The position numbers and the translations under genes were made by a program. The notes under the pieces were generated by a model that was not told the DNA's origin, did not search any database, and saw nothing but the letters and a program-made list of their open reading frames with translations. From Thermoclostridium caenicola (GTDB taxonomy: Bacteria; Bacillota; Clostridia; DSM-8532), in the NCBI RefSeq assembly GCF_900142095.1, contig NZ_FQZP01000008.1:1-64000 (forward strand): a stretch of DNA of 64,000 nt, in the 5' to 3' direction. Positions 1 through 64,000 of the stretch are shown here, piece after piece (within the stretch, counting starts at the first letter, position 1; each line of letters begins with the position of its first letter).

Positions 1-55
1 CATCCTCCTCGGTTTGGTATTTGTTTAGCAACTATATTTTACCGAGGTATGAGCT

Positions 56-274
56 TTGGCTCAACTCCTTTTTACACCATTATATAGACTTAATCAATTT
101 TGCGATAAGGCACATTACAGTATAGACACTTTTTTTGTTAAAAGTGAATCCAGTCCAATCATGCTATTGATGGGTAAATTAAGGGAAACCGATAAAAGCA
201 AGCTTATGGATGTCATTAATAGAATTCGGATCAGGGAAAAGTATTATGCAATCAGCAAAAGGTGTGAAGGCTAA
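56..274 (+). pseudogene. C-terminal remnant of an XRE-type helix-turn-helix regulator
   Basis: A 72-residue reading frame whose text resembles the tail of XRE regulators: a FCDKAHYSIDTFFV stretch (compare the usual 'cd.fnvsid.ff' after the HTH) and then a charged helix, LRETDKSKLMDVINRI. The DNA-binding HTH itself is missing. The same frame upstream has stops at 26-28 and 50-52, so the protein cannot simply continue off the window edge in this frame. The stop overlaps the start of the ImmA-like peptidase, which is the usual XRE-ImmA gene pairing. I infer a truncated or frameshifted regulator. It could also be an independent small protein starting at the TTG, but no good ribosome binding site supports that. 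Confidence 0.4.
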
Positions 275-1212
275 TGATTATCGATACCGAATTGATAGAG
301 AACTACTCTCAAAAGCGTTTTGATTTTAAAAGTGATTCGTTAGACAAAAATGATATTTTAAGAATAAAAAGTCTTGCTGAGGAGAAGCGAGCGGAGTACG
401 GTATCGGGCCTATTGGCAGAGATATCTTTCGCTATATTCGAGAGAAAGAACCAAACATCTTTTTTGAGAAGGAACCATTCGATAATAAGGATTTAGATGC
501 AGTACTTTTTCTTCCTGATCCTAATAAAAACAATGCCTATATTATATTGAACTCAAACCAACCTTTATTTAATCAAATTTTTGCTACTGCTCACGAGTAT
601 TATCATTATATTGAGGATTTAGAAACAGTAAAGCAGAATCCAAAGGTTTGCTCAATGTCTAGCTTGGGAGATAAGAGTGAACAGAAAGCAAGCAGATTTG
701 CCGCAGAGTTTTTATTACCTGAGCAAGCTCTGAAAAAAGTAATAACCCGATATCTTTCCATTATGAATTTGGATAGCTTGGAACAGGATATCGCACATAT
801 TGCCGCTATTTGCTATGCGCTTACTATCCGCTACTGTATGCCTGTTAAAGCTATATTATTCAGACTTTGTGAAGAAGGATACATTAAGGATGAAGCCAGT
901 TTAATTTCTAATTATGAGTTTGTTAAAAATTTGATGCGTGAAATAAAAACACAGTATTCCAGAGAATTGGAGGAATTGCTTAGCAATGAAAACCCATATA
1001 TAGAAGAAGTCACGTACAAGTTAATACCAAAAGCATATAACTCTGGATTTGTTTCATTAGAACAAGTTATTGAGGATGCTGAAGCCTTAAAATTAAACAT
1101 AGAGGATATAATGGAAACTCTTGACATTGAAACGGATATAGAAGATGATGAAGATATAAATGATGATATTCGTGAAAACTTGTTGAAAAAAATAAGAGAG
1201 ATGGAACAATAG
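274..1212 (+). CDS. ImmA/IrrE family metallopeptidase
   Basis: A 312-residue cytoplasmic protein with a zinc-peptidase HExxH motif (HEYYHYIED, first His near residue 107) and a downstream helix, SRFAAEFLLP, carrying the third acidic ligand expected in the ImmA/IrrE (COG2856) family. Members usually cleave a partner XRE repressor and so relieve repression of mobile-element or stress genes. The C-terminal ~150 residues are helical and very acidic at the end (DIETDIEDDEDINDD). The start overlaps the stop of the upstream XRE remnant, and the PIN-like gene starts immediately after the stop, so the three formed one operon. The gene is AT-rich compared with the rest of the window, which suggests acquisition by transfer. 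It is intact although both neighbours are broken. Confidence 0.85.
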   Translation: MIIDTELIENYSQKRFDFKSDSLDKNDILRIKSLAEEKRAEYGIGPIGRDIFRYIREKEPNIFFEKEPFDNKDLDAVLFLPDPNKNNAYIILNSNQPLFNQIFATAHEYYHYIEDLETVKQNPKVCSMSSLGDKSEQKASRFAAEFLLPEQALKKVITRYLSIMNLDSLEQDIAHIAAICYALTIRYCMPVKAILFRLCEEGYIKDEASLISNYEFVKNLMREIKTQYSRELEELLSNENPYIEEVTYKLIPKAYNSGFVSLEQVIEDAEALKLNIEDIMETLDIETDIEDDEDINDDIRENLLKKIREMEQ

Positions 1213-1845
1213 ATGAATTTGCTTAATAATATTAAGTCAAACCCTATTGTTTTAGATGCGTGTATACTCATGGCTGGAGTGGTTAGCAGAATGATGACAC
1301 CAATTACTGCTTTGAGAACATGAAATTATCGTATCTCGTTCCCATGCTTGAATATTTATCTAACATTAAAATTCATGAATATGTATTTGAGGAACTAGAT
1401 GAAGAACGCAAAAACCTGATTAGCATATATATAGAGAAAAACGTAGAAATTGTTAGTGAAGACAATTTATACGGAAAAGATCCGCTTTATACTACGATAT
1501 TCAATAAAATTGCAACACATGAGCTTTTTTAATTACCACCGGAGTGACAGAAAGAATCGAGGAGAAATCTTTTCACTTTCTTTTGCTGCCTTCCATAAAT
1601 TGCCTTATTTTTCAACACGAGATGGGATAGCTGTTCAGGTGATGCATGAGATACCGGAACTTCATAATATTAAGCCGGTGGGCTTTGAATATATGTTGGC
1701 TATAGGTTATTTATTTAACAAAAACTGTGGGAAAGAGTTAAATAGAAGACTAAAATCACTTTACAAAGTGTATTGTGCACCGGCCATTAAAAAGGGACTA
1801 ATACCCACTACATTTCTTGAGTTTTTAGTTAGTATCGGTAGTTAG
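1213..1845 (+). pseudogene. PIN-like domain protein, broken by two frameshifts
   Basis: The ATG follows the ImmA stop directly. The first piece contains NPIVLDACILMAGVV, a PIN-like opening with its conserved Asp, and stops at 1321-1323. Reading on in another frame from about 1285 gives NDDTNYCFENMKLSYLVPM and then KIHEYVFEELDEE, the second acidic segment. That piece stops at 1530-1532. A third frame continues with NRGEIFSLSFAAFHKLPYF to 1845. Removing one T from the T-run at about 1525-1530 joins pieces two and three as HELFNYHRSD, and one base change near 1272-1290 joins the first two. The reconstructed product is about 210 residues, a nuclease-like partner often found beside ImmA-type peptidases. 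It is either a true pseudogene or a sequencing error at homopolymers. Confidence 0.7.
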
Positions 1846-1925
1846 TTAGGGGTTTTAAAATGGCTTGGAAATGCTATCTTATGGGCCTGATTGGACTCCT
1901 GCTCCTCTGATATGCTTACGCCTTA

Positions 1926-2333
1926 TTAACTAGTCAGGTTGCAGCAAAGCAGCGTTTTTGCAACCTCCGGCGAAGCCTTATGCTTTCCTTCCCCGAAGGT
2001 CCAGCCGAACCCGTCGCCCTTGTATCTGGGAAAGACATGCAGGTGGTAATGTCCCACGTCGTTGAACAGCCCGCCGTTTTGCATGATGCTGTAACCCTCG
2101 GGGGAATAGCGTTCTTTCAATATCCTGACGATTCTCTTTGCCAGCAGCATGATGGCTGCCAGGGTTTCATCGGGGATTTCGTCGGCATCCAGGTAGTGCC
2201 TGTTGGGGACGATCAGGACATGGCCCTCATGGATGGGGTCATAGTCCAAAAAACAGGTCACCAGCTCATCCCTGTAAATGATATTTGCATCGGCTTCTCC
2301 GTTTGCTATTTGGCAGAATATGCAGCTCACCAT
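1926..2333 (-). CDS. HIT family hydrolase (histidine triad nucleotide-binding protein)
   Basis: A 135-residue HIT protein. CIFCQIANGE at the N-terminus, the mid-domain HVLIVPNRHY and the catalytic triad HYHLHVFPRY are all visible. The family hydrolyses nucleoside phosphoramidates, AMP-lysine and related nucleotidyl substrates in the cytoplasm. I place the start at the ATG at 2333 because GGGAGG lies six bases upstream. A longer frame to 2417 has no such signal and adds a non-conserved leader. It is transcribed on the same strand as the LysR gene 133 bases upstream and converges on the PIN pseudogene. Confidence 0.9.
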   Translation of the reverse strand: MVSCIFCQIANGEADANIIYRDELVTCFLDYDPIHEGHVLIVPNRHYLDADEIPDETLAAIMLLAKRIVRILKERYSPEGYSIMQNGGLFNDVGHYHLHVFPRYKGDGFGWTFGEGKHKASPEVAKTLLCCNLTS

Positions 2334-2466
2334 GGTTCCTCCCCGACTAGCCTCTCTTTTCATAAAAATATACCCGTTTCCGCATGGAAGGAACAAGGCT
2401 GAATAACGGTGCAACATACTCCTGCCCCACGCGTTTCTTTACCTTTATCTTTAAAACAGGACAGGT

Positions 2467-3357
2467 TTAACCCAGCCTGCTCTCCACGATTTCCACGAAC
2501 CTGGCCGAGGAAGGGGAGAGGGGAACGCTCTTCAAGGTGCAAAAGCCGATGGCGCGCTCCGGGATGGCCTCCTCAAGCTCGACCTTCCACAAAAGGCCCT
2601 TTTGCAGATAATCCTGTGAGAACTCTTCGATGACGCAGGCAATGCCGAAATTAAAACGGGCAAATTCCAGCAAAAGATCATGGGAACCCAGCTCGATTTC
2701 GGGCCGGAGCTTGATTCCCCTGGACAGCATGAACCGCTCCACGTATTGTCTGGAGTTGGATTTGGTCTCCAGTAGAATAAGGGGAAGCTCCACGAGCTGC
2801 TCAAAACGGCGGATCCTGCAACAGGCCTCCCGGTATTTTTCCCCGCAGACAAAAATATCATGGATGGTGCCGCAAACGCGGACCGAAAGGGACGGATCCC
2901 GGATAGGGAGGTTGCAGATGGCCAGATCCACTTCCCCTGCCTTTACCATGGCGCAAAGTTCGGGGGTTGTCCGGTTGATGACCCGCAGCTTGATATTGGG
3001 GTAGTTTCTGTGGAACTCCTCCAGGTGGGGAAGCAGAAAGTATTTGGACACCGTATCGCCCACACCGATCTTGAGCTCGCCCGACTCCAGGCCGCAGGAC
3101 TCGGCAACCTTGGCCTCGCCCATCCGTACCAGGTTCATGGCAGAACTGATGTATTCATAGAGCAGTTTTCCTTCATTGGTCAGGGACACACCCCTGGGCG
3201 TCCGGATGAAAAGCCGGGTACCCAGCTCCTTTTCAAGGTTCATGATGGCCAGGCTTACAGCCGGCTGGGTCATGAACAGTGCCTTTGCGGCACCTGAAAA
3301 ACTCCTGCACCGGGCTACCTCGGCGAAAACTCTGTATAAATCAAGCTTTCCAATCAT
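2467..3357 (-). CDS. LysR family transcriptional regulator
   Basis: A 296-residue LysR-type regulator. The winged HTH is at residues 1-60 (FSGAAKALFMTQPAVSLAI is the recognition region, followed by LEKELGTRLF). The rest is a periplasmic-binding-protein-like effector domain (GELKIGVGDTVSKYFLLP onward) of the CysL/CysB general type. It is divergent from the CofE-like ligase gene with 103 bases between starts. That is the classic arrangement in which a LysR protein controls both itself and the neighbour. The effector cannot be deduced. Confidence 0.9.
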   Translation of the reverse strand: MIGKLDLYRVFAEVARCRSFSGAAKALFMTQPAVSLAIMNLEKELGTRLFIRTPRGVSLTNEGKLLYEYISSAMNLVRMGEAKVAESCGLESGELKIGVGDTVSKYFLLPHLEEFHRNYPNIKLRVINRTTPELCAMVKAGEVDLAICNLPIRDPSLSVRVCGTIHDIFVCGEKYREACCRIRRFEQLVELPLILLETKSNSRQYVERFMLSRGIKLRPEIELGSHDLLLEFARFNFGIACVIEEFSQDYLQKGLLWKVELEEAIPERAIGFCTLKSVPLSPSSARFVEIVESRLG

Positions 3358-3394
3358 ATAAACACACCTTATGATTCCTATTAATGCTATCTAT

Positions 3395-3423
3395 TTTACT
3401 TATAACATGAGAAACTATATAAT
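3395..3423 (+). promoter_or_regulatory. Probable promoter of the CofE-like gene, with possible LysR site
   Basis: A TATAAT -10 lies at 3418-3423, with a weak -35 (TTTACT, 3395-3400) at 17-base spacing. The interval contains an AT-rich imperfect dyad (TTATA...TATAA) that overlaps the -10. Such a dyad would suit a LysR-type operator, but this is only suggested by position and symmetry. Confidence 0.4.
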
Positions 3424-3460
3424 ACAAATGCCCAATTAATTGGTCCGGAGGAGAAGAGAT

Positions 3461-4651
3461 ATGGAGAGACTAGTTGGAACAGTTGTGCGCGGCCTGAGGA
3501 CGCCCATCATCAACCGGGGAGACGATCTGGCTCAAATCGTCGTCGATACGGTTATCGGGGCATCGGAAGCGGAAGGGTTTGCCATCCAGGACCGCGATAT
3601 CATCGGCATCACCGAGTCGGTTGTGGCGCGGGCCCAGGGCAATTATGCCTCTATCGATGCCATCGCGAAAGATATCGGTAAGAAATTCGGAAGAGGCACT
3701 CTTGGCGTGATCTTTCCTATTCTGAGCAGGAACCGCTTTGCGGTTTGCCTTCGCGGCATCGCCAAAGGTGTGGATAAGGTTGTGCTCATGCTCTCCTATC
3801 CGGCCGACGAGGTGGGTAACCACCTGGTGGACGAGGATCTCCTCGATGAAAAAGGCGTGAATCCGTGGAGCGACGTGCTCACCGAGAAGGAATTCCGCGA
3901 GCTCTTCGGGTATTACAAACACCCCTTTACCGGGATGGACTACATCGAATACTATAAGTCCATTGTTACCGAATGCGGTGCCCAGTGCGAGGTACTGTTT
4001 GCCAACAATCCCACGGCGATTCTGAAATATACCAAAAACGTCCTGGCTTGCGATATCCATACCCGCAAGCGGACCAAAAGGATCCTGAAAGCCGCCGGTG
4101 CGGAACGGGTATATGGGCTGGAAGACATCCTGTCGGAGCCTGTTGACGGCAGCGGCTACAATGAGCAATACGGGCTTCTGGGCTCCAACAAGGCCACCGA
4201 AGAGAGCGTCAAGCTGTTCCCGCGCGACTGCCAGGCGTTTGTTGAGAGAATTCAGGCCATCCTCAGGGAAAGGACCGGCAAAACCGTCGAGGTCATGGTT
4301 TACGGGGACGGAGCCTTCAAGGATCCGGTGGGCAAGATCTGGGAACTGGCCGATCCGGTCGTATCCCCCGGCTATACCAAGGGGCTGGAGGGAACCCCCA
4401 ACGAGGTCAAGCTCAAGTACCTGGCAGACAATGAATTTGCCGGGCTGAAGGGTGAGGAGCAGAAAAAGGCCATCGAAGCGTATATCAAAAACAAGCAGGC
4501 CAACCTGGTAGGCGCCATGGCCGCTCAGGGCACCACTCCGAGAAGGCTGACCGATCTCATCGGCTCCCTGTGCGATCTCACCTCGGGAAGCGGCGACAAG
4601 GGAACGCCCGTCATTTATATCCAGGGCTACTTCGACAACTACACCAAATAA
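3461..4651 (+). CDS. CofE-like (coenzyme F420-0:L-glutamate ligase family) protein
   Basis: A 396-residue protein of the F420-0:gamma-glutamyl ligase fold. It opens with LVGTVVRGLRTPIINRGDD and DRDIIGITESVVARAQGNY, which match the family's N-terminal substrate/metal region. It is much longer than archaeal CofE (about 250), as in the clostridial and Bacteroidetes homologues of unknown substrate. The start is the ATG at 3461 preceded by GGAGGAG; an upstream in-frame TTG at 3440 is unlikely. No other F420 biosynthesis gene (cofC/D/G/H, fbiC) is in the window, so the true substrate may be another glutamylated cofactor or metabolite. It is divergent from a LysR regulator and is followed directly by a terminator, so it is monocistronic. 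Confidence 0.8.
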   Translation: MERLVGTVVRGLRTPIINRGDDLAQIVVDTVIGASEAEGFAIQDRDIIGITESVVARAQGNYASIDAIAKDIGKKFGRGTLGVIFPILSRNRFAVCLRGIAKGVDKVVLMLSYPADEVGNHLVDEDLLDEKGVNPWSDVLTEKEFRELFGYYKHPFTGMDYIEYYKSIVTECGAQCEVLFANNPTAILKYTKNVLACDIHTRKRTKRILKAAGAERVYGLEDILSEPVDGSGYNEQYGLLGSNKATEESVKLFPRDCQAFVERIQAILRERTGKTVEVMVYGDGAFKDPVGKIWELADPVVSPGYTKGLEGTPNEVKLKYLADNEFAGLKGEEQKKAIEAYIKNKQANLVGAMAAQGTTPRRLTDLIGSLCDLTSGSGDKGTPVIYIQGYFDNYTK

Positions 4652-4668
4652 GCGCGTTGAAAAGCAAT

Positions 4669-4706
4669 GCCCCGGCCGATGACATACCGGTCGGGGCTTA
4701 TTTTAT
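4669..4706 (+). terminator. Intrinsic terminator after the CofE-like gene
   Basis: GCCCCGGCCG (4669-4678) pairs with CCGGTCGGGGC (4687-4697) across a short loop and is followed by TTATTTTATT. It lies 17 bases after the stop codon. Confidence 0.8.
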
Positions 4707-4767
4707 TCTGTCGGTGAAAACCGGCTTTTTGCAGAGACTTTCGTGCTGCACAGGAAGAAGCCTGCTT

Positions 4768-5130
4768 TTAGCCCTTCACCCGGGCATAAGCCAGAAGCAC
4801 GCTGTTTGCAAGATGACGCCGGAAAATCAGGAACAGGGTAACGGGAACCATCAGGAGGATTGATACGACAACAACGAGAACCATGCTGATAAGGTTCAAC
4901 TTCAGTGTGTTTACAAGGGCCACTCTAAAGTCCCTGTTCCCGAAGAGCGCGGAGAAATTGGCGAATACCGAGCTTTCTCCGTTCCAGGTGAAGTTTGCTT
5001 CCAGGGAATATACATCCGAAAAAGCGAGCATCACACCGTTGACCAGGGGAATTCCCATGAAGATGAGCAGCAAAAGCAGCATCAGGCCGCCGCCGGTCCT
5101 GACGGCAGTGGACCTTTCACGGTTATACAT
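4768..5130 (-). pseudogene. Chimeric remnant of two sugar ABC transporter permeases (MalF-type head, MalG-type tail)
   Basis: A 120-residue open frame. Residues 1-90 look like the start of a MalF/UgpA-type permease: one membrane helix (LMLLLLLIFMGIPLV), the extracytoplasmic segment FANFSALFGNRDF, then RVALVNTLKLNLISMV. The last ~28 residues (MVPVTLFLIFRRHLANSVL, ending ARVKG) instead match the C-terminus of the partner MalG/UgpE-type permease, which typically ends in AGAVKG. The conserved EAA loop is absent, so it cannot work as a permease. The simplest history is an in-frame deletion between two adjacent permease genes. The start at 5130 has GAGG upstream; an ATG at 5145 is an alternative. 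No binding protein or ATPase gene remains nearby. Confidence 0.65.
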
Positions 5131-5397
5131 GGCCATGCACCTCATTGGCTCGTTCTGCCATCATTCTACTACATCATGAAAAGCAAGTAAATCATGTCAA
5201 TCCGGCCCTGAAAGTGTGTTTGTCTGGCAGGGATCCGCACAGGTGGAGATGTTATCTGAAAAAAACAGGCCATTTGTCTTAAAAAATTTCATTCGGTTGG
5301 TGTGGAAACCTGATTTTGGATTGATACGGGAATTAATATTTGGTTAAATAAATAATAATCGTGTTATACATTTATGGGTTGAAAACAGGAGATCACT

Positions 5398-6618
5398 ATG
5401 CCATACAAGGTAAAACGGGCTAGCCGCCTATTGAACAAAATCCTGAAAAAAACCCTGGGTCCATACCTGGTCAGGCGTTACCGCATTGAGTACATTGAGG
5501 AAAACATGCAGGGCCTTAAGCCACCCTTTGTGGTCATCGCCAACCACACCAACAACTGGGACCCGTTCATCATCTCCTACAAGATCAGCGAACCGATCCA
5601 TTTCGTAACGTCGGTTGAACAGTTCAGGAGCCGGTTTATGCGCTTTTTGCTGGGGCTTGCGGGCTGCATCCCCAAAACCAAGGCCATGAGCGATGCCACC
5701 ACGGTCAAGGGCCTTTTCCAGGTCAGGAACAGGGGAGATGTGGTGGGCGTTTTCCCTGAAGGGATGCGCTGTTGGGATGGCAGGACCGTCGAAATCCTGT
5801 ATCCTACGGCCAAGGTACTGAAGAGTATGGGCGTGCCGGTTGTCTTTTTCAGGGTGAACGGTGCCTACCTGACCCATCCCCGCTGGGCCATAAAGTCCAG
5901 GAAAGGCAAGATCCAGGTAAGGTACGGCATCCTGTTCACGGCCGAGCAACTGAAAACCCTTTCGGTGGATGAGATCTACGAAAGGATGTGCGCGGCGCTT
6001 AAGACCGACGAGTACCGCTGGCAGGAGGAGCATATGATCCCCTTTGTGGGGCCGCGCCTGGCCGAAGCCCTGGAACGGGTTCTGTTCCTCTGCCCCAAAT
6101 GCATGGCAATCGGCAGGCTTTTTTCAAAGGACGACACCCTGACCTGCCTGGCCTGCGGCGATACCGTGCGCTACAACCCCTATGGGTATTTTGAAAAGGA
6201 CGGCGGTCAGCCACTGTTCAAATCTGTTCTGGAATGGAACCAGTGGCAGCTGAAAAAGCTGGAGGACATGGTCCGGGACAGGATGACAAATCCCCGGGAG
6301 CCCATTTTCGAGGACCAGGATGCCGCTCTCCTCAGAGGTGGTCGGTTTGAGGCCATCAGAAAAGAGAAAAAGGGAACTCTTCGCCTTTATGTGGACCACC
6401 TGGAATTCATCGGGCAGGATAATCAAAAATCAAGTTTTGATCTGTCCCGCATGAACGGGGTCAGCACCCATCTGACGGACTGGTTCGATTTTTACCATGA
6501 AGGGCATTTCCACAGGGTTGCCTTTAAGGATCACCATACATCCGCCAACAAGTATACCGAGGCTTACGAAGTGATTAAAAGACTGGTGCCCGGAAAAGGC
6601 CACCCAAAGGAGGAATGA
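5398..6618 (+). CDS. 1-acyl-sn-glycerol-3-phosphate acyltransferase-like protein with zinc ribbon
   Basis: A 406-residue PlsC-family acyltransferase. The catalytic HX4D is NHTNNWD (about residues 46-52), and the substrate-binding FPEG motif is FPEGMRCWDGRT (about residues 120-131). PlsC enzymes add the second acyl chain to lysophosphatidate at the inner membrane face. After the catalytic domain comes a four-cysteine ribbon (CPKC...CLAC, about residues 228-250) and then a domain I do not recognise. It is almost twice the usual PlsC length. The start has CAGGAGATC upstream. The stop overlaps the following transporter frame, so they form an operon. Confidence 0.8.
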   Translation: MPYKVKRASRLLNKILKKTLGPYLVRRYRIEYIEENMQGLKPPFVVIANHTNNWDPFIISYKISEPIHFVTSVEQFRSRFMRFLLGLAGCIPKTKAMSDATTVKGLFQVRNRGDVVGVFPEGMRCWDGRTVEILYPTAKVLKSMGVPVVFFRVNGAYLTHPRWAIKSRKGKIQVRYGILFTAEQLKTLSVDEIYERMCAALKTDEYRWQEEHMIPFVGPRLAEALERVLFLCPKCMAIGRLFSKDDTLTCLACGDTVRYNPYGYFEKDGGQPLFKSVLEWNQWQLKKLEDMVRDRMTNPREPIFEDQDAALLRGGRFEAIRKEKKGTLRLYVDHLEFIGQDNQKSSFDLSRMNGVSTHLTDWFDFYHEGHFHRVAFKDHHTSANKYTEAYEVIKRLVPGKGHPKEE

Positions 6619-6620
6619 TT

Positions 6621-8018
6621 TTGAATACAGGACAAATCTGGGACTATATCTTGGATGTGTCGATGCTGTCCATCCTTTTGCTGGCTGCAACGCTGATGAA
6701 GCGTAAGGTGGCTTTTTTCAGGAAAAATCCCATTCCCGTACCCGTCATTGCGGGATTCCTGGGGTTGGTGCTTGGCAAGGACGTCCTGGGAATCATGGTT
6801 TTCAGCGGCGTACGGCTAGAAAACCTGGTATACCACCTGATGAATATCGGGTTCATCGCCCTGTCCCTCAAGGCCTCGCAGAAGGTCAAGAACAAGGAAT
6901 ATGTGCATTCGGGCATGTTTATCGTCAGCACCTATGTGGTGCAGGGACTTTTGGGCTTTGCCCTGTCGCTCCTGTTTTTCTATACCGTGTTCCCCAAGAC
7001 CTTCCCGCTTTCGGGGCTGCTTCTTCCTTTGGGATTCGGTCAGGGGCCCGGACAGGCCTATTCCATGGGACACCAATGGGAGGCGCTGGGTTTTGCCCAT
7101 GGCGGGAACCTGGGCCTGACAGTTGCAGCCATCGGCTATATCTGGGCCTGCGCGGGCGGTGTGGCCCTCATCGCCTGGCTGAAAAAGAAAAAGCGGCTGA
7201 AGACCTATGATGAAATCTATGGAGAGCCCCTGGACAGGCCCAATATCTATGATGAGGAAAAACCGGTGGAACTTCCCCTGAAGGAGTCCATCGACGGCCT
7301 CTCCCTCCAGATGATCCTTATCGGCGCCGTGTACCTGGTGACCTATCTGACCCTGAAAGGCCTGGAATCTGTGCTGACCGGCACGGGTGATTTCGGGAGA
7401 ACCCTGGCACAGCTGCTTTGGGGCTTCAGCTTCATCATAGGTGCCGTATACGGCATGCTGGCCAGAAGAATCCTGGATTTCTGCCACCAGCGTAAATGGA
7501 TGAAGCACAGCTACACCTGCAATTACCTTCTGGAACGTGTTTCAGGCGTTTCTTTCGACTTTATGATCACGGCTGCCATAGCGGCAGTTTCCATCTATAT
7601 GCTCAAAGATCACCTGTTGCCCATCCTGATCATCACCACTGCGGGAGGGCTTGTGACCATCCTGTTCATCATGAAACTGGCTCAGCGCATCTACAAGACC
7701 GATACCCTGGAGAATGCGCTGGCCATGTACGGCATGCTCACCGGTACCATATCCACCGGCATTGCCCTGCTGCGCGAGGTTGATCCGCATTTTAAGACCC
7801 AGGCCGCCAGGAACCTTGTGTATGGGAGCGGAACCGGCCTGGCCTTCGGCGCGCCGCTGATGTTCCTTCTCAACATTCCCATCATGGGCTATGCCAACAA
7901 ACAGCCCATCCTTTATCTTGTGACCCTCGTGGCTTTCGTGATTTATTTTGCCGTGCTGGTGTTTGCCATGCTGATGGGCACAAGGGATAAAAAGGGCACA
8001 CAGGACGGTGTCTCATGA
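6621..8018 (+). CDS. Sodium:glutamate symporter-like (GltS-type) membrane transporter
   Basis: A hydrophobic protein of about 465 residues with 11-12 predicted membrane helices. The glycine-rich re-entrant-loop-like segment LGFGQGPGQAYSMGHQWE and a second-half counterpart resemble the two inverted repeats of GltS-type sodium/glutamate carriers. The substrate is not certain. GGAGG sits one base from the ATG at 6615 but seven bases from the in-frame TTG at 6621, so I favour the TTG. It is translationally coupled to the acyltransferase gene. Confidence 0.65.
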   Translation: MNTGQIWDYILDVSMLSILLLAATLMKRKVAFFRKNPIPVPVIAGFLGLVLGKDVLGIMVFSGVRLENLVYHLMNIGFIALSLKASQKVKNKEYVHSGMFIVSTYVVQGLLGFALSLLFFYTVFPKTFPLSGLLLPLGFGQGPGQAYSMGHQWEALGFAHGGNLGLTVAAIGYIWACAGGVALIAWLKKKKRLKTYDEIYGEPLDRPNIYDEEKPVELPLKESIDGLSLQMILIGAVYLVTYLTLKGLESVLTGTGDFGRTLAQLLWGFSFIIGAVYGMLARRILDFCHQRKWMKHSYTCNYLLERVSGVSFDFMITAAIAAVSIYMLKDHLLPILIITTAGGLVTILFIMKLAQRIYKTDTLENALAMYGMLTGTISTGIALLREVDPHFKTQAARNLVYGSGTGLAFGAPLMFLLNIPIMGYANKQPILYLVTLVAFVIYFAVLVFAMLMGTRDKKGTQDGVS

Positions 8019-8083
8019 CTTTCGGGCTTAACGCAAATACCATGGAACGGTCTCCCCGATGGGAGGCCAATTTGCTGACAACT

Positions 8084-8977
8084 CTATTGTGTCCGTTCCT
8101 TCAGCTTCATCAGGCTCAACAGGGTCAGGCCTCCCACGATGAGGGCTGCTCCCACGGCCTGAAGCCATGTCAGATCTTCCGACAGGACGATCCGTCCGGT
8201 GATGATGGTTATCACCGGGATGAGATTCAAAGCAGCCGAGGGCAGCACGGGTCCCAGTGCCTGGATGCTGTAAAGAAAAAAGACATAGGCCAGAGCCGAG
8301 CAAAACACACCCAGAAAAACCAGGTGGAGCAGCGCCGTCACAGAAGGTACCTTCCAGGCCGACACCTCGGGCACCGTGAACGGCACAAAGAGCGGGATGC
8401 TCAAAAGGGTTTGTACCGTGGTCAGCTTCAGGCTGCTATAACGTTCGCCCAGCCCGTTGCTGAGGAAGGTGTAAATGATCCATGACGCCATGGCGCCCAG
8501 GATCAGGAGGTTACCCAGGAAAGTGCTCCCTGAAAGGTCAATGGTTCCGTTCTCGGAGATGATGCAGTAGACGCCTGCCAGGGAGGCCAGGATGCATCCG
8601 AGGGCCGCCTTGCTGATGGGCTTCCGGGTAATGATGCTTTCGATGATCAGGGTAAAGACCGGAATGGCCGCAACCAACATGGAAGCGTTGGATGCGGTGG
8701 TCATGGTCAGGCCGGTGTTTTCAAACACGAAATAGAGGACGATCCCGAAGAAAGAGGCAAGCGCAAACAGCTTCAAATCGCCCTTCTCCAGCCTGAAACC
8801 CTCTTTTCGTATCCCCATGCACAAAAGCAGCGGCACAAGGGCCACAAATTGTCTGAAAAAGGCTATGGAGACGGGAGGAATCTCTTCCGCAAGAATCACC
8901 TTGGTGGATACAAAGGAAATCCCCCATACGAACACAGCCAGAAACAGGAAAAGCAGACCCAGGACTCTTCTTTTCAT
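8084..8977 (-). CDS. EamA/DMT family transporter
   Basis: A 297-residue membrane protein with ten predicted helices arranged as two EamA repeats (about residues 10-145 and 155-290). Typical motifs include FVWGISFVSTKVIL in helix 1, TTASNASMLVAAIPVFT in the first repeat and ALGPVLPSAALNLIPVIT in the second. These drug/metabolite transporters export amino acids or other small metabolites; the substrate cannot be read from the sequence. The start has GAGGAGC upstream. It converges on the GltS-like gene. Confidence 0.9.
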   Translation of the reverse strand: MKRRVLGLLFLFLAVFVWGISFVSTKVILAEEIPPVSIAFFRQFVALVPLLLCMGIRKEGFRLEKGDLKLFALASFFGIVLYFVFENTGLTMTTASNASMLVAAIPVFTLIIESIITRKPISKAALGCILASLAGVYCIISENGTIDLSGSTFLGNLLILGAMASWIIYTFLSNGLGERYSSLKLTTVQTLLSIPLFVPFTVPEVSAWKVPSVTALLHLVFLGVFCSALAYVFFLYSIQALGPVLPSAALNLIPVITIITGRIVLSEDLTWLQAVGAALIVGGLTLLSLMKLKERTQ

Positions 8978-9098
8978 AACAGCTCCTCAACCCGGGATCA
9001 TGGTTCCGGGTTTTTATCCAGCGTTTTTCCAGACAAGTATAGCACATTTGCGGCATGGGGGAACGATTCAATTTATGTAATTTTTCAATAGAAACCCG

Positions 9099-9380
9099 TC
9101 AGCGAAGCTGTCTTTCCACCTCCATCAGGGTGCTTTTCAGGGCATCAAGTGTTACGGTCAGGTCCTCAGCGTTGGGAAGATAGAACAGGATATCGTTGCC
9201 GGAGAATCTGATCTGGGCTGATGATCCGCCCGGTTCACGGGAAAGCCAGGTCCTCCTGAACAACCTGCTCCAGAACCGGGGCGGCTCGCTGTCCAGCTCC
9301 GCACGCAGGCAGAGCTTCATTCCTCCATGGGTTTCTTCATACCCCTTTATGGAGACGTGATTGATCTTCATGTCCGCCAT
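9099..9380 (-). CDS. Hypothetical protein, 93 residues
   Basis: A small soluble protein that I do not recognise. It begins MADMKINHVSIKGYEETHGG and ends with a helix, TLDALKSTLMEVERQL. No signal peptide or membrane segment is seen. GGGGTGAG precedes two close ATGs (9380 and 9371); the spacing is better for 9371, so the start is uncertain by three codons. It lies 83 bases downstream of glgB on the same strand and may be cotranscribed with it. Confidence 0.55.
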   Translation of the reverse strand: MADMKINHVSIKGYEETHGGMKLCLRAELDSEPPRFWSRLFRRTWLSREPGGSSAQIRFSGNDILFYLPNAEDLTVTLDALKSTLMEVERQLR

Positions 9381-9463
9381 CTCACCCCGATAAGTTTCTG
9401 ATGCCGGCTTTATAAGGCACGGCACAGTTCAAATATTATGATGGATGGCAGTTCTTCATGACT

Positions 9464-11701
9464 TCATTGCTCCACGGATGGATTTCTGAACTTGCTGGTA
9501 TCAGGCCTCAGAACAATGGTTGCGAGGGGTGGTATTTTTAAGACGATGGACCAGGATTTCCCATGCCAGGGAACGGGCTCGGCCTTCATGGGGCGGTCAT
9601 TGACCACATGGCTCCCGCCGTATTGCTCCAGGTCCGAGTTGAACACCTCGGTGTAAACCGTGTCGAGGGGAGCGCCTATACGGTAGTTATCATGAGCGGC
9701 CGGCGTGAAATTGCAGACAAACACCAGCATATCCCGCCAGTCCTTGCCCTTCCTGATGAATGAGACGATGCTGTGTTCGGTGTCGGAGCAGTCGATCCAT
9801 TCAAACCCGTCGTAATGGCTGTCGATCTGATAAAGCGCCGGCTCGTTCAGGTAGAAATGGTTGAGGTCGGCCACATAGTCGTGAAGCTTTTCGTGCATGG
9901 GATAGCCCAAAAGGTGCCAGTCCAGGCTCTCTTTGTATTTCCATTCGATGAACTGGCCGAATTCGCCGCCCATGAAGAGCAGCTTCTTGCCGGGATGGCC
10001 CATGAAATAGCCGAGGGCTCCGCGAAGGCCCGCGAATTTCTGCCAGTAGTCGCCCGGCATCTTGTCCAGCAGGGACTTCTTGCCGTGGACCACCTCGTCA
10101 TGGGACAGGACCAGGATGAAGTTCTCGGACCAGGCGTACATGAGGGAGAAGGTGATCAGGTTCTGGTGGTATTTGCGGTAGACCGAATCCATGCTCACAT
10201 ACCGCAGGAAATCGTTCATCCAGCCCATGTTCCACTTGTGGGAAAAGCCCAGCCCGCCTTCATGAACGGGAGCGGTGACCTTGGGCCAGGCCGTGGATTC
10301 CTCGGCGATCATCATGACGTTGGGGTAATACCGGTAAACGGTGGTGTTCAGCTGCCTGAGGAATTCCACCGCCTCCAGGTTCTCTCGTCCGCCGTATTCA
10401 TTGGGGATCCATTCCCCCGGCTTGCGGCAGTAATCCAGGTAGAGCATGGAGGCCACGGCGTCCACCCTCAGCCCGTCCACATGGTATTTGTCAAACCAGA
10501 ACAGGGCGTTGGCCACAAGGAAATTCCTGACCTCGTGGCGACCATAGTTGAAGACATGGGTGCCCCATTCCAGGTGCTCGCCCTTGCGCTTGTCCTCGTG
10601 CTCGTAAAGGGCCGTCCCGTCGAACCGGGCCAGGCCGTGCCCGTCCTTGGGAAAATGGGCCGGCACCCAGTCCAGGATGACGCCCAGGCCGTTTTCGTGG
10701 CATTTGTCAACGAAATACTTGAAATCCGCCGGCGTGCCGTAGCGGGATGTTACCGCGTAATAGCCCGTCACCTGGTAGCCCCAGGAACCGTCGTAGGGAT
10801 GCTCCATGACGGGAAGCAGTTCCAGGTGGGTATAACCCATCTTCTTGGCATAGGGTATCAGTCGCTCGGCCAGCTGCCGGTAGGACAGCGGTCTGAAGCC
10901 GGTTTCCGAATCGGGATCCGGATCAGGCTCCTGCTGCCAGGAACCCAGGTGTACCTCGTAGATGTTCACCGGCTTGTCGTAAACGGGCTCTTTTGCGCGC
11001 TTTGCCAGCCACTCCTCGTCGTGCCACTGGTAATCGTCCATGTCATAAACCCTGGATGCGGTCTGGGGAGGTTTTTCCGCATAAAAGGCGAAGGGATCGG
11101 CCTTGATATAGAGTTCCCCCGATGGGGTTTTTATCTCGTACTTATAGAGGTCGCCCGGCGCGAGCCCGGGGATGAACAGTTCCCAAACACCCGAGCTTCC
11201 CAGCATGCGCATCTGATGAATCCTTCCGTCCCACTGGTTGAAGCTGCCCACCACGCTGACCCTCTGGGCTGAAGGGGCCCATACAGCAAAGGAAGCCCCC
11301 TTCACACCGTTTACCTCGCGCAGGTGGCATCCCAGCTTTTCATAGATGCGATGGTGATTTCCCTGGTTGAAGAGGTACGTGTCGTAGTCTGACACCGTGG
11401 GAAGAAAGGCGTAAGGATCATATACGGTGTAGGAGGCACCGTCGGTTGTGGTGTGCACCAGCTGGTAGGCAAATAAATCGGGAGCTTCGATGACCGCTTC
11501 AAAAAAGCCCCTCTCATCTGTTTTTTCCATGGGATAACAACGGCCGCTATGTACATCCCTGACCGTAACCTTTTGGGAATGGGGGTTGAAAACCCGAACG
11601 ACGACCGCGCCGTCCAGGGAATGCATGCCGAGGACCGCATGGGGATTTTTGTTCAGGCCTTGAATGGTTAATTCTATGAGACTGGCGGTTTCCGAACGCA
11701 T
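9464..11701 (-). CDS. glgB: 1,4-alpha-glucan branching enzyme
   Basis: A 745-residue GH13 glycogen branching enzyme that transfers alpha-1,4 chains to alpha-1,6 positions. It has an N-terminal module (about residues 1-105), a CBM48 domain (about 110-215), and a catalytic barrel with GYQVTGYYAVTSRYGTP, the nucleophile in DGLRVDAVASMLY (Asp near residue 414), the acid/base region MIAEESTAWP and LSHDEVVHGKKS. A C-terminal beta domain ends the protein. The length is that of full-size GlgB. The ATG at 11701 is ten bases from GGAGGT; in-frame ATGs at 11719 and 11728 overlap that site and are less likely. No other glycogen gene (glgA, glgC, glgP) is in the window. Confidence 0.95.
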   Translation of the reverse strand: MRSETASLIELTIQGLNKNPHAVLGMHSLDGAVVVRVFNPHSQKVTVRDVHSGRCYPMEKTDERGFFEAVIEAPDLFAYQLVHTTTDGASYTVYDPYAFLPTVSDYDTYLFNQGNHHRIYEKLGCHLREVNGVKGASFAVWAPSAQRVSVVGSFNQWDGRIHQMRMLGSSGVWELFIPGLAPGDLYKYEIKTPSGELYIKADPFAFYAEKPPQTASRVYDMDDYQWHDEEWLAKRAKEPVYDKPVNIYEVHLGSWQQEPDPDPDSETGFRPLSYRQLAERLIPYAKKMGYTHLELLPVMEHPYDGSWGYQVTGYYAVTSRYGTPADFKYFVDKCHENGLGVILDWVPAHFPKDGHGLARFDGTALYEHEDKRKGEHLEWGTHVFNYGRHEVRNFLVANALFWFDKYHVDGLRVDAVASMLYLDYCRKPGEWIPNEYGGRENLEAVEFLRQLNTTVYRYYPNVMMIAEESTAWPKVTAPVHEGGLGFSHKWNMGWMNDFLRYVSMDSVYRKYHQNLITFSLMYAWSENFILVLSHDEVVHGKKSLLDKMPGDYWQKFAGLRGALGYFMGHPGKKLLFMGGEFGQFIEWKYKESLDWHLLGYPMHEKLHDYVADLNHFYLNEPALYQIDSHYDGFEWIDCSDTEHSIVSFIRKGKDWRDMLVFVCNFTPAAHDNYRIGAPLDTVYTEVFNSDLEQYGGSHVVNDRPMKAEPVPWHGKSWSIVLKIPPLATIVLRPDTSKFRNPSVEQ

Positions 11702-11869
11702 AGGGCAATGTACCTCCATAAAGGACAAGTTGGATCTTACCGATCCATATTATTGTATTTTCCCCATTTAAACAACATCTATTGCATTCAAACAAAATAT
11801 GATAAGCTATATACGGAGAATGGAAAATCGTCCCATTACCAGCCGGGTAAAGGAGATGATTAAAAGACT

Positions 11870-12259
11870 ATGTACAGCAATGAGCCGATCAGGTACTACA
11901 AGAACAGAAGGACCAGGCCGGATCCCATCGTCCGGTGGCTGCAATTTTCGAGTATCATGGTCTGGTTTACTTTCCTGTTCAACGTCATTTTCATCCTGAA
12001 TGCCAGACCGGTTCAGCAAGGGTTATTTGAGCGCTTTTTCAATGTTTCGGTACGGACCTACTGGGATGCGCAATCCTTACTGACAGCCCTGATTATTTCC
12101 CTGGTTCAGTTCCTGATAAGCATTGTTTCCATTTATCTCAACACCAAGCGCATGAAGCGCAAATATGATATCCGGTACATATCCCATCACGTTTCCGCAG
12201 GTCTGTCCCTGTTGATCATCATCATTCTCGCCGTTGTCCTCACCAGCTGGAACGCATAA
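11870..12259 (+). CDS. Small integral membrane protein, 129 residues
   Basis: I do not recognise this protein. It has a basic N-terminal tail (YYKNRRTRPDPIVRW) and three predicted membrane helices: about residues 27-46, 68-90 and 105-126. A basic loop (NTKRMKRKYDIRY) lies between helices 2 and 3. An AAAGGAG lies about 14 bases upstream, which is rather far. It ends at a shared bidirectional terminator facing the FnIII-SLH gene. Confidence 0.65.
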   Translation: MYSNEPIRYYKNRRTRPDPIVRWLQFSSIMVWFTFLFNVIFILNARPVQQGLFERFFNVSVRTYWDAQSLLTALIISLVQFLISIVSIYLNTKRMKRKYDIRYISHHVSAGLSLLIIIILAVVLTSWNA

Positions 12260-12260
12260 A

Positions 12261-12303
12261 AAAACCCGGACCGGGCCTGGTTCAAAAGCCCTGTCCGGGT
12301 TTG
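12261..12303. terminator. Bidirectional intrinsic terminator
   Basis: AAACCCGGACCGGGC pairs with GCCCTGTCCGGGTTT around a short loop. An A-run on the left and T-rich sequence on the right let it terminate both the 129-residue membrane protein gene (+) and the FnIII-SLH gene (-). Confidence 0.8.
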
Positions 12304-12304
12304 A

Positions 12305-14620
12305 TTATCGGTGGTATCGCATGGAGAACCGGTACAGGATGACCGCAGCTTCAGCCCGTGTGGCCGGCTGGCTCAGGTTCAGCGTGTAACCGTCTTGTGC
12401 GGGCATGATGCCGTATCCGGCAAGGGATGAGATGATCAGCTTCAGGTCTTCCGGTACCAGATGGCCATCCGTGAACTTGTCGAGATAGCCGACGTTGATG
12501 GTATACAGGGTCTGTCCCCTGGCCGTCAGGAACCTGTTCAGGAAGACTGCCATCTCGGCTTTTGTGACCGTGCTGAGCGGTCTCACATAACCGTTCTGGT
12601 CAGGAACGACAATACCCATTTTCACGGCTGTCATCATATAGGGATAATACCAATGGTTCGGCGCCGCATCCTTAAACGAAAACAGGAATTCGGACTCCGG
12701 CACAATGCCATAGGCTTTGAGAAGCAGGGTGATGAACTCTGCCCGGGTGATGTTGACTCCGGGATGGAACAGCCCGTCAGGGTTCCGGGCAATGACGCCT
12801 GATGCAGCCAGGGCGTTGACGGCATCCATGCACCAGGGGAATGCGTCCAGATCTTTGAAGGCCACTTTCTGCGGTATGGAAACCTGAATGGACTGTTTGG
12901 CGGATTCACCCCTGAGATTATAGGCGCATACCTCATAGCTGACCGTCGCCCCGGAAATGGCTGTGGTATCGGTAAAGCTTGTGGCATCCTTGCCGGTTGT
13001 ACCGATCAGCGTCCGCTTTTGCTCATGAACCCTGTAAATCCGAAAGCCGTCCTCGGTCTTGCTGTTGTCATTCCAGGAGAGCAACACCTGGCTGTGGCCC
13101 ATGGAAACGACCCGCAGTCCTGTCGGAGCATCCGGAGCGTACCCGGGAAGATGGTATACCGGACCGTAAACGATATTGCCCTTGTTTTCGGAGCGAACCC
13201 TGAAGTCATACTCTTTCCCGGGAGTCGGTAAGAAATAAACCAGCAGAGTGCTTCCTTTCTGGCCGAAGGTATAATCCATCCAGGGTTCGTTGATACCGTC
13301 TCGTATTTCAAGCGTATAAGTAACACCTTCGGGAGCCGGATCATCGCTGCCTATCAGCATATAGCTATCCAGGGGGAGGAAAAGTAGCTCGCCGGGCAGG
13401 AGCGGTTCGGCGTTATTCACCGGGTCGGTGACTGCAAAGCGGGAATAAACGCTCTCTCCGCGAACGGCACGGACGCGGTAGCGATAGATCTTGTTGGCAT
13501 GGGCTGAGTAATCGGTCCAGTCGGTGGTATTCCTGGGGACCGTAGCGATCAGCTCCCAGGTCTTTCCGTCTTCCTTTCGCCATATCTCAAAACCCGACTC
13601 CACATCGAAAGGATACTCCCATATAAGGGAAATCCTTCCATGGGCGGCGGGCAAAGCCACAAGCTGTGACGGAGACGGTATGGTTTCAGTCTTGACGGTT
13701 ATCACCCCGGAGTAGGCCAGAGATGACCCGGAGGATTTCTTGCGGATTAAAAGGCGGTAGGTATATTCCTCTCCCGGTTCGAGGCCGGTGTCATCGTCGT
13801 CACCGGAATCGATGTAGTAGTCGGCGGAAACCGAAGAGAATATGGTTTCGAATTCGCCGAAGCTGTTCAGTCTCTGGACATCCACCGTATAATCTTCAAT
13901 TGGTTCCCGATCCCATTCCAGCCGGATCCTTGTTCCACTGATGGCAAAGCCGGTGAGGGACGTTTCAGAGGGGATGGTTGTTCGCCTGCTGATGCCGCTG
14001 GGCGAGGGTATGTAACGGGAATATGTGCCGTCGGGATACCTGGTGCGTATCCTGTAATGATAGACGGTATCGGGAGCCAGATCGTGATCCCTGTACTCCT
14101 GCTGATAGAAGGGCGCAGAGTAGATCTCCTTCCAGCCGCCGGCATCGCCGTCTTTCCGCTCTATGACTGTTTCGTACTGGAAACTGTCCGGAACCTTCAG
14201 ATCGGGATAGCTCCATTCCAGGTTGATCTGGGTGCTGTATGACCCGGAGATGATGAGTTCGCTCGGATGAAGGTAGACCACCTCAACTTCATGGGTGTAC
14301 GGGCTGGTATTATCCTTCAGATCATACCGGCGGGCGCGGTATTTATAGATATGGCCATTCTGAAGGTTAATGTCCTTGTAGCTGCTTTTTCCGGGATCCA
14401 GGGTGGCGATGACCTGGAATCTTTCCGAATCCCTGCTTCGTTCAATCTGGATGTACTGACCGTTTTTAGGCGCTTCCACATTGATCAGGACATAGGTTGA
14501 TTCCAATTTGACGGAAAAGCCTTCCGGTGCAGGAAGGCTGTTGGCTGCAAAGGATATGGCCTGTAAAGCCGGCACCATGATCATCATTATCAAAAGGAAA
14601 ACCAATCCGAACCTTTTCAA
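12305..14620 (-). CDS. Secreted surface protein with fibronectin type III-like and SLH domains
   Basis: A 771-residue exported protein. The signal peptide covers roughly residues 1-27 (LKRFGLVFLLIMMIMVPAL...ISFAA). It is followed by about six FnIII-like beta domains with recurring features such as GHIYKYRARRYDL, YHYRIRTRYPDGTY, EEYTYRLLIRKK and YRYRVRAVRGESVYSRF. The last ~180 residues carry three SLH repeats with DGLFHPGVNITRAEF, NGYVRPLSTVTKAEMAVFL and ATRAEAAVILYRF. SLH modules bind pyruvylated secondary cell-wall polymers, so the protein sits on the outer surface. The start is the TTG at 14620, nine bases after GGGAG; the longer frame to 14665 would place a poor leader before the signal peptide. 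Confidence 0.88.
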   Translation of the reverse strand: MKRFGLVFLLIMMIMVPALQAISFAANSLPAPEGFSVKLESTYVLINVEAPKNGQYIQIERSRDSERFQVIATLDPGKSSYKDINLQNGHIYKYRARRYDLKDNTSPYTHEVEVVYLHPSELIISGSYSTQINLEWSYPDLKVPDSFQYETVIERKDGDAGGWKEIYSAPFYQQEYRDHDLAPDTVYHYRIRTRYPDGTYSRYIPSPSGISRRTTIPSETSLTGFAISGTRIRLEWDREPIEDYTVDVQRLNSFGEFETIFSSVSADYYIDSGDDDDTGLEPGEEYTYRLLIRKKSSGSSLAYSGVITVKTETIPSPSQLVALPAAHGRISLIWEYPFDVESGFEIWRKEDGKTWELIATVPRNTTDWTDYSAHANKIYRYRVRAVRGESVYSRFAVTDPVNNAEPLLPGELLFLPLDSYMLIGSDDPAPEGVTYTLEIRDGINEPWMDYTFGQKGSTLLVYFLPTPGKEYDFRVRSENKGNIVYGPVYHLPGYAPDAPTGLRVVSMGHSQVLLSWNDNSKTEDGFRIYRVHEQKRTLIGTTGKDATSFTDTTAISGATVSYEVCAYNLRGESAKQSIQVSIPQKVAFKDLDAFPWCMDAVNALAASGVIARNPDGLFHPGVNITRAEFITLLLKAYGIVPESEFLFSFKDAAPNHWYYPYMMTAVKMGIVVPDQNGYVRPLSTVTKAEMAVFLNRFLTARGQTLYTINVGYLDKFTDGHLVPEDLKLIISSLAGYGIMPAQDGYTLNLSQPATRAEAAVILYRFSMRYHR

Positions 14621-14687
14621 GACTATGCACTCCCGGTCTATTGTGTTATGCGGACAAAAGGGCATTTACCCAATGGATATATCGGCA

Positions 14688-14713
14688 AAAAAAGAGCCGG
14701 CGGTTAAGCCGGC
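14688..14713 (-). terminator. Terminator-like hairpin in the 5' leader of the FnIII-SLH gene
   Basis: Read on the minus strand, GCCGGC-TTAACC-GCCGGC is followed by TC and a run of seven T. It lies about 70 bases upstream of the FnIII-SLH start, and no minus-strand gene is seen just upstream that it could end. It may be an attenuator. No known riboswitch consensus was recognised in the 200 bases before it. Confidence 0.55.
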
Positions 14714-14882
14714 AAGTAAAGGGGGTCAAAATGTATTGTGAGGTCATTTTCAAGTATGGGCAGGATTTGCACAATTTATACATGGATTCAGAAAAATCAC
14801 GGCAACCTTGCCCGTGTTTTTCCCGAAACCGTCACCGGCCTGATTTGTGCCTGCTTTCCGGTATTCCCCATGGCGGTTTTCC

Positions 14883-14911
14883 TTGTTTGTTGCCCCCCGC
14901 TGCGGTATAAT
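14883..14911 (+). promoter_or_regulatory. Probable sigma-A promoter for yqhQ-prmC
   Basis: TTGTTT (14883-14888) and TATAAT (14906-14911) are separated by 17 bases, 120 bases before the yqhQ start. The rest of the 410-base gap 14621-15030 holds the minus-strand terminator-like hairpin and nothing else that I can support. Confidence 0.5.
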
Positions 14912-15030
14912 CAATGTGAATCCTTTAGCCTTACGGCGGAAAACCGATCACAGATTTTCCAGCCGGCGCAGGCGGCCAGGCCGCCCTGTTTGAGGGTTTG
15001 CCTGTATTTGAAAAGAAATGAAGGTTTGCT

Positions 15031-16008
15031 ATGGATAAAGAAATTTGGCTCAGGCCCAAAAGGGTCAGCAATATCGGCGGAGAAGCCCTGATGGAAGGGG
15101 TCATGATGCGCGGCAAAAGCACCATGGCGTCCACCGTCAGGAAGGGCAATGGCGAGCTGGTAACCACCATTAAGCCCTATGTCCCCATCACCAAACGGCA
15201 TAGGATCCTTGGCCTTCCTATCATCCGGGGAGCAATCAGCATGATCGAATCCATGGTTGTGGGCATTGGCGCCCTGATGGAATCAGCCGAGTATATCGAG
15301 TTCGAGGAAGCAGAGAGCAAGTTTGACAAGTGGATTGAAAAGAAGTTCGGCGATAAGTCCATGACCATCATCAAGTTTACCTCCGTCCTCTTTGCGCTGG
15401 TGATGGGCATTGGCCTTTTTATGCTCCTGCCCAATCTCGTTGCCGATCTCATCCCCTTTGACAAGGAAACGGCTTCAGGCGCTTTCCTGGCCAATATTAT
15501 AGAGGGCGGTATCCGGATCGGGATATTTCTGCTCTATGTGTGGCTGGTTTCCAAAAGCAGGGATATGCGTCGCGTGTTCCAGTACCACGGCGCCGAGCAT
15601 AAAACCATTTATGCCTATGAGAACATGGAGGAGCTGACGGTGGAGAATGTGAGAAAGCACACCCGGCTCCATCCCAGGTGCGGTACCACCTTTATTTTTG
15701 TGGTGGTGCTCATCAGTATCCTGATATTCGCGCTGACGGGCTGGCACAGCAAGCTGATCAACATGGTCATCCGGCTTGCCCTTCTGCCCGTTATCGCCGG
15801 AGTGTCCTATGAACTGTTCAAGCTGGCTGCCAGGTCAAACAGCAAGCTGGTGAAGCTTATCAGCGTTCCCGGCCTGCTCCTGCAGAAAATCACCACCCAG
15901 GAACCCGACGACAGCATGCTGGAGGTGGCCATTGCTTCCCTCAAGGCCGTGCTGGAAGCCGAGGAAGGGGAGGGCACAGAGAATGACAGTCTCAAGGCTG
16001 CTCAATGA
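15031..16008 (+). CDS. yqhQ: DUF1385 family membrane protein (YqhQ)
   Basis: A 325-residue protein of the DUF1385/YqhQ family, with the conserved N-terminus SNIGGEALMEGVMMRG and the metal-binding-like FQYHGAEHKTIYAYE and HPRCGTTFIFVVVLIS. Four predicted membrane helices lie in the middle (about residues 113-130, 150-170, 218-236 and 245-262). The biochemical function of the family is not settled. It is transcribed with prmC: the prmC start lies inside the yqhQ 3' end, which is the common clostridial yqhQ-prmC arrangement. Confidence 0.9.
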   Translation: MDKEIWLRPKRVSNIGGEALMEGVMMRGKSTMASTVRKGNGELVTTIKPYVPITKRHRILGLPIIRGAISMIESMVVGIGALMESAEYIEFEEAESKFDKWIEKKFGDKSMTIIKFTSVLFALVMGIGLFMLLPNLVADLIPFDKETASGAFLANIIEGGIRIGIFLLYVWLVSKSRDMRRVFQYHGAEHKTIYAYENMEELTVENVRKHTRLHPRCGTTFIFVVVLISILIFALTGWHSKLINMVIRLALLPVIAGVSYELFKLAARSNSKLVKLISVPGLLLQKITTQEPDDSMLEVAIASLKAVLEAEEGEGTENDSLKAAQ

Positions 16009-16876
16009 AGCAGTCCAAAGGCTTAAAAAGGCGCAGATAGAAGACCCTGCCCTGGAAGCGGGTCTTCTTTTGTCATGGGCTTTGAAAAGGCCCAGGGCCT
16101 ATATCTATGCCCATCCTGAGATGCAAGTGGATCCGGTAGAAGTCCGGCGAATCATGGAACTGGTGGAAAGGCGTAGCCTGGGTGAGCCGTTCCAGTACAT
16201 CACCGGTGAATGCGAATTCATGTCGCTTACCTTCAAGGTCAATCCAAGCGTCCTGATTCCCAGGAGCGACACCGAGCTTCTGGCCGAAGCGGCGCTCTTT
16301 TCCCTGGGATGCCAGACACCTTTTGTCAGTCACGCCCTGTTTCGCGTGCCAAAACAGGGCGTAAGGCGGGTTCTGGATGTGGGGACGGGTTCGGGCTGCC
16401 TTGCGGTGACCATAGCCCGCTATGCCCGGGATGTTCGGGTGGATGCCCTGGATATTTCGGAAAAAGCTCTGGAAACCGCCAGGCAGAATGCGGAGCTCAA
16501 TGGTGTTTCTTCGTTGATACACTTCATACGCGCCGATTTCCTCAAAGATGCCGGTTTTGCGGAGCAGCCCTACGACCTGATCGTGTCCAATCCGCCCTAC
16601 ATTTCCCGGGAAGACAGAACAGGCCTTATGGCTTCGGTGGAAAAATTTGAGCCGGAGCTGGCCCTGTTTGCGGATGACGGGGGCCTTAGCTTCTACAGGA
16701 GACTGGCCCACCTGTCCTCCGGGCTGCTTGCAGAGAACGGGGTCATCCTCGTGGAATGCGGCTTTAACCAGTCGCAGAGCGTGGCGGACATCTTCAAGGA
16801 GCGGGGGATGGAGATCCTGGTCTTGAAGGATCTGGCCGGAATCGGGCGCGTGGTTGCCGCTCGGTGCCGTGTATAA
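15983..16876 (+). CDS. prmC: Peptide chain release factor N5-glutamine methyltransferase
   Basis: A 297-residue PrmC that methylates the GGQ glutamine of release factors. It has an N-terminal helical domain (residues 1-95, GEPFQYITGECEF at its end), the Rossmann SAM motif VLDVGTGSGCLAV, and the catalytic NPPY signature SNPPYISREDR. The ATG at 15983 has GGGGAGGGC upstream and overlaps yqhQ by 26 bases. An insertion, LGCQTPFVSHALFRVPKQG, sits just before the SAM motif. The expected partner prfA is not next to it. Confidence 0.93.
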   Translation: MTVSRLLNEAVQRLKKAQIEDPALEAGLLLSWALKRPRAYIYAHPEMQVDPVEVRRIMELVERRSLGEPFQYITGECEFMSLTFKVNPSVLIPRSDTELLAEAALFSLGCQTPFVSHALFRVPKQGVRRVLDVGTGSGCLAVTIARYARDVRVDALDISEKALETARQNAELNGVSSLIHFIRADFLKDAGFAEQPYDLIVSNPPYISREDRTGLMASVEKFEPELALFADDGGLSFYRRLAHLSSGLLAENGVILVECGFNQSQSVADIFKERGMEILVLKDLAGIGRVVAARCRV

Positions 16877-16938
16877 GGTGTAAAATTTTGCCCATACTCT
16901 ATAACAGGAAAAAGAACGAAGAAATGGAGAGATAGAGT

Positions 16939-17232
16939 ATGGCTGAACACATCCTGTCAGGTTCAGGAGCCGAGGTGCTGGGTTCCCTGAGCCAGGCTGT
17001 CAAAAAGCGCACAGGCCTGTTTGGAAGGACCTATGAGGATCCTGCCCTGGCCGAGCTTTACGAGACCATCCGCGAAGCCTGGCTGGAATGGCAGAATGCC
17101 CTTCTCAATTTTGAAGATGCCGACTGCAAGGAAATGGTGGACTATTACACCTATCGTATCAAGGCATCCCAAATCCGGTACGAATACCTGCTCAGAAAAG
17201 CGAAAGCGCTGCAGGCCCTTCAAGCTCAATGA
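16939..17232 (+). CDS. YaaL-type DUF2508 protein
   Basis: A 97-residue helical, soluble protein. LYETIREAWLEWQNALLNFE and the following DYYTYRIKASQIRYEYLLRKAK match the DUF2508/YaaL family. In Firmicutes this gene commonly precedes bofA, and it does so here. The function is unknown. The ATG follows GGAGAGATAGAGT. The long helix with Trp/Tyr spacing suggests a small coiled-coil protein. Confidence 0.8.
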   Translation: MAEHILSGSGAEVLGSLSQAVKKRTGLFGRTYEDPALAELYETIREAWLEWQNALLNFEDADCKEMVDYYTYRIKASQIRYEYLLRKAKALQALQAQ

Positions 17233-17391
17233 ATTTTTCCGGGCCATCCTGTATATAAATTAATGACGGCTGACACCAGGGTTCAACTTTTGGCATAAGT
17301 CTCAAACAAACCAAAGAAAACGGCTATTCCTGAACGATGGGACATCCATTCCGCGGGATAACCGTTTCTGTTTTTTGGAAGGGTGTTTGGT

Positions 17392-17655
17392 GTGGAAAGA
17401 GGACTGATAGTGCTTGCCTGGGTTGCGGGCGTCCTCATCGTTCTGGCCTTGGGTAAGGCGCTTATCCTGCCCATGAAGGTTGTATTCAGACTTCTCATCA
17501 ACTGTCTTCTGGGAGGTCTTGTCATTTTGCTGATCAACCTCCTGGGGCAGCCCTTTGGCTTTTTTATCCCGCTCAATATTATTTCAGCCCTGGTTGCAGG
17601 GATTCTGGGCCTTCCTGGAATTATCCTGATGGTCATTCTCAAGTATCTGCTATAG
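17392..17655 (+). CDS. bofA: BofA family pro-sigma-K processing inhibitor
   Basis: An 87-residue membrane protein with three hydrophobic helices. The family region is FRLLINCLLGGLVILLINL, followed by LNIISALVAGILGLPGIILM. In Bacillus BofA holds the SpoIVFB intramembrane protease inactive in the outer forespore membrane until the forespore signal arrives. In Clostridia the role is less clear. GGAAGG lies nine bases before the GTG at 17392, making that the better start than the GTG at 17383. It stands after the DUF2508 gene, as in other sporeformers. Confidence 0.85.
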   Translation: MERGLIVLAWVAGVLIVLALGKALILPMKVVFRLLINCLLGGLVILLINLLGQPFGFFIPLNIISALVAGILGLPGIILMVILKYLL

Positions 17656-17787
17656 CCGGCGCAGGATTTATCTGCATCTTTCGCCAGAAAGAGGGCTAAT
17701 TCATATATTGTTTGTACAGCACATATAATGTTTTGCAGACCTGGAAGCAGCTCGGGGTTGCAAATAAGATTGGGACGTGATGACAAG

Positions 17788-18780
17788 ATGCTGGAATCCA
17801 AAGAGCTAATCGAAAGCGCATATGGCCTCAGCATTTCCGCCATCAAATCCTGCCGGGCGGGATACATCCTGGAAACCGATACGGGACGGAAATACCTGAG
17901 ACCATGCCAGTGCTCCGAGAACCGCATTCTTTATGTGCACGATGCGAAGCAATACCTTTACAGCCACGGGTTTACCAACCTGGATACATATTGCCTGACG
18001 GTGGACGGGCGCCCATATGCTGTTCTTGATGGACAACTGTATCTTCTCACCCCTTTTATAGACGGCCATGAGTGCGAGTTTGGGGATGACGGTGACTCAG
18101 TCCGGGCAGCCTATGCCTTATCGGCCATGCATAAAGCCGGCAAGGGCTTTCGCCATAAAAGCGACAGCTACGATTATACCCCCAATGATTTGGGCAAGAT
18201 ACGGGAAAGCCTGACCAAGCGTTATGAGGAGATTCTTCGGATGAGGCGCAAGGCTGAGCGGGAGAGGGGCGCCTTTGATTATCTCTACCTGGATTGCGTA
18301 GACAGATTCATCGACCTGGCCGAGGAAAGCCTGGAACTGCTCAGGGGGCCGGAATACGAGCGCCTTATCCGGAAGACGGCCGAAGAGGGCGGCATCTGCC
18401 ACCATGACTATTCCTACCAGAACATCATCATCAAGGGGCAAACCACCACCATCACCGGATTCGAGTCCTGCGGCCAGGAAATACGGATTTACGACCTGGT
18501 CAATCTGATCCGGCGGAAAATGCGCAAGTGCAACTGGGATCCGTCCAAGGCTTCCATGCTGTTGGAGGCCTACTGTGAACTGGAGCCCTTAAGCAGGGAC
18601 GAGATCGTGGTCATGAAGGCCATGCTCCTGTTCCCGCAGAAATTCTGGCGCGTGGCCAACCGTTATTATAACAGCAGGAGGAGCTGGGCCCAGAGGAATT
18701 TCTCAGGCATGCTGGAAGAGGTGATCGCCGAGTACGACCACCATGTGCGCTTCATGAAGCAGTATGATTCGCTGTTTTAG
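17788..18780 (+). CDS. CotS-like spore coat kinase-fold protein
   Basis: A 330-residue protein of the CotS/aminoglycoside-phosphotransferase-like family found on spore coats. The N-lobe includes YILETDTGRKYLRP. The catalytic-loop equivalent is GICHHDYSYQNIII, which keeps Asp and Asn in place of the usual HGDLHPGN. The following metal-binding DFD/DFE is replaced by ITGFES, so the second catalytic Asp is missing and activity is doubtful. The ATG at 17788 aligns with family N-termini; an in-frame ATG at 17728 has no better signal. It lies alone downstream of bofA and is probably expressed in the mother cell. Confidence 0.8.
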   Translation: MLESKELIESAYGLSISAIKSCRAGYILETDTGRKYLRPCQCSENRILYVHDAKQYLYSHGFTNLDTYCLTVDGRPYAVLDGQLYLLTPFIDGHECEFGDDGDSVRAAYALSAMHKAGKGFRHKSDSYDYTPNDLGKIRESLTKRYEEILRMRRKAERERGAFDYLYLDCVDRFIDLAEESLELLRGPEYERLIRKTAEEGGICHHDYSYQNIIIKGQTTTITGFESCGQEIRIYDLVNLIRRKMRKCNWDPSKASMLLEAYCELEPLSRDEIVVMKAMLLFPQKFWRVANRYYNSRRSWAQRNFSGMLEEVIAEYDHHVRFMKQYDSLF

Positions 18781-18830
18781 CCCCATTCGGTCAAATATGG
18801 GTGACAGCGCGGGAATAGCCCATTGTGTAC

Positions 18831-18962
18831 GTCATTGCGAGAAAGGTCCGCCCTACCTGTCATTGCGAGGAGCAAAGCGACGAAGCAATCTCTGTGGCTT
18901 GCGCAGCCGCTTCCGGGTTAGGAGATTGCCGCGCACCGTCTGCGCGGTACTCGCAATGACAG
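18831..18962. repeat. Palindromic intergenic repeat of the TGTCATTGCGAG family (full copy)
   Basis: CTGTCATTGCGAG at 18857-18869 and its exact complement CTCGCAATGACAG at 18950-18962 form 13-base terminal inverted repeats. Inside, GCAATCTC and GAGATTGC form a second inverted pair. A lone GTCATTGCGAG at 18831-18841 is a partial extra copy. The same half-unit recurs at 27863-28037 and 29235-29276. Confidence 0.8.
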
Positions 18963-18978
18963 TTTAGCAGTCAACATA

Positions 18979-19003
18979 AAAAAGAACGGCCGTAAGGCCG
19001 TTT
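18979..19003 (-). terminator. Intrinsic terminator of fhs
   Basis: On the minus strand, AACGGCC-TTAC-GGCCGTT is followed by a T-rich run (TCTTTTTTA). It lies 42 bases after the fhs stop codon. Confidence 0.75.
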
Positions 19004-19044
19004 CCCAATATCCAGCTTCCAACCTCCATTGTCACGAACGACTT

Positions 19045-20715
19045 CTAGAACAATCCGGTTATCCTTCCCTCGTTATCGATATCCATATGATTTGCGGCGG
19101 GATCCTTGGGAAGACCCGGCATGGTCATGATATCCCCCGTCAGGGCTACAATGAAACCGGCGCCGGCGGAGAGCCGCACCTCATTCACCGTAATGGTGAA
19201 GCCGCTCGGCGCTCCAAGCAGGGCGGGGTTGTCGGATAAGGAGAATTGGGTCTTTGCCATGCAGATGGGAAGCTTGCCCATCCCCATCTCCTCAATGGTC
19301 TTGATATCCTTCAGGGCACGGCTGCTGTATGCCACACCCCCTGCACCGTAAATCTCCGTGCAGATCCGTTCAATCTTGTCCTTCACAGGCAGATTCACAT
19401 CATACACGGGCTTAAAGTCCGACTCTTCCCGGTCGATGAGATCGCACAGCTTCCGGGCAAGTTCAAGCCCGCCTTCTCCGCCTCTTGCAAACACATCGGC
19501 CACAGCCGACTCCACGCCCCAGCTCCGGCATTTTTCGCGGATCAGTTCAATCTCCTGCGGGGTATCGGTGGGGAAGCGATTGATGGCGACGATCACCGGA
19601 ACGCCAAATTTTCTGATATTGTCCACATGCCGCTTGAGGTTGGGGATACCTGCCTCAAGGGCGGCCAGGTTTTCACATGCCAGCTGGTCTTTTTTGACGC
19701 CGCCATTGTATTTCAGTGCCTTGACGCTGGCCACGAGCACGGCGGCGGATGGTTTCAGGCCGCCGTAACGGCACTTGATATCGAAGAACTTCTCCGCGCC
19801 CAGATCGGCGCCGAAGCCTGCCTCGGTGATGGCATAATCGCCCAGCTTGAGAGCGGTCCTGGTGGCGATGAGGCTGTTGCAGCCGTGGGCGATATTGGCA
19901 AAGGGACCACCATGCATGAGGCAGGGCGTATTCTCAAGGGTCTGGACCAAATTGGGCTTGATGGCATCCTTCAGAAGCACTGCCATGGCGCCGTCCACCT
20001 TCAGGTCACCGGCCGTAACGGGCTCTCCTGCCATGTTATAGCCGATAATGATGCGCCCGAGCCGCCTTTTCAGATCGGTCAGATTCTCAGCCAGGCACAG
20101 GATGGCCATGACCTCGGATGCCACGCTGATGATGAAGCCGTCTTCCCTCGGGAATCCGTTGGCCTTGCCGCCAAGTCCCACTGTGATATGCCTCAGGGCC
20201 CGGTCGTTCATGTCCATGGCACGTTTCCAGAGAATCCGCCTGCAATCGATGCCAAGGGCATTACCATGGTGAATATGGTTATCAATGGCCGCCGCAAGCA
20301 GGTTGTTGGCAGCCGTAACGGCATGGAGATCGCCGGTAAAATGCAGGTTGATGTCTTCCATGGGTACCACCTGGGCGTATCCTCCGCCCGCGGCGCCTCC
20401 CTTGACCCCCATCACGGGCCCAAGGGAAGGTTCACGGAGGGCGATGACCGCCTTCTTGCCCAGCCTGCCCATGGCCTGGCCCAGGCCGACTGTAACGGTT
20501 GTTTTTCCCTCGCCGGCAGGGGTGGGGTTGATGGCCGTTACCAGCACCAGCTTTCCGTCAGGCCTGTCTTTGAGATGTTCCAGCAATCCGTCCCTGATCT
20601 TGGCCTTGTAATCACCGTAAAGCTGCAACCATTCACGGCCTATGCCCAGTTTCCCGGCGATTTCCTCTATGGGCAGCATTTTTGCGTTTTGTGCGATTTC
20701 TATATCTGTCAGCAT
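19045..20715 (-). CDS. fhs: Formate--tetrahydrofolate ligase
   Basis: A 556-residue formyl-THF synthetase, which makes 10-formyl-THF from formate, THF and ATP for one-carbon metabolism. The N-terminus contains [17 protein letters not shown], the ATP-binding P-loop. [20 protein letters not shown] and the [17 protein letters not shown] segment are diagnostic. The length is standard. The ATG at 20715 is four bases after GGAGG; a longer frame to 20811 has no signal. In acetogens the enzyme is part of the Wood-Ljungdahl methyl branch, but no other gene of that pathway is present here. Confidence 0.97.
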
Positions 20716-21003
20716 AAATCCTCCTGTTTGTACATCCTTGAGACAGACACTGAACAGTCCATCCACCATTTTACCCCTGCCGGAGCCGATATACAACACG
20801 AATTTCCTCAATCAGGAAGACAGGTCTGTAAATATTTCCTGCCTGCAAGTCAGGTTGCCAGGCGCATAATTCCATTGCTTGCGGGGAACTATAACTAAAA
20901 AAATGTGTCAAAATGCGTATTTCCCACAATCGGCATGAGGTAGAAATGAAGTGCAGGAAGGCGAAATAAGCGCAAAAAGCGAGTTTATTTCAAAAACTGT
21001 ATC
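20716..21003. other. Intergenic region between fhs and veg
   Basis: Nothing coding is supported here. On the minus strand, the fhs leader can form several short hairpins, such as CCTGACTTGCAGG and CAGGAA...TTCCTG. I looked for THF and ZTP riboswitch features because fhs is a usual target, and did not recognise either. Confidence 0.4.
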
Positions 21004-21033
21004 TTGACAGGCTTTCGGATCAGTATGTATAAT
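21004..21033 (+). promoter_or_regulatory. Sigma-A promoter P1 of veg
   Basis: A consensus TTGACA (21004-21009) and consensus TATAAT (21028-21033) with an 18-base spacer. Confidence 0.8.
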
Positions 21034-21043
21034 ATCTGTTTCA

Positions 21044-21073
21044 TTGACACCTCATGACAAATTGTGATATAAT
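21044..21073 (+). promoter_or_regulatory. Sigma-A promoter P2 of veg
   Basis: A second consensus pair, TTGACA (21044-21049) and TATAAT (21068-21073), again with an 18-base spacer, 40 bases downstream of P1. Two consensus promoters in tandem predict strong constitutive transcription. Confidence 0.8.
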
Positions 21074-21100
21074 TCTGGAAGCAAATATGAGGTGATGGGT

Positions 21101-21364
21101 ATGGATAAAAACAGTATATCTCGGATCAGAAAAGAGCTGGAGGGATGCGTCGGAAAGCGGATCCAGCTTAAGGCCAACAAAGGACGAAAGAAAACATTCG
21201 TAAGAGAAGGCATCATCGAAAACGCATATCCCAGTATCTTCACCGTGAAATTCGAAAATGACTACCATTCAGTTCGCAAGGCTTCCTACAGTTATACCGA
21301 CATACTTACCCATACTGTTGAAATCAAGCTTTTGCCATCATCCTACGACAACGTAGCTTTATAG
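21101..21364 (+). CDS. veg: Veg family protein
   Basis: An 87-residue protein with the Veg signature: ISRIRKELEGCVGKRIQLKA, then NKGRKKTFVREGIIENAYPS and FTVKFEN. In Bacillus subtilis Veg is abundant, its promoter is one of the strongest known, and it promotes biofilm gene expression. GAGGTG lies six bases before the ATG at 21101; an upstream ATG (21095) and GTG (21092) overlap that site. It is monocistronic, with two tandem consensus promoters in front and a terminator behind. Confidence 0.92.
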   Translation: MDKNSISRIRKELEGCVGKRIQLKANKGRKKTFVREGIIENAYPSIFTVKFENDYHSVRKASYSYTDILTHTVEIKLLPSSYDNVAL

Positions 21365-21396
21365 TCTGGTATCATTTTCATCGGTACATACCAAAT

Positions 21397-21426
21397 GAGC
21401 TGTTTCGCATGTGAAACAGCTTTTTT
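21397..21426 (+). terminator. Intrinsic terminator of veg
   Basis: AGCTGTTTC pairs with GAAACAGCT around a short loop and is followed by seven T. Confidence 0.85.
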
Positions 21427-21633
21427 GTTGCCATTTTGCAGATCTCCCGCATATCGCCTTCCGGTGGCAAAAAAGCCGGCCGCATAAAAGAATTCCGTTT
21501 TTTCCCTGCCAGAAACTTTCCGCCTTGAGAAAATAATTGACGCGCATTTGCCGGATGCCTGTCATACATCTTCCGGCGGCGGCATATCCTTAGGAAGAAG
21601 GGCATGGGTATAAGAGGAGGTCTGTGAAGGCAG

Positions 21634-23178
21634 ATGGAATTGATAAAAAAACCAGTACGCACATACAGGACTGTCGAAATAAGGGAGGCCGAAGAGCTGT
21701 TTGAAAACAGCATCATCGTTCCGGACAGCAAGCCGGACGTGAAAACGCTTCTTTTGGCTGATGCCGAATGCTTCGTAGGCGGGGTGGAGAAGTCGGGCAG
21801 GATGCTGGAAGTAAGCGGTGAGATCAAGTATCGGATACTCTATGTGGCCGACACACCGGATAACCGCCTGGAATCCATCGTTGTCAAGTTCCCCTGGTCG
21901 GTATCCTGCCAGAAGCCCAAGACCGAGGCAGAAACCGGTGTTGTGGCCGGCTGCAGATGCCAGCACACCGAAGCCAATGCGGTCAACGGGCGCAAAATTG
22001 TCGCCCGGTCTGTGGCATCCCTGGTCTGCAGGTTCTTTGAGATCACCAACAGCGAGCTGAGCAGGGAGATCGAAGGGGATAACGTTTTTGTAAAAAGCAT
22101 GCCCGTCAACGTGGTATCCCTCAAGGACAATACGGATACGGTCACCAGGGTCAGCCAGACGCTTGCCCTCCCCCATGGCAGTCCGGCCATCGGCGAGATA
22201 CTGTATGCCAGGGTGAACCTGGGGAATCCCGAGGTGAGCTATAAGGAAAACGAAGCCTGCGTGGAATGCAAGGGCATCCTGAACCTGCTGTACAGGAGCG
22301 ATATGGCCGAAGATACCGTGGAGTCGGTGGTGCTGGAATTCCCGGTGAAGGTAAACACAGGGCTTGATCCGGGGGATGAGAACATCGTTCTGGCATCCAC
22401 AGCCCTTAAGAACTGGGAAGTCGCGCCCGAAGAGGACTCGGACGGCATCTTTACCCAGGTGTCCGTCTCGCTGGAGGTGGAGGTCAACGCCCAGGCCATC
22501 CGGCATGAGGAGCAGTCGGTGGTGGACGACGCCTACTCCCTTGATGCGGTTCTCAATCTTAACAAGGTACCCCTGGACATTGTGACCGACGAACGGGAGA
22601 TTATGGACAATTACGATGCCAATGCCCATATCCGCCTTGAATCGGGCACCGGCAGCCTGGATGAGGTCTATATGGTCACGGCGGGAAAGAAGAGCGTGCT
22701 GGCTAATGTAGCCGATGGACGCATCAATGTCCAGGGCAATGTGGGCGTAGATGTGGTCTATCTGGCCGACAGAAAATCCAAAGACATCCGCAGCCAGAAC
22801 GTGGAAATCCCCTTCAACCGAACACTTCCGCTTCCTGACGGCGGCAACTGGCAGGTGGTTGAATCGGATTGCTATATCGAGGATTCAAACTTTGAGATCA
22901 TCAGCAGCGATTCGGTGGATGTCACCGTGAAGGTCCTTCTCAAGCTGAGGCTCTGCAAGCGCGACAGCTGTGAATGTATCGAATCCATCGAGGAGGTCAG
23001 GAAGGAGGCGCCCACCAGGAAAGCTCCCGTCATGCTGTATTTCGCCCAGCCCGGAGACACCCTGTGGAGCATCGCCAAGCGCTACAGGATACCCCTGGAT
23101 AACCTGGCCAGGGATAACAATATGAACCCGAACGAGGCGCCGGAGGTCGGCAGAAAGATGTTCATCATGGCCGTGTGA
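21634..23178 (+). CDS. DUF3794 and LysM domain protein (spore coat/cortex associated)
   Basis: A 514-residue protein with DUF3794 repeats, seen as recurring blocks such as SGEIKYRILYVAD, KGILNLLYRSD and QGNVGVDVVYLADRK. It ends in a LysM domain (residues ~465-512: YFAQPGDTLWSIAKRYRIP then LARDNNMNPNEAPEVG). No signal peptide is seen. This DUF3794-LysM architecture is typical of spore-forming Clostridia, where such proteins are thought to bind the developing spore surface through LysM, somewhat like SafA or SpoVID in Bacillus. GGAGG lies about 11 bases before the ATG. It stands alone and is followed by a terminator. Confidence 0.88.
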   Translation: MELIKKPVRTYRTVEIREAEELFENSIIVPDSKPDVKTLLLADAECFVGGVEKSGRMLEVSGEIKYRILYVADTPDNRLESIVVKFPWSVSCQKPKTEAETGVVAGCRCQHTEANAVNGRKIVARSVASLVCRFFEITNSELSREIEGDNVFVKSMPVNVVSLKDNTDTVTRVSQTLALPHGSPAIGEILYARVNLGNPEVSYKENEACVECKGILNLLYRSDMAEDTVESVVLEFPVKVNTGLDPGDENIVLASTALKNWEVAPEEDSDGIFTQVSVSLEVEVNAQAIRHEEQSVVDDAYSLDAVLNLNKVPLDIVTDEREIMDNYDANAHIRLESGTGSLDEVYMVTAGKKSVLANVADGRINVQGNVGVDVVYLADRKSKDIRSQNVEIPFNRTLPLPDGGNWQVVESDCYIEDSNFEIISSDSVDVTVKVLLKLRLCKRDSCECIESIEEVRKEAPTRKAPVMLYFAQPGDTLWSIAKRYRIPLDNLARDNNMNPNEAPEVGRKMFIMAV

Positions 23179-23222
23179 ACGACCGGCAGAATGGGTAGCC
23201 CAATGTATTTTTTCGTGGTCCA

Positions 23223-23261
23223 TGTGTCCGGATCCAAGGGTTCGGACACATTCTGTTTTTT
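23223..23261 (+). terminator. Intrinsic terminator after the DUF3794-LysM gene
   Basis: TGTGTCCG (23223-23230) pairs with CGGACACA (23243-23250), followed by TTCTGTTTTTT. Confidence 0.75.
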
Positions 23262-23484
23262 CGGCCGTTAATCCCGGAATCGCTTTCAGTTTCTGCCTAT
23301 CAGTGGATAAACCATTTCTGTCCACACAGAATTTTGTTGCCCGCGTTATGTTTTTTGTATATAATATACGGTAACATATTTGAGGAATCCAGTCAGAAAC
23401 TGCATCTGCAGGGTTCCGTCCGTATCCGGCTCGGGCTGCCATTGGGAGCGAGGCGTTAATGGCGCTGCGGATCGAGGGGTGCAT

Positions 23485-24351
23485 ATGAAAGAGGTTACGG
23501 TAGAAACACCCGCAAAAATCAACCTTTCGCTGGATGTTACCGGAAAGCGGCAAGACGGGTATCACAACCTGGAAATGATCATGCAGTCCATTTCCCTCGC
23601 CGACAGGGTTACTGTCGAGAAGCGCGGGAGCGGCCTGTCCATTCAATGTGAATTTCCCTATGTGCCCAACGATTCCAGGAATATAGCGTGGAAAGCGGCG
23701 GAAGCCTTTCTGGCCGCGTGCGGTGGAAAAGGCGGAGTCCGGATTGTATTGGAGAAGAAAATCCCGGTTGCCGCCGGACTGGCCGGGGGCAGCACCAACG
23801 CGGCGGGTGTCCTCAAGGCCATGAACAGACTCTTCGGGAAGCCATTCGGCCAGGAGCAACTGGCGCGCATTGCCCGCAGAATCGGGGCGGACGTTCCTTT
23901 CTGCCTGCAAGGCGGGACAGCGCTGGCCAGGGGGATTGGCGACGAGCTGACCTACCTTCCCGATTTTTCCGGGGTCCGCGTCGTGGTAGTGAAGCCGCCT
24001 TTTCCGGTTTCAACGCCCTGGGTGTACAAAAATCTTAACCTCCATGCGCTGGGGGAAAGGCCTGACACACCTGCACTTATTGCAGCCATTGAAAGACGGG
24101 ATGTTCGGGCACTGGCCCGGGGAATGCGCAATGTGCTTGAAAGCGTGACCGCGAAGGCTCACAGCGAGATTGGCAGGATTATGGAAACATTTCTGGCTCT
24201 TGGCGCCCTGGGAAGCCGAATGAGCGGTAGCGGCTCTGCCGTGTTCGGACTGTTTGATGATGACGCGCTGGCGGAAAAAGCCTTCATGCGGTTCCGTGAA
24301 ACATACAAGGATGTTTTTTACACTGAAACCATTGGAAGAGAGGTCGAGTAG
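23485..24351 (+). CDS. ispE: 4-diphosphocytidyl-2-C-methyl-D-erythritol kinase
   Basis: A 288-residue GHMP kinase of the MEP isoprenoid pathway, phosphorylating the 2-hydroxyl of CDP-ME. It begins with TPAKINLSLDVTGKRQDGYHNL and has the GHMP ATP-binding loop PVAAGLAGGSTNAAG, the DVPFCLQGGTALARG region and the C-terminal GSRMSGSGSAVFGLF. The ATG at 23485 follows GAGGGGTG and aligns with family starts; the frame extends upstream to 23380 without conservation. The GntR regulator starts two bases after the stop, so the two are cotranscribed, a common clostridial pairing. Confidence 0.95.
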   Translation: MKEVTVETPAKINLSLDVTGKRQDGYHNLEMIMQSISLADRVTVEKRGSGLSIQCEFPYVPNDSRNIAWKAAEAFLAACGGKGGVRIVLEKKIPVAAGLAGGSTNAAGVLKAMNRLFGKPFGQEQLARIARRIGADVPFCLQGGTALARGIGDELTYLPDFSGVRVVVVKPPFPVSTPWVYKNLNLHALGERPDTPALIAAIERRDVRALARGMRNVLESVTAKAHSEIGRIMETFLALGALGSRMSGSGSAVFGLFDDDALAEKAFMRFRETYKDVFYTETIGREVE

Positions 24352-24352
24352 C

Positions 24353-25030
24353 ATGGTTAAGGTACCCAAGCTCAAATTGGACAGCTATCAACCTTTGCGT
24401 GACGTGATATTTGAGACCCTGAGAAAAGCGATTATCAGCGGGGATATCAAGCCGGGAGAGAGGCTGATGGAGGTTTCCCTGGCCGAACAGATGGGCGTCA
24501 GCCGTACCCCCGTGCGGGAGGCCATCCGGAGGCTGGAAGCCGAAGGCCTTGTCACCATGGTGCCGAGGAAAGGTACCCATGTTTCCGAACTCTCCTCGAA
24601 GGATATCATTGATGTGCTGGAAGTGAGAGGGGCCCTTGACAAGCTGGCTACAAGCCTTGCCGCAAAAAGGGTGCAGCCCCAGCAGATCCGTGCCCTTGAA
24701 TCCATCCATAAGCAGTTTATATCCTGCGTCGAGAAGGGCAACATGGAGGGCGCAATCCGCAAGGATATCGAATTCCATGATGCGATTTATGCCGCTTCCG
24801 GAAATTCGCGTCTGATCGGCGTTTTATCCTCCCTTAAGGAGCATGTCTACCGGTTCCGTGTGATCTATCTGAGGGATTTGAATATCGCAGAGCATGTGGA
24901 ACAGGAACACCAGCAGATACTGGAAGCCCTCAGGGAAGGCAATGCCGAGCGGGCTGCAGAGCTTTCCGAAAATCATATCCGAAACCAGATGGATGCCATT
25001 GTGGAAGCGCTGAACCAGAAAAAGCTCTGA
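24353..25030 (+). CDS. GntR family transcriptional regulator (FadR/FCD type)
   Basis: A 225-residue regulator. The N-terminal winged helix contains LAEQMGVSRTPVREAIRRLE and VTMVPRKGTHVSE. The C-terminal FCD effector domain has the helical pattern with EFHDAIYAASGN and HQQILEALREGNAERA, including His residues that usually bind a metal and a carboxylate ligand. The ATG at 24353 is two bases after the ispE stop. It is followed ten bases later by a glycosyltransferase gene. The ligand is unknown. Confidence 0.92.
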   Translation: MVKVPKLKLDSYQPLRDVIFETLRKAIISGDIKPGERLMEVSLAEQMGVSRTPVREAIRRLEAEGLVTMVPRKGTHVSELSSKDIIDVLEVRGALDKLATSLAAKRVQPQQIRALESIHKQFISCVEKGNMEGAIRKDIEFHDAIYAASGNSRLIGVLSSLKEHVYRFRVIYLRDLNIAEHVEQEHQQILEALREGNAERAAELSENHIRNQMDAIVEALNQKKL

Positions 25031-25040
25031 GGTGGAAACG

Positions 25041-26501
25041 GTGCAGTCAAGCAAGCTGTCAAGAGGTATATACGCGTTCCTGGCCGTCGGTGTGACGGGC
25101 ATATTTCTGCTCATCGGAGCCTTTGCGGTTAAAACCTATGCCGACATCTTCACAACCGGCAGGCTGTTCTTTCTCGCCGTTTCGCTTGTGCTGACTGCAG
25201 CCGTTCTCTTTGCGGGAAGCAGGCTTGACTGGGGAAACAGGCTGTCTTTCCGCGCTTTCGCCTTGCTGACCGCCATCCTGACCCTGGCTCCCCGGCTTTT
25301 TTGGGTCTATGCTGTAGGGACGGTACCTTTTTCCGATTTTCTCCATCTGCATAATTACGGGGTTGCCGTCGCACAGGGCGATTTTACGAATTATGTGGAT
25401 TTTTACGCCTGCTTTCCTTTCAAGTTTGGATTCGGATTTCTGGTGGGCGGTCTCTATGCGCTGTTTGGCCCCCATTTCCTTGTGGTTGAACTCTTCAACG
25501 TGCTTTTATCCCTTGTTCAAGTCCTGTTGGTTTATCGCATTGCCTGGGAAATCAGGCCGGAATCGGCGCGTCCGGCGGCCCTGTTCTATGCCCTTTGGCC
25601 GGCGCAGATCATGTACTGCACGGTGGTTGCGGCGGAGAACAGCTTTCTTGTGCCCTTCCTTGCGGCAATCTATGTCCTGATTCGCTTTTTCAAATACCAT
25701 ACCCAAAGCAGCAGGGGATATGCCCTGCTGGTTCTGGCCGGTACCCTGACGGCCATTGCCCAGGCCCTGCGCCCCATGGCCATGGTTCTCGTTCCCGCGG
25801 CTGCCGTGTGCATCCTGTTTTTTATCACATACCACAAGTCCATGGGCAGGAACCTTGCCAGAAAGGCGCTCTGCATCCTGCTGGTTTCCCTGTCCTATTT
25901 CGTGGTGCTGAAATTCATCAGCCTTCCCATTAAGGAGCTTTCAGGCATCGATATCACCCGGTCGGGCACGGGCTACAATTTTCTGGTGGGCACCAATTAC
26001 GAGGCCAACGGCATGTTCAACCAGGAGGATTTCAGCATCATCGCCAAATACGATTTCGATTTCGACAGGGTCCACAGCGAGGCCGGAAAGCTGGCCATGC
26101 AAAGGATAAAGGAGGACCCGGTACGTTTTCTGAAGCTGGCGGTGAAAAAGGTCCACTTCCAGTGGGGCAAGGAGAACTACGGGTATTACTGGAGCATCAT
26201 CTCGGCTGGCAGCGGCACCGGTCCGGAAGGGTTCATCAAGGACCATCCCAGGGCTTTCTATGCCGTATCCCAGCTTCATTACCTGATGATCCTCCTGCTC
26301 GCGGTTTCAGGATGCTATGCCGCATACAGGAGAAAAATTCTGGCGCCCGCCCTGCTTTGGCTCGTCATCGGGGCCATGTTCCTGGCCTACAGCTTCCTGG
26401 AGGTTCAGCCCAGGTACCATATGCCGGCGGTACCGCTGTTCATCATTCTGGCCGGCCTCGGAGCGGCTGAAATAAAAGGGATGCTAACCAAGGAAAAGTA
26501 G
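25041..26501 (+). CDS. GT39-like (PMT/ArnT family) membrane glycosyltransferase
   Basis: A 486-residue polytopic membrane protein with about 11 helices. The first large extracytoplasmic loop has the acidic motif VPFSDFLHLHNYGVAVAQGD, which fits the catalytic-loop Asp of GT-C enzymes using a polyprenyl-phosphate sugar donor. YALWPAQIMYCTVVAAENSF is typical of GT39/PMT_2 proteins. The start is probably the GTG at 25041, eight bases after GAGG (a GTG at 25032 overlaps that site). A second gene of the same family follows within 41 bases, so the two are likely an operon that glycosylates a surface polymer or protein. Confidence 0.8.
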   Translation: MQSSKLSRGIYAFLAVGVTGIFLLIGAFAVKTYADIFTTGRLFFLAVSLVLTAAVLFAGSRLDWGNRLSFRAFALLTAILTLAPRLFWVYAVGTVPFSDFLHLHNYGVAVAQGDFTNYVDFYACFPFKFGFGFLVGGLYALFGPHFLVVELFNVLLSLVQVLLVYRIAWEIRPESARPAALFYALWPAQIMYCTVVAAENSFLVPFLAAIYVLIRFFKYHTQSSRGYALLVLAGTLTAIAQALRPMAMVLVPAAAVCILFFITYHKSMGRNLARKALCILLVSLSYFVVLKFISLPIKELSGIDITRSGTGYNFLVGTNYEANGMFNQEDFSIIAKYDFDFDRVHSEAGKLAMQRIKEDPVRFLKLAVKKVHFQWGKENYGYYWSIISAGSGTGPEGFIKDHPRAFYAVSQLHYLMILLLAVSGCYAAYRRKILAPALLWLVIGAMFLAYSFLEVQPRYHMPAVPLFIILAGLGAAEIKGMLTKEK

Positions 26502-26541
26502 GGTAAACTGTTTGGGAAAGATCATTTTCCCGGAGGAAGAT

Positions 26542-27852
26542 ATGACGGACAGAAAAAAGATGAAGCCTGCCCTGTGTGCTGTTTTGATCGGCATATTCCT
26601 GCTGGCCCTCGTTCTGAGGGGCATGGCCTTTCTGCGCTTTAAAGACAACATGAGCCTTTCAGGGGACGCCAGGAACTATTGGCTCATGTCCCATCAGCTT
26701 GCCGATACCGGCATCTATGGGTACTGGTATGACGGAAACCCCTACGGCGGATCCCCAGGGGTCTCCAATGCCCGGGTTATGCCGGGATATCCGCTCTTTT
26801 TGACCCTGGTTTATAAGGTGGTGGGCGACCCCTGGCGCCAGATCACGGCGGTTCGCCTGATCCAGGCATTCCTTGGGAGCCTGAGCGCCCTGTTGGCTTT
26901 CGCCGCTGTCCGGCGGATTTTCGGAAAGGATCTGCCTGCGGTTCTTACCGCTTTGCTTGTGGCCGTCTATCCTACCTATGTCCTGTCCTGTACCCTGCTT
27001 CTGACCGAGGGTCTTGGACTTTTCACCATGTTGCTTTATTTCTATGCAGCGGCTCTGGCCTTCGATACCGGTAACAAGTACCTGCACCTTCTGGCGGGCA
27101 TGGCCTTCGGTCTGCATATCCTGGTACGGCCCACGCTGCTGCCCCTATTTATCGTCCCGTTCATTTACCTGCTTATCAGCGGCAGGAAAAAAAGCGGACC
27201 GATCGGTTTCAGGAATCCCGGCAGGGCGATTGGGATGTATACCACAGGAGAGATCGGAAAGCTGTTTTTCCTGCAGCTGGCCGGGCTGGTGGTGGTCATG
27301 GCCCCCTGGTGGATTCGGAACCTGGTCACCCTGGGGTCGCTCATCATTACGGCCAAGGGCGACGGCAACGCTTTGCTGGCCGGCACCTACCCCTACTGGC
27401 AGGACTATTTCCAGGATATCCCCGAGAGCATCAAGGGCGTCAATGATGCCCAGAGGGAGTGGGCCATCCGGCGGATCATCAACGGGCTGAAAACCGAGCC
27501 CTGGCTCTATATCAAATGGTTTACCTGGGGCAAGACCCAGCACACTTTCGGAACGCCCTACCTGGTCAATCTGGTTCCGGAGATAAAAAAGGTCCATGAA
27601 TGGCTCCACAACCAGATTCTCTGGTTTGGAATCGGCGGTATGCTCCTGCATTCTGTGAGGCAGCTCAAAGGGTTTTACCTGTATTTGTACGGCCTGATCA
27701 TCCTGGGACTTCAGCTTCTGTTCATCCCCGATCCGCGTTATGCGTACCAGCTGATGTTCTTCCTCATGGTTGGCGCGGCATTCCTGGTGGATCAGATCCT
27801 GGAACTGGCCAGGGCCTTGCTTGGCCTGAATAAGTCCGGCTGGACGCGATAA
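26542..27852 (+). CDS. GT39-like (PMT/ArnT family) membrane glycosyltransferase
   Basis: A 436-residue polytopic membrane protein of the same GT-C type as its upstream neighbour. The first loop contains LSGDARNYWLMSHQLADTG with the expected acidic residue, and NARVMPGYPLFLTLVYKVVG follows. AVYPTYVLSCTLLLTEGLGL corresponds to the second conserved region. The two paralogues differ substantially, so they probably have different substrates. GGAGGA precedes the ATG at 26542; the TTG at 26512 is less likely. It is followed by three copies of a short intergenic repeat. Confidence 0.8.
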   Translation: MTDRKKMKPALCAVLIGIFLLALVLRGMAFLRFKDNMSLSGDARNYWLMSHQLADTGIYGYWYDGNPYGGSPGVSNARVMPGYPLFLTLVYKVVGDPWRQITAVRLIQAFLGSLSALLAFAAVRRIFGKDLPAVLTALLVAVYPTYVLSCTLLLTEGLGLFTMLLYFYAAALAFDTGNKYLHLLAGMAFGLHILVRPTLLPLFIVPFIYLLISGRKKSGPIGFRNPGRAIGMYTTGEIGKLFFLQLAGLVVVMAPWWIRNLVTLGSLIITAKGDGNALLAGTYPYWQDYFQDIPESIKGVNDAQREWAIRRIINGLKTEPWLYIKWFTWGKTQHTFGTPYLVNLVPEIKKVHEWLHNQILWFGIGGMLLHSVRQLKGFYLYLYGLIILGLQLLFIPDPRYAYQLMFFLMVGAAFLVDQILELARALLGLNKSGWTR

Positions 27853-27862
27853 CATACCCGAA

Positions 27863-28037
27863 CCTGTCATTGCGAGCACCGTGCAGGCGGTGCGCGGCAA
27901 TCTCACTAAACCCACGAAGCCACACCCCATCATGTCATTGCGAGTCACGCGAAACGAGGCGCGGCAATCTCATAATCCCGCATGACACACCCATAACGTC
28001 ATTGGGAGCGGAGTGAAACGGAGCGTGGCAATCTCAC
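27863..28037. repeat. Three half-units of the TGTCATTGCGAG intergenic repeat
   Basis: Half-units run at about 27863-27904, 27933-27972 and 27998-28037. Each goes from (TG)TCATTGCGAG (the third has TCATTGGGAG) through a divergent GC-rich middle to GGCAATCTC. They are in direct orientation with gaps of about 25-28 bases. The pattern matches one arm of the palindrome at 18857-18962. Confidence 0.8.
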
Positions 28038-28113
28038 ATCACACGCGCCAGAAATTGCAATTCTCTTGTCAAAATCAATAGTAAAAACAGATGCCATATG
28101 GTAACCTAATACT

Positions 28114-28845
28114 ATGGAGCAAATGGAGAAATACAACCTGAAAACACTTGTCATCATTCCTGCCTACAAGGAAGCAAAGAACCTGCCCAGGCTGTTCCGG
28201 GAGCTGAAGGAAGTCCCGCTGGATTTCGATATCGTGGTCATCAATGACTGTTCGCCCGACGATACCGAAGCGGTCTGCCGCCACCACGGCATTCCGGTGG
28301 TATCGCTCCCCGTCAACCTGGGCATTGGCGGCGCGGTGCAGACAGGATACAAATATGCCCTGGAACATGGCTATGACATAGCGGTGCAAATGGACGGGGA
28401 CGGCCAGCATGATCCCCGGTTTCTCAAGCTGGTTTTATCCCGCATCTATGAAGGCTATCATATGAGCATAGGTTCCCGGTTTATCGAGGGCAAAGGCTAC
28501 CAGTCCTCCCTCACAAGGCGTGCGGGGATCAAGTTCTTTTCCTGGCTGATAAAACTCCTTACAGGCCAGTATATATCCGATCCCACTTCGGGATTCCGGG
28601 CCTGCAGCCGTGAGCTGATCCGGCTCTTTGCCGGAAGCTATCCCAAGGACTACCCGGAGCCCGAGACCATTGTGACCGCCTTGCGCAATAAATACCGTAT
28701 AGCCGAAGTGCCCGTGATCATGCGGCCGAGGCAGTCGGGGGAATCGTCCATTACCAAAAACCTGGCTGCCTATTACATGATCAAGGTCACCCTGGCCGTT
28801 ATCATGGCGGCCATAGCCAGAAAGAACGAGGATGGTGCCAAATGA
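28114..28845 (+). CDS. Family 2 glycosyltransferase (dolichyl/polyprenyl-phosphate hexose synthase type)
   Basis: A 243-residue GT2 enzyme of the DPM1-like group. It begins VIIPAYKEAKNLPRLF, carries the nucleotide-sugar Asp motifs (VVINDCSPDDT and QMDGDGQHDP) and has ISDPTSGFRACSRELI near the acceptor site. Such enzymes load a hexose onto a polyprenyl phosphate, the donor used by GT-C enzymes like the two GT39-like proteins just upstream. One hydrophobic helix near the C-terminus may tether it. The next gene starts inside its 3' end. No strong Shine-Dalgarno decides between the ATGs at 28114 and 28123. Confidence 0.88.
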   Translation: MEQMEKYNLKTLVIIPAYKEAKNLPRLFRELKEVPLDFDIVVINDCSPDDTEAVCRHHGIPVVSLPVNLGIGGAVQTGYKYALEHGYDIAVQMDGDGQHDPRFLKLVLSRIYEGYHMSIGSRFIEGKGYQSSLTRRAGIKFFSWLIKLLTGQYISDPTSGFRACSRELIRLFAGSYPKDYPEPETIVTALRNKYRIAEVPVIMRPRQSGESSITKNLAAYYMIKVTLAVIMAAIARKNEDGAK

Positions 28846-29213
28846 ATGGAATGGGTGAAATGAGCAGTGTCCTGAGGATCATTCTGATAATCGGGTCCCT
28901 GATCTTCTTTGTCTTTATCATGAATATGGTCAGGACCAAGAAGCTGGAGCTCAAGTATGCGCTCACATGGATTCTCACCAGCTTCAGCTTTGTGCTCTTG
29001 TCCATTTTCCCCGAGATCCTGTTCTTTATCGCGGCGCTGATGCATATTGAGCTGCCGGTCAACGCCCTCTATCTCTGCGTGATCTCCCTGCTCCTGCTGA
29101 TCGTGTTTACCCTTTCGGTGGCCGTGTCCCGGCAGGCCCTGCGGATCAAAACTTTGGTCCAGGAGATCGGGCTTATCAAGGAAACCCTGGAGCGGATGAA
29201 GAAGGAAGGCTGA
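28842..29213 (+). CDS. DUF2304 membrane protein
   Basis: A 123-residue protein with three predicted membrane helices (about residues 10-28, 38-60 and 70-90). The family motif MVRTKKLELKYALTWI is followed by a cytoplasmic C-terminal coiled helix (ALRIKTLVQEIGLIKETLER). DUF2304 genes are usually next to GT2 polyprenyl-phosphate sugar synthases, and here the start overlaps the GT2 stop. It probably helps present or flip the lipid-linked sugar, but this is inference from context. Confidence 0.85.
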   Translation: MNGMGEMSSVLRIILIIGSLIFFVFIMNMVRTKKLELKYALTWILTSFSFVLLSIFPEILFFIAALMHIELPVNALYLCVISLLLLIVFTLSVAVSRQALRIKTLVQEIGLIKETLERMKKEG

Positions 29214-29234
29214 AGAAAGGAAAGGCCTACCTTA

Positions 29235-29276
29235 CTGTCATTCCGAGCACCACTCAAACAGTGCGCGGCAATCTCC
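29235..29276. repeat. Half-unit of the TGTCATTGCGAG intergenic repeat
   Basis: CTGTCATTCCGAGCACC...GTGCGCGGCAATCTC matches the half-units at 27863-28037, with one change in the leading motif (TTCCGAG). Confidence 0.75.
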
Positions 29277-29384
29277 TTATATATACATTATTATATTATA
29301 TACTTATCCAATGCCCCCGTATGCCCGCAACCCTTGCCGCATCGTGTTTGTATACACCATCCTTTATGACAAAACACATGTGGG

Positions 29385-29414
29385 TTTACAGCCTGCCGCA
29401 GGTTGTGATATGAT
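29385..29414 (+). promoter_or_regulatory. Probable sigma-A promoter of rpsF-ssb
   Basis: TTTACA (29385-29390) and TATGAT (29409-29414) with an 18-base spacer. The start site would be near 29421, giving a leader of about 115 bases. Confidence 0.55.
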
Positions 29415-29421
29415 ACTGTGT

Positions 29422-29520
29422 AGCCTGCAGTTGACGCCTTATTGGTCATGCAGGCAGCAATGCCGCATGTAAGCGGCAAATCCTTGCTCTGCACATGGGA
29501 TGCAGGGCCAATAGTCCAGA
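29422..29520 (+). promoter_or_regulatory. Structured rpsF leader, candidate ribosomal-protein autoregulatory element
   Basis: Three successive stem-loops can be drawn. GCCTGCA...TGCAGGC encloses TGAC...GTCA. GCAA-TGCCGC-ATGTAA-GCGGCA-AATCC-TTGC has an asymmetric five-base bulge. CTGCA...TGCAG ends just before the Shine-Dalgarno. A leader motif bound by the S6:S18 complex is known upstream of rpsF in many bacteria. I cannot confirm a match to its consensus by eye. Confidence 0.4.
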
Positions 29521-29536
29521 AGGAGGTGACAGTAGC

Positions 29537-29818
29537 ATGAGAAAGTATGAATGCATCTACGTCATTTCTCCTACCCTCGAGGAAGAACAGGTCAAGGCTC
29601 TTATCCAGAAGTTCAATGACCTGGTTGCCCAGAACGGTGAACTCGAGAGCACGGAGGAATGGGGCAAGAAGAAGTTTGCCTATGAAGTTCAGAAACACAA
29701 GGAAGGTTACTATGTGCTCATGAACTTCTCGGCCAATCCGGACTTTCCGGCAGAACTTGAGCGTAACTTCAAGATTACCGAAGGCGTACTCAAGTATTTG
29801 GTAGTCTTAAGGAAGTAA
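29537..29818 (+). CDS. rpsF: 30S ribosomal protein S6
   Basis: A 93-residue S6. It begins MRKYECIYVISPTLEEEQV and contains EEWGKKKFAYEVQKHKEGYYV and the C-terminal NFKITEGVLKYLVVLR. S6 binds S18 and 16S rRNA helices 22-23 in the platform. AGGAGGTGA lies eight bases before the ATG at 29537. It is followed by ssb, as usual. Confidence 0.97.
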   Translation: MRKYECIYVISPTLEEEQVKALIQKFNDLVAQNGELESTEEWGKKKFAYEVQKHKEGYYVLMNFSANPDFPAELERNFKITEGVLKYLVVLRK

Positions 29819-29942
29819 TCCTTCCCGGAGGCTGCTGAAAGGCTCCGGGGCAATTGCCCCGTGTCAGGCAGGCCGGCCAGCCCGATGGCAAGCTGCGCCG
29901 GACCAATAATCACCCCAATCAGGTGGAACAGGTGGTGTTACG

Positions 29943-30389
29943 ATGAACAAGGTTATTCTCATGGGAAGGCTTGTGGCAGATCCGGAAACGCGCTACACGC
30001 AGAACAACATCCCTGTGTGCCGGTTCAGGCTGGCTGTCAACCGTCCTTTCAGACAGCAGGAGGGTCAGCAGACGGCCGATTTCTTCGACATTGTGGCCTG
30101 GAGAAGTACCGCCGATTTTGTGAACAGGTATTTCAAGAAGGGCATGCAGGTACTGGTAGAGGGTACCCTGAGGAACAACAACTGGCAGGATCAACAGGGA
30201 AACAGGCATTTCCGGACTGAAATCCATTGCGAAAACGTTTATTTTGCGGACAGCAAGCGCGACCGCGAAAGCGCGCCTTCTTACCCTGTTCCGGGACCCG
30301 TGTCGCAGGACACTGGTAATTTCCCGCAGCCTGAGAGTGGGGATGGTTATTACCCGTTCAGCGGGGATGACGAGGATCTTCCCTTCTGA
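29943..30389 (+). CDS. ssb: Single-stranded DNA-binding protein
   Basis: A 148-residue SSB. The OB fold spans residues 1-105 (NKVILMGRLVADPETRYTQ, FFDIVAWRSTADFVNRYFKKG, VLVEGTLRNNNW). A flexible linker follows, then the acidic tip DDEDLPF that recruits partner proteins. AGGTGG precedes the ATG. It follows rpsF by 124 bases. The gene that normally comes next, rpsR, is not present; a terminator follows after 35 bases. Confidence 0.97.
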   Translation: MNKVILMGRLVADPETRYTQNNIPVCRFRLAVNRPFRQQEGQQTADFFDIVAWRSTADFVNRYFKKGMQVLVEGTLRNNNWQDQQGNRHFRTEIHCENVYFADSKRDRESAPSYPVPGPVSQDTGNFPQPESGDGYYPFSGDDEDLPF

Positions 30390-30424
30390 ACAGTATTATC
30401 CGTCATAATGTACACGCATTACTG

Positions 30425-30460
30425 CCTTCTATCGTGGAAAAATGATAGAAGGTTTTTTTT
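30425..30460 (+). terminator. Intrinsic terminator of rpsF-ssb
   Basis: CCTTCTATC (30425-30433) pairs with GATAGAAGG (30444-30452) and is followed by eight T. Confidence 0.88.
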
Positions 30461-30469
30461 ACGATTTTC

Positions 30470-30478
30470 TGGTATAAT
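30470..30478 (+). promoter_or_regulatory. Extended -10 promoter of dusB
   Basis: TGGTATAAT is an extended -10 (TGnTATAAT). No good -35 is seen, which is tolerated by extended -10 promoters. Confidence 0.5.
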
Positions 30479-30530
30479 GCGTATGGCGAATGAAGCCGTA
30501 CATACCTAAATGCAACTGGAGGCAGAGTCA

Positions 30531-31496
30531 TTGAAAATAGGGGACCTGAATCTTTCCGGCAATATCTTTCTGGCGCCCATGGCGGGCGTGACCGACCTTC
30601 CTTTCCGCCTGCTGTGCAAGGAAAAAGGGGCATCACTGGTCTATACCGAAATGATCAGCGCCAAGGCCATGCACTACAACGACAGGAAGACCCTTGAGCT
30701 GGCCCGGACCCACCCGGATGAGAAGCCCATCGGTGTCCAGATCTTCGGTCATGAACCTGAAATCATGGCTGAGGCGGCGGCCTATTTCTCAAACCTGCCC
30801 GATTTTGCGCTGATCGATATCAACATGGGCTGTCCGGCACCCAAAATCGTCAGGAACGGAGAGGGTTCGGCCCTGATGTGCAAACCCGAACTGGTCAGAC
30901 AAATCGTTCGCCAGGTGGTGAAGGCTTCCCGGAAGCCCGTCACGGTAAAGATCCGCAAGGGATGGGACGATGCTTCCGCCAATGCTGTGGAAATTGCGGC
31001 CATCTGCGAGGAGGAAGGAGCGGCCGCCGTTACGGTCCATGGCAGAACCCGCGCTCAGCAATATTCAGGAACAGCCGATCTGGATAGTATTCGCCAGGTT
31101 AAACAGGCTGTGTCCATTCCCGTGATAGGCAACGGGGACATCCGGTCCGCCGAAGACGCGGTCCGCATGTTTGAGGTGACAGGATGCGACGCAATCATGG
31201 TGGGCAGGGGAGCTCTGGGGAATCCATGGATTTTTGAGCATATCCAATCCTACCTGAGGAACGGGACCTATAACCCAAACGTGTCGACCCGGGAAAAGCT
31301 CCGGATCATCCTGAGGCATTATGAGCTCATGGAAGCATACAAGGGAGAACGGATGGCCATGCTGGAAATGAGAAAGCATGTGGCCTGGTATCTCCATGGC
31401 CTACCGGGTTCATCAAAGGTGAAAACGGAGATCTTTAAAACCTGCGATATCAGCCATGCCAAGGAAATCATCCGGGAATATTTGACTTCGGAATAG
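30531..31496 (+). CDS. dusB: tRNA-dihydrouridine synthase (DusB type)
   Basis: A 321-residue FMN-dependent enzyme that reduces uridines in the tRNA D-loop. It shows FLAPMAGVTDLPFRLLCKE, the catalytic Cys in DINMGCPAPKIVRNGEG, the FMN-phosphate site VTVHGRTRAQQYSG and the GNGDIRSAEDAVRM and VGRGALGNPWIF segments. GGAGG lies eight bases before the TTG at 30531, which I prefer; the ATG at 30510 lies upstream of that site but would add only seven residues. It has its own promoter and stands alone. Confidence 0.93.
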   Translation: MKIGDLNLSGNIFLAPMAGVTDLPFRLLCKEKGASLVYTEMISAKAMHYNDRKTLELARTHPDEKPIGVQIFGHEPEIMAEAAAYFSNLPDFALIDINMGCPAPKIVRNGEGSALMCKPELVRQIVRQVVKASRKPVTVKIRKGWDDASANAVEIAAICEEEGAAAVTVHGRTRAQQYSGTADLDSIRQVKQAVSIPVIGNGDIRSAEDAVRMFEVTGCDAIMVGRGALGNPWIFEHIQSYLRNGTYNPNVSTREKLRIILRHYELMEAYKGERMAMLEMRKHVAWYLHGLPGSSKVKTEIFKTCDISHAKEIIREYLTSE

Positions 31497-31599
31497 GGGT
31501 TTTTTCTTGTGAAACATGCAATATGGCCCTGATAAGGTCTCGGCATGCAGGCTGCCGCAGGGAAAATACTGCAGGCGACCGTTCCGATATGTTTTATTA

Positions 31600-31608
31600 T
31601 GGTATAAT
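31600..31608 (+). promoter_or_regulatory. Extended -10 promoter of the O-antigen-ligase-like gene
   Basis: TGGTATAAT, the same extended -10 word as before dusB, lies 30 bases before the coding start. No convincing -35 is seen. Confidence 0.5.
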
Positions 31609-31637
31609 GTTAAGCAAAAATGATACGAGGGTATTCC

Positions 31638-33434
31638 ATGGCTAATAAGAAAAAGCGGACAGAAAAAAAGACATCGGTTATAGACCTTTTACCCTACATT
31701 TTTATTGTGGCGGTTGTTCCCCTTATCGTTTACCTGCATATAGACGACCTGGATCCGGCTGAGGATGCCATCTGGAAGACCAGGGATTTCTATCCCGACC
31801 TCCTTTCCTATTGCAAGAGCCTATGGTTCAGGATTGCGTCAGCCTTCGGGCTGTGCCTTTTTGCTTTCCGAATCATCCAGGGGCGTGTACAGCTAAAGCA
31901 AAGGCTCAGCCTGTATGTACCCGCTGCCGTCTATATCATTTTCATTATCTTATCTACCGTAACTTCAAAGTACGCATCCATCGCCCTGTCCGGGTTCGTG
32001 GCCAGGTATGAGGGGATGCTTGTCCTGGTGTTCTATATCATCAACATGCTCATCCTCTTCAATGTGATCCGTGAGGAATGGCAGATTCAGTTCCTACTGA
32101 AATCCCTGCTGGTCTCCGCATGCGTGATATCCCTCATCGGTCTTACGCAGTTTGCTGGTCGGGATTTCTTCCAAACAGGCCTCGGGAAATCCCTGATTCT
32201 GCCGGCCGAATTTGTTGAAAGCGAGCTGAGCTTCAATTTCGGCACCATGGTCTATGGCACGCTGTCCAACCCGAACTATATGGGAAGCTATGTGGCGCTG
32301 GTATTTCCCATTGCCGTCATGATTGTCCTTATGTCAGAAAAAGTGGCATTAAGAAGTGGGGCGGCTGTCTTGTCCGTCCTGCTTTTGGTCAACCTGGTGG
32401 GGAGCGGTTCCGATGCAGGCCTTGTCGGATTGGGCGCAGGCGCCATTATTGCTGCCGTATATTTTCTCAGGAAATATCGGAAATATCTGTTCCGGAACAA
32501 GATCATCGTTATCCTGTCGGTTGCGATCGTTCTTGCGGCAGGCGGCTTTCTGACCAGGGAGATGGTCTCCAGGTTCGAAGCCGAAAGCGCCCAGACCTAT
32601 TACCTGGAGGACATCACGTTCAATAAGGGAAGTGCCAGGATAATCAGCTCAACAGAGACACTGGAGATCCGGTTTACGGAGGAGCAGCTGACTTTCTACG
32701 ATGCAGAGGGCAATAACCTGCATGTGAATGTAAAGGAAGGAGAAACGGGCATAAATATTACTTTCAAGGAATCAGCATATCAATGCTATCGCTTGAAGGT
32801 GACAGAAGATGTTCTCGAGATCCGGAATGGGGACGTTGGATTCTTTATCAGGCTGGATGGGGGAAGTTTGCGACTGGTGGGCATTAACGAAGATGAGACA
32901 AACCGGATTGTGAAGCCTGAGGCCATTGATGTAAAAGGCTATGAAAAGGTCGGTTCCGCGAGGGCGTATATATGGTCCAGGACAATACCGCTGCTAAAGA
33001 ACACTGCTCTGGCAGGTTACGGGCCGGACACCTTCGCGATCGTGTTCCCGCAGAACGACTATATCGGCAAAATTAATGCCTATAATACGCCGCTCATGAT
33101 TGTGGACAAACCCCACAACATGTACCTCCAGATTGCCATCAATACCGGCATCCTGTCCCTCGTTGCCTTCCTGGCTATTATAGTTGTTTATCTTGTCACG
33201 GGCATAAAAGCTTGCTTCCTGAATCATGCAGCTGGAAGGATATCCCAGTATGGTGCAGGTATCTTTATCGGCATATGCGCCTACCTGGTTGCAGGGTTCT
33301 TCAACGACAGCTCCATTGCGGTCGCGCCTGTCTTCTGGGTGCTGCTGGGCATTGGATTTGCCTGCAACATCATGGCAGCCAGTGATATGGACGGGCATAG
33401 AAAGTCGGCTGTATCCCATGAGCAACGTCAGTAG
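31638..33434 (+). CDS. O-antigen ligase / Wzy-like polymerase family membrane protein
   Basis: A 598-residue protein with about 11 membrane helices. TLSNPNYMGSYVALVFPIA and GYGPDTFAIVFPQNDY are hallmarks of the Wzy_C/O-antigen ligase (PF04932) family, the latter in the large catalytic loop. Unusually, about 120 residues of beta-rich sequence (roughly 300-420, with RIISSTETLEIRFTEEQL and GDVGFFIRLDGGSLRLV) are inserted between a membrane helix and the catalytic loop, outside the membrane. In Gram-positive bacteria such proteins transfer polyprenyl-linked glycans to surface proteins or polymers. The ATG at 31638 follows GAGGG; the upstream ATG at 31620 lacks a site. It precedes the S-layer genes, so S-layer glycosylation is a reasonable guess. 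Confidence 0.8.
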   Translation: MANKKKRTEKKTSVIDLLPYIFIVAVVPLIVYLHIDDLDPAEDAIWKTRDFYPDLLSYCKSLWFRIASAFGLCLFAFRIIQGRVQLKQRLSLYVPAAVYIIFIILSTVTSKYASIALSGFVARYEGMLVLVFYIINMLILFNVIREEWQIQFLLKSLLVSACVISLIGLTQFAGRDFFQTGLGKSLILPAEFVESELSFNFGTMVYGTLSNPNYMGSYVALVFPIAVMIVLMSEKVALRSGAAVLSVLLLVNLVGSGSDAGLVGLGAGAIIAAVYFLRKYRKYLFRNKIIVILSVAIVLAAGGFLTREMVSRFEAESAQTYYLEDITFNKGSARIISSTETLEIRFTEEQLTFYDAEGNNLHVNVKEGETGINITFKESAYQCYRLKVTEDVLEIRNGDVGFFIRLDGGSLRLVGINEDETNRIVKPEAIDVKGYEKVGSARAYIWSRTIPLLKNTALAGYGPDTFAIVFPQNDYIGKINAYNTPLMIVDKPHNMYLQIAINTGILSLVAFLAIIVVYLVTGIKACFLNHAAGRISQYGAGIFIGICAYLVAGFFNDSSIAVAPVFWVLLGIGFACNIMAASDMDGHRKSAVSHEQRQ

Positions 33435-33792
33435 TCTTGAAAAAGTAAAATGCGTGTTAAGGGGAATCAAACGCCGCAGGAGATGAAAGAGGCTGGTCTG
33501 ATATGACCGTGCAAGGGTTGGAAATATTGGTTATAGAATGGAATATGTAATATAATAAATCAGGACTAAATCATCAAAGCATAAAAATGCATTAGCTCAG
33601 CGCTTTAGCGGCAGGATTTTTATGCCGATATTCACATAGCATAAAATAATATGCATAACATTTTACAGTGAGCCAAACACGAGAAGGCCTTACGGATACT
33701 GTTTGGAACCCGAGGATTCATGACCCGCACATTAATGTATTATTACGAAGCAAAGGCTAAATTACAATTTGTTTACACTCTTACTGGTATTG
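33435..33792. other. Intergenic region between the O-antigen-ligase-like gene and the S-layer promoter
   Basis: AT-rich, with no supportable gene. It includes small dyads such as CGGCAGGATTTTTATGCCG (about 33608-33626). I see no recognised riboswitch or tRNA. Confidence 0.4.
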
Positions 33793-33821
33793 TTGACCCG
33801 TTTTTTTGGCGGTGATATAAT
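33793..33821 (+). promoter_or_regulatory. Strong sigma-A promoter of the first S-layer gene
   Basis: TTGACC (33793-33798) and consensus TATAAT (33816-33821) with an ideal 17-base spacer. The predicted transcript starts near 33828, leaving a leader of about 134 bases. A GNRA-loop hairpin (AAGTC-GCAA-GACTT, 33839-33852) lies near the 5' end of the transcript. Confidence 0.75.
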
Positions 33822-33870
33822 TCAAATGAATTCATGATAAGTCGCAAGACTTGTCTGAATCAATAAAAAA

Positions 33871-33934
33871 ACAAAGTCGGATTACAGAACGGAGGCAGGC
33901 GTAATCCGGCTTTGTAAAAAGAAAGCCTGCTTCC
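33871..33934 (+). promoter_or_regulatory. Hairpin/pseudoknot in the S-layer mRNA leader
   Basis: ACAAAGTCGGATTAC (33871-33885) pairs over 15 bases with GTAATCCGGCTTTGT (33901-33915), with one G-U. The loop segment GGAGGCAGGC (33891-33900) is complementary over ten bases (one G-U) to GCCTGCTTCC (33925-33934), separated by an A-rich spacer. The two helices form either an H-type pseudoknot or two alternative hairpins. The Shine-Dalgarno GGGAGG follows about 14 bases later. Confidence 0.65.
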
Positions 33935-33961
33935 AAAAAAACAAAAGGGAGGATTTTCATC

Positions 33962-36900
33962 ATGAGAAACCTTAAGAAGATTCTCGCAGTGATTACCGTC
34001 ATTGCAATGCTTGCATCCATGATGGTAGTTCCTGCACTTGCTGAGGGTTTCAAGTATGAGAACGAGGCTAAAGTTCTCAACGACTTGGGACTCATGGCAG
34101 GTTATGGCCTTGGCGATGAAGTGAACAGAGCCCAGGGTATCGTCTTCGCTCTTAAGGCAGCTGGTAAGGCGGCTGAGGTAGAAGCCATGACCGACGAAGA
34201 AGCTGCCCAGATTCTCGACGAACTGGTTGTTGACAAGGACCAGGTTCCCGCTTGGGCAGTGAAGTGGGTAGCATACGCTGTTAAGAACGGCTTCACCTCC
34301 GGTGTTGACGCTTCCGTTGCTCCGAAGGTTAAGTTTGCTCCCCTGCAGTCCATGACCGCAGCCGAACTCCTTGTATGGCTCATGAACATCGGTATGGGCT
34401 ACAAGGTAGGTACAGATGTATCTGTATCCGAGGCTGTTAACGCCGGCATCATCACTCTGAGCCAGGCTATGGAGTTTGGTCCGAAGACCGCTCTCATCCG
34501 TGATGATGTAGCTGGTATTCTCTTTGGCGCTGCTAAGAATGGCGTAAACGCTGATGGCAAGAAGTTCATCGAGTCCCTCATCGAAGCTGGCTTTGTTTCT
34601 GAAGAGGCCGCTATCGCAGCTGGTCTTATTGAACCCAAGCCTGCTAAGCTCGAGGTTGTTGGTGTATCCGCTACCAACCTGAAGCAGCTGGTTGTTGAGT
34701 TCAACATGCCTATCAAGAAGGCTGGTGACAAGGACAACTATTCCATCGAGACTGAGGATGCTCAGGCTAAGATCGACGAGGAGACCAACTTCGAACTTCA
34801 GGATGACAAGAAGACTGTTGTCATCACTCTGACCAATGCTGCAGCCCAGCAGGAAGTTATCGATCTCAAGATCAAGGGCATTGAGTCTGAGAGCGGTCTG
34901 AAGCTTGATGAAACCGTTATTAAGGACATTGAGCTGAAGGATACCACCATTCCTCAGGCTATATCCGCTGAAGTAGTTGGTAAGTACACCATTAAGGTGA
35001 AGTTCAGCGAACCGATCGGTGAACCGCCTGCAGATGGCAAGGATGTTGACGATTTCTTCAGCGTTGATGATGGCGAGTACCTGATCGAGAAGATCGAGAA
35101 GTTCAACAATGATACCGAGCTCAACGTAACCCTGTACTCTGCTCTTGAAGAGGGTACCGTTACTATCGAGGCTAAGCCTGCAATCAAGGACTACGCCGGA
35201 TTCGGTATCACCAAGAAGACCTTCACTCTCGATGTGGTTAAGGATGAAACCGCTCCTGTAGTAGTAGGCTACAAGGATGCCAAGCCCACCGAGGTTACCC
35301 TTATCTTTGATGAAGACATCGTTCTTCTCGAGGAACCCACCACCGAGGAAGAAGTTGACGGCAAGACCGTTATGACCTATAAGGGTATGGAATTCCTCGA
35401 AAACTTCTATCACACCAACAAGAACAACACGGCTTATGATCTGAAGGCCAGCGGAAAAGAACTGACCATCAAGTTCGAAGATGATTACAAGCTGCCTGAA
35501 GGTCGTGCATACATCTACATTGAGAAGGAAGTCCTGCAGGATCTGTGGGAAAACAAGAACGCCAAGATCTCTTACGTCGTAGAGGTAACCCTTGACACTG
35601 AGCCTCCTGTCATTGAGAAGATCGAGCAGGACGGCGAAAGCGCTATCAAGGTGACATTCAGCGAAGATCTCGACGCTGATACTGCCGAAAATGTAGAAAA
35701 CTACACCATCCTCAAGGACGGTAAGGAAGTAGAGGATATTATCTCCGGCGCTTCCCTGATTGAGAGCAAGGTCGTTAAGATCACATTCAATGATGATCTT
35801 TCCGGCGACTACACCCTCGTAGCACAGAAGGTTGAGGACAAAGCCGGTAACGCAATGTCCAAGACAACCGTTGCCTTCACCATGAAGGATACCACTGCTC
35901 CTGTGGTTAAGGGTGCTAAGCTCTACTATGCAGACAATGCTAAGAAGCAGACGCTCAAGGTAACCTTCAGCGAAGCTATGGCAGTCAGCGGTGCATACTC
36001 TGTGCTTGATCTTGAAAAGTATGCTCTCTCATTCGGTAGCGAGAAGATCTTCCTTGACGACTGGAAGAATGCTTCCATCAAGGCGGTTGACAACAACAAG
36101 GCCGTGGAAATCAAGCTGCCGTATGATAATGCGGAAGCTGTAGAAGATGGTAAGCAGTTCGCACTTGATGTAGTAGGCTTGACCCTTGAAATCGCCAGGG
36201 TTGCTGACGCTGCCGGCAATAAGATGAAGGAATTCAAATTTGACGTTCTTTCAATCGATGAGGCTGGTAACGTATCGATTGACAAGGTTGAACTGACAGC
36301 AGAAGATACTGTTGTTGTCACCTTCAAGGATAAGCTGACCACGTTCAAGACCACCGACTTCTACAGAAAGAGCGGCAGCACGATTGAATCTGCGCTGAAG
36401 GATACTTCCGGTGATGCCATCGAGATTGCAAGGATCAGGCATTCTGTGAATAAGGACGGTAACAGTGAGGTAACGCTTGTTCTCGATGAAGGTTTCAAGA
36501 CCACTGTAATGGCAGGCGGTGACTGGAAGTTCCGGATCCTCGTTAATGAGGAGGGTGAGGCTGAGTCCGCAAATGTCTACGGTGAAACCATCGAGATAGA
36601 AGAAAAGGACGTTGAGGATAAGGCTGCTCCTGTTGTCAAGGAAGTTTACTTCGTTGACCTCGACGATAGCAGTCTCGCCGATAGCCATACCTACAAGGGT
36701 AAGGACATGATCCTGGTTGTCTTCTCCGAAGCTATCGATGACTCTACAGTTCGTGGCGATAATAAGGTAAGCGGATTCAGCGTTTCCGGTAACAAGGCCG
36801 AGCTGAGCGAAGCCTACCTGCTGGACGAGGGAATCATCGTGACGGTTGGCACAGAGGACAAGACAATTGCTGCTAATACCGCAGTTGTTCTCATCGGTAA

Positions 36901-37033
36901 GAACTTCAACAAGTACGTTGATGTATCTTACAACGACTCCTTTGGTATGGCTGACGCCGCCTCCAATAAGGTGAAGTCCTTCGACAGGAAAGACACATTG
37001 AAGGTTGCTGACACAGATTATACACCCTGGTAA
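33962..37033 (+). CDS. S-layer protein, SLH-like anchor and Ig-like repeats (paralogue 1)
   Basis: A 1023-residue exported protein. The signal peptide ends near MMVVPALAEG (cleavage about residue 27). Residues ~30-220 hold three atypical SLH-like repeats (LMAGYGLGDEVNRAQGIVFA, WVAYAVKNGFTSGVDAS, then KTALIRDDVAGILFGAA). The rest is a series of acidic, lysine-rich Ig-like domains with recurring KVTFSEDLDADT/KVKFSEPI/KVTFSEAMAVSG strands, as in bacterial Ig-like S-layer proteins. SLH repeats bind the pyruvylated cell-wall polymer; the Ig part forms the lattice. Codon use is strongly biased to GGT, GCT and AAG, unlike neighbours, as expected for one of the most abundant proteins. It has a strong promoter, a structured leader and its own terminator. 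Confidence 0.88.
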   Translation: MRNLKKILAVITVIAMLASMMVVPALAEGFKYENEAKVLNDLGLMAGYGLGDEVNRAQGIVFALKAAGKAAEVEAMTDEEAAQILDELVVDKDQVPAWAVKWVAYAVKNGFTSGVDASVAPKVKFAPLQSMTAAELLVWLMNIGMGYKVGTDVSVSEAVNAGIITLSQAMEFGPKTALIRDDVAGILFGAAKNGVNADGKKFIESLIEAGFVSEEAAIAAGLIEPKPAKLEVVGVSATNLKQLVVEFNMPIKKAGDKDNYSIETEDAQAKIDEETNFELQDDKKTVVITLTNAAAQQEVIDLKIKGIESESGLKLDETVIKDIELKDTTIPQAISAEVVGKYTIKVKFSEPIGEPPADGKDVDDFFSVDDGEYLIEKIEKFNNDTELNVTLYSALEEGTVTIEAKPAIKDYAGFGITKKTFTLDVVKDETAPVVVGYKDAKPTEVTLIFDEDIVLLEEPTTEEEVDGKTVMTYKGMEFLENFYHTNKNNTAYDLKASGKELTIKFEDDYKLPEGRAYIYIEKEVLQDLWENKNAKISYVVEVTLDTEPPVIEKIEQDGESAIKVTFSEDLDADTAENVENYTILKDGKEVEDIISGASLIESKVVKITFNDDLSGDYTLVAQKVEDKAGNAMSKTTVAFTMKDTTAPVVKGAKLYYADNAKKQTLKVTFSEAMAVSGAYSVLDLEKYALSFGSEKIFLDDWKNASIKAVDNNKAVEIKLPYDNAEAVEDGKQFALDVVGLTLEIARVADAAGNKMKEFKFDVLSIDEAGNVSIDKVELTAEDTVVVTFKDKLTTFKTTDFYRKSGSTIESALKDTSGDAIEIARIRHSVNKDGNSEVTLVLDEGFKTTVMAGGDWKFRILVNEEGEAESANVYGETIEIEEKDVEDKAAPVVKEVYFVDLDDSSLADSHTYKGKDMILVVFSEAIDDSTVRGDNKVSGFSVSGNKAELSEAYLLDEGIIVTVGTEDKTIAANTAVVLIGKNFNKYVDVSYNDSFGMADAASNKVKSFDRKDTLKVADTDYTPW

Positions 37034-37066
37034 TTAGCGGCACAGACTTTCGATGTGCTGAGACGG

Positions 37067-37102
37067 AGAGAGGTTGGTTGAAAACCAACCTCTCTTCTTT
37101 TA
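37067..37102 (+). terminator. Intrinsic terminator of the first S-layer gene
   Basis: AGAGAGGTTGGTT (37067-37079) pairs perfectly with AACCAACCTCTCT (37083-37095) around GAA, followed by TCTTTT. Confidence 0.88.
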
Positions 37103-37143
37103 ACAAAGTAAGGCTGTCAAAATGCTAAGTAGGAGGAATGGTA

Positions 37144-37542
37144 TTGAGGAAAGTAATTACAGTAATTTTTTTAGTAGTCATTCTTCTTGTGATCGGTGCA
37201 TGCACAGGTAAACTGGAAGGCAAAATTGAATTGTATGCCTGGTACAATGAAGATACGGGAGAATTGCTGACACCCATTGAGTATGTAAAAACAGGTCAAA
37301 TCGCGTACGTTTTTTTTGATTACGGAAAGCCAATGAATTACGACAGCATCACCATGTCAGTTTTCAGAAACAGCGGAAACGGAAGGTCTAGCTACTATGA
37401 TGATTTTATGATCATAGATCCGAATACCTCGAAGGTCATTTTTTCAATGGAGATTAATGAAGCTGCGGAATACGAGATCGTAATTTACTTTGAAGATCCT
37501 GATAATCCAATAGCAAAGAAAAAGTTGTATGTATTTGACTGA
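37144..37542 (+). CDS. Small lipoprotein, 132 residues
   Basis: A lipoprotein signal (KVITVIFLVVILLVIGAC, lipobox IGAC) is followed by a short beta-rich domain of about 110 residues with no recognised family (IELYAWYNEDTGELLTPIEY, SITMSVFRNSGNGRSSYYDD). It is probably attached to the outer face of the membrane. AGGAGG is seven bases before the TTG at 37144; the ATG at 37138 overlaps that site. It is more AT-rich than the S-layer genes flanking it and lies after the first S-layer terminator, so it needs its own promoter or read-through. Confidence 0.7.
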   Translation: MRKVITVIFLVVILLVIGACTGKLEGKIELYAWYNEDTGELLTPIEYVKTGQIAYVFFDYGKPMNYDSITMSVFRNSGNGRSSYYDDFMIIDPNTSKVIFSMEINEAAEYEIVIYFEDPDNPIAKKKLYVFD

Positions 37543-37789
37543 AAGTTTCGGTAATCGTGTGAATAATGCGATATAAAGAAGCAATTTTATTTGCCTTGAC
37601 TAAATGATGACTGATATTTTACAAAGATATTAAGAATTCGGTATATGCCTTGAAGGTTGATTTCCGTTGGCTTATCATTAATATACAAGCTGGTTGTATT
37701 ATCCACTCGGAGCACACGTTATCCGGCTCACAGTTAATGACATCTCAGAAGTATAATCCAAAAGAAAAATCCTGGAGGGGGATATCACG

Positions 37790-40789
37790 ATGAAAAAACT
37801 AAAGAAGATCTTTGCTTTGGTTGCCGTCATTACCATGCTTGCATCCATGATGGCCGCTCCGGTGTTTGCCGAGAGCTACAAGTACGAGAAGGAAGCGGTC
37901 ATACTCAATCAGCTTGGGCTTATGGCAGGCTATGGTCTTGGCGATCAGGTCAACAGGGTGCAGGGTATTATCTTTGCCCTCAAGGCAGCTGGTAAAGCAG
38001 ACGAAGTGGAAGCCATGACCGACGTTGAAGCTGCCTATATTGTTTCGCAATACGTAGTGGACGCAGCCCAGGTTCCCGACTGGGGCAGAAAATGGGTGGC
38101 ATATGCTGTGAAGTATGGCTATACCTCCGGTGTCGATGCTTCCGTTGCACCGAAAGTAAAATTTGCGCCAATGCAGAAGATGGCCGCATCAGAATTCCTG
38201 GTATGGCTTATGAACATCGGTATGGGCTATAAAGTCGGTACAAATAACTCAGTATCCGAGTCCAGAAATGCCGGTATCATTTCACTGGGCCAGGAAATCG
38301 ATTTAAGAGTGAAGGACGCGCTCATCCGTGACGATATTGCCGGTATCCTCTATGGCGCCTGCAAGAACGGTGTATGCGCAGATGGCAGGACCTTTATACA
38401 GTCCTTGATTGATGCAGGCTTTATCACGGAAGTGGCTGCCATAGCTGCCGGATTTATTGAACCAGAAGCCGAACCGGAACCCGAGCCGGAGCCTGATGAG
38501 CTTGAAGTTGTCGAAGTAAGCACAACTAACCTGAAGCAGTTGTTTGTCGAGTTTAATCTGTCTCTCAAGGACGCAGGAGACGAGAGCAACTATATTATTG
38601 AGACCGATGATGCTCAGGCCGTTATTGACGAAGATTCAAACTTCGAACTCTCGGAAGACAAGAAGACTGTAATTATTACATTGACTGAAGCTGCTGCACA
38701 ACAGGAAGTCATCGATCTTACCATCAGGGATATAGAGGCTGAAAATGGCTTGATGCTTGATGAAACCACCATCGAAGACATTGAGTTGAAGGATACGACT
38801 CTTCCTAAGGCTGTATCTGCATCAGTTGTAGGCCAATACACCATTAAGGTTGTCTTCAGTGAACCGATCATGATTCCCGAAGAGGGAGACGATCCGGATC
38901 TTTATTTTACAGTTGACAACGGTGATTACCTCATTGAAAAGATTGAAAAGGTCAACAACGATACAGAGCTCAATATTACCCTTTTCTCAGGTCTTGAGGA
39001 AGGGACCGTAAAGGTTGAGGCTAAACCAGCAATTAAGGACTATGCCGGTTTTGGTATCACAAAGAAGACCTTCGATCTCAAAGTGAAGGAAGACAAGGAT
39101 GGCCCCGTTGTGGTAAGCTATAAAAATGCAAAACCCACGGAAGTGACTCTCATCTTCAACGAAGACATTGAACTTGTCGAAAAAGCCGATTTAGATGATG
39201 AGTATTCGGACGATTACCTGGAGATGTTCTATCACACCAACAGGAACAATCCTGCCTCCAGCCTGAAAGTAAGCGGCAAAGAGCTTACGATTGACTTTAC
39301 GGACAGCAAACTTCCTCCTGGCCAGGCATACATTTATATTGCTGAAGATGCGGTGCAGGACCTGTGGGGTAACACGAACAAAAAAATCTCTTACGTTGTG
39401 GAAGTGTCCAAAGACAATGATCCGGTTACGTTATTAAAAGTTGAGCAAGAGGATGAAAGCACTATTATACTGACTTTCAATAAGGTGCTTGATGAAGCTA
39501 CGGCTGAAGATATTGATAACTACACGATCCTTGACAAGAACGGCAAGACAGATAAGGACATCATAGACGACGCTGTACTTGGAAAGGATGGCAAGACCGT
39601 TACAATTAACTTTACCGAAGAACTTTACGGTAGTTATTCCATAGTGGTTCAGAATGTGGAGGACCTTGTAGGCAATGTCATTAAAAAGACTACAAAATCC
39701 TTCACCATGAAGGACATGACAATACCTGGGGACTTCGAGGCAAGGATTTATAATCCGGGTAAGAAAGGGCAGACGCTTAAGGTCAACTTCAATGACACCA
39801 TGGCTACCGACGGCAGGTACTCAGTCCTGGACCTTGAAAAATATGCAATCATTCTCGCTTCGGGGAAGACCGTTAGCCTTGACGACATGAAGGGTGTATC
39901 CATCAAGAGCGTCGACAACAACAGGGCTGTTGAAATCAGGATACCTTCTTCAGAAGATGTGGAGAAGAAAAAGAACCCTGAAAGATATGTGGATTTTTAC
40001 GACTTCTCCGATACGGCCGATTACGTTAAGGGCGGCGTGTCCTACATCAGCGAGGAGCTGATCATTACCAGGGTTGCGGATGCTTCCGGTAACAAGACGG
40101 CTTCCAACCTGAACTATGTTGCCATTGCGCTGTCCGGACAGTTTGGCCTGAAGAATAGCGAGGATGCCGTTGCTTTGACTGATAAGAATACTATCACCAT
40201 CACGCTGAATGACAAGATTACAACATATAAGTCCGGAGATTTTGAAGACGCGGTTTACTACTATAATGAAAAGACCGGAAAAGATGTTCCTGTGCGTGTC
40301 ACCAGGCCCAGGCATACGATCAACTCAGACGGCCTCAGCGTGATAACTCTCACCCTGAGCGGTTGGAACAGCACAGAGGTATCCTTTGACGGCAAGACCC
40401 TCATGGTGGAAGTCACCGGCGCCTCTTCAAAGAACGCCTACGGTGAAGCCGTCAAGATTCCTGAGACCGAGGTTGTTGACAGGGCTGCGCCGGAGGTTGT
40501 CGGCGTCTACTATGACGAAGACAGGAACGGTGAAGGATACATTATTGTGGAGTTCTCCGAGGAGCTGGATCCCAAGACCTACGCGCCCAACAGCAAGAAC
40601 GGTTTCTCCGTTTCCGGCGGAAGCGCCAAACTGGAGAGTGTTGAACTGGATGGCAAATACATCTATCTGTATGGCGAGAACCTGAAGAGGACCACAGATG
40701 TATCCTACAACTCGGTATTTGGCCTGGCAGATCGCGAGCGTAATACGGTGAAATCTTTCACCTGGACTGACACGCTGAAAGATTTCTAA
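37790..40789 (+). CDS. S-layer protein, SLH-like anchor and Ig-like repeats (paralogue 2)
   Basis: A 999-residue paralogue of the upstream S-layer protein. It shares the signal peptide (ITMLASMMAAPVFAESYKYE), the atypical SLH-like block (LMAGYGLGDQVNRVQGIIFA; KVKFAPMQKMAASEFLVWLM) and the Ig-like domains in the same order. A Glu-Pro linker (EPEAEPEPEPEPDE, about residue 225) separates anchor and repeats and is absent from paralogue 1. Identity is highest in the anchor and first domains and falls toward the C-terminus. Codon bias is less extreme than in paralogue 1, suggesting lower expression. GGAGGGGG precedes the ATG. No strong promoter is obvious in the 247-base gap; TTGATT at 37657-37662 is a weak candidate. 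Confidence 0.87.
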   Translation: MKKLKKIFALVAVITMLASMMAAPVFAESYKYEKEAVILNQLGLMAGYGLGDQVNRVQGIIFALKAAGKADEVEAMTDVEAAYIVSQYVVDAAQVPDWGRKWVAYAVKYGYTSGVDASVAPKVKFAPMQKMAASEFLVWLMNIGMGYKVGTNNSVSESRNAGIISLGQEIDLRVKDALIRDDIAGILYGACKNGVCADGRTFIQSLIDAGFITEVAAIAAGFIEPEAEPEPEPEPDELEVVEVSTTNLKQLFVEFNLSLKDAGDESNYIIETDDAQAVIDEDSNFELSEDKKTVIITLTEAAAQQEVIDLTIRDIEAENGLMLDETTIEDIELKDTTLPKAVSASVVGQYTIKVVFSEPIMIPEEGDDPDLYFTVDNGDYLIEKIEKVNNDTELNITLFSGLEEGTVKVEAKPAIKDYAGFGITKKTFDLKVKEDKDGPVVVSYKNAKPTEVTLIFNEDIELVEKADLDDEYSDDYLEMFYHTNRNNPASSLKVSGKELTIDFTDSKLPPGQAYIYIAEDAVQDLWGNTNKKISYVVEVSKDNDPVTLLKVEQEDESTIILTFNKVLDEATAEDIDNYTILDKNGKTDKDIIDDAVLGKDGKTVTINFTEELYGSYSIVVQNVEDLVGNVIKKTTKSFTMKDMTIPGDFEARIYNPGKKGQTLKVNFNDTMATDGRYSVLDLEKYAIILASGKTVSLDDMKGVSIKSVDNNRAVEIRIPSSEDVEKKKNPERYVDFYDFSDTADYVKGGVSYISEELIITRVADASGNKTASNLNYVAIALSGQFGLKNSEDAVALTDKNTITITLNDKITTYKSGDFEDAVYYYNEKTGKDVPVRVTRPRHTINSDGLSVITLTLSGWNSTEVSFDGKTLMVEVTGASSKNAYGEAVKIPETEVVDRAAPEVVGVYYDEDRNGEGYIIVEFSEELDPKTYAPNSKNGFSVSGGSAKLESVELDGKYIYLYGENLKRTTDVSYNSVFGLADRERNTVKSFTWTDTLKDF

Positions 40790-40808
40790 AGAAAAATTAA
40801 AGCCTGAT

Positions 40809-40841
40809 GAAGAGGTTGGCTCGGTCCAGCCTCTTCGTTTT
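40809..40841 (+). terminator. Intrinsic terminator of the second S-layer gene
   Basis: GAAGAGGTTGG (40809-40819) pairs with CCAGCCTCTTC (40826-40836, with G-U), followed by GTTTTG. Confidence 0.78.
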
Positions 40842-41013
40842 GTAATTTCATCTATTTTATAGAAATCCATATCCTATCTCCTGATATATGGCACAACATA
40901 ATTACTGTATAATTAATAACCAGACTTGATGGGATCCCCTCACTGGTTTATTATTAATATAAATAACGTTTTAAAATTTTCGTTTTCTACTATTTACAAA
41001 GGGGCGCGTTATC

Positions 41014-42321
41014 TTGAAGATTGCAATTGCAGGAACAGGCTATGTGGGGCTGGTAACAGGTGTTGTCTTGGCTCATTTGGGGCATGAAATAATCTGTATG
41101 GACATTGACGCAGACAAGATTGAAAAGCTCAAGAAAGGTATTTGCCCAATATTTGAGCCTGGATTGCCGGAACTGATGGCTGAAAATGCATCCAGACTGA
41201 CATTTACTACGGATTATTCGGCAGCCTATTCGGATGCTGACGCCATATTCATAGCTGTAGGGACACCTGAGAAGATGGACGGTTCCGCAAATTTATCTTA
41301 TGTTTTTGCTGTAGCCGGCCAAATTGCTGAATCGGCAAAGCGGGACTGCATCGTTGTGGTTAAGTCCACTGTGCCTATTGGGACTAATGATAAGGTTGAA
41401 CAGTACATAAAAAAACATTTGAAGCATGATGTTAACATAGAAGTTGTCTCAAATCCTGAATTTCTGTCCCAAGGAACAGCCGTAAGGGACATGCTCCATG
41501 GCAGCCGTATTGTTGTTGGTGCGGAAAGCGAAGAAGCTCGTAAAGCAATGGCTGAGATCTATAAAGGCATGAATCAGCCTATCGTTTTCACCAACCGGCG
41601 CAGCGCCGAAATGATCAAATATGCCTCCAACGATTTTCTGGCACTAAAAATATCCTTCATTAACGAAATTGCCAATTTGTGCGAAGTGCTTGGCGCCGAT
41701 GTGGAAGATGTGGCGCGAGGCATGGGCATGGATCCGCGCATCGGCGATAAATTTCTGAAGGCCGGTATAGGATATGGTGGTTCCTGTTTTCCAAAGGATA
41801 CAAAAGCATTGCATTGGCTGGGTAATTACCATGACCATGAACTAAAAACCATTAAGGCGGCAATAGAAGTAAACGAAAATCAAAAATTACGGCTGATCAA
41901 AAAAGCTAGAAAATATTACGATACCTTTGAAGGATTAGCAATCGCGGTTTTAGGACTCACGTTCAAACCCGGTACCGACGACCTACGTGAGGCACCTTCT
42001 TTAACAATTGTTCCAATCCTACTGGATGATGGTGCAATCGTAAAAGCTTATGATCCATGCGGTATGGAACGGTTTAAGCAAAAGGTTAACGGAAGTATTA
42101 TGTACTGCGGGACACCGGAGGAAGCATTGAAGGATGCCGATATCTGTTTTATTCTTACTGAGTGGCCCCAGATAACATCGCTAAAGCCCGAAGTGTTTTT
42201 ATCCATGAAACGGCCTATAATATTGGATGGGCGCAACTGCTACAAGCTTGAGGACATGGAAGGTCATGACTTGGTTTACGAATCCATAGGAAGAAGAGTC
42301 ATTCAAAAATTAAAGCCTTGA
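41014..42321 (+). CDS. ugd: UDP-glucose 6-dehydrogenase
   Basis: A 435-residue UDP-glucose/GDP-mannose dehydrogenase family enzyme that oxidises UDP-glucose to UDP-glucuronate, giving acidic sugar for the polysaccharide. The N-terminal Rossmann fold is KIAIAGTGYVGLVTGVVLA. The catalytic Cys lies in GYGGSCFPKDTKAL, and GLTFKPGTDDLREAPS opens the C-terminal substrate domain. The start is the TTG at 41014, with AAGGGG about 11 bases upstream. It is the first gene of the polysaccharide locus. Confidence 0.95.
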   Translation: MKIAIAGTGYVGLVTGVVLAHLGHEIICMDIDADKIEKLKKGICPIFEPGLPELMAENASRLTFTTDYSAAYSDADAIFIAVGTPEKMDGSANLSYVFAVAGQIAESAKRDCIVVVKSTVPIGTNDKVEQYIKKHLKHDVNIEVVSNPEFLSQGTAVRDMLHGSRIVVGAESEEARKAMAEIYKGMNQPIVFTNRRSAEMIKYASNDFLALKISFINEIANLCEVLGADVEDVARGMGMDPRIGDKFLKAGIGYGGSCFPKDTKALHWLGNYHDHELKTIKAAIEVNENQKLRLIKKARKYYDTFEGLAIAVLGLTFKPGTDDLREAPSLTIVPILLDDGAIVKAYDPCGMERFKQKVNGSIMYCGTPEEALKDADICFILTEWPQITSLKPEVFLSMKRPIILDGRNCYKLEDMEGHDLVYESIGRRVIQKLKP

Positions 42322-42360
42322 TATGTTAAAATAATATATGTCAACTATTTGGAGGTACCT

Positions 42361-43560
42361 ATGAAGAGATTTAGGGAATTTTTAAAGCGAATTTTACCAC
42401 CTCCTGTAAAATCCTTCATGCGTGAAGTCAAGAATATATTAAAAGCTATTGGTGACAGTAAAAAAGAGCTTAAGACCCAGATTGAAAAGCTCACAAATGA
42501 GACTGCCTCCATCAAAGCACATTTAAAAGCACAGAATGAAGAACTGAAACGTCTGTACGTATTATTTGAATCTGTCAATCGTGATTACCTAAGGATCTTC
42601 AATGAAAGTAAAGAAGAACGTGAACAGCTGCGTAAGGAATATCAAACCGAGCGGCAACAACTATTGACAGAGTATAAGGATAGAATAGAACGCTATACTA
42701 AAATACTTGAGGACTCCGAAAAGAAGTATGCTCAAATTACAGAGTTGCTAAGCAAGTCTGAAAACGTTTTGCGTGAATCAATTTTAGACAATCGTGATTT
42801 GCTGGAAAAAGCCCATAAAACATTGGATACTAAATTAAGCGAGCAAACTAACGAGTTGAGTGTTATTAAGCAAAAAGCTGAAAAGGCGATGCGTTCTGCA
42901 TCTGAGGCTGTTTGGGCAGAAGTATTCAATAGCGCGATAAAAAACTGTTCATGGCTTAAGGATGTATCGCTGTCTCCTGGTCGTTGGGCGGTTGGTTATC
43001 CCTACCTTTATGTTATGTTCAGAATACTTAATGAGTTGCGTCCTAAATCCATATTAGAGTTCGGGCTTGGACAGAGCACACGAATGATTGCACAATATGC
43101 GGCAGCAAATAAGGATGTAAAACACTATGTTGTTGAACATGATAAAAACTGGATAGAGTTTTTCGGAAATGACTGCATTTTGCCCGAAAATACTGAAATC
43201 GTAGTACTTGATTATGATTTTGTATCATACAAAGAGGCGAAAAAAGTGCGTATATATAAAGGGGCATCAATGGTTTTTCAGAATATGAAATTTGATTATA
43301 TTAGTATTGATGGTCCTTTAGGCGGTGATATGGATAGTTATTCCAGAATAGATATACTTAATCTTTTACCCGATTGCTTAAAGGATAGCTTTATTATAAT
43401 GCTTGATGATTATAACCGTTTAGCGGAACAGAATACGGGCAGAGAGATAGAGAGAATACTAAAGGAAAACGGGATTGCATTCAAAGCGAGTACTTATTAT
43501 GGAGATAAGGATATAAGAATTTGGTGTTCACAAGATTTAGCCTTCTACTGCTCGCTATAA
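42361..43560 (+). CDS. Coiled-coil protein with C-terminal SAM-dependent methyltransferase-like domain
   Basis: A 399-residue protein. Residues ~20-190 are almost entirely charged coiled coil (ELKTQIEKLTNETASIKAHL; RDLLEKAHKTLDTKLSEQ). Residues ~215-399 form a class I methyltransferase-like fold with the motif ILEFGLGQSTRMIAQYAA and a later acidic strand, FDYISIDGPLGG. It lies between ugd and glf. In ABC-exported polysaccharides, a coiled-coil methyltransferase (WbdD in Escherichia coli O9a) caps the chain and measures its length; this protein could play such a part, but that is inference. GGAGG is five bases before the ATG at 42361. Confidence 0.72.
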   Translation: MKRFREFLKRILPPPVKSFMREVKNILKAIGDSKKELKTQIEKLTNETASIKAHLKAQNEELKRLYVLFESVNRDYLRIFNESKEEREQLRKEYQTERQQLLTEYKDRIERYTKILEDSEKKYAQITELLSKSENVLRESILDNRDLLEKAHKTLDTKLSEQTNELSVIKQKAEKAMRSASEAVWAEVFNSAIKNCSWLKDVSLSPGRWAVGYPYLYVMFRILNELRPKSILEFGLGQSTRMIAQYAAANKDVKHYVVEHDKNWIEFFGNDCILPENTEIVVLDYDFVSYKEAKKVRIYKGASMVFQNMKFDYISIDGPLGGDMDSYSRIDILNLLPDCLKDSFIIMLDDYNRLAEQNTGREIERILKENGIAFKASTYYGDKDIRIWCSQDLAFYCSL

Positions 43561-43644
43561 ACCGTAAGGATTATTATTGTGTGTGGATTACATCCTTAGT
43601 AATCTGCATATTATTCAGCCCTTTTAGCTAGGAAAGGATAAACA

Positions 43645-44751
43645 ATGGAATCATATAACTATCTGGTTGTAGGTTCAGGCTTATTTGGTGCGGTTTTTGT
43701 CCATGAAGCCACAAAGCGGGGAAAGCGTTGTCTTGTTTTGGAACGGCGCAACCATGTTGGCGGTAATATCTATACCGAAAACATTAATGGAATAAACGTC
43801 CATAAGTATGGGGCGCATATTTTCCATACCTCAAATAAGGAAGTATGGGAATATATCAATCAGTTTGCCGAGTTCAACAATTACATTAACTCTCCAATTG
43901 CTATCTATGGGGATGAAGTGTATAATTTACCTTTCAATATGAACACTTTCAGCAGAATGTGGGGTATAAAAACTCCGGCAGAGGCAAAGGCAAAGATCGC
44001 CCAGCAAGTTGCGGAGGCAGGGATAAAGGAACCCAAGAACCTGGAGGAACAGGCCATATCTCTGGTTGGCTACGATATCTATGAAAAGCTTGTAAAGGGA
44101 TATACCGAGAAACAATGGGGCCGTAGTTGCCGCGATCTGCCGGCATTTATCATAAAACGCCTGCCGTTGCGATTTACTTATGATAACAACTATTTCAATG
44201 ATCGGTGGCAGGGCATCCCTATTGGCGGGTACACACCTATCATCGAAAAGCTGCTTGAAGGCAGTGAAGTGATGTTGAACACGGATTATTTTACGTTTAT
44301 CAAGGAAAATCCGGGTATTGCTGAGAAGACCGTTTTCACCGGTATGCTGGATGAGTTCTTTGGTTACTCACTGGGGCACCTGGAATGGCGGAGCCTGCGT
44401 TTTGAAACCGAGGAACTGGATATCGACAATTTCCAGGGCAATGCGGTTGTCAATTATACCTCCCGGGAAGTTCCTTGGACACGAATCATCGAGCATAAGC
44501 ATTTTGAGTTCGGAACCCAACCTACAACGGTGATCACCAGGGAATATCCTCTGGAATGGGAACCGGGTGCTGAGCCTTATTATCCTATAAACGATGAGAA
44601 GAATGAAATCCTTGCCAATAGGTACAGGGAGCTTGCAGATAAATGTGAGAACGTCATATTCGGCGGACGGCTTGCCCATTATAAGTATTACAATATGGAT
44701 CAAGTGATTGCTGCCGCGCTTGAGGCCATAAGAAAAGAATTTAACAGTTAA
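43645..44751 (+). CDS. glf: UDP-galactopyranose mutase
   Basis: A 368-residue flavoenzyme converting UDP-galactopyranose to UDP-galactofuranose. The FAD-binding motif is YLVVGSGLFGAVFVHEATKR. The conserved RRNHVGGNIYTE, KYGAHIFHTSN, YTEKQWGRSC and the C-terminal GRLAHYKYYNMDQVI are all present. This indicates galactofuranose in the surface polymer. AGGAAAGGA precedes the ATG. It converges with the minus-strand glycosyltransferase operon. Confidence 0.96.
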   Translation: MESYNYLVVGSGLFGAVFVHEATKRGKRCLVLERRNHVGGNIYTENINGINVHKYGAHIFHTSNKEVWEYINQFAEFNNYINSPIAIYGDEVYNLPFNMNTFSRMWGIKTPAEAKAKIAQQVAEAGIKEPKNLEEQAISLVGYDIYEKLVKGYTEKQWGRSCRDLPAFIIKRLPLRFTYDNNYFNDRWQGIPIGGYTPIIEKLLEGSEVMLNTDYFTFIKENPGIAEKTVFTGMLDEFFGYSLGHLEWRSLRFETEELDIDNFQGNAVVNYTSREVPWTRIIEHKHFEFGTQPTTVITREYPLEWEPGAEPYYPINDEKNEILANRYRELADKCENVIFGGRLAHYKYYNMDQVIAAALEAIRKEFNS

Positions 44752-44756
44752 GCCTT

Positions 44757-45884
44757 TTATTGGCTAAATGATTTGCGTAGTTTTATCCATCGGTTAAATA
44801 GCTCATATTTAGCTTTAAATAAAGTATATTTTAGACCGTTATTTATCAGACTCTTCAAGAAAGCTCCTATAATACTATATTTGGCTGGTTCATCGTTTCT
44901 GCTGTTGTCTGAAACGCATTCGTTTTTCATGATTTTCAGATATTGCTCGTATTCTCCTTTATTCCAGAAATAATTTCTGTCATGCCGGGTAATACCAAGT
45001 TCCTGGAAAAACTCTGTCCTCAAACTGTCATACAGTTTTTTATAGGCAGATCCAGTTATCGTATTGAGGTTCCAGAGCGAAAAATGTAAGGCATAGTTAA
45101 TATAGCTTTGCTCGATTTCCTCATAAATACCTGCTTTTTTCAGTTCCTCCCGCAATGCGAGCAAAGCGTTATAAAAACAACGCCACGACTGTTCCCGTGT
45201 TCTTGATAAGGACGATTGAAGGCTTATCCGGTGATGGGCGAGTACTTCATCCATTACCATGATTCTTTTAGCTTTCACAAGAGCAGTGAAAGCAAAAAGG
45301 AGATCGTTTGTCGTCCTTTGCGCTTGAAAAAGGAGGTTGTTCGAAATAGCAAATTCACGTCTGTATAATTTATCCCAAACCCAGCCTACAAATATATTAA
45401 AAATGTCCTTTTTTATGTCTTTATAACTAAAGATTTTTTTTCTTGGAAGAAGATCCTTTCTTATAGTATCATATTGTGGAATAAAAGTATTGGTGTCATT
45501 ATCGTAAAAGTCAGAACGGAATACCACAAAATCCAAATTATAAGTTGAGCAAGCTTCATATGCCTTCTCCAGCATATTCAATTCAAAGAAGTCATCTGAA
45601 TCCAAGAATGATAAGTATTCTCCCCTTGCCACTTTTAAACCTGCGTTTCTTGCGGCACCTGCCCCCGAATTCTTTTGATTGATAATAATGATCCTGGAAT
45701 CTTGAACAGCGTATTCTTGCAGTATGTTTAGTGAACAATCGGTTGATTCATCATTAACGCAAATGATTTCAATATCGTTCAATGTTTGATTAATGACACT
45801 ATCCAAACATTTACGCAAATAGTTTTCGACGTTATAAACAGGTATTATAACGGATACCTTTGGGCGTTTCAGCTTCATAACCAT
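44757..45884 (-). CDS. Family 2 glycosyltransferase
   Basis: A 375-residue GT-A enzyme. VSVIIPVYNVENYLRKCLDS and LNDIEIICVNDESTDCSL give the donor-binding region, and YLSFLDSDDFFE is the DXD metal site. The C-terminal half is helical and less conserved, as in EpsJ/CpsJ-type enzymes. It is the last gene of a seven-gene minus-strand operon, starting 12 bases after the GT2-GT4 fusion. The acceptor and sugar cannot be told. Confidence 0.9.
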   Translation of the reverse strand: MVMKLKRPKVSVIIPVYNVENYLRKCLDSVINQTLNDIEIICVNDESTDCSLNILQEYAVQDSRIIIINQKNSGAGAARNAGLKVARGEYLSFLDSDDFFELNMLEKAYEACSTYNLDFVVFRSDFYDNDTNTFIPQYDTIRKDLLPRKKIFSYKDIKKDIFNIFVGWVWDKLYRREFAISNNLLFQAQRTTNDLLFAFTALVKAKRIMVMDEVLAHHRISLQSSLSRTREQSWRCFYNALLALREELKKAGIYEEIEQSYINYALHFSLWNLNTITGSAYKKLYDSLRTEFFQELGITRHDRNYFWNKGEYEQYLKIMKNECVSDNSRNDEPAKYSIIGAFLKSLINNGLKYTLFKAKYELFNRWIKLRKSFSQ

Positions 45885-45895
45885 TTTACACTGTA

Positions 45896-48244
45896 CTATT
45901 TTATGATACCAAGTTTTTCTAACACCTTATTGTATGTATATTTAAGACCATTTTTTCGTAAACTGTAAATACCTTTATGTATCATTTTGATACATTCAAT
46001 AAATAAATTACGTGTACGGGTTACATTAGGACTAGATATTTGCTTCTTTAGTTCATTTTTTTCATTTTGAACTCTTTTCCAGCATATTTTGTAATGGGCA
46101 ATGATCGTTTCAAGCAAAATCTTATTATCGGTAACCTCGATCTCTTTTTTTGGCAATAATAACGAGTCGAAAACATTTTTCCAAGCAGTTCCATAATCAA
46201 AACCCAGATACTTCTTTATGCTCTCTTTTGCCTCCCGTCCAAGTTCGAGCCGTAACTCATCGTTACTGAACAATCTAATGATTTGCTCGGCAGCGCCTTT
46301 AATATCACCTGGCTTTACACTAATAATTCCTTTATTGTCTTTTGTCAGCTCTAAATAAGGCATTTCATACATAACAGTTGGTAATCCATGTGCTTTGCTT
46401 TCTGCCAAGGTCATTGAAAACCCTTCATATAAGGATAGCAATAAGTGTATTGATGAAGCTTGGTAAAGTTGGCTGACATCATGTCTGAAACCACAAAACT
46501 CTATATTATTAGAGAGCTTGAGTCTTTCGCATTCTTTGTAGTATTTGTCCATCGTTTCTGGAGGATGTGTTGTTCCAACCATATACAGTTTAGCGTCAGG
46601 ATAACTCTTAACGACTATCTCCATGATGCGCAAAGCATCCATTGGCTGCTTTTCATTGGCAAAGCGGCCTATCCATATAAGATTATGACTTTTTAGATCA
46701 CTAATTGGTACATCATTTAGTGTTCCATCTAAAGGATTAGGGATGAAATGTACATTATTGGCAAAATAACTCCAATATGTATAATCGACTGATGATAAAG
46801 AAACAATTGCGTCACTCAATGAATAAATAATGGGCATTTGGTAAAAAGAATTTTGGAATGTTATCATCGTCGCCGAAAAAATAGAATGTGTATTTATTAT
46901 AAAAGGGACACCACAACTTTTTATTGTGATCATATCCCAAAAAAGCAATGGAGACATCCAGGCATGATAAACTAAAGCATCAATTTGATATTCATTAATA
47001 AACTCATGCCATTGATTCATTCGTATTTCAAAATTATTGCGGTCAGTTTTTAAAAATGATTGTAATACAATCCTTTGAACCCCTTCGGGCAGTTGATAAT
47101 CATTATTGCTAGGTTCAGTATCCGTAAAGAGGATAACCTTATAACCCATTCGAATCCATATAGGAATTAGAATGGATAATACACGCTGAACACCGCCATT
47201 TTCAATATGATGATAATATGTAGCTATTGTTTTAATATGATTACGTTTAGGGGTAAGAGTCAATGCACCATTTATTCTATCAGCAAGTATATCGCGGTCG
47301 TACCATCTTTTCTTAGCAAGTGCTGCGATAACTTTTTTGGAGCCCCAATATTTTACGAGGATATCAAATCCTTTTGAGCTCTCTCCTTTCTTCATGCGTA
47401 ACAACCAATTAGATAAGCATTCATCAAATAACTTCTCATCATATTTTTGACATATTTTTTCATACTCAGCAAAACATCCCTGTCCCTCTAAAAACAATTT
47501 TATTCCTTTAGCAACATATGATTGTGTGCAATAACGTTCCAATATGTTACTATCTATCCATTCATGCCCGGTAATACCTCTTCCAAAGCAATAGTGATAA
47601 AGAGCCTTTTGCCTTGACAAACCGTAATATGAATTTGCAAAAAAAGAAATGATAAAAAAGGCATATAAATCTTGAGCCTTAGGATATTTACCTTCAGGGA
47701 TATATTGGAAAGCCTTTTTGCACAATGATGCTGAATAAATTTTATTCCATAGAGTAAAACCGTATTTCTCATATAAAAAACAATATTCAAAAACATCTTT
47801 TCCTTGCAACTTTGTGGGATAAGGCAATAATAATTTTTCAAGAGACTTGATGCGATTTTCTGGAATTCCGCCGCAATTTTCTATTGTCGTGTTGAAATGT
47901 AAGATATCAACATTTACGCGCTTGATTTCTGAATAGAGTATATCACAAGTATCTGGTTCAATATAATCATCAGCATCTAGGAAAAGAATATACTCGCCAC
48001 TAGATATTGAAACACCATCTTTCCTTGCTTGTGAGGCACTCTTGTTTGTGTCGTATGAAACAGTTTTAATCCGGGAGTCAACGGAAGCGTATTTCTGTAT
48101 TATTTCCAATGAGTTATCTGTAGAGCAATCATCGACACAAATAATTTCGATATCCGTAAGTGTTTGGTTAACTACGCTATCCAAGCATTGCTTTAAAAAC
48201 TTTTCTGCATTATGAACAGGGATAATAATAGATATTTTCGGCAT
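45896..48244 (-). CDS. Bifunctional glycosyltransferase, GT2 fused to GT4
   Basis: A 782-residue fusion. Residues 1-330 are GT2 (ISIIIPVHNAEKFLKQCLDS; DIEIICVDDCSTDNS; YILFLDADDYIE). Residues ~365-735 are a GT-B group 1 enzyme, with YYHHIENGGVQRVLSIL near its start, LIWIGRFANEKQPMDALRIM mid-way and the donor-binding SLYEGFSMTLAESKAHGLPT (E-x7-E). It therefore likely adds two consecutive sugars. The gene is AT-rich compared with the rest of the window. GAGGAAAT precedes the ATG. Confidence 0.88.
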   Translation of the reverse strand: MPKISIIIPVHNAEKFLKQCLDSVVNQTLTDIEIICVDDCSTDNSLEIIQKYASVDSRIKTVSYDTNKSASQARKDGVSISSGEYILFLDADDYIEPDTCDILYSEIKRVNVDILHFNTTIENCGGIPENRIKSLEKLLLPYPTKLQGKDVFEYCFLYEKYGFTLWNKIYSASLCKKAFQYIPEGKYPKAQDLYAFFIISFFANSYYGLSRQKALYHYCFGRGITGHEWIDSNILERYCTQSYVAKGIKLFLEGQGCFAEYEKICQKYDEKLFDECLSNWLLRMKKGESSKGFDILVKYWGSKKVIAALAKKRWYDRDILADRINGALTLTPKRNHIKTIATYYHHIENGGVQRVLSILIPIWIRMGYKVILFTDTEPSNNDYQLPEGVQRIVLQSFLKTDRNNFEIRMNQWHEFINEYQIDALVYHAWMSPLLFWDMITIKSCGVPFIINTHSIFSATMITFQNSFYQMPIIYSLSDAIVSLSSVDYTYWSYFANNVHFIPNPLDGTLNDVPISDLKSHNLIWIGRFANEKQPMDALRIMEIVVKSYPDAKLYMVGTTHPPETMDKYYKECERLKLSNNIEFCGFRHDVSQLYQASSIHLLLSLYEGFSMTLAESKAHGLPTVMYEMPYLELTKDNKGIISVKPGDIKGAAEQIIRLFSNDELRLELGREAKESIKKYLGFDYGTAWKNVFDSLLLPKKEIEVTDNKILLETIIAHYKICWKRVQNEKNELKKQISSPNVTRTRNLFIECIKMIHKGIYSLRKNGLKYTYNKVLEKLGIIK

Positions 48245-48332
48245 TATTTCCTCAATCCTTGTAAATATTAGTAATTGATATTATACCACCCACTCATCCT
48301 ATTATATAAAATATCTGATCCTAATTAAATAG

Positions 48333-49088
48333 TTAAAAGTACTTTTGCCTTAAAAACTCTTCATACTGTTTACACATTTCAATCGGATCTCCAAATCCCA
48401 TCTGCTTTCCTTTCTCCAACCAGAGGACCTTATTGCACAATTGCCGGATCTGCTGTGTGGAATGCGAAACCAAAATGGTCGTAACGCCTCTGCCTATTAT
48501 CTCCATCATTTTTTCTTCGCTCTTTTTCCGGAATGCTCCATCGCCAACAGACAGAACTTCATCCAGTATTAGAATGTCTGGATTGACCAGGCTGGCAATG
48601 CTGAAAGCAAGTCGCGATTTCATACCTGAGGACAACTGCTTGAAGGGTCTGTCCTGAAACTCCTGAAGCTCGGCAAATTCAATGATCGAATCATACATTT
48701 CATCCATAAAGCGACGTGTATAACCGAGCATGGCGCCCCTTAGGTAGGTGTTTTCTTTTACGGTCAGTTCCCCGTCAAACCCGGAGGCGAGCTCCAGCAG
48801 GGCTGCCACATTACCGTTGATTTCGACTTTTCCTTTTGTAGGATTCATGATTCCGGCTATGACTTTCAGAAGCGTGGATTTACCGGCACCGTTGCTGCCG
48901 ATAATGCCAAGCAAGTCACCCTTTTCAAGGGAAAAGCTGACCCCGTCAACAGCCCAGAATTCCTTCACATGGTAGTTGTGCGAAAGCTTACGCACAATAA
49001 ATTCTTTCAAGCCTATATTTTTAAAATCGCCGATGATATATCTCACTGAAACGTCTTTTAGCACAACAGTCGGTTTTGTATTATCCAT
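48333..49088 (-). CDS. Polysaccharide ABC exporter ATP-binding protein (Wzt/TagH type)
   Basis: A 251-residue ATPase. It has Walker A GSNGAGKST, signature LSSGMKSRLAFS, Walker B PDILILDEVLSVGDGAF and the H-loop LVSHSTQQIR. The opening LKDVSVRYIIGDFKNIGLKEFIV is typical of the TagH/Wzt/RfbE group. It lacks the C-terminal carbohydrate-binding domain that many Wzt proteins use to recognise capped chains. It pairs with the permease gene 12 bases upstream. Confidence 0.93.
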   Translation of the reverse strand: MDNTKPTVVLKDVSVRYIIGDFKNIGLKEFIVRKLSHNYHVKEFWAVDGVSFSLEKGDLLGIIGSNGAGKSTLLKVIAGIMNPTKGKVEINGNVAALLELASGFDGELTVKENTYLRGAMLGYTRRFMDEMYDSIIEFAELQEFQDRPFKQLSSGMKSRLAFSIASLVNPDILILDEVLSVGDGAFRKKSEEKMMEIIGRGVTTILVSHSTQQIRQLCNKVLWLEKGKQMGFGDPIEMCKQYEEFLRQKYF

Positions 49089-49100
49089 TGGTTTCCCCCA

Positions 49101-49868
49101 TCACAAGTAGTATAAGAACTTCTGGTTATGCTTCTTATACATTCTAGCTCCAATAAGTAAGACCGCAAAGGCGTATCCGAATGCCAAAAGGTGTGTTACC
49201 AGGTCTGGAATAGCATTGTTGATTACAATCGTGCGGAAATAACTGATATACACATATATAGGATTCAACAAAAAGAGTTTCTGCACAGCTGGCTCATAGG
49301 CATCTATGTTATAAAAAATGGCGGACAGGTACATGAGCATCAATGTAAAGATGCTGTACAGATACTGGATGTCCTTAAAGAACACGTAGAGCGCGGAAAG
49401 TATGGAACCAACCCCGATATTGAAAAAGACCAGGCAGACTATCGGGTATACCAGCAATAGGAATTTCCAGTGGAATGCAATGCCATCCAGCAGACAGAAT
49501 CCCAGGAAAATAAGGAATGTCAGCCCGAAGTTGATGAGCGAGGATACGTTTTTGGAAAGCAGGAACAGGTATTTCGGCACATTGACTTTGGTAAAAATAC
49601 CGGCATTGTCAACCAACGAGGACATCCCCTGGTTGGTAGCGTCGCTGAAGTAGGAGAAAACGAGTGTCCCGGCAAATAAGTATGTTGTATAGTGGTTTGT
49701 TGTCCTGCCAAAAAACTCGGTAAAGACTATTCTCATGACGAGCAGGGTCAGCAATGGAGACAACAAGCTCCACAAAATTCCCAATACCGTTCTCTTGTAT
49801 TTTTTCTTAAAATCCCTCTTAACCAGTTCTTCAAAGAGGAATTGATGCTTCTTTAATTTCCTAAGCAT
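49101..49868 (-). CDS. Polysaccharide ABC exporter permease (Wzm/TagG type)
   Basis: A 255-residue ABC-2 type permease with six predicted helices, beginning with the amphipathic KHQFLFEELVKRDFKKKYKR typical of TagG/Wzm and continuing LGILWSLLSPLLTLLVM. It exports undecaprenyl-linked polysaccharide across the membrane together with the adjacent ATPase. AAGGAGC precedes the ATG at 49868. It is cotranscribed with the DUF4422 gene upstream. Confidence 0.92.
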   Translation of the reverse strand: MLRKLKKHQFLFEELVKRDFKKKYKRTVLGILWSLLSPLLTLLVMRIVFTEFFGRTTNHYTTYLFAGTLVFSYFSDATNQGMSSLVDNAGIFTKVNVPKYLFLLSKNVSSLINFGLTFLIFLGFCLLDGIAFHWKFLLLVYPIVCLVFFNIGVGSILSALYVFFKDIQYLYSIFTLMLMYLSAIFYNIDAYEPAVQKLFLLNPIYVYISYFRTIVINNAIPDLVTHLLAFGYAFAVLLIGARMYKKHNQKFLYYL

Positions 49869-49879
49869 GTGAATGCTCC

Positions 49880-50743
49880 TTACTTTCTTAATTGTTCTCG
49901 CAGTTTACGGGCAAGACTTGTTCTTCGTGAGTTCGGCGGAACGATTAAATATTTCACTTTCCTCTTGAAGTATTTCATGCTGTCCAGCATGAAATCGATC
50001 CTTTGCAGTTCCAAGGCCTTTACCTTCCCGGTATCCTTCAGCCAAGTATAGTATACACCAAACAGGCGCTCCGCCAAATACCCGTTGACCCGCGCTTCCT
50101 CGCCGGTGTAATTGGCTGCGCCTTTTCTTTTGTCATATTCGGTTAATATGGCGAACAGCCAGGAGCAATATTCATGAAACAGTTCCCGTTTCATGATATA
50201 GATATTGCACGGGTGCATCATGGTTCCGTGAATATATTTGCGATAATAAGGCGTAAACTCAGGGAAAAGATCTCCCAGAATTTCTGCTGCCAGTTGCAAA
50301 TCCTCTATATGATGGTAAGCCGACTGCTTGTAATATTCAAACAGGCTTGCGCCCATATCTTCCGCAATGGGAACCAGGATGTCATAACCTCCGATCAGGT
50401 CCTGTATGTGGAATGTATCATAGCCATATTTGTCAAGAACCCTTTCATCAGGATGGTTGGCCAAAACGTACGGCCGCATTTTTTTATTTATGTTGAACGA
50501 AAGGTATCTTCTGTAATGGAAAAAACCGTAATAGTCCGCATTGTCGTTTTTCCAGGCCCAATACTGAGCTGTCAGTTCACAATAGCTTCTGTTATGATGG
50601 GAAATGTTGTCACCGGTATCATCGTAGATCATACCGGTAAACCTGTCTTTGCATAAAGCGGCTCCCACTTGTATGGGGACAAGCAACGAATGCTTCGGTA
50701 CATATATCGGTTTATGGCATGCCACATAGATCTTGACTACCAA
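49880..50743 (-). CDS. DUF4422 family protein (putative glycosyltransferase)
   Basis: A 287-residue protein. KIYVACHKPIYVPKHSLLVP, NISHHNRSYCELTAQYWAWK and DYYGFFHYRRYLSF are the DUF4422 hallmarks. These proteins occur in capsule and exopolysaccharide loci and are regarded as GT-A-like transferases. The start is the TTG at 50743. It lies 11 bases before the permease gene in the operon. Confidence 0.85.
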   Translation of the reverse strand: MVVKIYVACHKPIYVPKHSLLVPIQVGAALCKDRFTGMIYDDTGDNISHHNRSYCELTAQYWAWKNDNADYYGFFHYRRYLSFNINKKMRPYVLANHPDERVLDKYGYDTFHIQDLIGGYDILVPIAEDMGASLFEYYKQSAYHHIEDLQLAAEILGDLFPEFTPYYRKYIHGTMMHPCNIYIMKRELFHEYCSWLFAILTEYDKRKGAANYTGEEARVNGYLAERLFGVYYTWLKDTGKVKALELQRIDFMLDSMKYFKRKVKYLIVPPNSRRTSLARKLREQLRK

Positions 50744-50821
50744 TTTACCATTCCAACCTCTATGTATGTAGTATGGGTTATGACAGTATTCTAACGTCGG
50801 CAGTTACACTTGACAATGTTT

Positions 50822-51934
50822 TTATTTGGTTCTCTCAAAAAGCTCGGAATAAAAGTTTTCCAGCCGCTTTACCTGCACCTTGATGTCAAATTCCGGAATG
50901 TAAATACTCTGCCGTTTTTCTGAACCATGTGAGGCGAAGATTTTTTCAGCCCAAGTGTAGGCAGGTTCCTTGATGCTTAAGAATACGGTATTATGGCTTA
51001 ATGCCGCCTGAGGTATAATTGTATCGGACAAAAAGCATGGCAGTCCGGAAAGCTGCGCCTCAACGGCGGAAACCGGGAAGCCCTCGAATAGGGAAGGCAG
51101 GACGAAGGCATCCATCGCCTGCAAGTATTCATTCACACGGTCGCTGACACCCGTGAATATCACCTTGTTAGTTAAACCCAGCTGTCCAATCTTTTTTTCT
51201 ATAACGTGCCGCAATTCGCCATCTCCGATCAAAAGGAGCCTACTGTCGGGCATGATGGTACATATTTCCTTAAAAATGTCAATGATATAGCTGTGGTTCT
51301 TTTGCAGGCAGAAACGGCCCACATGGCCGAGGACAAACTGTTTATCGTACAGGTTCAGTTCTTTCCTGACCCTGTTTCGTACCTCTTCGGAAAAAGTATA
51401 TTTGGCTGTGTCAATAGCATTGGTCAGAATGAAGGCGTTTTCAGCCCTTTTCCCGAACAGGAACCTTGCGGAGTTTTCGGAGCATGCGGCATAACAGTTT
51501 GCAACCCAGGGGATTAGGCTGTTCAGGATGTTATTCCGCAGTCTTTTTACGGTGGAATCGGCGCTTCTGTCATTATGGCTGTGAACGATGCGCACCGGAA
51601 CATTGAAGCGTTTAGCCGCACCCAGGTAAAAAACGGCCGCATTGGGCAAATGGCCGTGAACGATTTTGTATTCAGGATGCTCCCTGAAAAAGCGGTTCAG
51701 ATCTCCCATATACCTCGGAATGTTGGATGGTCTCAATGCAGGCATCTCATATACCTTGGAGCCATTTTTCATGAACCTGTCCCTGGCCTCCTGAGAGATA
51801 GGCTCATGGACCAGGAAATCGAAGGCAAACCTATTTTTGTCAATATGATGGTAATAGTTCATGACAACCGAATTGACGCCGTTGTTCAGGCTAAGGTTTT
51901 CAATGACATGCAATATCCTAATCATCTTCAGCAT
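50822..51934 (-). CDS. Family 4 glycosyltransferase (EpsF-like)
   Basis: A 370-residue GT-B enzyme. The N-terminal HVIENLSLNNGVNSVVMNYY and IVHSHNDRSADS form the acceptor side; VLGHVGRFCLQKNHSYIIDI and PSLFEGFPVSAVEAQLSGLP (E-x7-E) form the nucleotide-sugar side. The closest well-known type is EpsF of Bacillus exopolysaccharide. Both the ATG at 51934 and that at 51925 are possible, with AAAGGAAG upstream. Confidence 0.9.
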   Translation of the reverse strand: MLKMIRILHVIENLSLNNGVNSVVMNYYHHIDKNRFAFDFLVHEPISQEARDRFMKNGSKVYEMPALRPSNIPRYMGDLNRFFREHPEYKIVHGHLPNAAVFYLGAAKRFNVPVRIVHSHNDRSADSTVKRLRNNILNSLIPWVANCYAACSENSARFLFGKRAENAFILTNAIDTAKYTFSEEVRNRVRKELNLYDKQFVLGHVGRFCLQKNHSYIIDIFKEICTIMPDSRLLLIGDGELRHVIEKKIGQLGLTNKVIFTGVSDRVNEYLQAMDAFVLPSLFEGFPVSAVEAQLSGLPCFLSDTIIPQAALSHNTVFLSIKEPAYTWAEKIFASHGSEKRQSIYIPEFDIKVQVKRLENFYSELFERTK

Positions 51935-51953
51935 GCTTCCTTTTCATGTTTTG

Positions 51954-52718
51954 TCAGTCTTTTCTCAGCGATTTGTATTTTCTGATGGCATTCAGTATAT
52001 AGCAGGCCATATAGTAAATAGCTTTCGGCAAGGGAAGCTTTTGGGCTCTCCTGTAAATGATCCATCGGTTTTTGCCGGCTTTGAACTTATTCGCCGAACG
52101 GCCACCGTAGGAGTAGCCTGTCAGAACCTCGTCCAGACCGCACAGGGTTTTCCCGGCTTTGGCCAGTTCAAGCCATAGCACATAATCCTCGTGCGCGTAA
52201 TCCCCGCAAAATGCATGCCCATTAAGGGCAGTTGCCTTTAACATGACCGTGGAGCATCCGATGACATTCTCTTTAAGCAGTTGTTCATAGGAAATGGATT
52301 CTGGTACCCTGTAAGCCCGTTTGTCTCTTGATGGCTGCTCATGGGGGTGTGCATAGGCATATGCCGTACAGGATAGATCGCATCCCTTGCGCAACATGAA
52401 ACTGACCTGCTTTTCCAGCTTGTCTTCAAACCACATGTCGTCGCTATCCAAAAAAGCTAGATACTCACCTTGAGCCATCCTGCAGCCATGGTTCCTGGAT
52501 GCGGCTACGCCAAGGTTCCGGGGGTTACGCAAAAGGACAATACGGGAATCGGTTTTCATATAGAAATTGACGATGTCAACCGTATTGTCCGTCGAACCGT
52601 CGTCAATCACCAGGAGTTCAAACTCGCTGTAGGTTTGATCCAAAACCGATTGTATGGCTCTACTGATAGTATTCCCGCTGTTATATGCCGGCATGATAAT
52701 CGATACCAAAGGTTCCAT
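51954..52718 (-). CDS. Family 2 glycosyltransferase
   Basis: A 254-residue GT-A enzyme, first gene of the minus-strand operon. It contains LVSIIMPAYNSGNTISRAIQ, ELLVIDDGSTDNTVDIV and the DXD site YLAFLDSDDMWFED. The C-terminal portion, HEDYVLWLELAKAGKTLCGL, resembles the acceptor region of TuaG/WcaA-type enzymes. I place the start at the ATG at 52718 with a weak AGGG. The frame opens at a TTG at 52796, and 26 extra residues are possible but not family-like. Confidence 0.88.
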   Translation of the reverse strand: MEPLVSIIMPAYNSGNTISRAIQSVLDQTYSEFELLVIDDGSTDNTVDIVNFYMKTDSRIVLLRNPRNLGVAASRNHGCRMAQGEYLAFLDSDDMWFEDKLEKQVSFMLRKGCDLSCTAYAYAHPHEQPSRDKRAYRVPESISYEQLLKENVIGCSTVMLKATALNGHAFCGDYAHEDYVLWLELAKAGKTLCGLDEVLTGYSYGGRSANKFKAGKNRWIIYRRAQKLPLPKAIYYMACYILNAIRKYKSLRKD

Positions 52719-52854
52719 AGATACCCTGGAAGATTTATTCTTTGTTATCTGCGACGAAAGGTCTTCCACACTTTTCGTATTTATATTGTAGGCCAAAGTA
52801 CTATATTGTACAATAATATATTATTCATATCTCCTTTATGCTGGAGGAAAAATA

Positions 52855-53595
52855 ATGAAGCATAATCATACGTTATATCTTTCGTTTGGCGAAAACTGCC
52901 TGCCTGATAATATCTTGAAAAGACATGGCTTAAAATCATTCACCACGCCATATTCCCATGGCCGTTCCAATATTGAATACATTCTTCAGATAGAAAAAGA
53001 CAGATTTAAGCATTTTTTAAACCCCAAGTGTTTACGATATGAAGAGTCATGTGGTCATAGAGTACCAAGACTTAAGATATACAATGAGATACATAATACT
53101 TACGATAAATTGCACATGAATGGTTTTGAATTCACCCACCATAATGTAATAGGCAATCATGAGCATCGGGATGCGTTGAAGCGAAGGGCAAAAAGGATGC
53201 TCAAGATACGAAACTGCCATTTGATCATTTTTTATCATCATCGGTATTGTTTATCAACTGATTTCAGTCAACTGCTAGACGATCTTAATAAATTGCGCCT
53301 GATATATTTGAAGCGTTGCCGTGCTGTTGATGTTGTATTGTTTCACCAATCCCTTATAAAGGATCCATCTGATAGGAAACTAGAGTATAGCTTTGCTGGC
53401 GGCATACATGTTTTTACCTTTTATACAACAAAGGTGTGGAGTGGGAATGACCAGGATGTTTTTTGGGCCAGGGTCGATGATGATCTAATTCAGGGGATGC
53501 TCAATATGATAACAAATGGCCAGATACATCCGACCGATATAGTCCATACATCTTTAATAAGTCAATGGCTCAGGCACATATTTAAACGCACATGA
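52855..53595 (+). CDS. DUF1796-like putative papain-like cysteine peptidase
   Basis: A 246-residue protein. LYLSFGENCLPDNILKRHGL with its Cys, FTTPYSHGRSNIEYILQIE and FEFTHHNVIGNH fit the DUF1796 family, whose fold is predicted to be papain-like. IIFYHHRYCLSTDFSQLLDD and a late conserved-looking Asp-rich stretch follow. The family often sits in polysaccharide loci with no assigned substrate. GGAGGAAAAATA precedes the ATG at 52855. It is divergent from the glycosyltransferase operon. Confidence 0.6.
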   Translation: MKHNHTLYLSFGENCLPDNILKRHGLKSFTTPYSHGRSNIEYILQIEKDRFKHFLNPKCLRYEESCGHRVPRLKIYNEIHNTYDKLHMNGFEFTHHNVIGNHEHRDALKRRAKRMLKIRNCHLIIFYHHRYCLSTDFSQLLDDLNKLRLIYLKRCRAVDVVLFHQSLIKDPSDRKLEYSFAGGIHVFTFYTTKVWSGNDQDVFWARVDDDLIQGMLNMITNGQIHPTDIVHTSLISQWLRHIFKRT

Positions 53596-53792
53596 AAAAC
53601 TGGTATTGCTTGAAATAATCATACTTGCATACCATAAATAGGGGATACACAACTTCCTATGTTTATAATTCCGATCAGCGTCTTGTATATATTTACTGTT
53701 CTTCAAGTTTTGTGTACTATTTTTCAACACTTTTTCATGATATAATTCTTATGAACATACCTGTACAAGCCTCCCCCGAAAGAAGGGATAAT

Positions 53793-55160
53793 GTGGGCAA
53801 GGCTTTCAGCAAGTCCTACAAGCTGATCATCATTGTCATAGACTTAATATTGATAAATCTTTCCTACATTACGGCCTTCTTCCTAAAATTTGGCTTTGAT
53901 ATTCCCATGTTCAATTTGCGGCCATACCTGAATGCCATGCCGTTCATTACGCTTGCCGCCCTGATCTATTTTGACATGTTCGGAATGATCAAATTCTACC
54001 GAAAAAGCGTCAATGAAACCCTGTCGAACCTGGGGAAACTTGTCGGTCTTTTGAGCATTACCACGGTGTCCATTACATACTTCCTGCAGGGCTTCTCATT
54101 CCCCAGGACCGTACTGCTCGGCTCCGCCTTTATCATGTTCATTTACCTGTCGGTATGGCGGGTGTTCCTGGTTTGGATAAGGCAGAAGCTGATGCGTGAA
54201 ACGTTCGCCATGCTTGTCGGAAGCCATGATGAGCTGAAAACCATTGGCCGCAAGATCATTTCCGACAAGGCCCAGAAGATCGCCATCAAGTATGCGGTAG
54301 ATGTCACGGATGCCAATACCGCCCTGAAGAAGCTTGAAGACGTAGACGAGGTCATCCTGTGCCCCAGTGTTCCGGACGACGTCAAGGCCCTGATGATCAA
54401 GGAGTGCATCGAGCGCAAGAAGGTCGTGTTCGCAATACCCCAGCTTTTTGAGATCGCCCTTGCGAAGACGCGGACGGTCCAGTTCGAGGACATGCCCGCC
54501 TTCATTATCGACAGGTTGGGCCTTACCCCTGAGCAGCGCTTCTTCAAGAGGGCCTTTGATATTGTACTGGCTGTTATCGGCCTGATTGTCAGCGCGCCTG
54601 TTATGCTCATCAGCGCCATACTGATCAAGGTCACATCGCCCGGCCCGGTCATCTTCAGTCAGGAGCGGGTAACCATCAATAACCGCGTGTTTAAGATTTA
54701 TAAATTCCGGACCATGGTGGTGGATGCGGAGAAGAAGACCGGTCCCGTCATTTCTTCACAGCATGATCCCAGGGTGACGCCTGTGGGGGCTGTACTGAGG
54801 AAGCTCAAGATCGATGAACTCCCGCAGTTGTTCAACATCTTAAAGGGGGACATGAGCTTTGTGGGGCCAAGGCCGGAACGCCCGGTGTTCGCCGACAGAT
54901 TCAGCGCCGAGATTCCTGCCTACAAGTACAGGACCCTTGTGAAAGCCGGGCTTACCGGGTATGCCCAGGTATACGGCAAGTACGACACATCGGCTGAGGA
55001 CAAGCTTCGGTTTGATCTGCTCTATATCAGGAGCTATTCCCTCCTGCTGGATATCAAGCTTCTGCTGACTACGGTGTTCACCTTATTCAGGGGGAAAAAC
55101 AACTACCAGCGAGTCAATGGGTTGGAAGGCGTGCACGGCACCAAGAGAAAAGCGGTGTAG
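53793..55160 (+). CDS. Polyprenyl-phosphate sugar-1-phosphate transferase (WbaP/EpsL-like)
   Basis: A 455-residue initiating transferase. Residues ~10-120 hold four membrane helices, followed by a cytoplasmic nucleotide-binding-like region (TFAMLVGSHDELKTIGRKII). The C-terminal bacterial sugar transferase domain has FFKRAFDIVLAVIGLIVSAP, SPGPVIFSQERV, YKFRTMVVDAE, LKIDELPQLFNILKGDM and SFVGPRPERPVF. It attaches the first sugar-1-phosphate to undecaprenyl phosphate. I favour the GTG at 53793, five bases after AGAAGGG. An in-frame ATG at 53751 directly follows a TATAAT-like sequence (53741-53746) and has no Shine-Dalgarno. Confidence 0.9.
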   Translation: MGKAFSKSYKLIIIVIDLILINLSYITAFFLKFGFDIPMFNLRPYLNAMPFITLAALIYFDMFGMIKFYRKSVNETLSNLGKLVGLLSITTVSITYFLQGFSFPRTVLLGSAFIMFIYLSVWRVFLVWIRQKLMRETFAMLVGSHDELKTIGRKIISDKAQKIAIKYAVDVTDANTALKKLEDVDEVILCPSVPDDVKALMIKECIERKKVVFAIPQLFEIALAKTRTVQFEDMPAFIIDRLGLTPEQRFFKRAFDIVLAVIGLIVSAPVMLISAILIKVTSPGPVIFSQERVTINNRVFKIYKFRTMVVDAEKKTGPVISSQHDPRVTPVGAVLRKLKIDELPQLFNILKGDMSFVGPRPERPVFADRFSAEIPAYKYRTLVKAGLTGYAQVYGKYDTSAEDKLRFDLLYIRSYSLLLDIKLLLTTVFTLFRGKNNYQRVNGLEGVHGTKRKAV

Positions 55161-55230
55161 GCAGTCAATTGGATGACGGCTTCGGGTGTGTAGCTAAGCT
55201 TTTGAACATGATGCGAAGATACCTGAGCCG

Positions 55231-55515
55231 TTATTGCACGAAGGATTGCCCTCTCACGAGTATGCCTCTTTTACCCCTTCCCTTAAGCAGGTCGTTCAGC
55301 ACCAGGTTGGCAATTTCAAGTTCCAGTTTATCCCTGTCCTTTTTGGGAAGGGTTTCGATTTTTCTTGCGGAGTGGTCGTCATAATTTATCTTAAGTTGTG
55401 GGTATTTTCTTACAATTTGGGCTATACCGCTGATGATGCCGCTCTCAGGAAAAAAGGAAAACTCAATAGTATAGTCGGGATCGTTTCTTTCCAGGATCCT
55501 GCCTCTGAAATTCAT
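55231..55515 (-). CDS. Unrecognised 94-residue protein downstream of a c-di-GMP riboswitch
   Basis: I do not recognise this protein. It is soluble: a beta-like N-terminal part (FRGRILERNDPDYTIEFSFF), then a short helix (IISGIAQIVRKY) and a long charged helix (KKDRDKLELEIANLVLNDLL) with a basic tail. The Shine-Dalgarno AAGGAGGA is strong, so the gene is real. About 310 bases upstream on the same strand lies a cyclic di-GMP-I riboswitch with its own promoter and terminator, and no other gene intervenes, so the protein is very probably part of the c-di-GMP response. It has no PilZ motif (RxxxR, D/NxSxxG). It converges with the sugar transferase gene, 70 bases away. Confidence 0.72.
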   Translation of the reverse strand: MNFRGRILERNDPDYTIEFSFFPESGIISGIAQIVRKYPQLKINYDDHSARKIETLPKKDRDKLELEIANLVLNDLLKGRGKRGILVRGQSFVQ

Positions 55516-55577
55516 TGCTATTCCTCCTTATAGAGCTACTGTTGAGGTTTCGCCATAAGCCAAAAAATCTGGCAAGC

Positions 55578-55728
55578 GGTATCCGGTGCTACATCATTTT
55601 CCAGGTTGTGTTGTGAGATCGATAGAGGATACTGCCGTCAAATTCCTGGAGCAAACGAATCACACTGCTTCGGTTCCCTTACAGGCCCAGCGCGTACCTT
55701 GAAGGCGGATGGCCTTTCCGGCTGGGCT
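55578..55728 (-). other. Structured leader segment between riboswitch terminator and the 94-residue gene
   Basis: The 255 bases between the riboswitch terminator and the gene hold no reading frame that I can support. They can fold: GCCCAGC (minus strand, 55721-55727) pairs with GCTGGGC (55685-55691) around an inner AAGGC/GCCTT hairpin. GTATCC (55627-55632) can pair with GGATAC (55579-55584) over a longer range. No known RNA family was recognised. Confidence 0.35.
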
Positions 55729-55770
55729 TGATATCGGATGTCCTGTTGCCAATCAATGTCGCGTTAGAGA

Positions 55771-55807
55771 AAGCAAAAGAGCCCAGGCAAATTTCTACCA
55801 TGGCTCC
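55771..55807 (-). terminator. Riboswitch-associated intrinsic terminator (94-residue gene leader)
   Basis: On the minus strand GGAGCC pairs with GGGCTC across a 17-base loop and is followed by TTTTGCTTT. A competing hairpin is possible between CCATAGG at the 3' edge of the aptamer and CCATGG in the terminator's left side. This is the layout of a termination/antitermination switch. Confidence 0.75.
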
Positions 55808-55828
55808 ATGATGGTTGTTGCACCACAA

Positions 55829-55925
55829 AACCTATGGCAACCCGACTGTCATGGCCAAAACGGCTTCAGACTCGTAGCTTTGCGACCCTGTTTTTCAACA
55901 AGTTTGCTTTTTTCATAAGATATAC
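55829..55925 (-). ncRNA. Cyclic di-GMP-I (GEMM) riboswitch upstream of the 94-residue gene
   Basis: Read on the minus strand, the GEMM elements appear in order: AGCAAACTTG, a GAAA loop in TTGTTGAAAAACAGG, the core GGGTCGCAAAGCTACGAGTC, AAGCCGTTTTGGCC, ATGACAGTCGGGTTGCC and closing CATAGGTT. GCAAAGC and the GACAG tetraloop-receptor neighbour are diagnostic. The RNA binds cyclic di-GMP and controls the downstream gene. It is about 80% identical to the second copy at 59393-59490. Confidence 0.9.
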
Positions 55926-55957
55926 AGTATCTAGCTCTTGGCATAAGCCGAGATGAA

Positions 55958-55986
55958 ATTTTAGCTGATTGTTGCCATTATGTCAA
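55958..55986 (-). promoter_or_regulatory. Sigma-A promoter driving riboswitch 1
   Basis: On the minus strand, TTGACA (55981-55986) and TAAAAT (55958-55963) are separated by 17 bases. The transcript would start just upstream of the GEMM aptamer. Confidence 0.78.
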
Positions 55987-56027
55987 TCAGTTTTAGGGAG
56001 AGAACCGGTTATGTCGGATATGTTTTT

Positions 56028-56819
56028 CTAATAATGCAGCTTGATGTCTAACACGTCGCATACGGTCTGCTGGGTGGGCAGAATCTGACCGTTGACGATT
56101 TCTGTTATGGAGGCCCCGGATACTTTTATGGTTAGTAGGTCCACGCCTTTTATGTCTACGTCAAAGTATTCCGGTACAATGCCTTTATAATGCGTTATCT
56201 TCTTCAGGGTTACCCCGTCCCCGATGATCTCCAGTTCACCCGTGCATTTTGTGCCTGTGCTGGCATCATCAATTCCGAAATAACCGGTTATTCTGGCATA
56301 TCGCCCACCCAAGGTATAGATGCCCCAGGTGGTGCTCAGTCCGTCGTTCAGGATCGTGCTCACCGACAGGTATTCCTTGCCGGCGATCCGCATGGTTCCG
56401 GCCTTGCTATAGCTTGTTCTGGCATGCTTATCATCATACACGGTCTTGACCCATCCGCCCATCATACCATACTGATTCCAGTTTTCTGACTTCAGCGCAG
56501 GGGTCAGCTCGGATAAAAAGATGGCGTTGATCTTCTGCTCATTTCCAAAATAAAGGGTGTTCCCGTCCCTTGTCATCTTCTTGTTCATCACGACGGTCAG
56601 GTACCGGATGGGAACATAGGTGGTTCCATCGATAATCAGGGGAGGCACGGGTCTGCCGTCCGCATCCCGGGGAAATAGTTTCACCCCGTCCAGCACAATA
56701 TCCACGCCACCCACAATGGCTGTGACCTGGCGGACAAATCCACTGTCTGCAAAGGCGTATAGCCCGGTAATGAGGAAACAGGCGCATAAAAAGCCCGATA
56801 CAAATGATTTGATTTTCAT
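56028..56819 (-). CDS. Secreted protein with stalk (copper amine oxidase-like N) and NPCBM-like domains
   Basis: A 263-residue exported protein. The signal peptide is KSFVSGFLCACFLITGLYAFA (about residues 5-25, split by a basic start). Residues ~30-95 form the copper-amine-oxidase-like 'stalk' domain (VDIVLDGVKLFPRD; IDGTTYVPIRYLTVVM). The C-terminal half, with GIYTLGGRYARITGYFGIDD, TGELEIIGDG and FDVDIKGVDLLTIKVSG, looks like an NPCBM/NEW2 carbohydrate-binding-like domain. GGAG precedes the ATG at 56819. It is divergent from the pseudokinase gene, which carries a similar NPCBM-like domain, and lies downstream of neither riboswitch. Confidence 0.75.
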   Translation of the reverse strand: MKIKSFVSGFLCACFLITGLYAFADSGFVRQVTAIVGGVDIVLDGVKLFPRDADGRPVPPLIIDGTTYVPIRYLTVVMNKKMTRDGNTLYFGNEQKINAIFLSELTPALKSENWNQYGMMGGWVKTVYDDKHARTSYSKAGTMRIAGKEYLSVSTILNDGLSTTWGIYTLGGRYARITGYFGIDDASTGTKCTGELEIIGDGVTLKKITHYKGIVPEYFDVDIKGVDLLTIKVSGASITEIVNGQILPTQQTVCDVLDIKLHY

Positions 56820-57134
56820 ACGCAATTCTCCTGAATATCCTAATGACCTATAACTTTTCTCTGTTCCGCAGGAGCCGGGGAGCATCAGGCCGAACGAAAA
56901 CGATCAGGCCTTGCAGAACTTTCCGAAAAAGGCGCCGAAGGCCCTGGACCAATCCTGCGGATGGATACGGATTATGACGCCTACATTATATTCCATGCTG
57001 CCCATGCATTCAATGAATTGGAAATATTGCCTGAAATTTATGCCTTTTGTGGACGTTTATTTATAATTGTATTAATCAGTAAAACAACCGTTTTCCCTGA
57101 CGGATTCTCTCGGCCTGCAAGGGGGTAGGAGGAA
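56820..57134. other. Divergent intergenic region between stalk protein and pseudokinase
   Basis: A 315-base region with no supportable gene. A TATAAT at 57062-57067 faces the pseudokinase, but no clear -35 accompanies it. It must hold promoters for both divergent genes. Confidence 0.4.
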
Positions 57135-58679
57135 ATGCTGAAAGAGAGGTTTGCCATTTTGCGTCTGAAAAAAGCAGGAGACAGCCAGGATGTGGGTTGG
57201 GCCGGTTCAAAGATCCCATGGACCTTTGTCATGCTGGACAAGCAGGATGTCCGCCAGGATCTGTTTACCGCATACTGCCGAATCAATCATCCCGCGTTCC
57301 CGCGGATTTTGGATATTAAAGAAGGGGATACCTACTATTGCGTCCTGAAGGAAAATATTCACGGAGAGAATCTGGAAGCCCGGCTTAACCGGGAGGGAAG
57401 GCTTGATCACGGGCAGGCCTCCAGAATTATCGGCGAACTTTGCAAAACCCTGGAATTTTTGCGTATGCTGAGGCCGGGAATTGTCTGCTACAGGGACATT
57501 GCCCTGTCCGATATCGTGCTGGATCACCAGGGCACGGTTAAGCTTATCAATCTGGAGAAGCTTATTCTGACAAAGGGTGATGGAGCTGATGAACCTACAG
57601 GGGATTTGCAGCAGGTCCAGAGCGTGGCGCTTTTATACTACCACCTGCTAACGGGAGTCAACCCCTGTGAAATCGAGGGCCACATACCGTCCTTTTCACA
57701 GCTCGGACTGTACCTTCCGGGCGAGCTGTTTGACCTCATCACCAAAGCGCTCAAACCGGATTCACCCATGAAAACGCTGGGCCACTTCAGAAAGGAAATA
57801 GAGAAGCTGTTTCCGCGCCGCTGCGAGGAACACGGAGACCAAAAAACACCTGCCAGGCGGCGTATAACCGGAAGGCAGGCCCTTGTCATTGCGGCCGTTA
57901 CCCTGGCTGTTTCGGCGGCGGCTGTACTGGCCTTCAAGCTGTGGGTGTTTGATGCCGCCAGCAGGGCTGAAAACAACGAAATAACGAGGCTTCTTGCATA
58001 CCGGGAGACCGCTGCGGCAGCTGAAGAAGCAAAGCATACCGATTTTTCCGGGGAGGAAGCAAATATCCTGAACCGGACCGAAACTATGGTAGCAGAGCCG
58101 GAACAACCGGTTCAGAATGCGGAAGAAGTATCACAAAGCACAGACGCCCATGAAGCCGGGCAAACCGCTGATAAAACTGATAGTAACTCTCTGCCCAAAG
58201 ACCGGAATGCACCGGCAAAAAGGCAAAAGGTGTATTTAAGCTCGCTGGAGCCCGCATCCTTCTCCGCGGGAAGCGACAGCTTCAGGCTTGCAGACCTGGA
58301 TGCGTCCGACAGGGATATCCAGGGCAACAGGTTTCAGGCGGGAATTAAGCTGGAACTCGTCGACAGCTACCTGTCAGATTATAAGGACCAATGGATGACT
58401 GTGGAGTACAACCTGGACAAGGGTTATTCCAGGTTCAGCTGCGTTTTTTCGGTCAGTCAGGCCTTTCAGCATATTGATCCCTCTCAAAAGGCCTGGCTCA
58501 ACATACTGGGCGACGGAAAACTCCTCCTGTCAACCGCATCCGTCGGATCCTCTTCCGGACCGGTGCGTATTGAAGCCGATATCAGGGGAGTGAAGAAGCT
58601 GACGCTACAGCTGAATCCCGCATCCCAATTTGTTGAAAATGCAGGCTATATTATCGGGGATCCTGTGCTGGAGCCATAA
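57135..58679 (+). CDS. Membrane pseudokinase with extracellular NPCBM-like domain
   Basis: A 514-residue protein. Residues 1-225 resemble a bacterial Ser/Thr kinase: YYCVLKENIHGENLEARL, then the catalytic-loop counterpart CYRDIALSDIVLDHQGTVKL (YRD in place of HRD, Asp retained, with DIVL where the Asn normally lies). The DFG motif is replaced by INLEK, and no clear beta-3 lysine is seen, so it is probably inactive. One membrane helix (about 247-270, ALVIAAVTLAVSAAAVLAF) leads to a low-complexity acidic linker and a C-terminal NPCBM/NEW2-like domain (about 390-512; YNLDKGYSRFSCVFSVS, WLNILGDGKLL, GVKKLTLQLN). The topology suggests an outside sugar sensor coupled to an inside pseudokinase. GTAGGAGGAA precedes the ATG. 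Confidence 0.72.
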   Translation: MLKERFAILRLKKAGDSQDVGWAGSKIPWTFVMLDKQDVRQDLFTAYCRINHPAFPRILDIKEGDTYYCVLKENIHGENLEARLNREGRLDHGQASRIIGELCKTLEFLRMLRPGIVCYRDIALSDIVLDHQGTVKLINLEKLILTKGDGADEPTGDLQQVQSVALLYYHLLTGVNPCEIEGHIPSFSQLGLYLPGELFDLITKALKPDSPMKTLGHFRKEIEKLFPRRCEEHGDQKTPARRRITGRQALVIAAVTLAVSAAAVLAFKLWVFDAASRAENNEITRLLAYRETAAAAEEAKHTDFSGEEANILNRTETMVAEPEQPVQNAEEVSQSTDAHEAGQTADKTDSNSLPKDRNAPAKRQKVYLSSLEPASFSAGSDSFRLADLDASDRDIQGNRFQAGIKLELVDSYLSDYKDQWMTVEYNLDKGYSRFSCVFSVSQAFQHIDPSQKAWLNILGDGKLLLSTASVGSSSGPVRIEADIRGVKKLTLQLNPASQFVENAGYIIGDPVLEP

Positions 58680-58693
58680 AGGACGGATTTTCC

Positions 58694-59302
58694 TCAGGCC
58701 TGGAACTCCCGTATCCCGGCGATGAATTTCCGGAACAATACCGGATCGAACTGATCCTGCATGTCTTTCATGATCTCCACCGCTTTTTCCGGGGTGTAGC
58801 CTTTCCGGTACGGCCTGTCCGATGTCAGGGCATCGTATACGTCGCAAATATGGATGATCCTGGCCAGTAAGGGAATTTCACCGGCAACAAGCCCCGAAGG
58901 ATAGCCCCCGCCGTTGTACTTTTCGTGGTGGTAGCGGACGGCTTCCAATACCGTATCGGAAAGCCCGGTATCCTTGAGCATGCGATAGCCGAACTCGGGA
59001 TGCATTTTCATGGCTTCAAACTCTTTTTCGTCAAGCTTTGACGGCTTGTTCAGGATCCCGTCATCAATGTGGTACTTTCCGATGTCGTGATACAGGCCCG
59101 CATAATACACGGTGGCCTGATCCAGGCCGCATCCTGATGATTCCGCAAACCGCACCGCGAGATTGGCTACGCTGAAAGAGTGCCTGTAAGTGACCGGATC
59201 AAGTTTTTTGAGTGTGCTGATGATGCACGTATCCTGCTTCAATTCCAAAATCCTTGTTTTCTCCAATTTCTGCTGCGTTCTTGTGTGCCGGACGGCACAC
59301 AA
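58694..59302 (-). CDS. HD-GYP domain cyclic di-GMP phosphodiesterase
   Basis: A 202-residue stand-alone HD-GYP protein, with no sensor domain. It shows HSFSVANLAVRFAESSG, the HD pair in GLYHDIGKYHIDDGIL, HPEFGYRML, YHHEKYNGGGYPSGL (the HHExxDGxGYP motif with N for D) and DVYDALTSDRPYRKGY. HD-GYP enzymes hydrolyse cyclic di-GMP to GMP. AAAGGAGG is eight bases before the TTG at 59302, which I take as start. The gene lies directly behind a cyclic di-GMP-I riboswitch and terminator, forming a feedback loop. It converges with the pseudokinase gene, only 14 bases apart. Confidence 0.9.
   Translation of the reverse strand: MCAVRHTRTQQKLEKTRILELKQDTCIISTLKKLDPVTYRHSFSVANLAVRFAESSGCGLDQATVYYAGLYHDIGKYHIDDGILNKPSKLDEKEFEAMKMHPEFGYRMLKDTGLSDTVLEAVRYHHEKYNGGGYPSGLVAGEIPLLARIIHICDVYDALTSDRPYRKGYTPEKAVEIMKDMQDQFDPVLFRKFIAGIREFQA
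59281..59302 (-). promoter_or_regulatory. Perfect hairpin at the HD-GYP start codon
   Basis: On the minus strand TTGTGTGCC and GGCACACAA form a perfect nine-base stem with a four-base loop (GTCC). The first three bases are the proposed TTG start codon. The Shine-Dalgarno lies just outside the stem. Such a helix should reduce translation initiation. Confidence 0.7.
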
Positions 59303-59342
59303 TTGTTGCGCCTCCTTTCGTATTTGAAAGTATACTGTATGC

Positions 59343-59382
59343 AAAAATAAAAGAGCCAGGACAAACCAATGCCATGGCTCTA
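59343..59382 (-). terminator. Riboswitch-associated intrinsic terminator (HD-GYP leader)
   Basis: On the minus strand AGAGCCA pairs with TGGCTCT and is followed by TTTATTTTT. TGCCATaGG at the aptamer's 3' edge is complementary to CCATGGCA in the terminator's left part, giving a mutually exclusive antiterminator. Confidence 0.82.
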
Positions 59383-59392
59383 CTACGCCCTA

Positions 59393-59490
59393 TAAAACCT
59401 ATGGCAGCCCGACTGTCATGGCCAAAACGGCTTTAGACTCGTAGCTTTGCGTCCCTGCCTTTCGGCAGGTTTGCCCTTGTACATGAGGTA
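59393..59490 (-). ncRNA. Cyclic di-GMP-I (GEMM) riboswitch upstream of the HD-GYP gene
   Basis: On the minus strand the whole GEMM consensus is present: GGGCAAACCTGCC, a GAAA loop closed by GGCAGG, the core GGGACGCAAAGCTACGAGTC, AAGCCGTTTTGGCC, ATGACAGTCGGGCTGCC. P1 is formed by ACCTcATG with CATAGGT. It senses cyclic di-GMP, the substrate of the enzyme it precedes. Confidence 0.93.
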
Positions 59491-59523
59491 TACAATATTC
59501 AACTATCGACACAAATCGATGTA

Positions 59524-59552
59524 ATTTTATCCAATCGGTTCGGAAATGTCAA
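59524..59552 (-). promoter_or_regulatory. Sigma-A promoter driving riboswitch 2
   Basis: On the minus strand, TTGACA (59547-59552) and TAAAAT (59524-59529) with a 17-base spacer, the same two hexamers and spacing as the promoter of riboswitch 1. The start would be near 59517. Confidence 0.8.
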
Positions 59553-59717
59553 TACATTAATTTCAGATTTTTCTAGTTTTATGGCCTGTATTCCACAAAT
59601 GGTGCTGATAATAAGAATCTGCCCCATGAATAAGTTCCGTGGCTCACCGGGACAGGTCGGCCAAATGGTATTTCACAGCCGGAGAATGGTTATACTGCAA
59701 AACAGGTGATGGGGAAA

Positions 59718-61292
59718 ATGTTTGGAAGGATCAGGAACAAAAGCAAATCGGGGAGAAATAACAGCGAGGAAATTGTGCAAACCGGTTCTTACGGCCCGAT
59801 ACCGCCGTCTGCAGATGCCGTGAAAGCCAGCCTGAATGAAATTTTCTCCAACTGCTGCGATTTCATCCTGCGGGAAATCGCATGCGGAAAAAACGGGGCA
59901 ATCCGGATCCTGGTGGCCTATATCGACGGCTTTGTCAGCAAGAATGAACTGAATCAGGATGTGGTCCGCCCGATCCTGGATTTTCTGGCAAACGAAGAAT
60001 CTCCCGGAGGCAGTAGCATCTACAACCGGCTGACGGATTGCATTGTGGTCAACAATGATATCCATGAAGCCGCAGATATGCACCAGGCGGTGGATGGCAT
60101 CATATCCGGCGAAGCCGTACTCTTTATTGACGGTGAAACCAGGGCCCTGGTGGTTGGCGTCAAGGCGCCGCAGGGACGGCAGGTGCAGGAACCGGATACC
60201 GAGACCTCCATCAGGGGTGCCAGGGAAGGTTTCGTTGAGAACCTGCTTACCAATACGGCGCTTATCCGGAAGCGGATCAAGAATCCGAACCTTAAGCTGG
60301 AGATGATGCACCTTGGCGACAGGACAAAGACAAATGTCTGTATCTGTTATATCAAAGGGCTTGCCAACGAGGCAATCGTCAGGGAGGTGCGGGAAAGGCT
60401 CAAGAAAATAAAAACCGATGCCGTGCTGGACAGCGGCATCATCGAACAGTACATTTCCGATAACCGCCTGTCCCTCTTTCCTACGGTGGGAAGCAGCGAA
60501 AAATGTGACAAGCTGGCCGGAAAGCTTCTGGAAGGGCGCGTGGCCATTTTCTGCGACGGTTCACCCCATGTCCTGACCGTTCCATACCTGTTCGTGGAAT
60601 CCATACAGGCCACGGATGACTATTTTGATCATGCCTTTTTCGCAACCTTTATGCGCCTGCTGCGCGTGATAGCCCTGACGACATCGACGCTCCTTCCCGC
60701 CATGTATGTGGCGCTGGTCGTATACCATCATACGGTCATCCCTTTTAAGCTCCTGTTGACCCTTGCCGCCTCCCAGCAGGGAATCCCGTTTTCTCCTTTT
60801 GTTGAAGCCATGTTAATGATAGTGGCCTTTGAGCTTTTGCGTGAGGCGGGTGTCCGCATGCCAAAGCCCATCGGTCAGGCACTGAGCATCGTGGGCGCCA
60901 TCGTGCTGGGCGAGGCTTCGGTAGCGGCGGGCATCGCCAGCAACCTGATGGTGATCGTGGTGGCCATTACGGCTGTTTGCAGCTTTATCGTGCCCCCGCT
61001 GCTCCGGGCATCCATGCTGCTGCGCTTTATGTTCCTGATTGCAGCCAACTTTCTGGGGATCCTGGGCATTGCCTTTGTGGCTGTGGCCGTCTTTGTGCAT
61101 CTCTGCAAGATGAGGTCCTTTGGTGTTCCCTATATGGCGCCTTTTGCACCGCTGACGGTAAATGATTTGAAAGACGCGTTCATCGTGGTTCCCATCTGGG
61201 CCATGATAACACGGCCCAAGATCCTTCGTCAGCAGGAAAACGTAAGGGGCGCGAAGGGCTCTCAGCGCCAGGAGGTGAACATACAGCAATGA
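59718..61292 (+). CDS. Spore germination receptor A subunit (GerAA/GerKA family)
   Basis: A 524-residue GerA-type protein. The hydrophilic N-terminal half (SLNEIFSNCCDFILREIA; LVAYIDGFVSKNELNQDVV) is followed by the conserved GEAVLFIDGETRALVVGVK, RGAREGFVENLLTNTALIRKR split across the motif, and a hydrophobic C-terminal half with about five helices (FELLREAGVRMPKPIGQALS; GAIVLGEASVAAGIASNLMV). It forms part of the germinant receptor in the spore inner membrane. Start choice lies among GTG 59706, ATG 59709 and ATG 59718; the last has AGGTGATG at suitable distance. The C subunit start overlaps its stop. Confidence 0.93.
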   Translation: MFGRIRNKSKSGRNNSEEIVQTGSYGPIPPSADAVKASLNEIFSNCCDFILREIACGKNGAIRILVAYIDGFVSKNELNQDVVRPILDFLANEESPGGSSIYNRLTDCIVVNNDIHEAADMHQAVDGIISGEAVLFIDGETRALVVGVKAPQGRQVQEPDTETSIRGAREGFVENLLTNTALIRKRIKNPNLKLEMMHLGDRTKTNVCICYIKGLANEAIVREVRERLKKIKTDAVLDSGIIEQYISDNRLSLFPTVGSSEKCDKLAGKLLEGRVAIFCDGSPHVLTVPYLFVESIQATDDYFDHAFFATFMRLLRVIALTTSTLLPAMYVALVVYHHTVIPFKLLLTLAASQQGIPFSPFVEAMLMIVAFELLREAGVRMPKPIGQALSIVGAIVLGEASVAAGIASNLMVIVVAITAVCSFIVPPLLRASMLLRFMFLIAANFLGILGIAFVAVAVFVHLCKMRSFGVPYMAPFAPLTVNDLKDAFIVVPIWAMITRPKILRQQENVRGAKGSQRQEVNIQQ

Positions 61293-62470
61293 CGGCAGGA
61301 TGGCGAAAAAAAGCAAAAGGTATGGTTTTACTGGCTTTTCTTCTTGCATGTCTTTTGCTTTTGTCCGGGTGCTGGAATTATAAGGAGCTGACGGATATCA
61401 ATGTAGTGGTGGGCGTTGGGCTGGACAGGACGGAAGAGGGCAAGGTCCTTTTGACGGTACAGGTGGCGGAACCGGGATCGATTCAGTCCACTTCCGGCCA
61501 CGGGAGCGGCGGAGAGGGACCAACAAAACCTGTGTTTGTCGTATCCCACGAAGGAGAAACCATATTTGGAGCCATAAGGGAAATGCTGGCCACCGTTGAC
61601 AAGAAACTGTTTTTCAGCACAGTGCAGGTGCTTATCCTCAGCGAAAGGCTTGCGCGGGAGAGCCTGGAGGAGAGCCTGGACTTCTTTCAGAGGGATCATG
61701 AAGTGGATTATCTGATGAATGTCCTTGTGGCAAAGGACGTGTCCCCTGCTGAAATCCTTGCAATGGAAAGCGATATGGATACCATCCCCGCCGTGTATAT
61801 CAGTGAAACAGTGGAGAATACCTCTTATCGCGGGACGGGAAAGAAAACCATGCTGATCGATGTCATCAAGGACATGGATTGCAAAGGCAAGCAGCCGGTC
61901 ATCGGACAGATCACAAAAGCGGGCGAAAACATGGTCAGGACGGAAGGTCTTGCTGTTTTTAAGGAAGGCAAGCTGGTGGGCTGGCTGGATCCCTACGAAA
62001 CCAGGGGGTACCAGTTTGCCATGAACGACATCGGCAGCGCCATCGTGAATATTCCTGCGGAAGAAGGAAAAATGTCCATGGAAGTTTTCAGGTCAAAAGC
62101 GAAGATCGGTGTTGAATTTGAAGACGGGGAGCCGGCCTGCCTCATGGTCAAAGTGAGGCTTGAGGCCAATGTGGGAGGCCACGAAGGCAAAGGGAAACTG
62201 GACGCGCCTGAGAAGATATCGGCACTGGAAGAAATCCTGGAAGAAACTATCAGGAAAGAGATCGCGATGGCGCTGGAAAAAGCACAGGACGAATATTCCA
62301 GCGATATTTTCGGTTTCGGTATGGAGGTACACAAATACCACCCACAGTACTGGAAGAAGGCGCAAGATGAATGGGATCGGATTTTCAGCCGACTGCCTGC
62401 GGATATTCAGGTGGATGCAAAAATAAGGCGAACGGGTATCATCATTAATCCCGTTATTAAGGAACATTAA
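61289..62470 (+). CDS. Spore germination receptor C subunit lipoprotein (GerAC/GerKC family)
   Basis: A 393-residue Ger(x)C lipoprotein. The signal ends in LLLLSGCWNYKELTDIN, whose lipobox LSGC and following WNYKEL are family hallmarks. VVVGVGLDRTEEGKVLLTVQ, GETIFGAIREMLATVDKKLF and the C-terminal DIFGFGMEVHKYHPQYWKKA complete the match. It is anchored on the outer side of the spore inner membrane and needed for receptor function. The ATGA overlap with the A gene indicates translational coupling; GGAGGTGA lies 11 bases upstream. Confidence 0.94.
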   Translation: MTAGWRKKAKGMVLLAFLLACLLLLSGCWNYKELTDINVVVGVGLDRTEEGKVLLTVQVAEPGSIQSTSGHGSGGEGPTKPVFVVSHEGETIFGAIREMLATVDKKLFFSTVQVLILSERLARESLEESLDFFQRDHEVDYLMNVLVAKDVSPAEILAMESDMDTIPAVYISETVENTSYRGTGKKTMLIDVIKDMDCKGKQPVIGQITKAGENMVRTEGLAVFKEGKLVGWLDPYETRGYQFAMNDIGSAIVNIPAEEGKMSMEVFRSKAKIGVEFEDGEPACLMVKVRLEANVGGHEGKGKLDAPEKISALEEILEETIRKEIAMALEKAQDEYSSDIFGFGMEVHKYHPQYWKKAQDEWDRIFSRLPADIQVDAKIRRTGIIINPVIKEH

Positions 62471-62484
62471 GGAAGCATATTGGT

Positions 62485-62700
62485 ATGGTCATCGTTATCA
62501 TTGTGGTGTTTCTCATCATCATTGCCTATGATGTGCAGGGTTTCATACGGAAAAAGGAGCGGGCAAGCGCGGTTATTATCTATCTTGTCCTGATGGGGAT
62601 CAGCCTGGTTGTCAGCGTGCTCCTGGCATCAGGGAAAAGACCGTCCAGCCCGGCCCAATGGATAGAAGCGGCGCTGAAGATGGTTGGGGTTGTGAAGTGA
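62485..62700 (+). CDS. Small two-helix membrane protein, germination D-subunit type
   Basis: A 71-residue protein with two membrane helices (IVIIVVFLIIIAYDVQGF and VIIYLVLMGISLVVSVLLA) and a short amphipathic tail (WIEAALKMVGVV). Small two-helix 'D' genes associated with ger operons in Bacillus modulate germinant responses; size, topology and position fit. Sequence identity to those cannot be judged by eye. It starts 14 bases after the C gene, and its stop overlaps the ATG of the B gene. Confidence 0.7.
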   Translation: MVIVIIVVFLIIIAYDVQGFIRKKERASAVIIYLVLMGISLVVSVLLASGKRPSSPAQWIEAALKMVGVVK

Positions 62701-63818
62701 TGGAAAAAACGCAGATATCAGGCATCCAGCTGTATCTGATATTATTGGGATTTCTTTTCGGCAGTTCTGTCATATTGACTCCCGCGTTAGGGGCGGGAAG
62801 GGACGCCTGGTTGGCCATGATCCTCGCCGGAGTTGCCGGGATTTTGCTGATGTGGGTTTATACAACCATAGCCTTGCTGAACCCGTCCAAAACGCTTGTG
62901 GAGATCTTGCGGGACAAGTTGGGCAAAGTCATTGGAACCATTCTTTCGGTTCTGTACATCTGGTATTTTGTTCACCTGGCCGCTCTGGTGTTCAGAAATT
63001 TCGGCGAGTTCATCTGCACGACGACCTTACCGGAAACCCCTGTTGCTGTGGTGATGGGGCTTTTTGCACTTGTGCTGCTGTATGTGGTCAACAGCGGCAT
63101 AGAGGTTCTGGGAAGGCTGAGCGAACTTTTTGTGCTCATCCTGCCTACAGTGGTTTTAATTATCAGCATCGCACTCATTACGGAACACGATTTCACCGCA
63201 TTCCTTCCCGTCCTGGAAGACGGTATGGCGCCTGTTATCCAGGCGGCCTTTGTCAACCTGACCTTCCCTTTTGGGGAAGCGGTGGCGTTCCTGATGGTTT
63301 TTCCGCACCTGAACAGGATGGATAACCTCAAGAAGGTTGTGATTTCTTCGACGGCGACCTCGTCGGCACTGGCTATTTTTGTATTTGCAAGGGATTTGAT
63401 TGCCCTGGGCAGCGATTTGATAGCTCGGGCCACATTCATTCCCCACCTGACATCCCTGCTGATACCGGAGTTTAATGTGGTACCCCTTGTGGATATCAAC
63501 CTGCTTGTCGGCGGGGGAGTCAAGATATCGGTATGCATATACGCGGCTGCAAAGGGGTTAAGTCAGGTTACGGGGACCCATGATTACAGAAGCTTTTCGC
63601 GGGCCGTCATCACTTTTTGTGTGGTGCTTTCGGTATGGGTCTATGAAAACCTGATTGAAATGTTCGCCTGGGCCGAGAAGTTGTGGCCGTACTACTCCAT
63701 TCCCTTCCAGTTTGTCATACCCCTGCTGCTGCTTTTGCTGTCCTTAAGGGGAAAAAATAAGCCTTCACAGCCAAACACGGAAAACACTGAAACAGAAAGC
63801 TGTACGTCGGATGCTTAA
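62700..63818 (+). CDS. Spore germination receptor B subunit (GerAB/GerKB family permease)
   Basis: A 372-residue membrane protein of the amino acid/polyamine/organocation superfamily, with about ten helices. It opens MEKTQISGIQLYLILLGFLF, with ILTPALGAGRDAWLAMILAG and FVNLTFPFGEAVAFLMVFPH further on, all typical of GerAB-type proteins, where the germinant binds. The TGATG overlap with the D-type gene couples their translation. A second gene with a nearly identical start follows 122 bases later. Confidence 0.93.
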   Translation: MEKTQISGIQLYLILLGFLFGSSVILTPALGAGRDAWLAMILAGVAGILLMWVYTTIALLNPSKTLVEILRDKLGKVIGTILSVLYIWYFVHLAALVFRNFGEFICTTTLPETPVAVVMGLFALVLLYVVNSGIEVLGRLSELFVLILPTVVLIISIALITEHDFTAFLPVLEDGMAPVIQAAFVNLTFPFGEAVAFLMVFPHLNRMDNLKKVVISSTATSSALAIFVFARDLIALGSDLIARATFIPHLTSLLIPEFNVVPLVDINLLVGGGVKISVCIYAAAKGLSQVTGTHDYRSFSRAVITFCVVLSVWVYENLIEMFAWAEKLWPYYSIPFQFVIPLLLLLLSLRGKNKPSQPNTENTETESCTSDA

Positions 63819-63940
63819 CCTGCTGCCGTTAAAGTAATGGGCCCTAAGCGGTGGCATATGCATGCAGCTTGAGGGATTTGCGGTATACCAGGACATGGGA
63901 AGGGCAGAAGACGCTTTCAGGATGATTGGAGTTGTTGATG

Positions 63941-64000
63941 ATGGAGAAGACACAGATATCGTGGATACAGCTGTTTCTGCTGTTGTCGGGCTTCCATATC
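63941..64000 (+). CDS. Second GerAB-type gene, 5' part only (cut by window end)
   Basis: The last 60 bases encode MEKTQISWIQLFLLLSGFHI. This matches the first 20 residues of the B subunit upstream with only a few changes. The bases before it (ATTGGAGTTGTTGATG) also resemble the D-gene tail and D/B junction at 62679-62700. The operon therefore appears to have had a D-B segment duplicated. Nothing can be said of the rest. Confidence 0.75.
   Translation, partial: MEKTQISWIQLFLLLSGFHI

Follow-up and report, generated by a model that had tools for sequence, protein, structure and literature searches.

What would a bacterium gain from two sister c-di-GMP-I riboswitches standing before two genes of different kind? 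The question is raised by a 64-kb window (the whole stretch of DNA analysed here) of contig NZ_FQZP01000008.1 from Thermoclostridium caenicola (GCF_900142095.1; a draft genome of 2.89 Mb, 99.98% complete), in which a preliminary description had placed two such elements on the minus strand, each with a TTGACA-N17-TAAAAT promoter and an intrinsic terminator, before the genes of an HD-GYP phosphodiesterase and of a 94-residue protein proposed as a new c-di-GMP output. Our best explanation, to which as a whole we assign a probability of roughly 0.62, is that the two paralogous riboswitches would act as paired transcription OFF switches, closing a feedback loop around the phosphodiesterase and delivering the 94-residue protein as an output of the motile state. 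As far as we checked the open literature, the arrangement is new, and so are the GEMM-controlled branch of the unnamed small protein family to which the 94-residue protein belongs, the phosphodiesterase switch with its predicted self-locking and the divergence of the sister aptamers at position 20.

Two class I aptamers and the base at position 20

Running Infernal (cmscan) over the whole 64-kb window retrieved exactly two matches above the RF01051 threshold of 35 bits, both on the minus strand as had been described: aptamer 1 at 59400-59485 (85.3 bits, E 2e-15) and aptamer 2 at 55833-55918 (79.2 bits, E 6.4e-14). Both match the model end to end and carry GC before AAA within a GCAAAGC core, that is, the G21-C46 pair and the intercalating A47 in the numbering of Vc2 (PMC7288161, PMC9049102). 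At the level of sequence both elements are thus confirmed as ordinary members of RF01051, and binding of c-di-GMP is predicted. The contact residues published for Vc2 (G14 C15 A16 C17 A18 G19 ... G21, C46, A47; PMC7288161) place the base directly before GCAAA at G20, which is G in copy 1 (59475) and A in copy 2 (55908). Copy 2 departs from the family consensus at two places: Rfam column 11, where this A replaces G, and the GAC segment, where a U (55885) stands in place of A/G; the U occurs in no other of the 33 aptamers compared. A20 is shared by aptamer 2 with three others of the 33, one of them a degenerate third copy in T. caenicola itself; the base is not invariant within class I. Both substitutions, like the OFF polarity and the TTG start at 59302 discussed below, go beyond the preliminary description.

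The A at 55908 brings in the alternative that copy 2 now responds to 3',3'-cGAMP, in the manner of GEMM-Ib, or to two ligands, in which case the two genes would answer different messengers. cGAMP is bound by a class I riboswitch carrying the G20A mutation (PMC7288161, PMC6274999), A20 is shared with the GEMM-Ib/3',3'-cGAMP riboswitches of Geobacter, and copy 2 has diverged faster, with 76% identity to the congener aptamer versus 86% for copy 1. On the other hand, the serine that marks Hypr GGDEF domains (PMC6456294) occurs in none of the 12 GGDEF matches of the genome, nine having D there and three being degenerate, a search of the same genome for a SMODS-type cyclase (PF18144) gave no match, and the congener orthologue controlling the same gene has G20. 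Given the lack of matches to either type of cGAMP synthase in this genome, an altered c-di-GMP threshold is the likelier consequence of A20, cGAMP sensing by copy 2 being possible though unlikely.

The third RF01051 match of the genome is weak (37.4 bits; L094:2265-2347, equivalent to G000:C50:8264-8346). It has A20, has lost G21, is followed after 83 nt by the gene of a methyl-accepting chemotaxis protein (MCP) and may be a decaying riboswitch. For the congener aptamers, clan competition listed RF03167 (c-di-GMP-I-GGC) instead; this assignment was rejected, as RF01051 scores higher (83.4 bits) and A47 is kept.

Promoters, terminators and a predicted OFF polarity

The promoters proposed for the two units are present on the minus strand at 59524-59552 and 55958-55986, each with 11 of the 12 consensus bases. 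Since a promoter scan gave similar numbers of candidate sites for the region and for shuffled sequences, the weight of these calls comes from conservation, identical hexamers with identical spacing being kept upstream of the orthologous cassette in two congeners (G003 and G004). The intrinsic terminators also hold, at 59348-59385 and 55776-55809 of the minus strand, with -16.1 kcal/mol each and 0/300 and 1/300 shuffles as good, respectively. Their loops are longer than 8 nt, so a simple terminator scan missed them and they were found by custom folding against shuffles; U-rich tails follow both, the second one (UUUUGCUUU) being weaker.

Both copies combine the terminator with a predicted antiterminator that uses the 3' strand of the aptamer. 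The stretch UGCCAUAGGUUUU, identical in the two copies, begins inside the aptamer 3' end and supplies the strand UGCCAU-A-GGUUUU (59394-59406, overlapping the 3' end of aptamer 1, and 55827-55839, both minus strand), which pairs with the terminator 5' arm, AGAGCCAUGGCA (59381-59370) in the first unit and GGAGCCAUGGUA (55807-55796) in the second. The predicted duplex has 12 base pairs and one bulged A in both copies, with -18.0 kcal/mol in copy 1 and -21.8 kcal/mol in copy 2; against dinucleotide shuffles, 1/1000 were as good in each case. The same pairing was recovered in the congener orthologue (0/1000) and in a related GEMM of G017 (9/1000), and it was not clear in the two switches of G282, a member of another clostridial family (188/1000 and 318/1000).

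At low c-di-GMP the strand UGCCAU-A-GGUUUU would thus pair with the terminator 5' arm and let the polymerase read through, and at high c-di-GMP the aptamer would retain this strand, the terminator would form and transcription would stop. Both window switches should therefore be OFF, as ligand binding would hold the aptamer 3' strand and free the terminator. By thermodynamic folding the terminator and antiterminator states are nearly equal, a few kcal/mol apart in both window copies, so the polarity is read from strand logic and precedent; in the congener, the predicted energies favour the antiterminator state. The precedent comes from Clostridioides difficile, whose class I riboswitches were uniformly OFF when tested (PMC6200980) and whose Cd1 element (flgB), in a motility context, uses an aptamer-strand antiterminator of this kind (PMC9262584). 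The window differs from Cd1 in its targets, a predicted c-di-GMP-degrading enzyme and an unnamed protein. Class I ON switches do exist, for instance Bc2 and pilM (PMC6366702, PMC9262584), and the closeness of the two states in energy would also suit them; were this the case here, the phosphodiesterase would give ordinary negative feedback. The pairing of the aptamer 3' strand with the terminator 5' arm speaks against it, and we hold the ON polarity to be improbable.

The 240-nt leader before the 94-residue gene showed no further Rfam match and no structure beyond that of shuffles (z +1.06) when searched for a second RNA element. A GEMM-I of G017 (L012:1400-1585), upstream of genes for a CheY-like regulator and an MCP, follows the UGCCAU antiterminator logic as well.

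A predicted HD-GYP phosphodiesterase, probably under the control of its own signal

The first unit controls a stand-alone HD-GYP protein (58694-59302, minus strand), the identification of which was upheld by matches to PF13487 (1.5e-31) and HDIG (TIGR00277, 1.2e-11) and by the motifs YHDIGK (HD), HHE and GGGYP (GYP) in its translation. The open frame begins at 59344, and the TTG at 59302, behind AAAGGAGG, is the more likely start, giving a protein of about 202 residues. It shares domain and motifs with known HD-GYP phosphodiesterases, from which it differs as a stand-alone domain of about 200 residues placed under a riboswitch. GEMM elements also precede HD-GYP genes in two genomes of the same GTDB family, G006 (with A20) and G010 (with the frame split).

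As a predicted c-di-GMP phosphodiesterase, the protein is expected to destroy the same signal that its riboswitch would sense. If the OFF polarity applies, the enzyme would be made only while c-di-GMP is already low, and the unit would form a double-negative loop stabilising the low c-di-GMP state, which suggests a self-locking switch into swimming. Placed before a phosphodiesterase gene, such an OFF switch would amount to an RNA-based positive feedback and a candidate basis for heritable motile and sessile states.

It could be argued instead that these are two independent, ordinary GEMM-controlled genes, with no meaningful feedback and with the 94-residue protein as a minor accessory unlinked to the phosphodiesterase. 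The genome holds several other HD-GYP proteins besides its 12 GGDEF matches, so one enzyme may matter little, and the homologues of this HD-GYP protein found in the genus are only about 41% identical. Nonetheless, the two units share the architecture of promoter, aptamer and terminator, and shared wiring implies co-expression. We consider independence a real but minority prospect, perhaps the most serious competitor of the feedback reading.

A small unnamed protein family with a riboswitch-linked branch

The second unit controls the 94-residue protein (55231-55515, minus strand), for which Pfam, NCBIfam, PHROGs and PADLOC returned no match. Its homologues nevertheless define a family, the core member of which (79-95 residues, mostly adjoining a DUF421 gene at the loci viewed) is present in 24 of the 33 genomes searched in the order, with GEMM at none of the 20 core loci scanned. 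A core copy is present in T. caenicola as well (C15, L075/L093). The 94-residue protein groups instead with two G282 proteins (36-44% identity) and the orthologues from congeners (51-54%) in a GEMM-controlled subclade found in this genus (three of five genomes) and twice in G282. A GEMM-I lies 95-320 nt upstream in 5/5 subclade loci versus 0/27 other family loci scanned, a comparison in which the Fisher test ignores relatedness and in which G003 and G004, 99.6% identical here, make one case. The grouping of the five GEMM-controlled proteins is moderately supported (86/83), so a single riboswitch acquisition by the subclade is no more than favoured. Because its relatives follow GEMM RNAs, the proposal that the 94-residue protein is a c-di-GMP-controlled output is supported by the homologue search, at the level of gene order.

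A recent origin of the protein within the genus from the core copy was considered and is not favoured, the core copies forming their own clade (100/99) with the window protein outside; one joint clade of the family's proteins was not rejected (p-AU 0.19). Modelled with AlphaFold, the 94-residue protein (pLDDT 82.6) and the core protein (pLDDT 94.6, pTM 0.84) both have four strands and, after them, two helices. A search of solved structures with the two models gave no clear match, the best hits (an immunity protein each time, Z 7.2 and 6.8) lying inside the range expected without kinship. A likeness to SpoVG, suggested by the strand-helix order, was discarded (hhalign probability 0.1 over 3 columns, with a two-sequence SpoVG alignment). 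In searches of the genome contigs for related loci, the single protein query gave nothing and the alignment query gave only core-type relatives.

The G004 orthologue (L006:1501-1746) is almost the same as that of G003 but stops 14 residues short of it, which suggests that the C-terminal tail can be dispensed with. In G418 (L103/L105), two tandem divergent members of the family stand without GEMM beside a phosphoribosyltransferase gene, ComFC-like by eye, and a YvyF gene, a further link to a flagellar region.

Motility rather than polysaccharide as the probable context

The preliminary description set the 94-residue protein beside a polysaccharide locus. The neighbourhood is real, but as a functional context it is the less well supported one, the polysaccharide genes being convergent on the unit and not co-transcribed with it. 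The window itself offers no direct link of the protein to flagella; the supporting contexts are those of its relatives. One G282 operon encodes, directly behind the 94-residue relative, CheX (PF13690, 8.9e-21) and a YvyF-like (TIGR03826) flagellar-region protein, and the other encodes a CheY-like receiver/regulator in that position; the 94-residue protein itself matches none of the CheX, CheY and YvyF families. In addition, two other GEMMs of the window's family precede an MCP gene (the weak third GEMM of this genome) and a CheY-MCP pair, and FlhA is encoded in the T. caenicola genome. With these contexts on one side and a convergent sugar transferase outside the unit on the other, a role in the motile or chemotactic state is better supported, by analogy with the relatives, than a role in polysaccharide synthesis.

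The 94-residue protein would thus be made in the same low c-di-GMP state as the phosphodiesterase, most likely serving the motile, chemotactic state, and copy 2, with its A20, would probably switch at a different threshold. It is a probable low-c-di-GMP motility factor, and the GEMM-controlled subclade flags the unnamed family as one that could be tested for such a function in clostridia in which it adjoins CheX and CheY. It is tempting to speculate further on a two-input or two-threshold latch, in which copy 1 runs the self-locking phosphodiesterase loop and copy 2, now tuned to cGAMP or to another threshold, controls a new chemotaxis-state family acting with CheX/CheY; this elaboration we regard as rather doubtful.

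In several genera of the family, genes of transglutaminase-like proteins whose N-termini resemble signal sequences lie behind two GEMM-I elements in tandem, spaced by about 100 nt (L018, L021, L022 and L027, with L032, L034, L035 and L038).

Origin of the paired cassettes

In G003 and G004 the gene order is GerA, GEMM, 94-residue gene and sugar transferase. The window has in addition, between GerA and the GEMM-94-residue unit, the GEMM-HD-GYP unit and two NPCBM genes, one between the two units (57135-58679, plus strand; NPCBM 1.6e-9, Pkinase below cut-off), which lies outside the mechanism, and a neighbour upstream of unit 2 (56028-56885, minus strand; NPCBM 4.3e-8). Because the congeners hold the GEMM-94-residue pair directly between GerA and the sugar transferase, this pairing appears to be the older one within the genus, with the HD-GYP unit and the NPCBM genes as apparent additions. 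Copy 1 is 86% identical to copy 2 and 85.5% to the congener aptamer, and the four aptamers of the genus form one group in the tree (91/78); a tree in which only the two window copies pair is neither supported nor rejected (p-AU 0.38). The idea of a duplicated regulatory cassette therefore stands, but not that of copies simply placed in front of unrelated genes, given the older pairing that congener synteny indicates. On the simplest reading the T. caenicola lineage duplicated the cassette and copy 2 changed faster; alternatively, the congeners may have lost the HD-GYP unit. Sister aptamers differing at the specificity base would constitute a natural experiment in riboswitch tuning after duplication.

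Besides the NPCBM domain, the protein encoded at 57135-58679 has part of a kinase-like domain and probably a transmembrane segment. G004 carries in addition a c-di-AMP (ydaO) riboswitch (L096:874-1025, 96.5 bits) about 8.4 kb from its GEMM.
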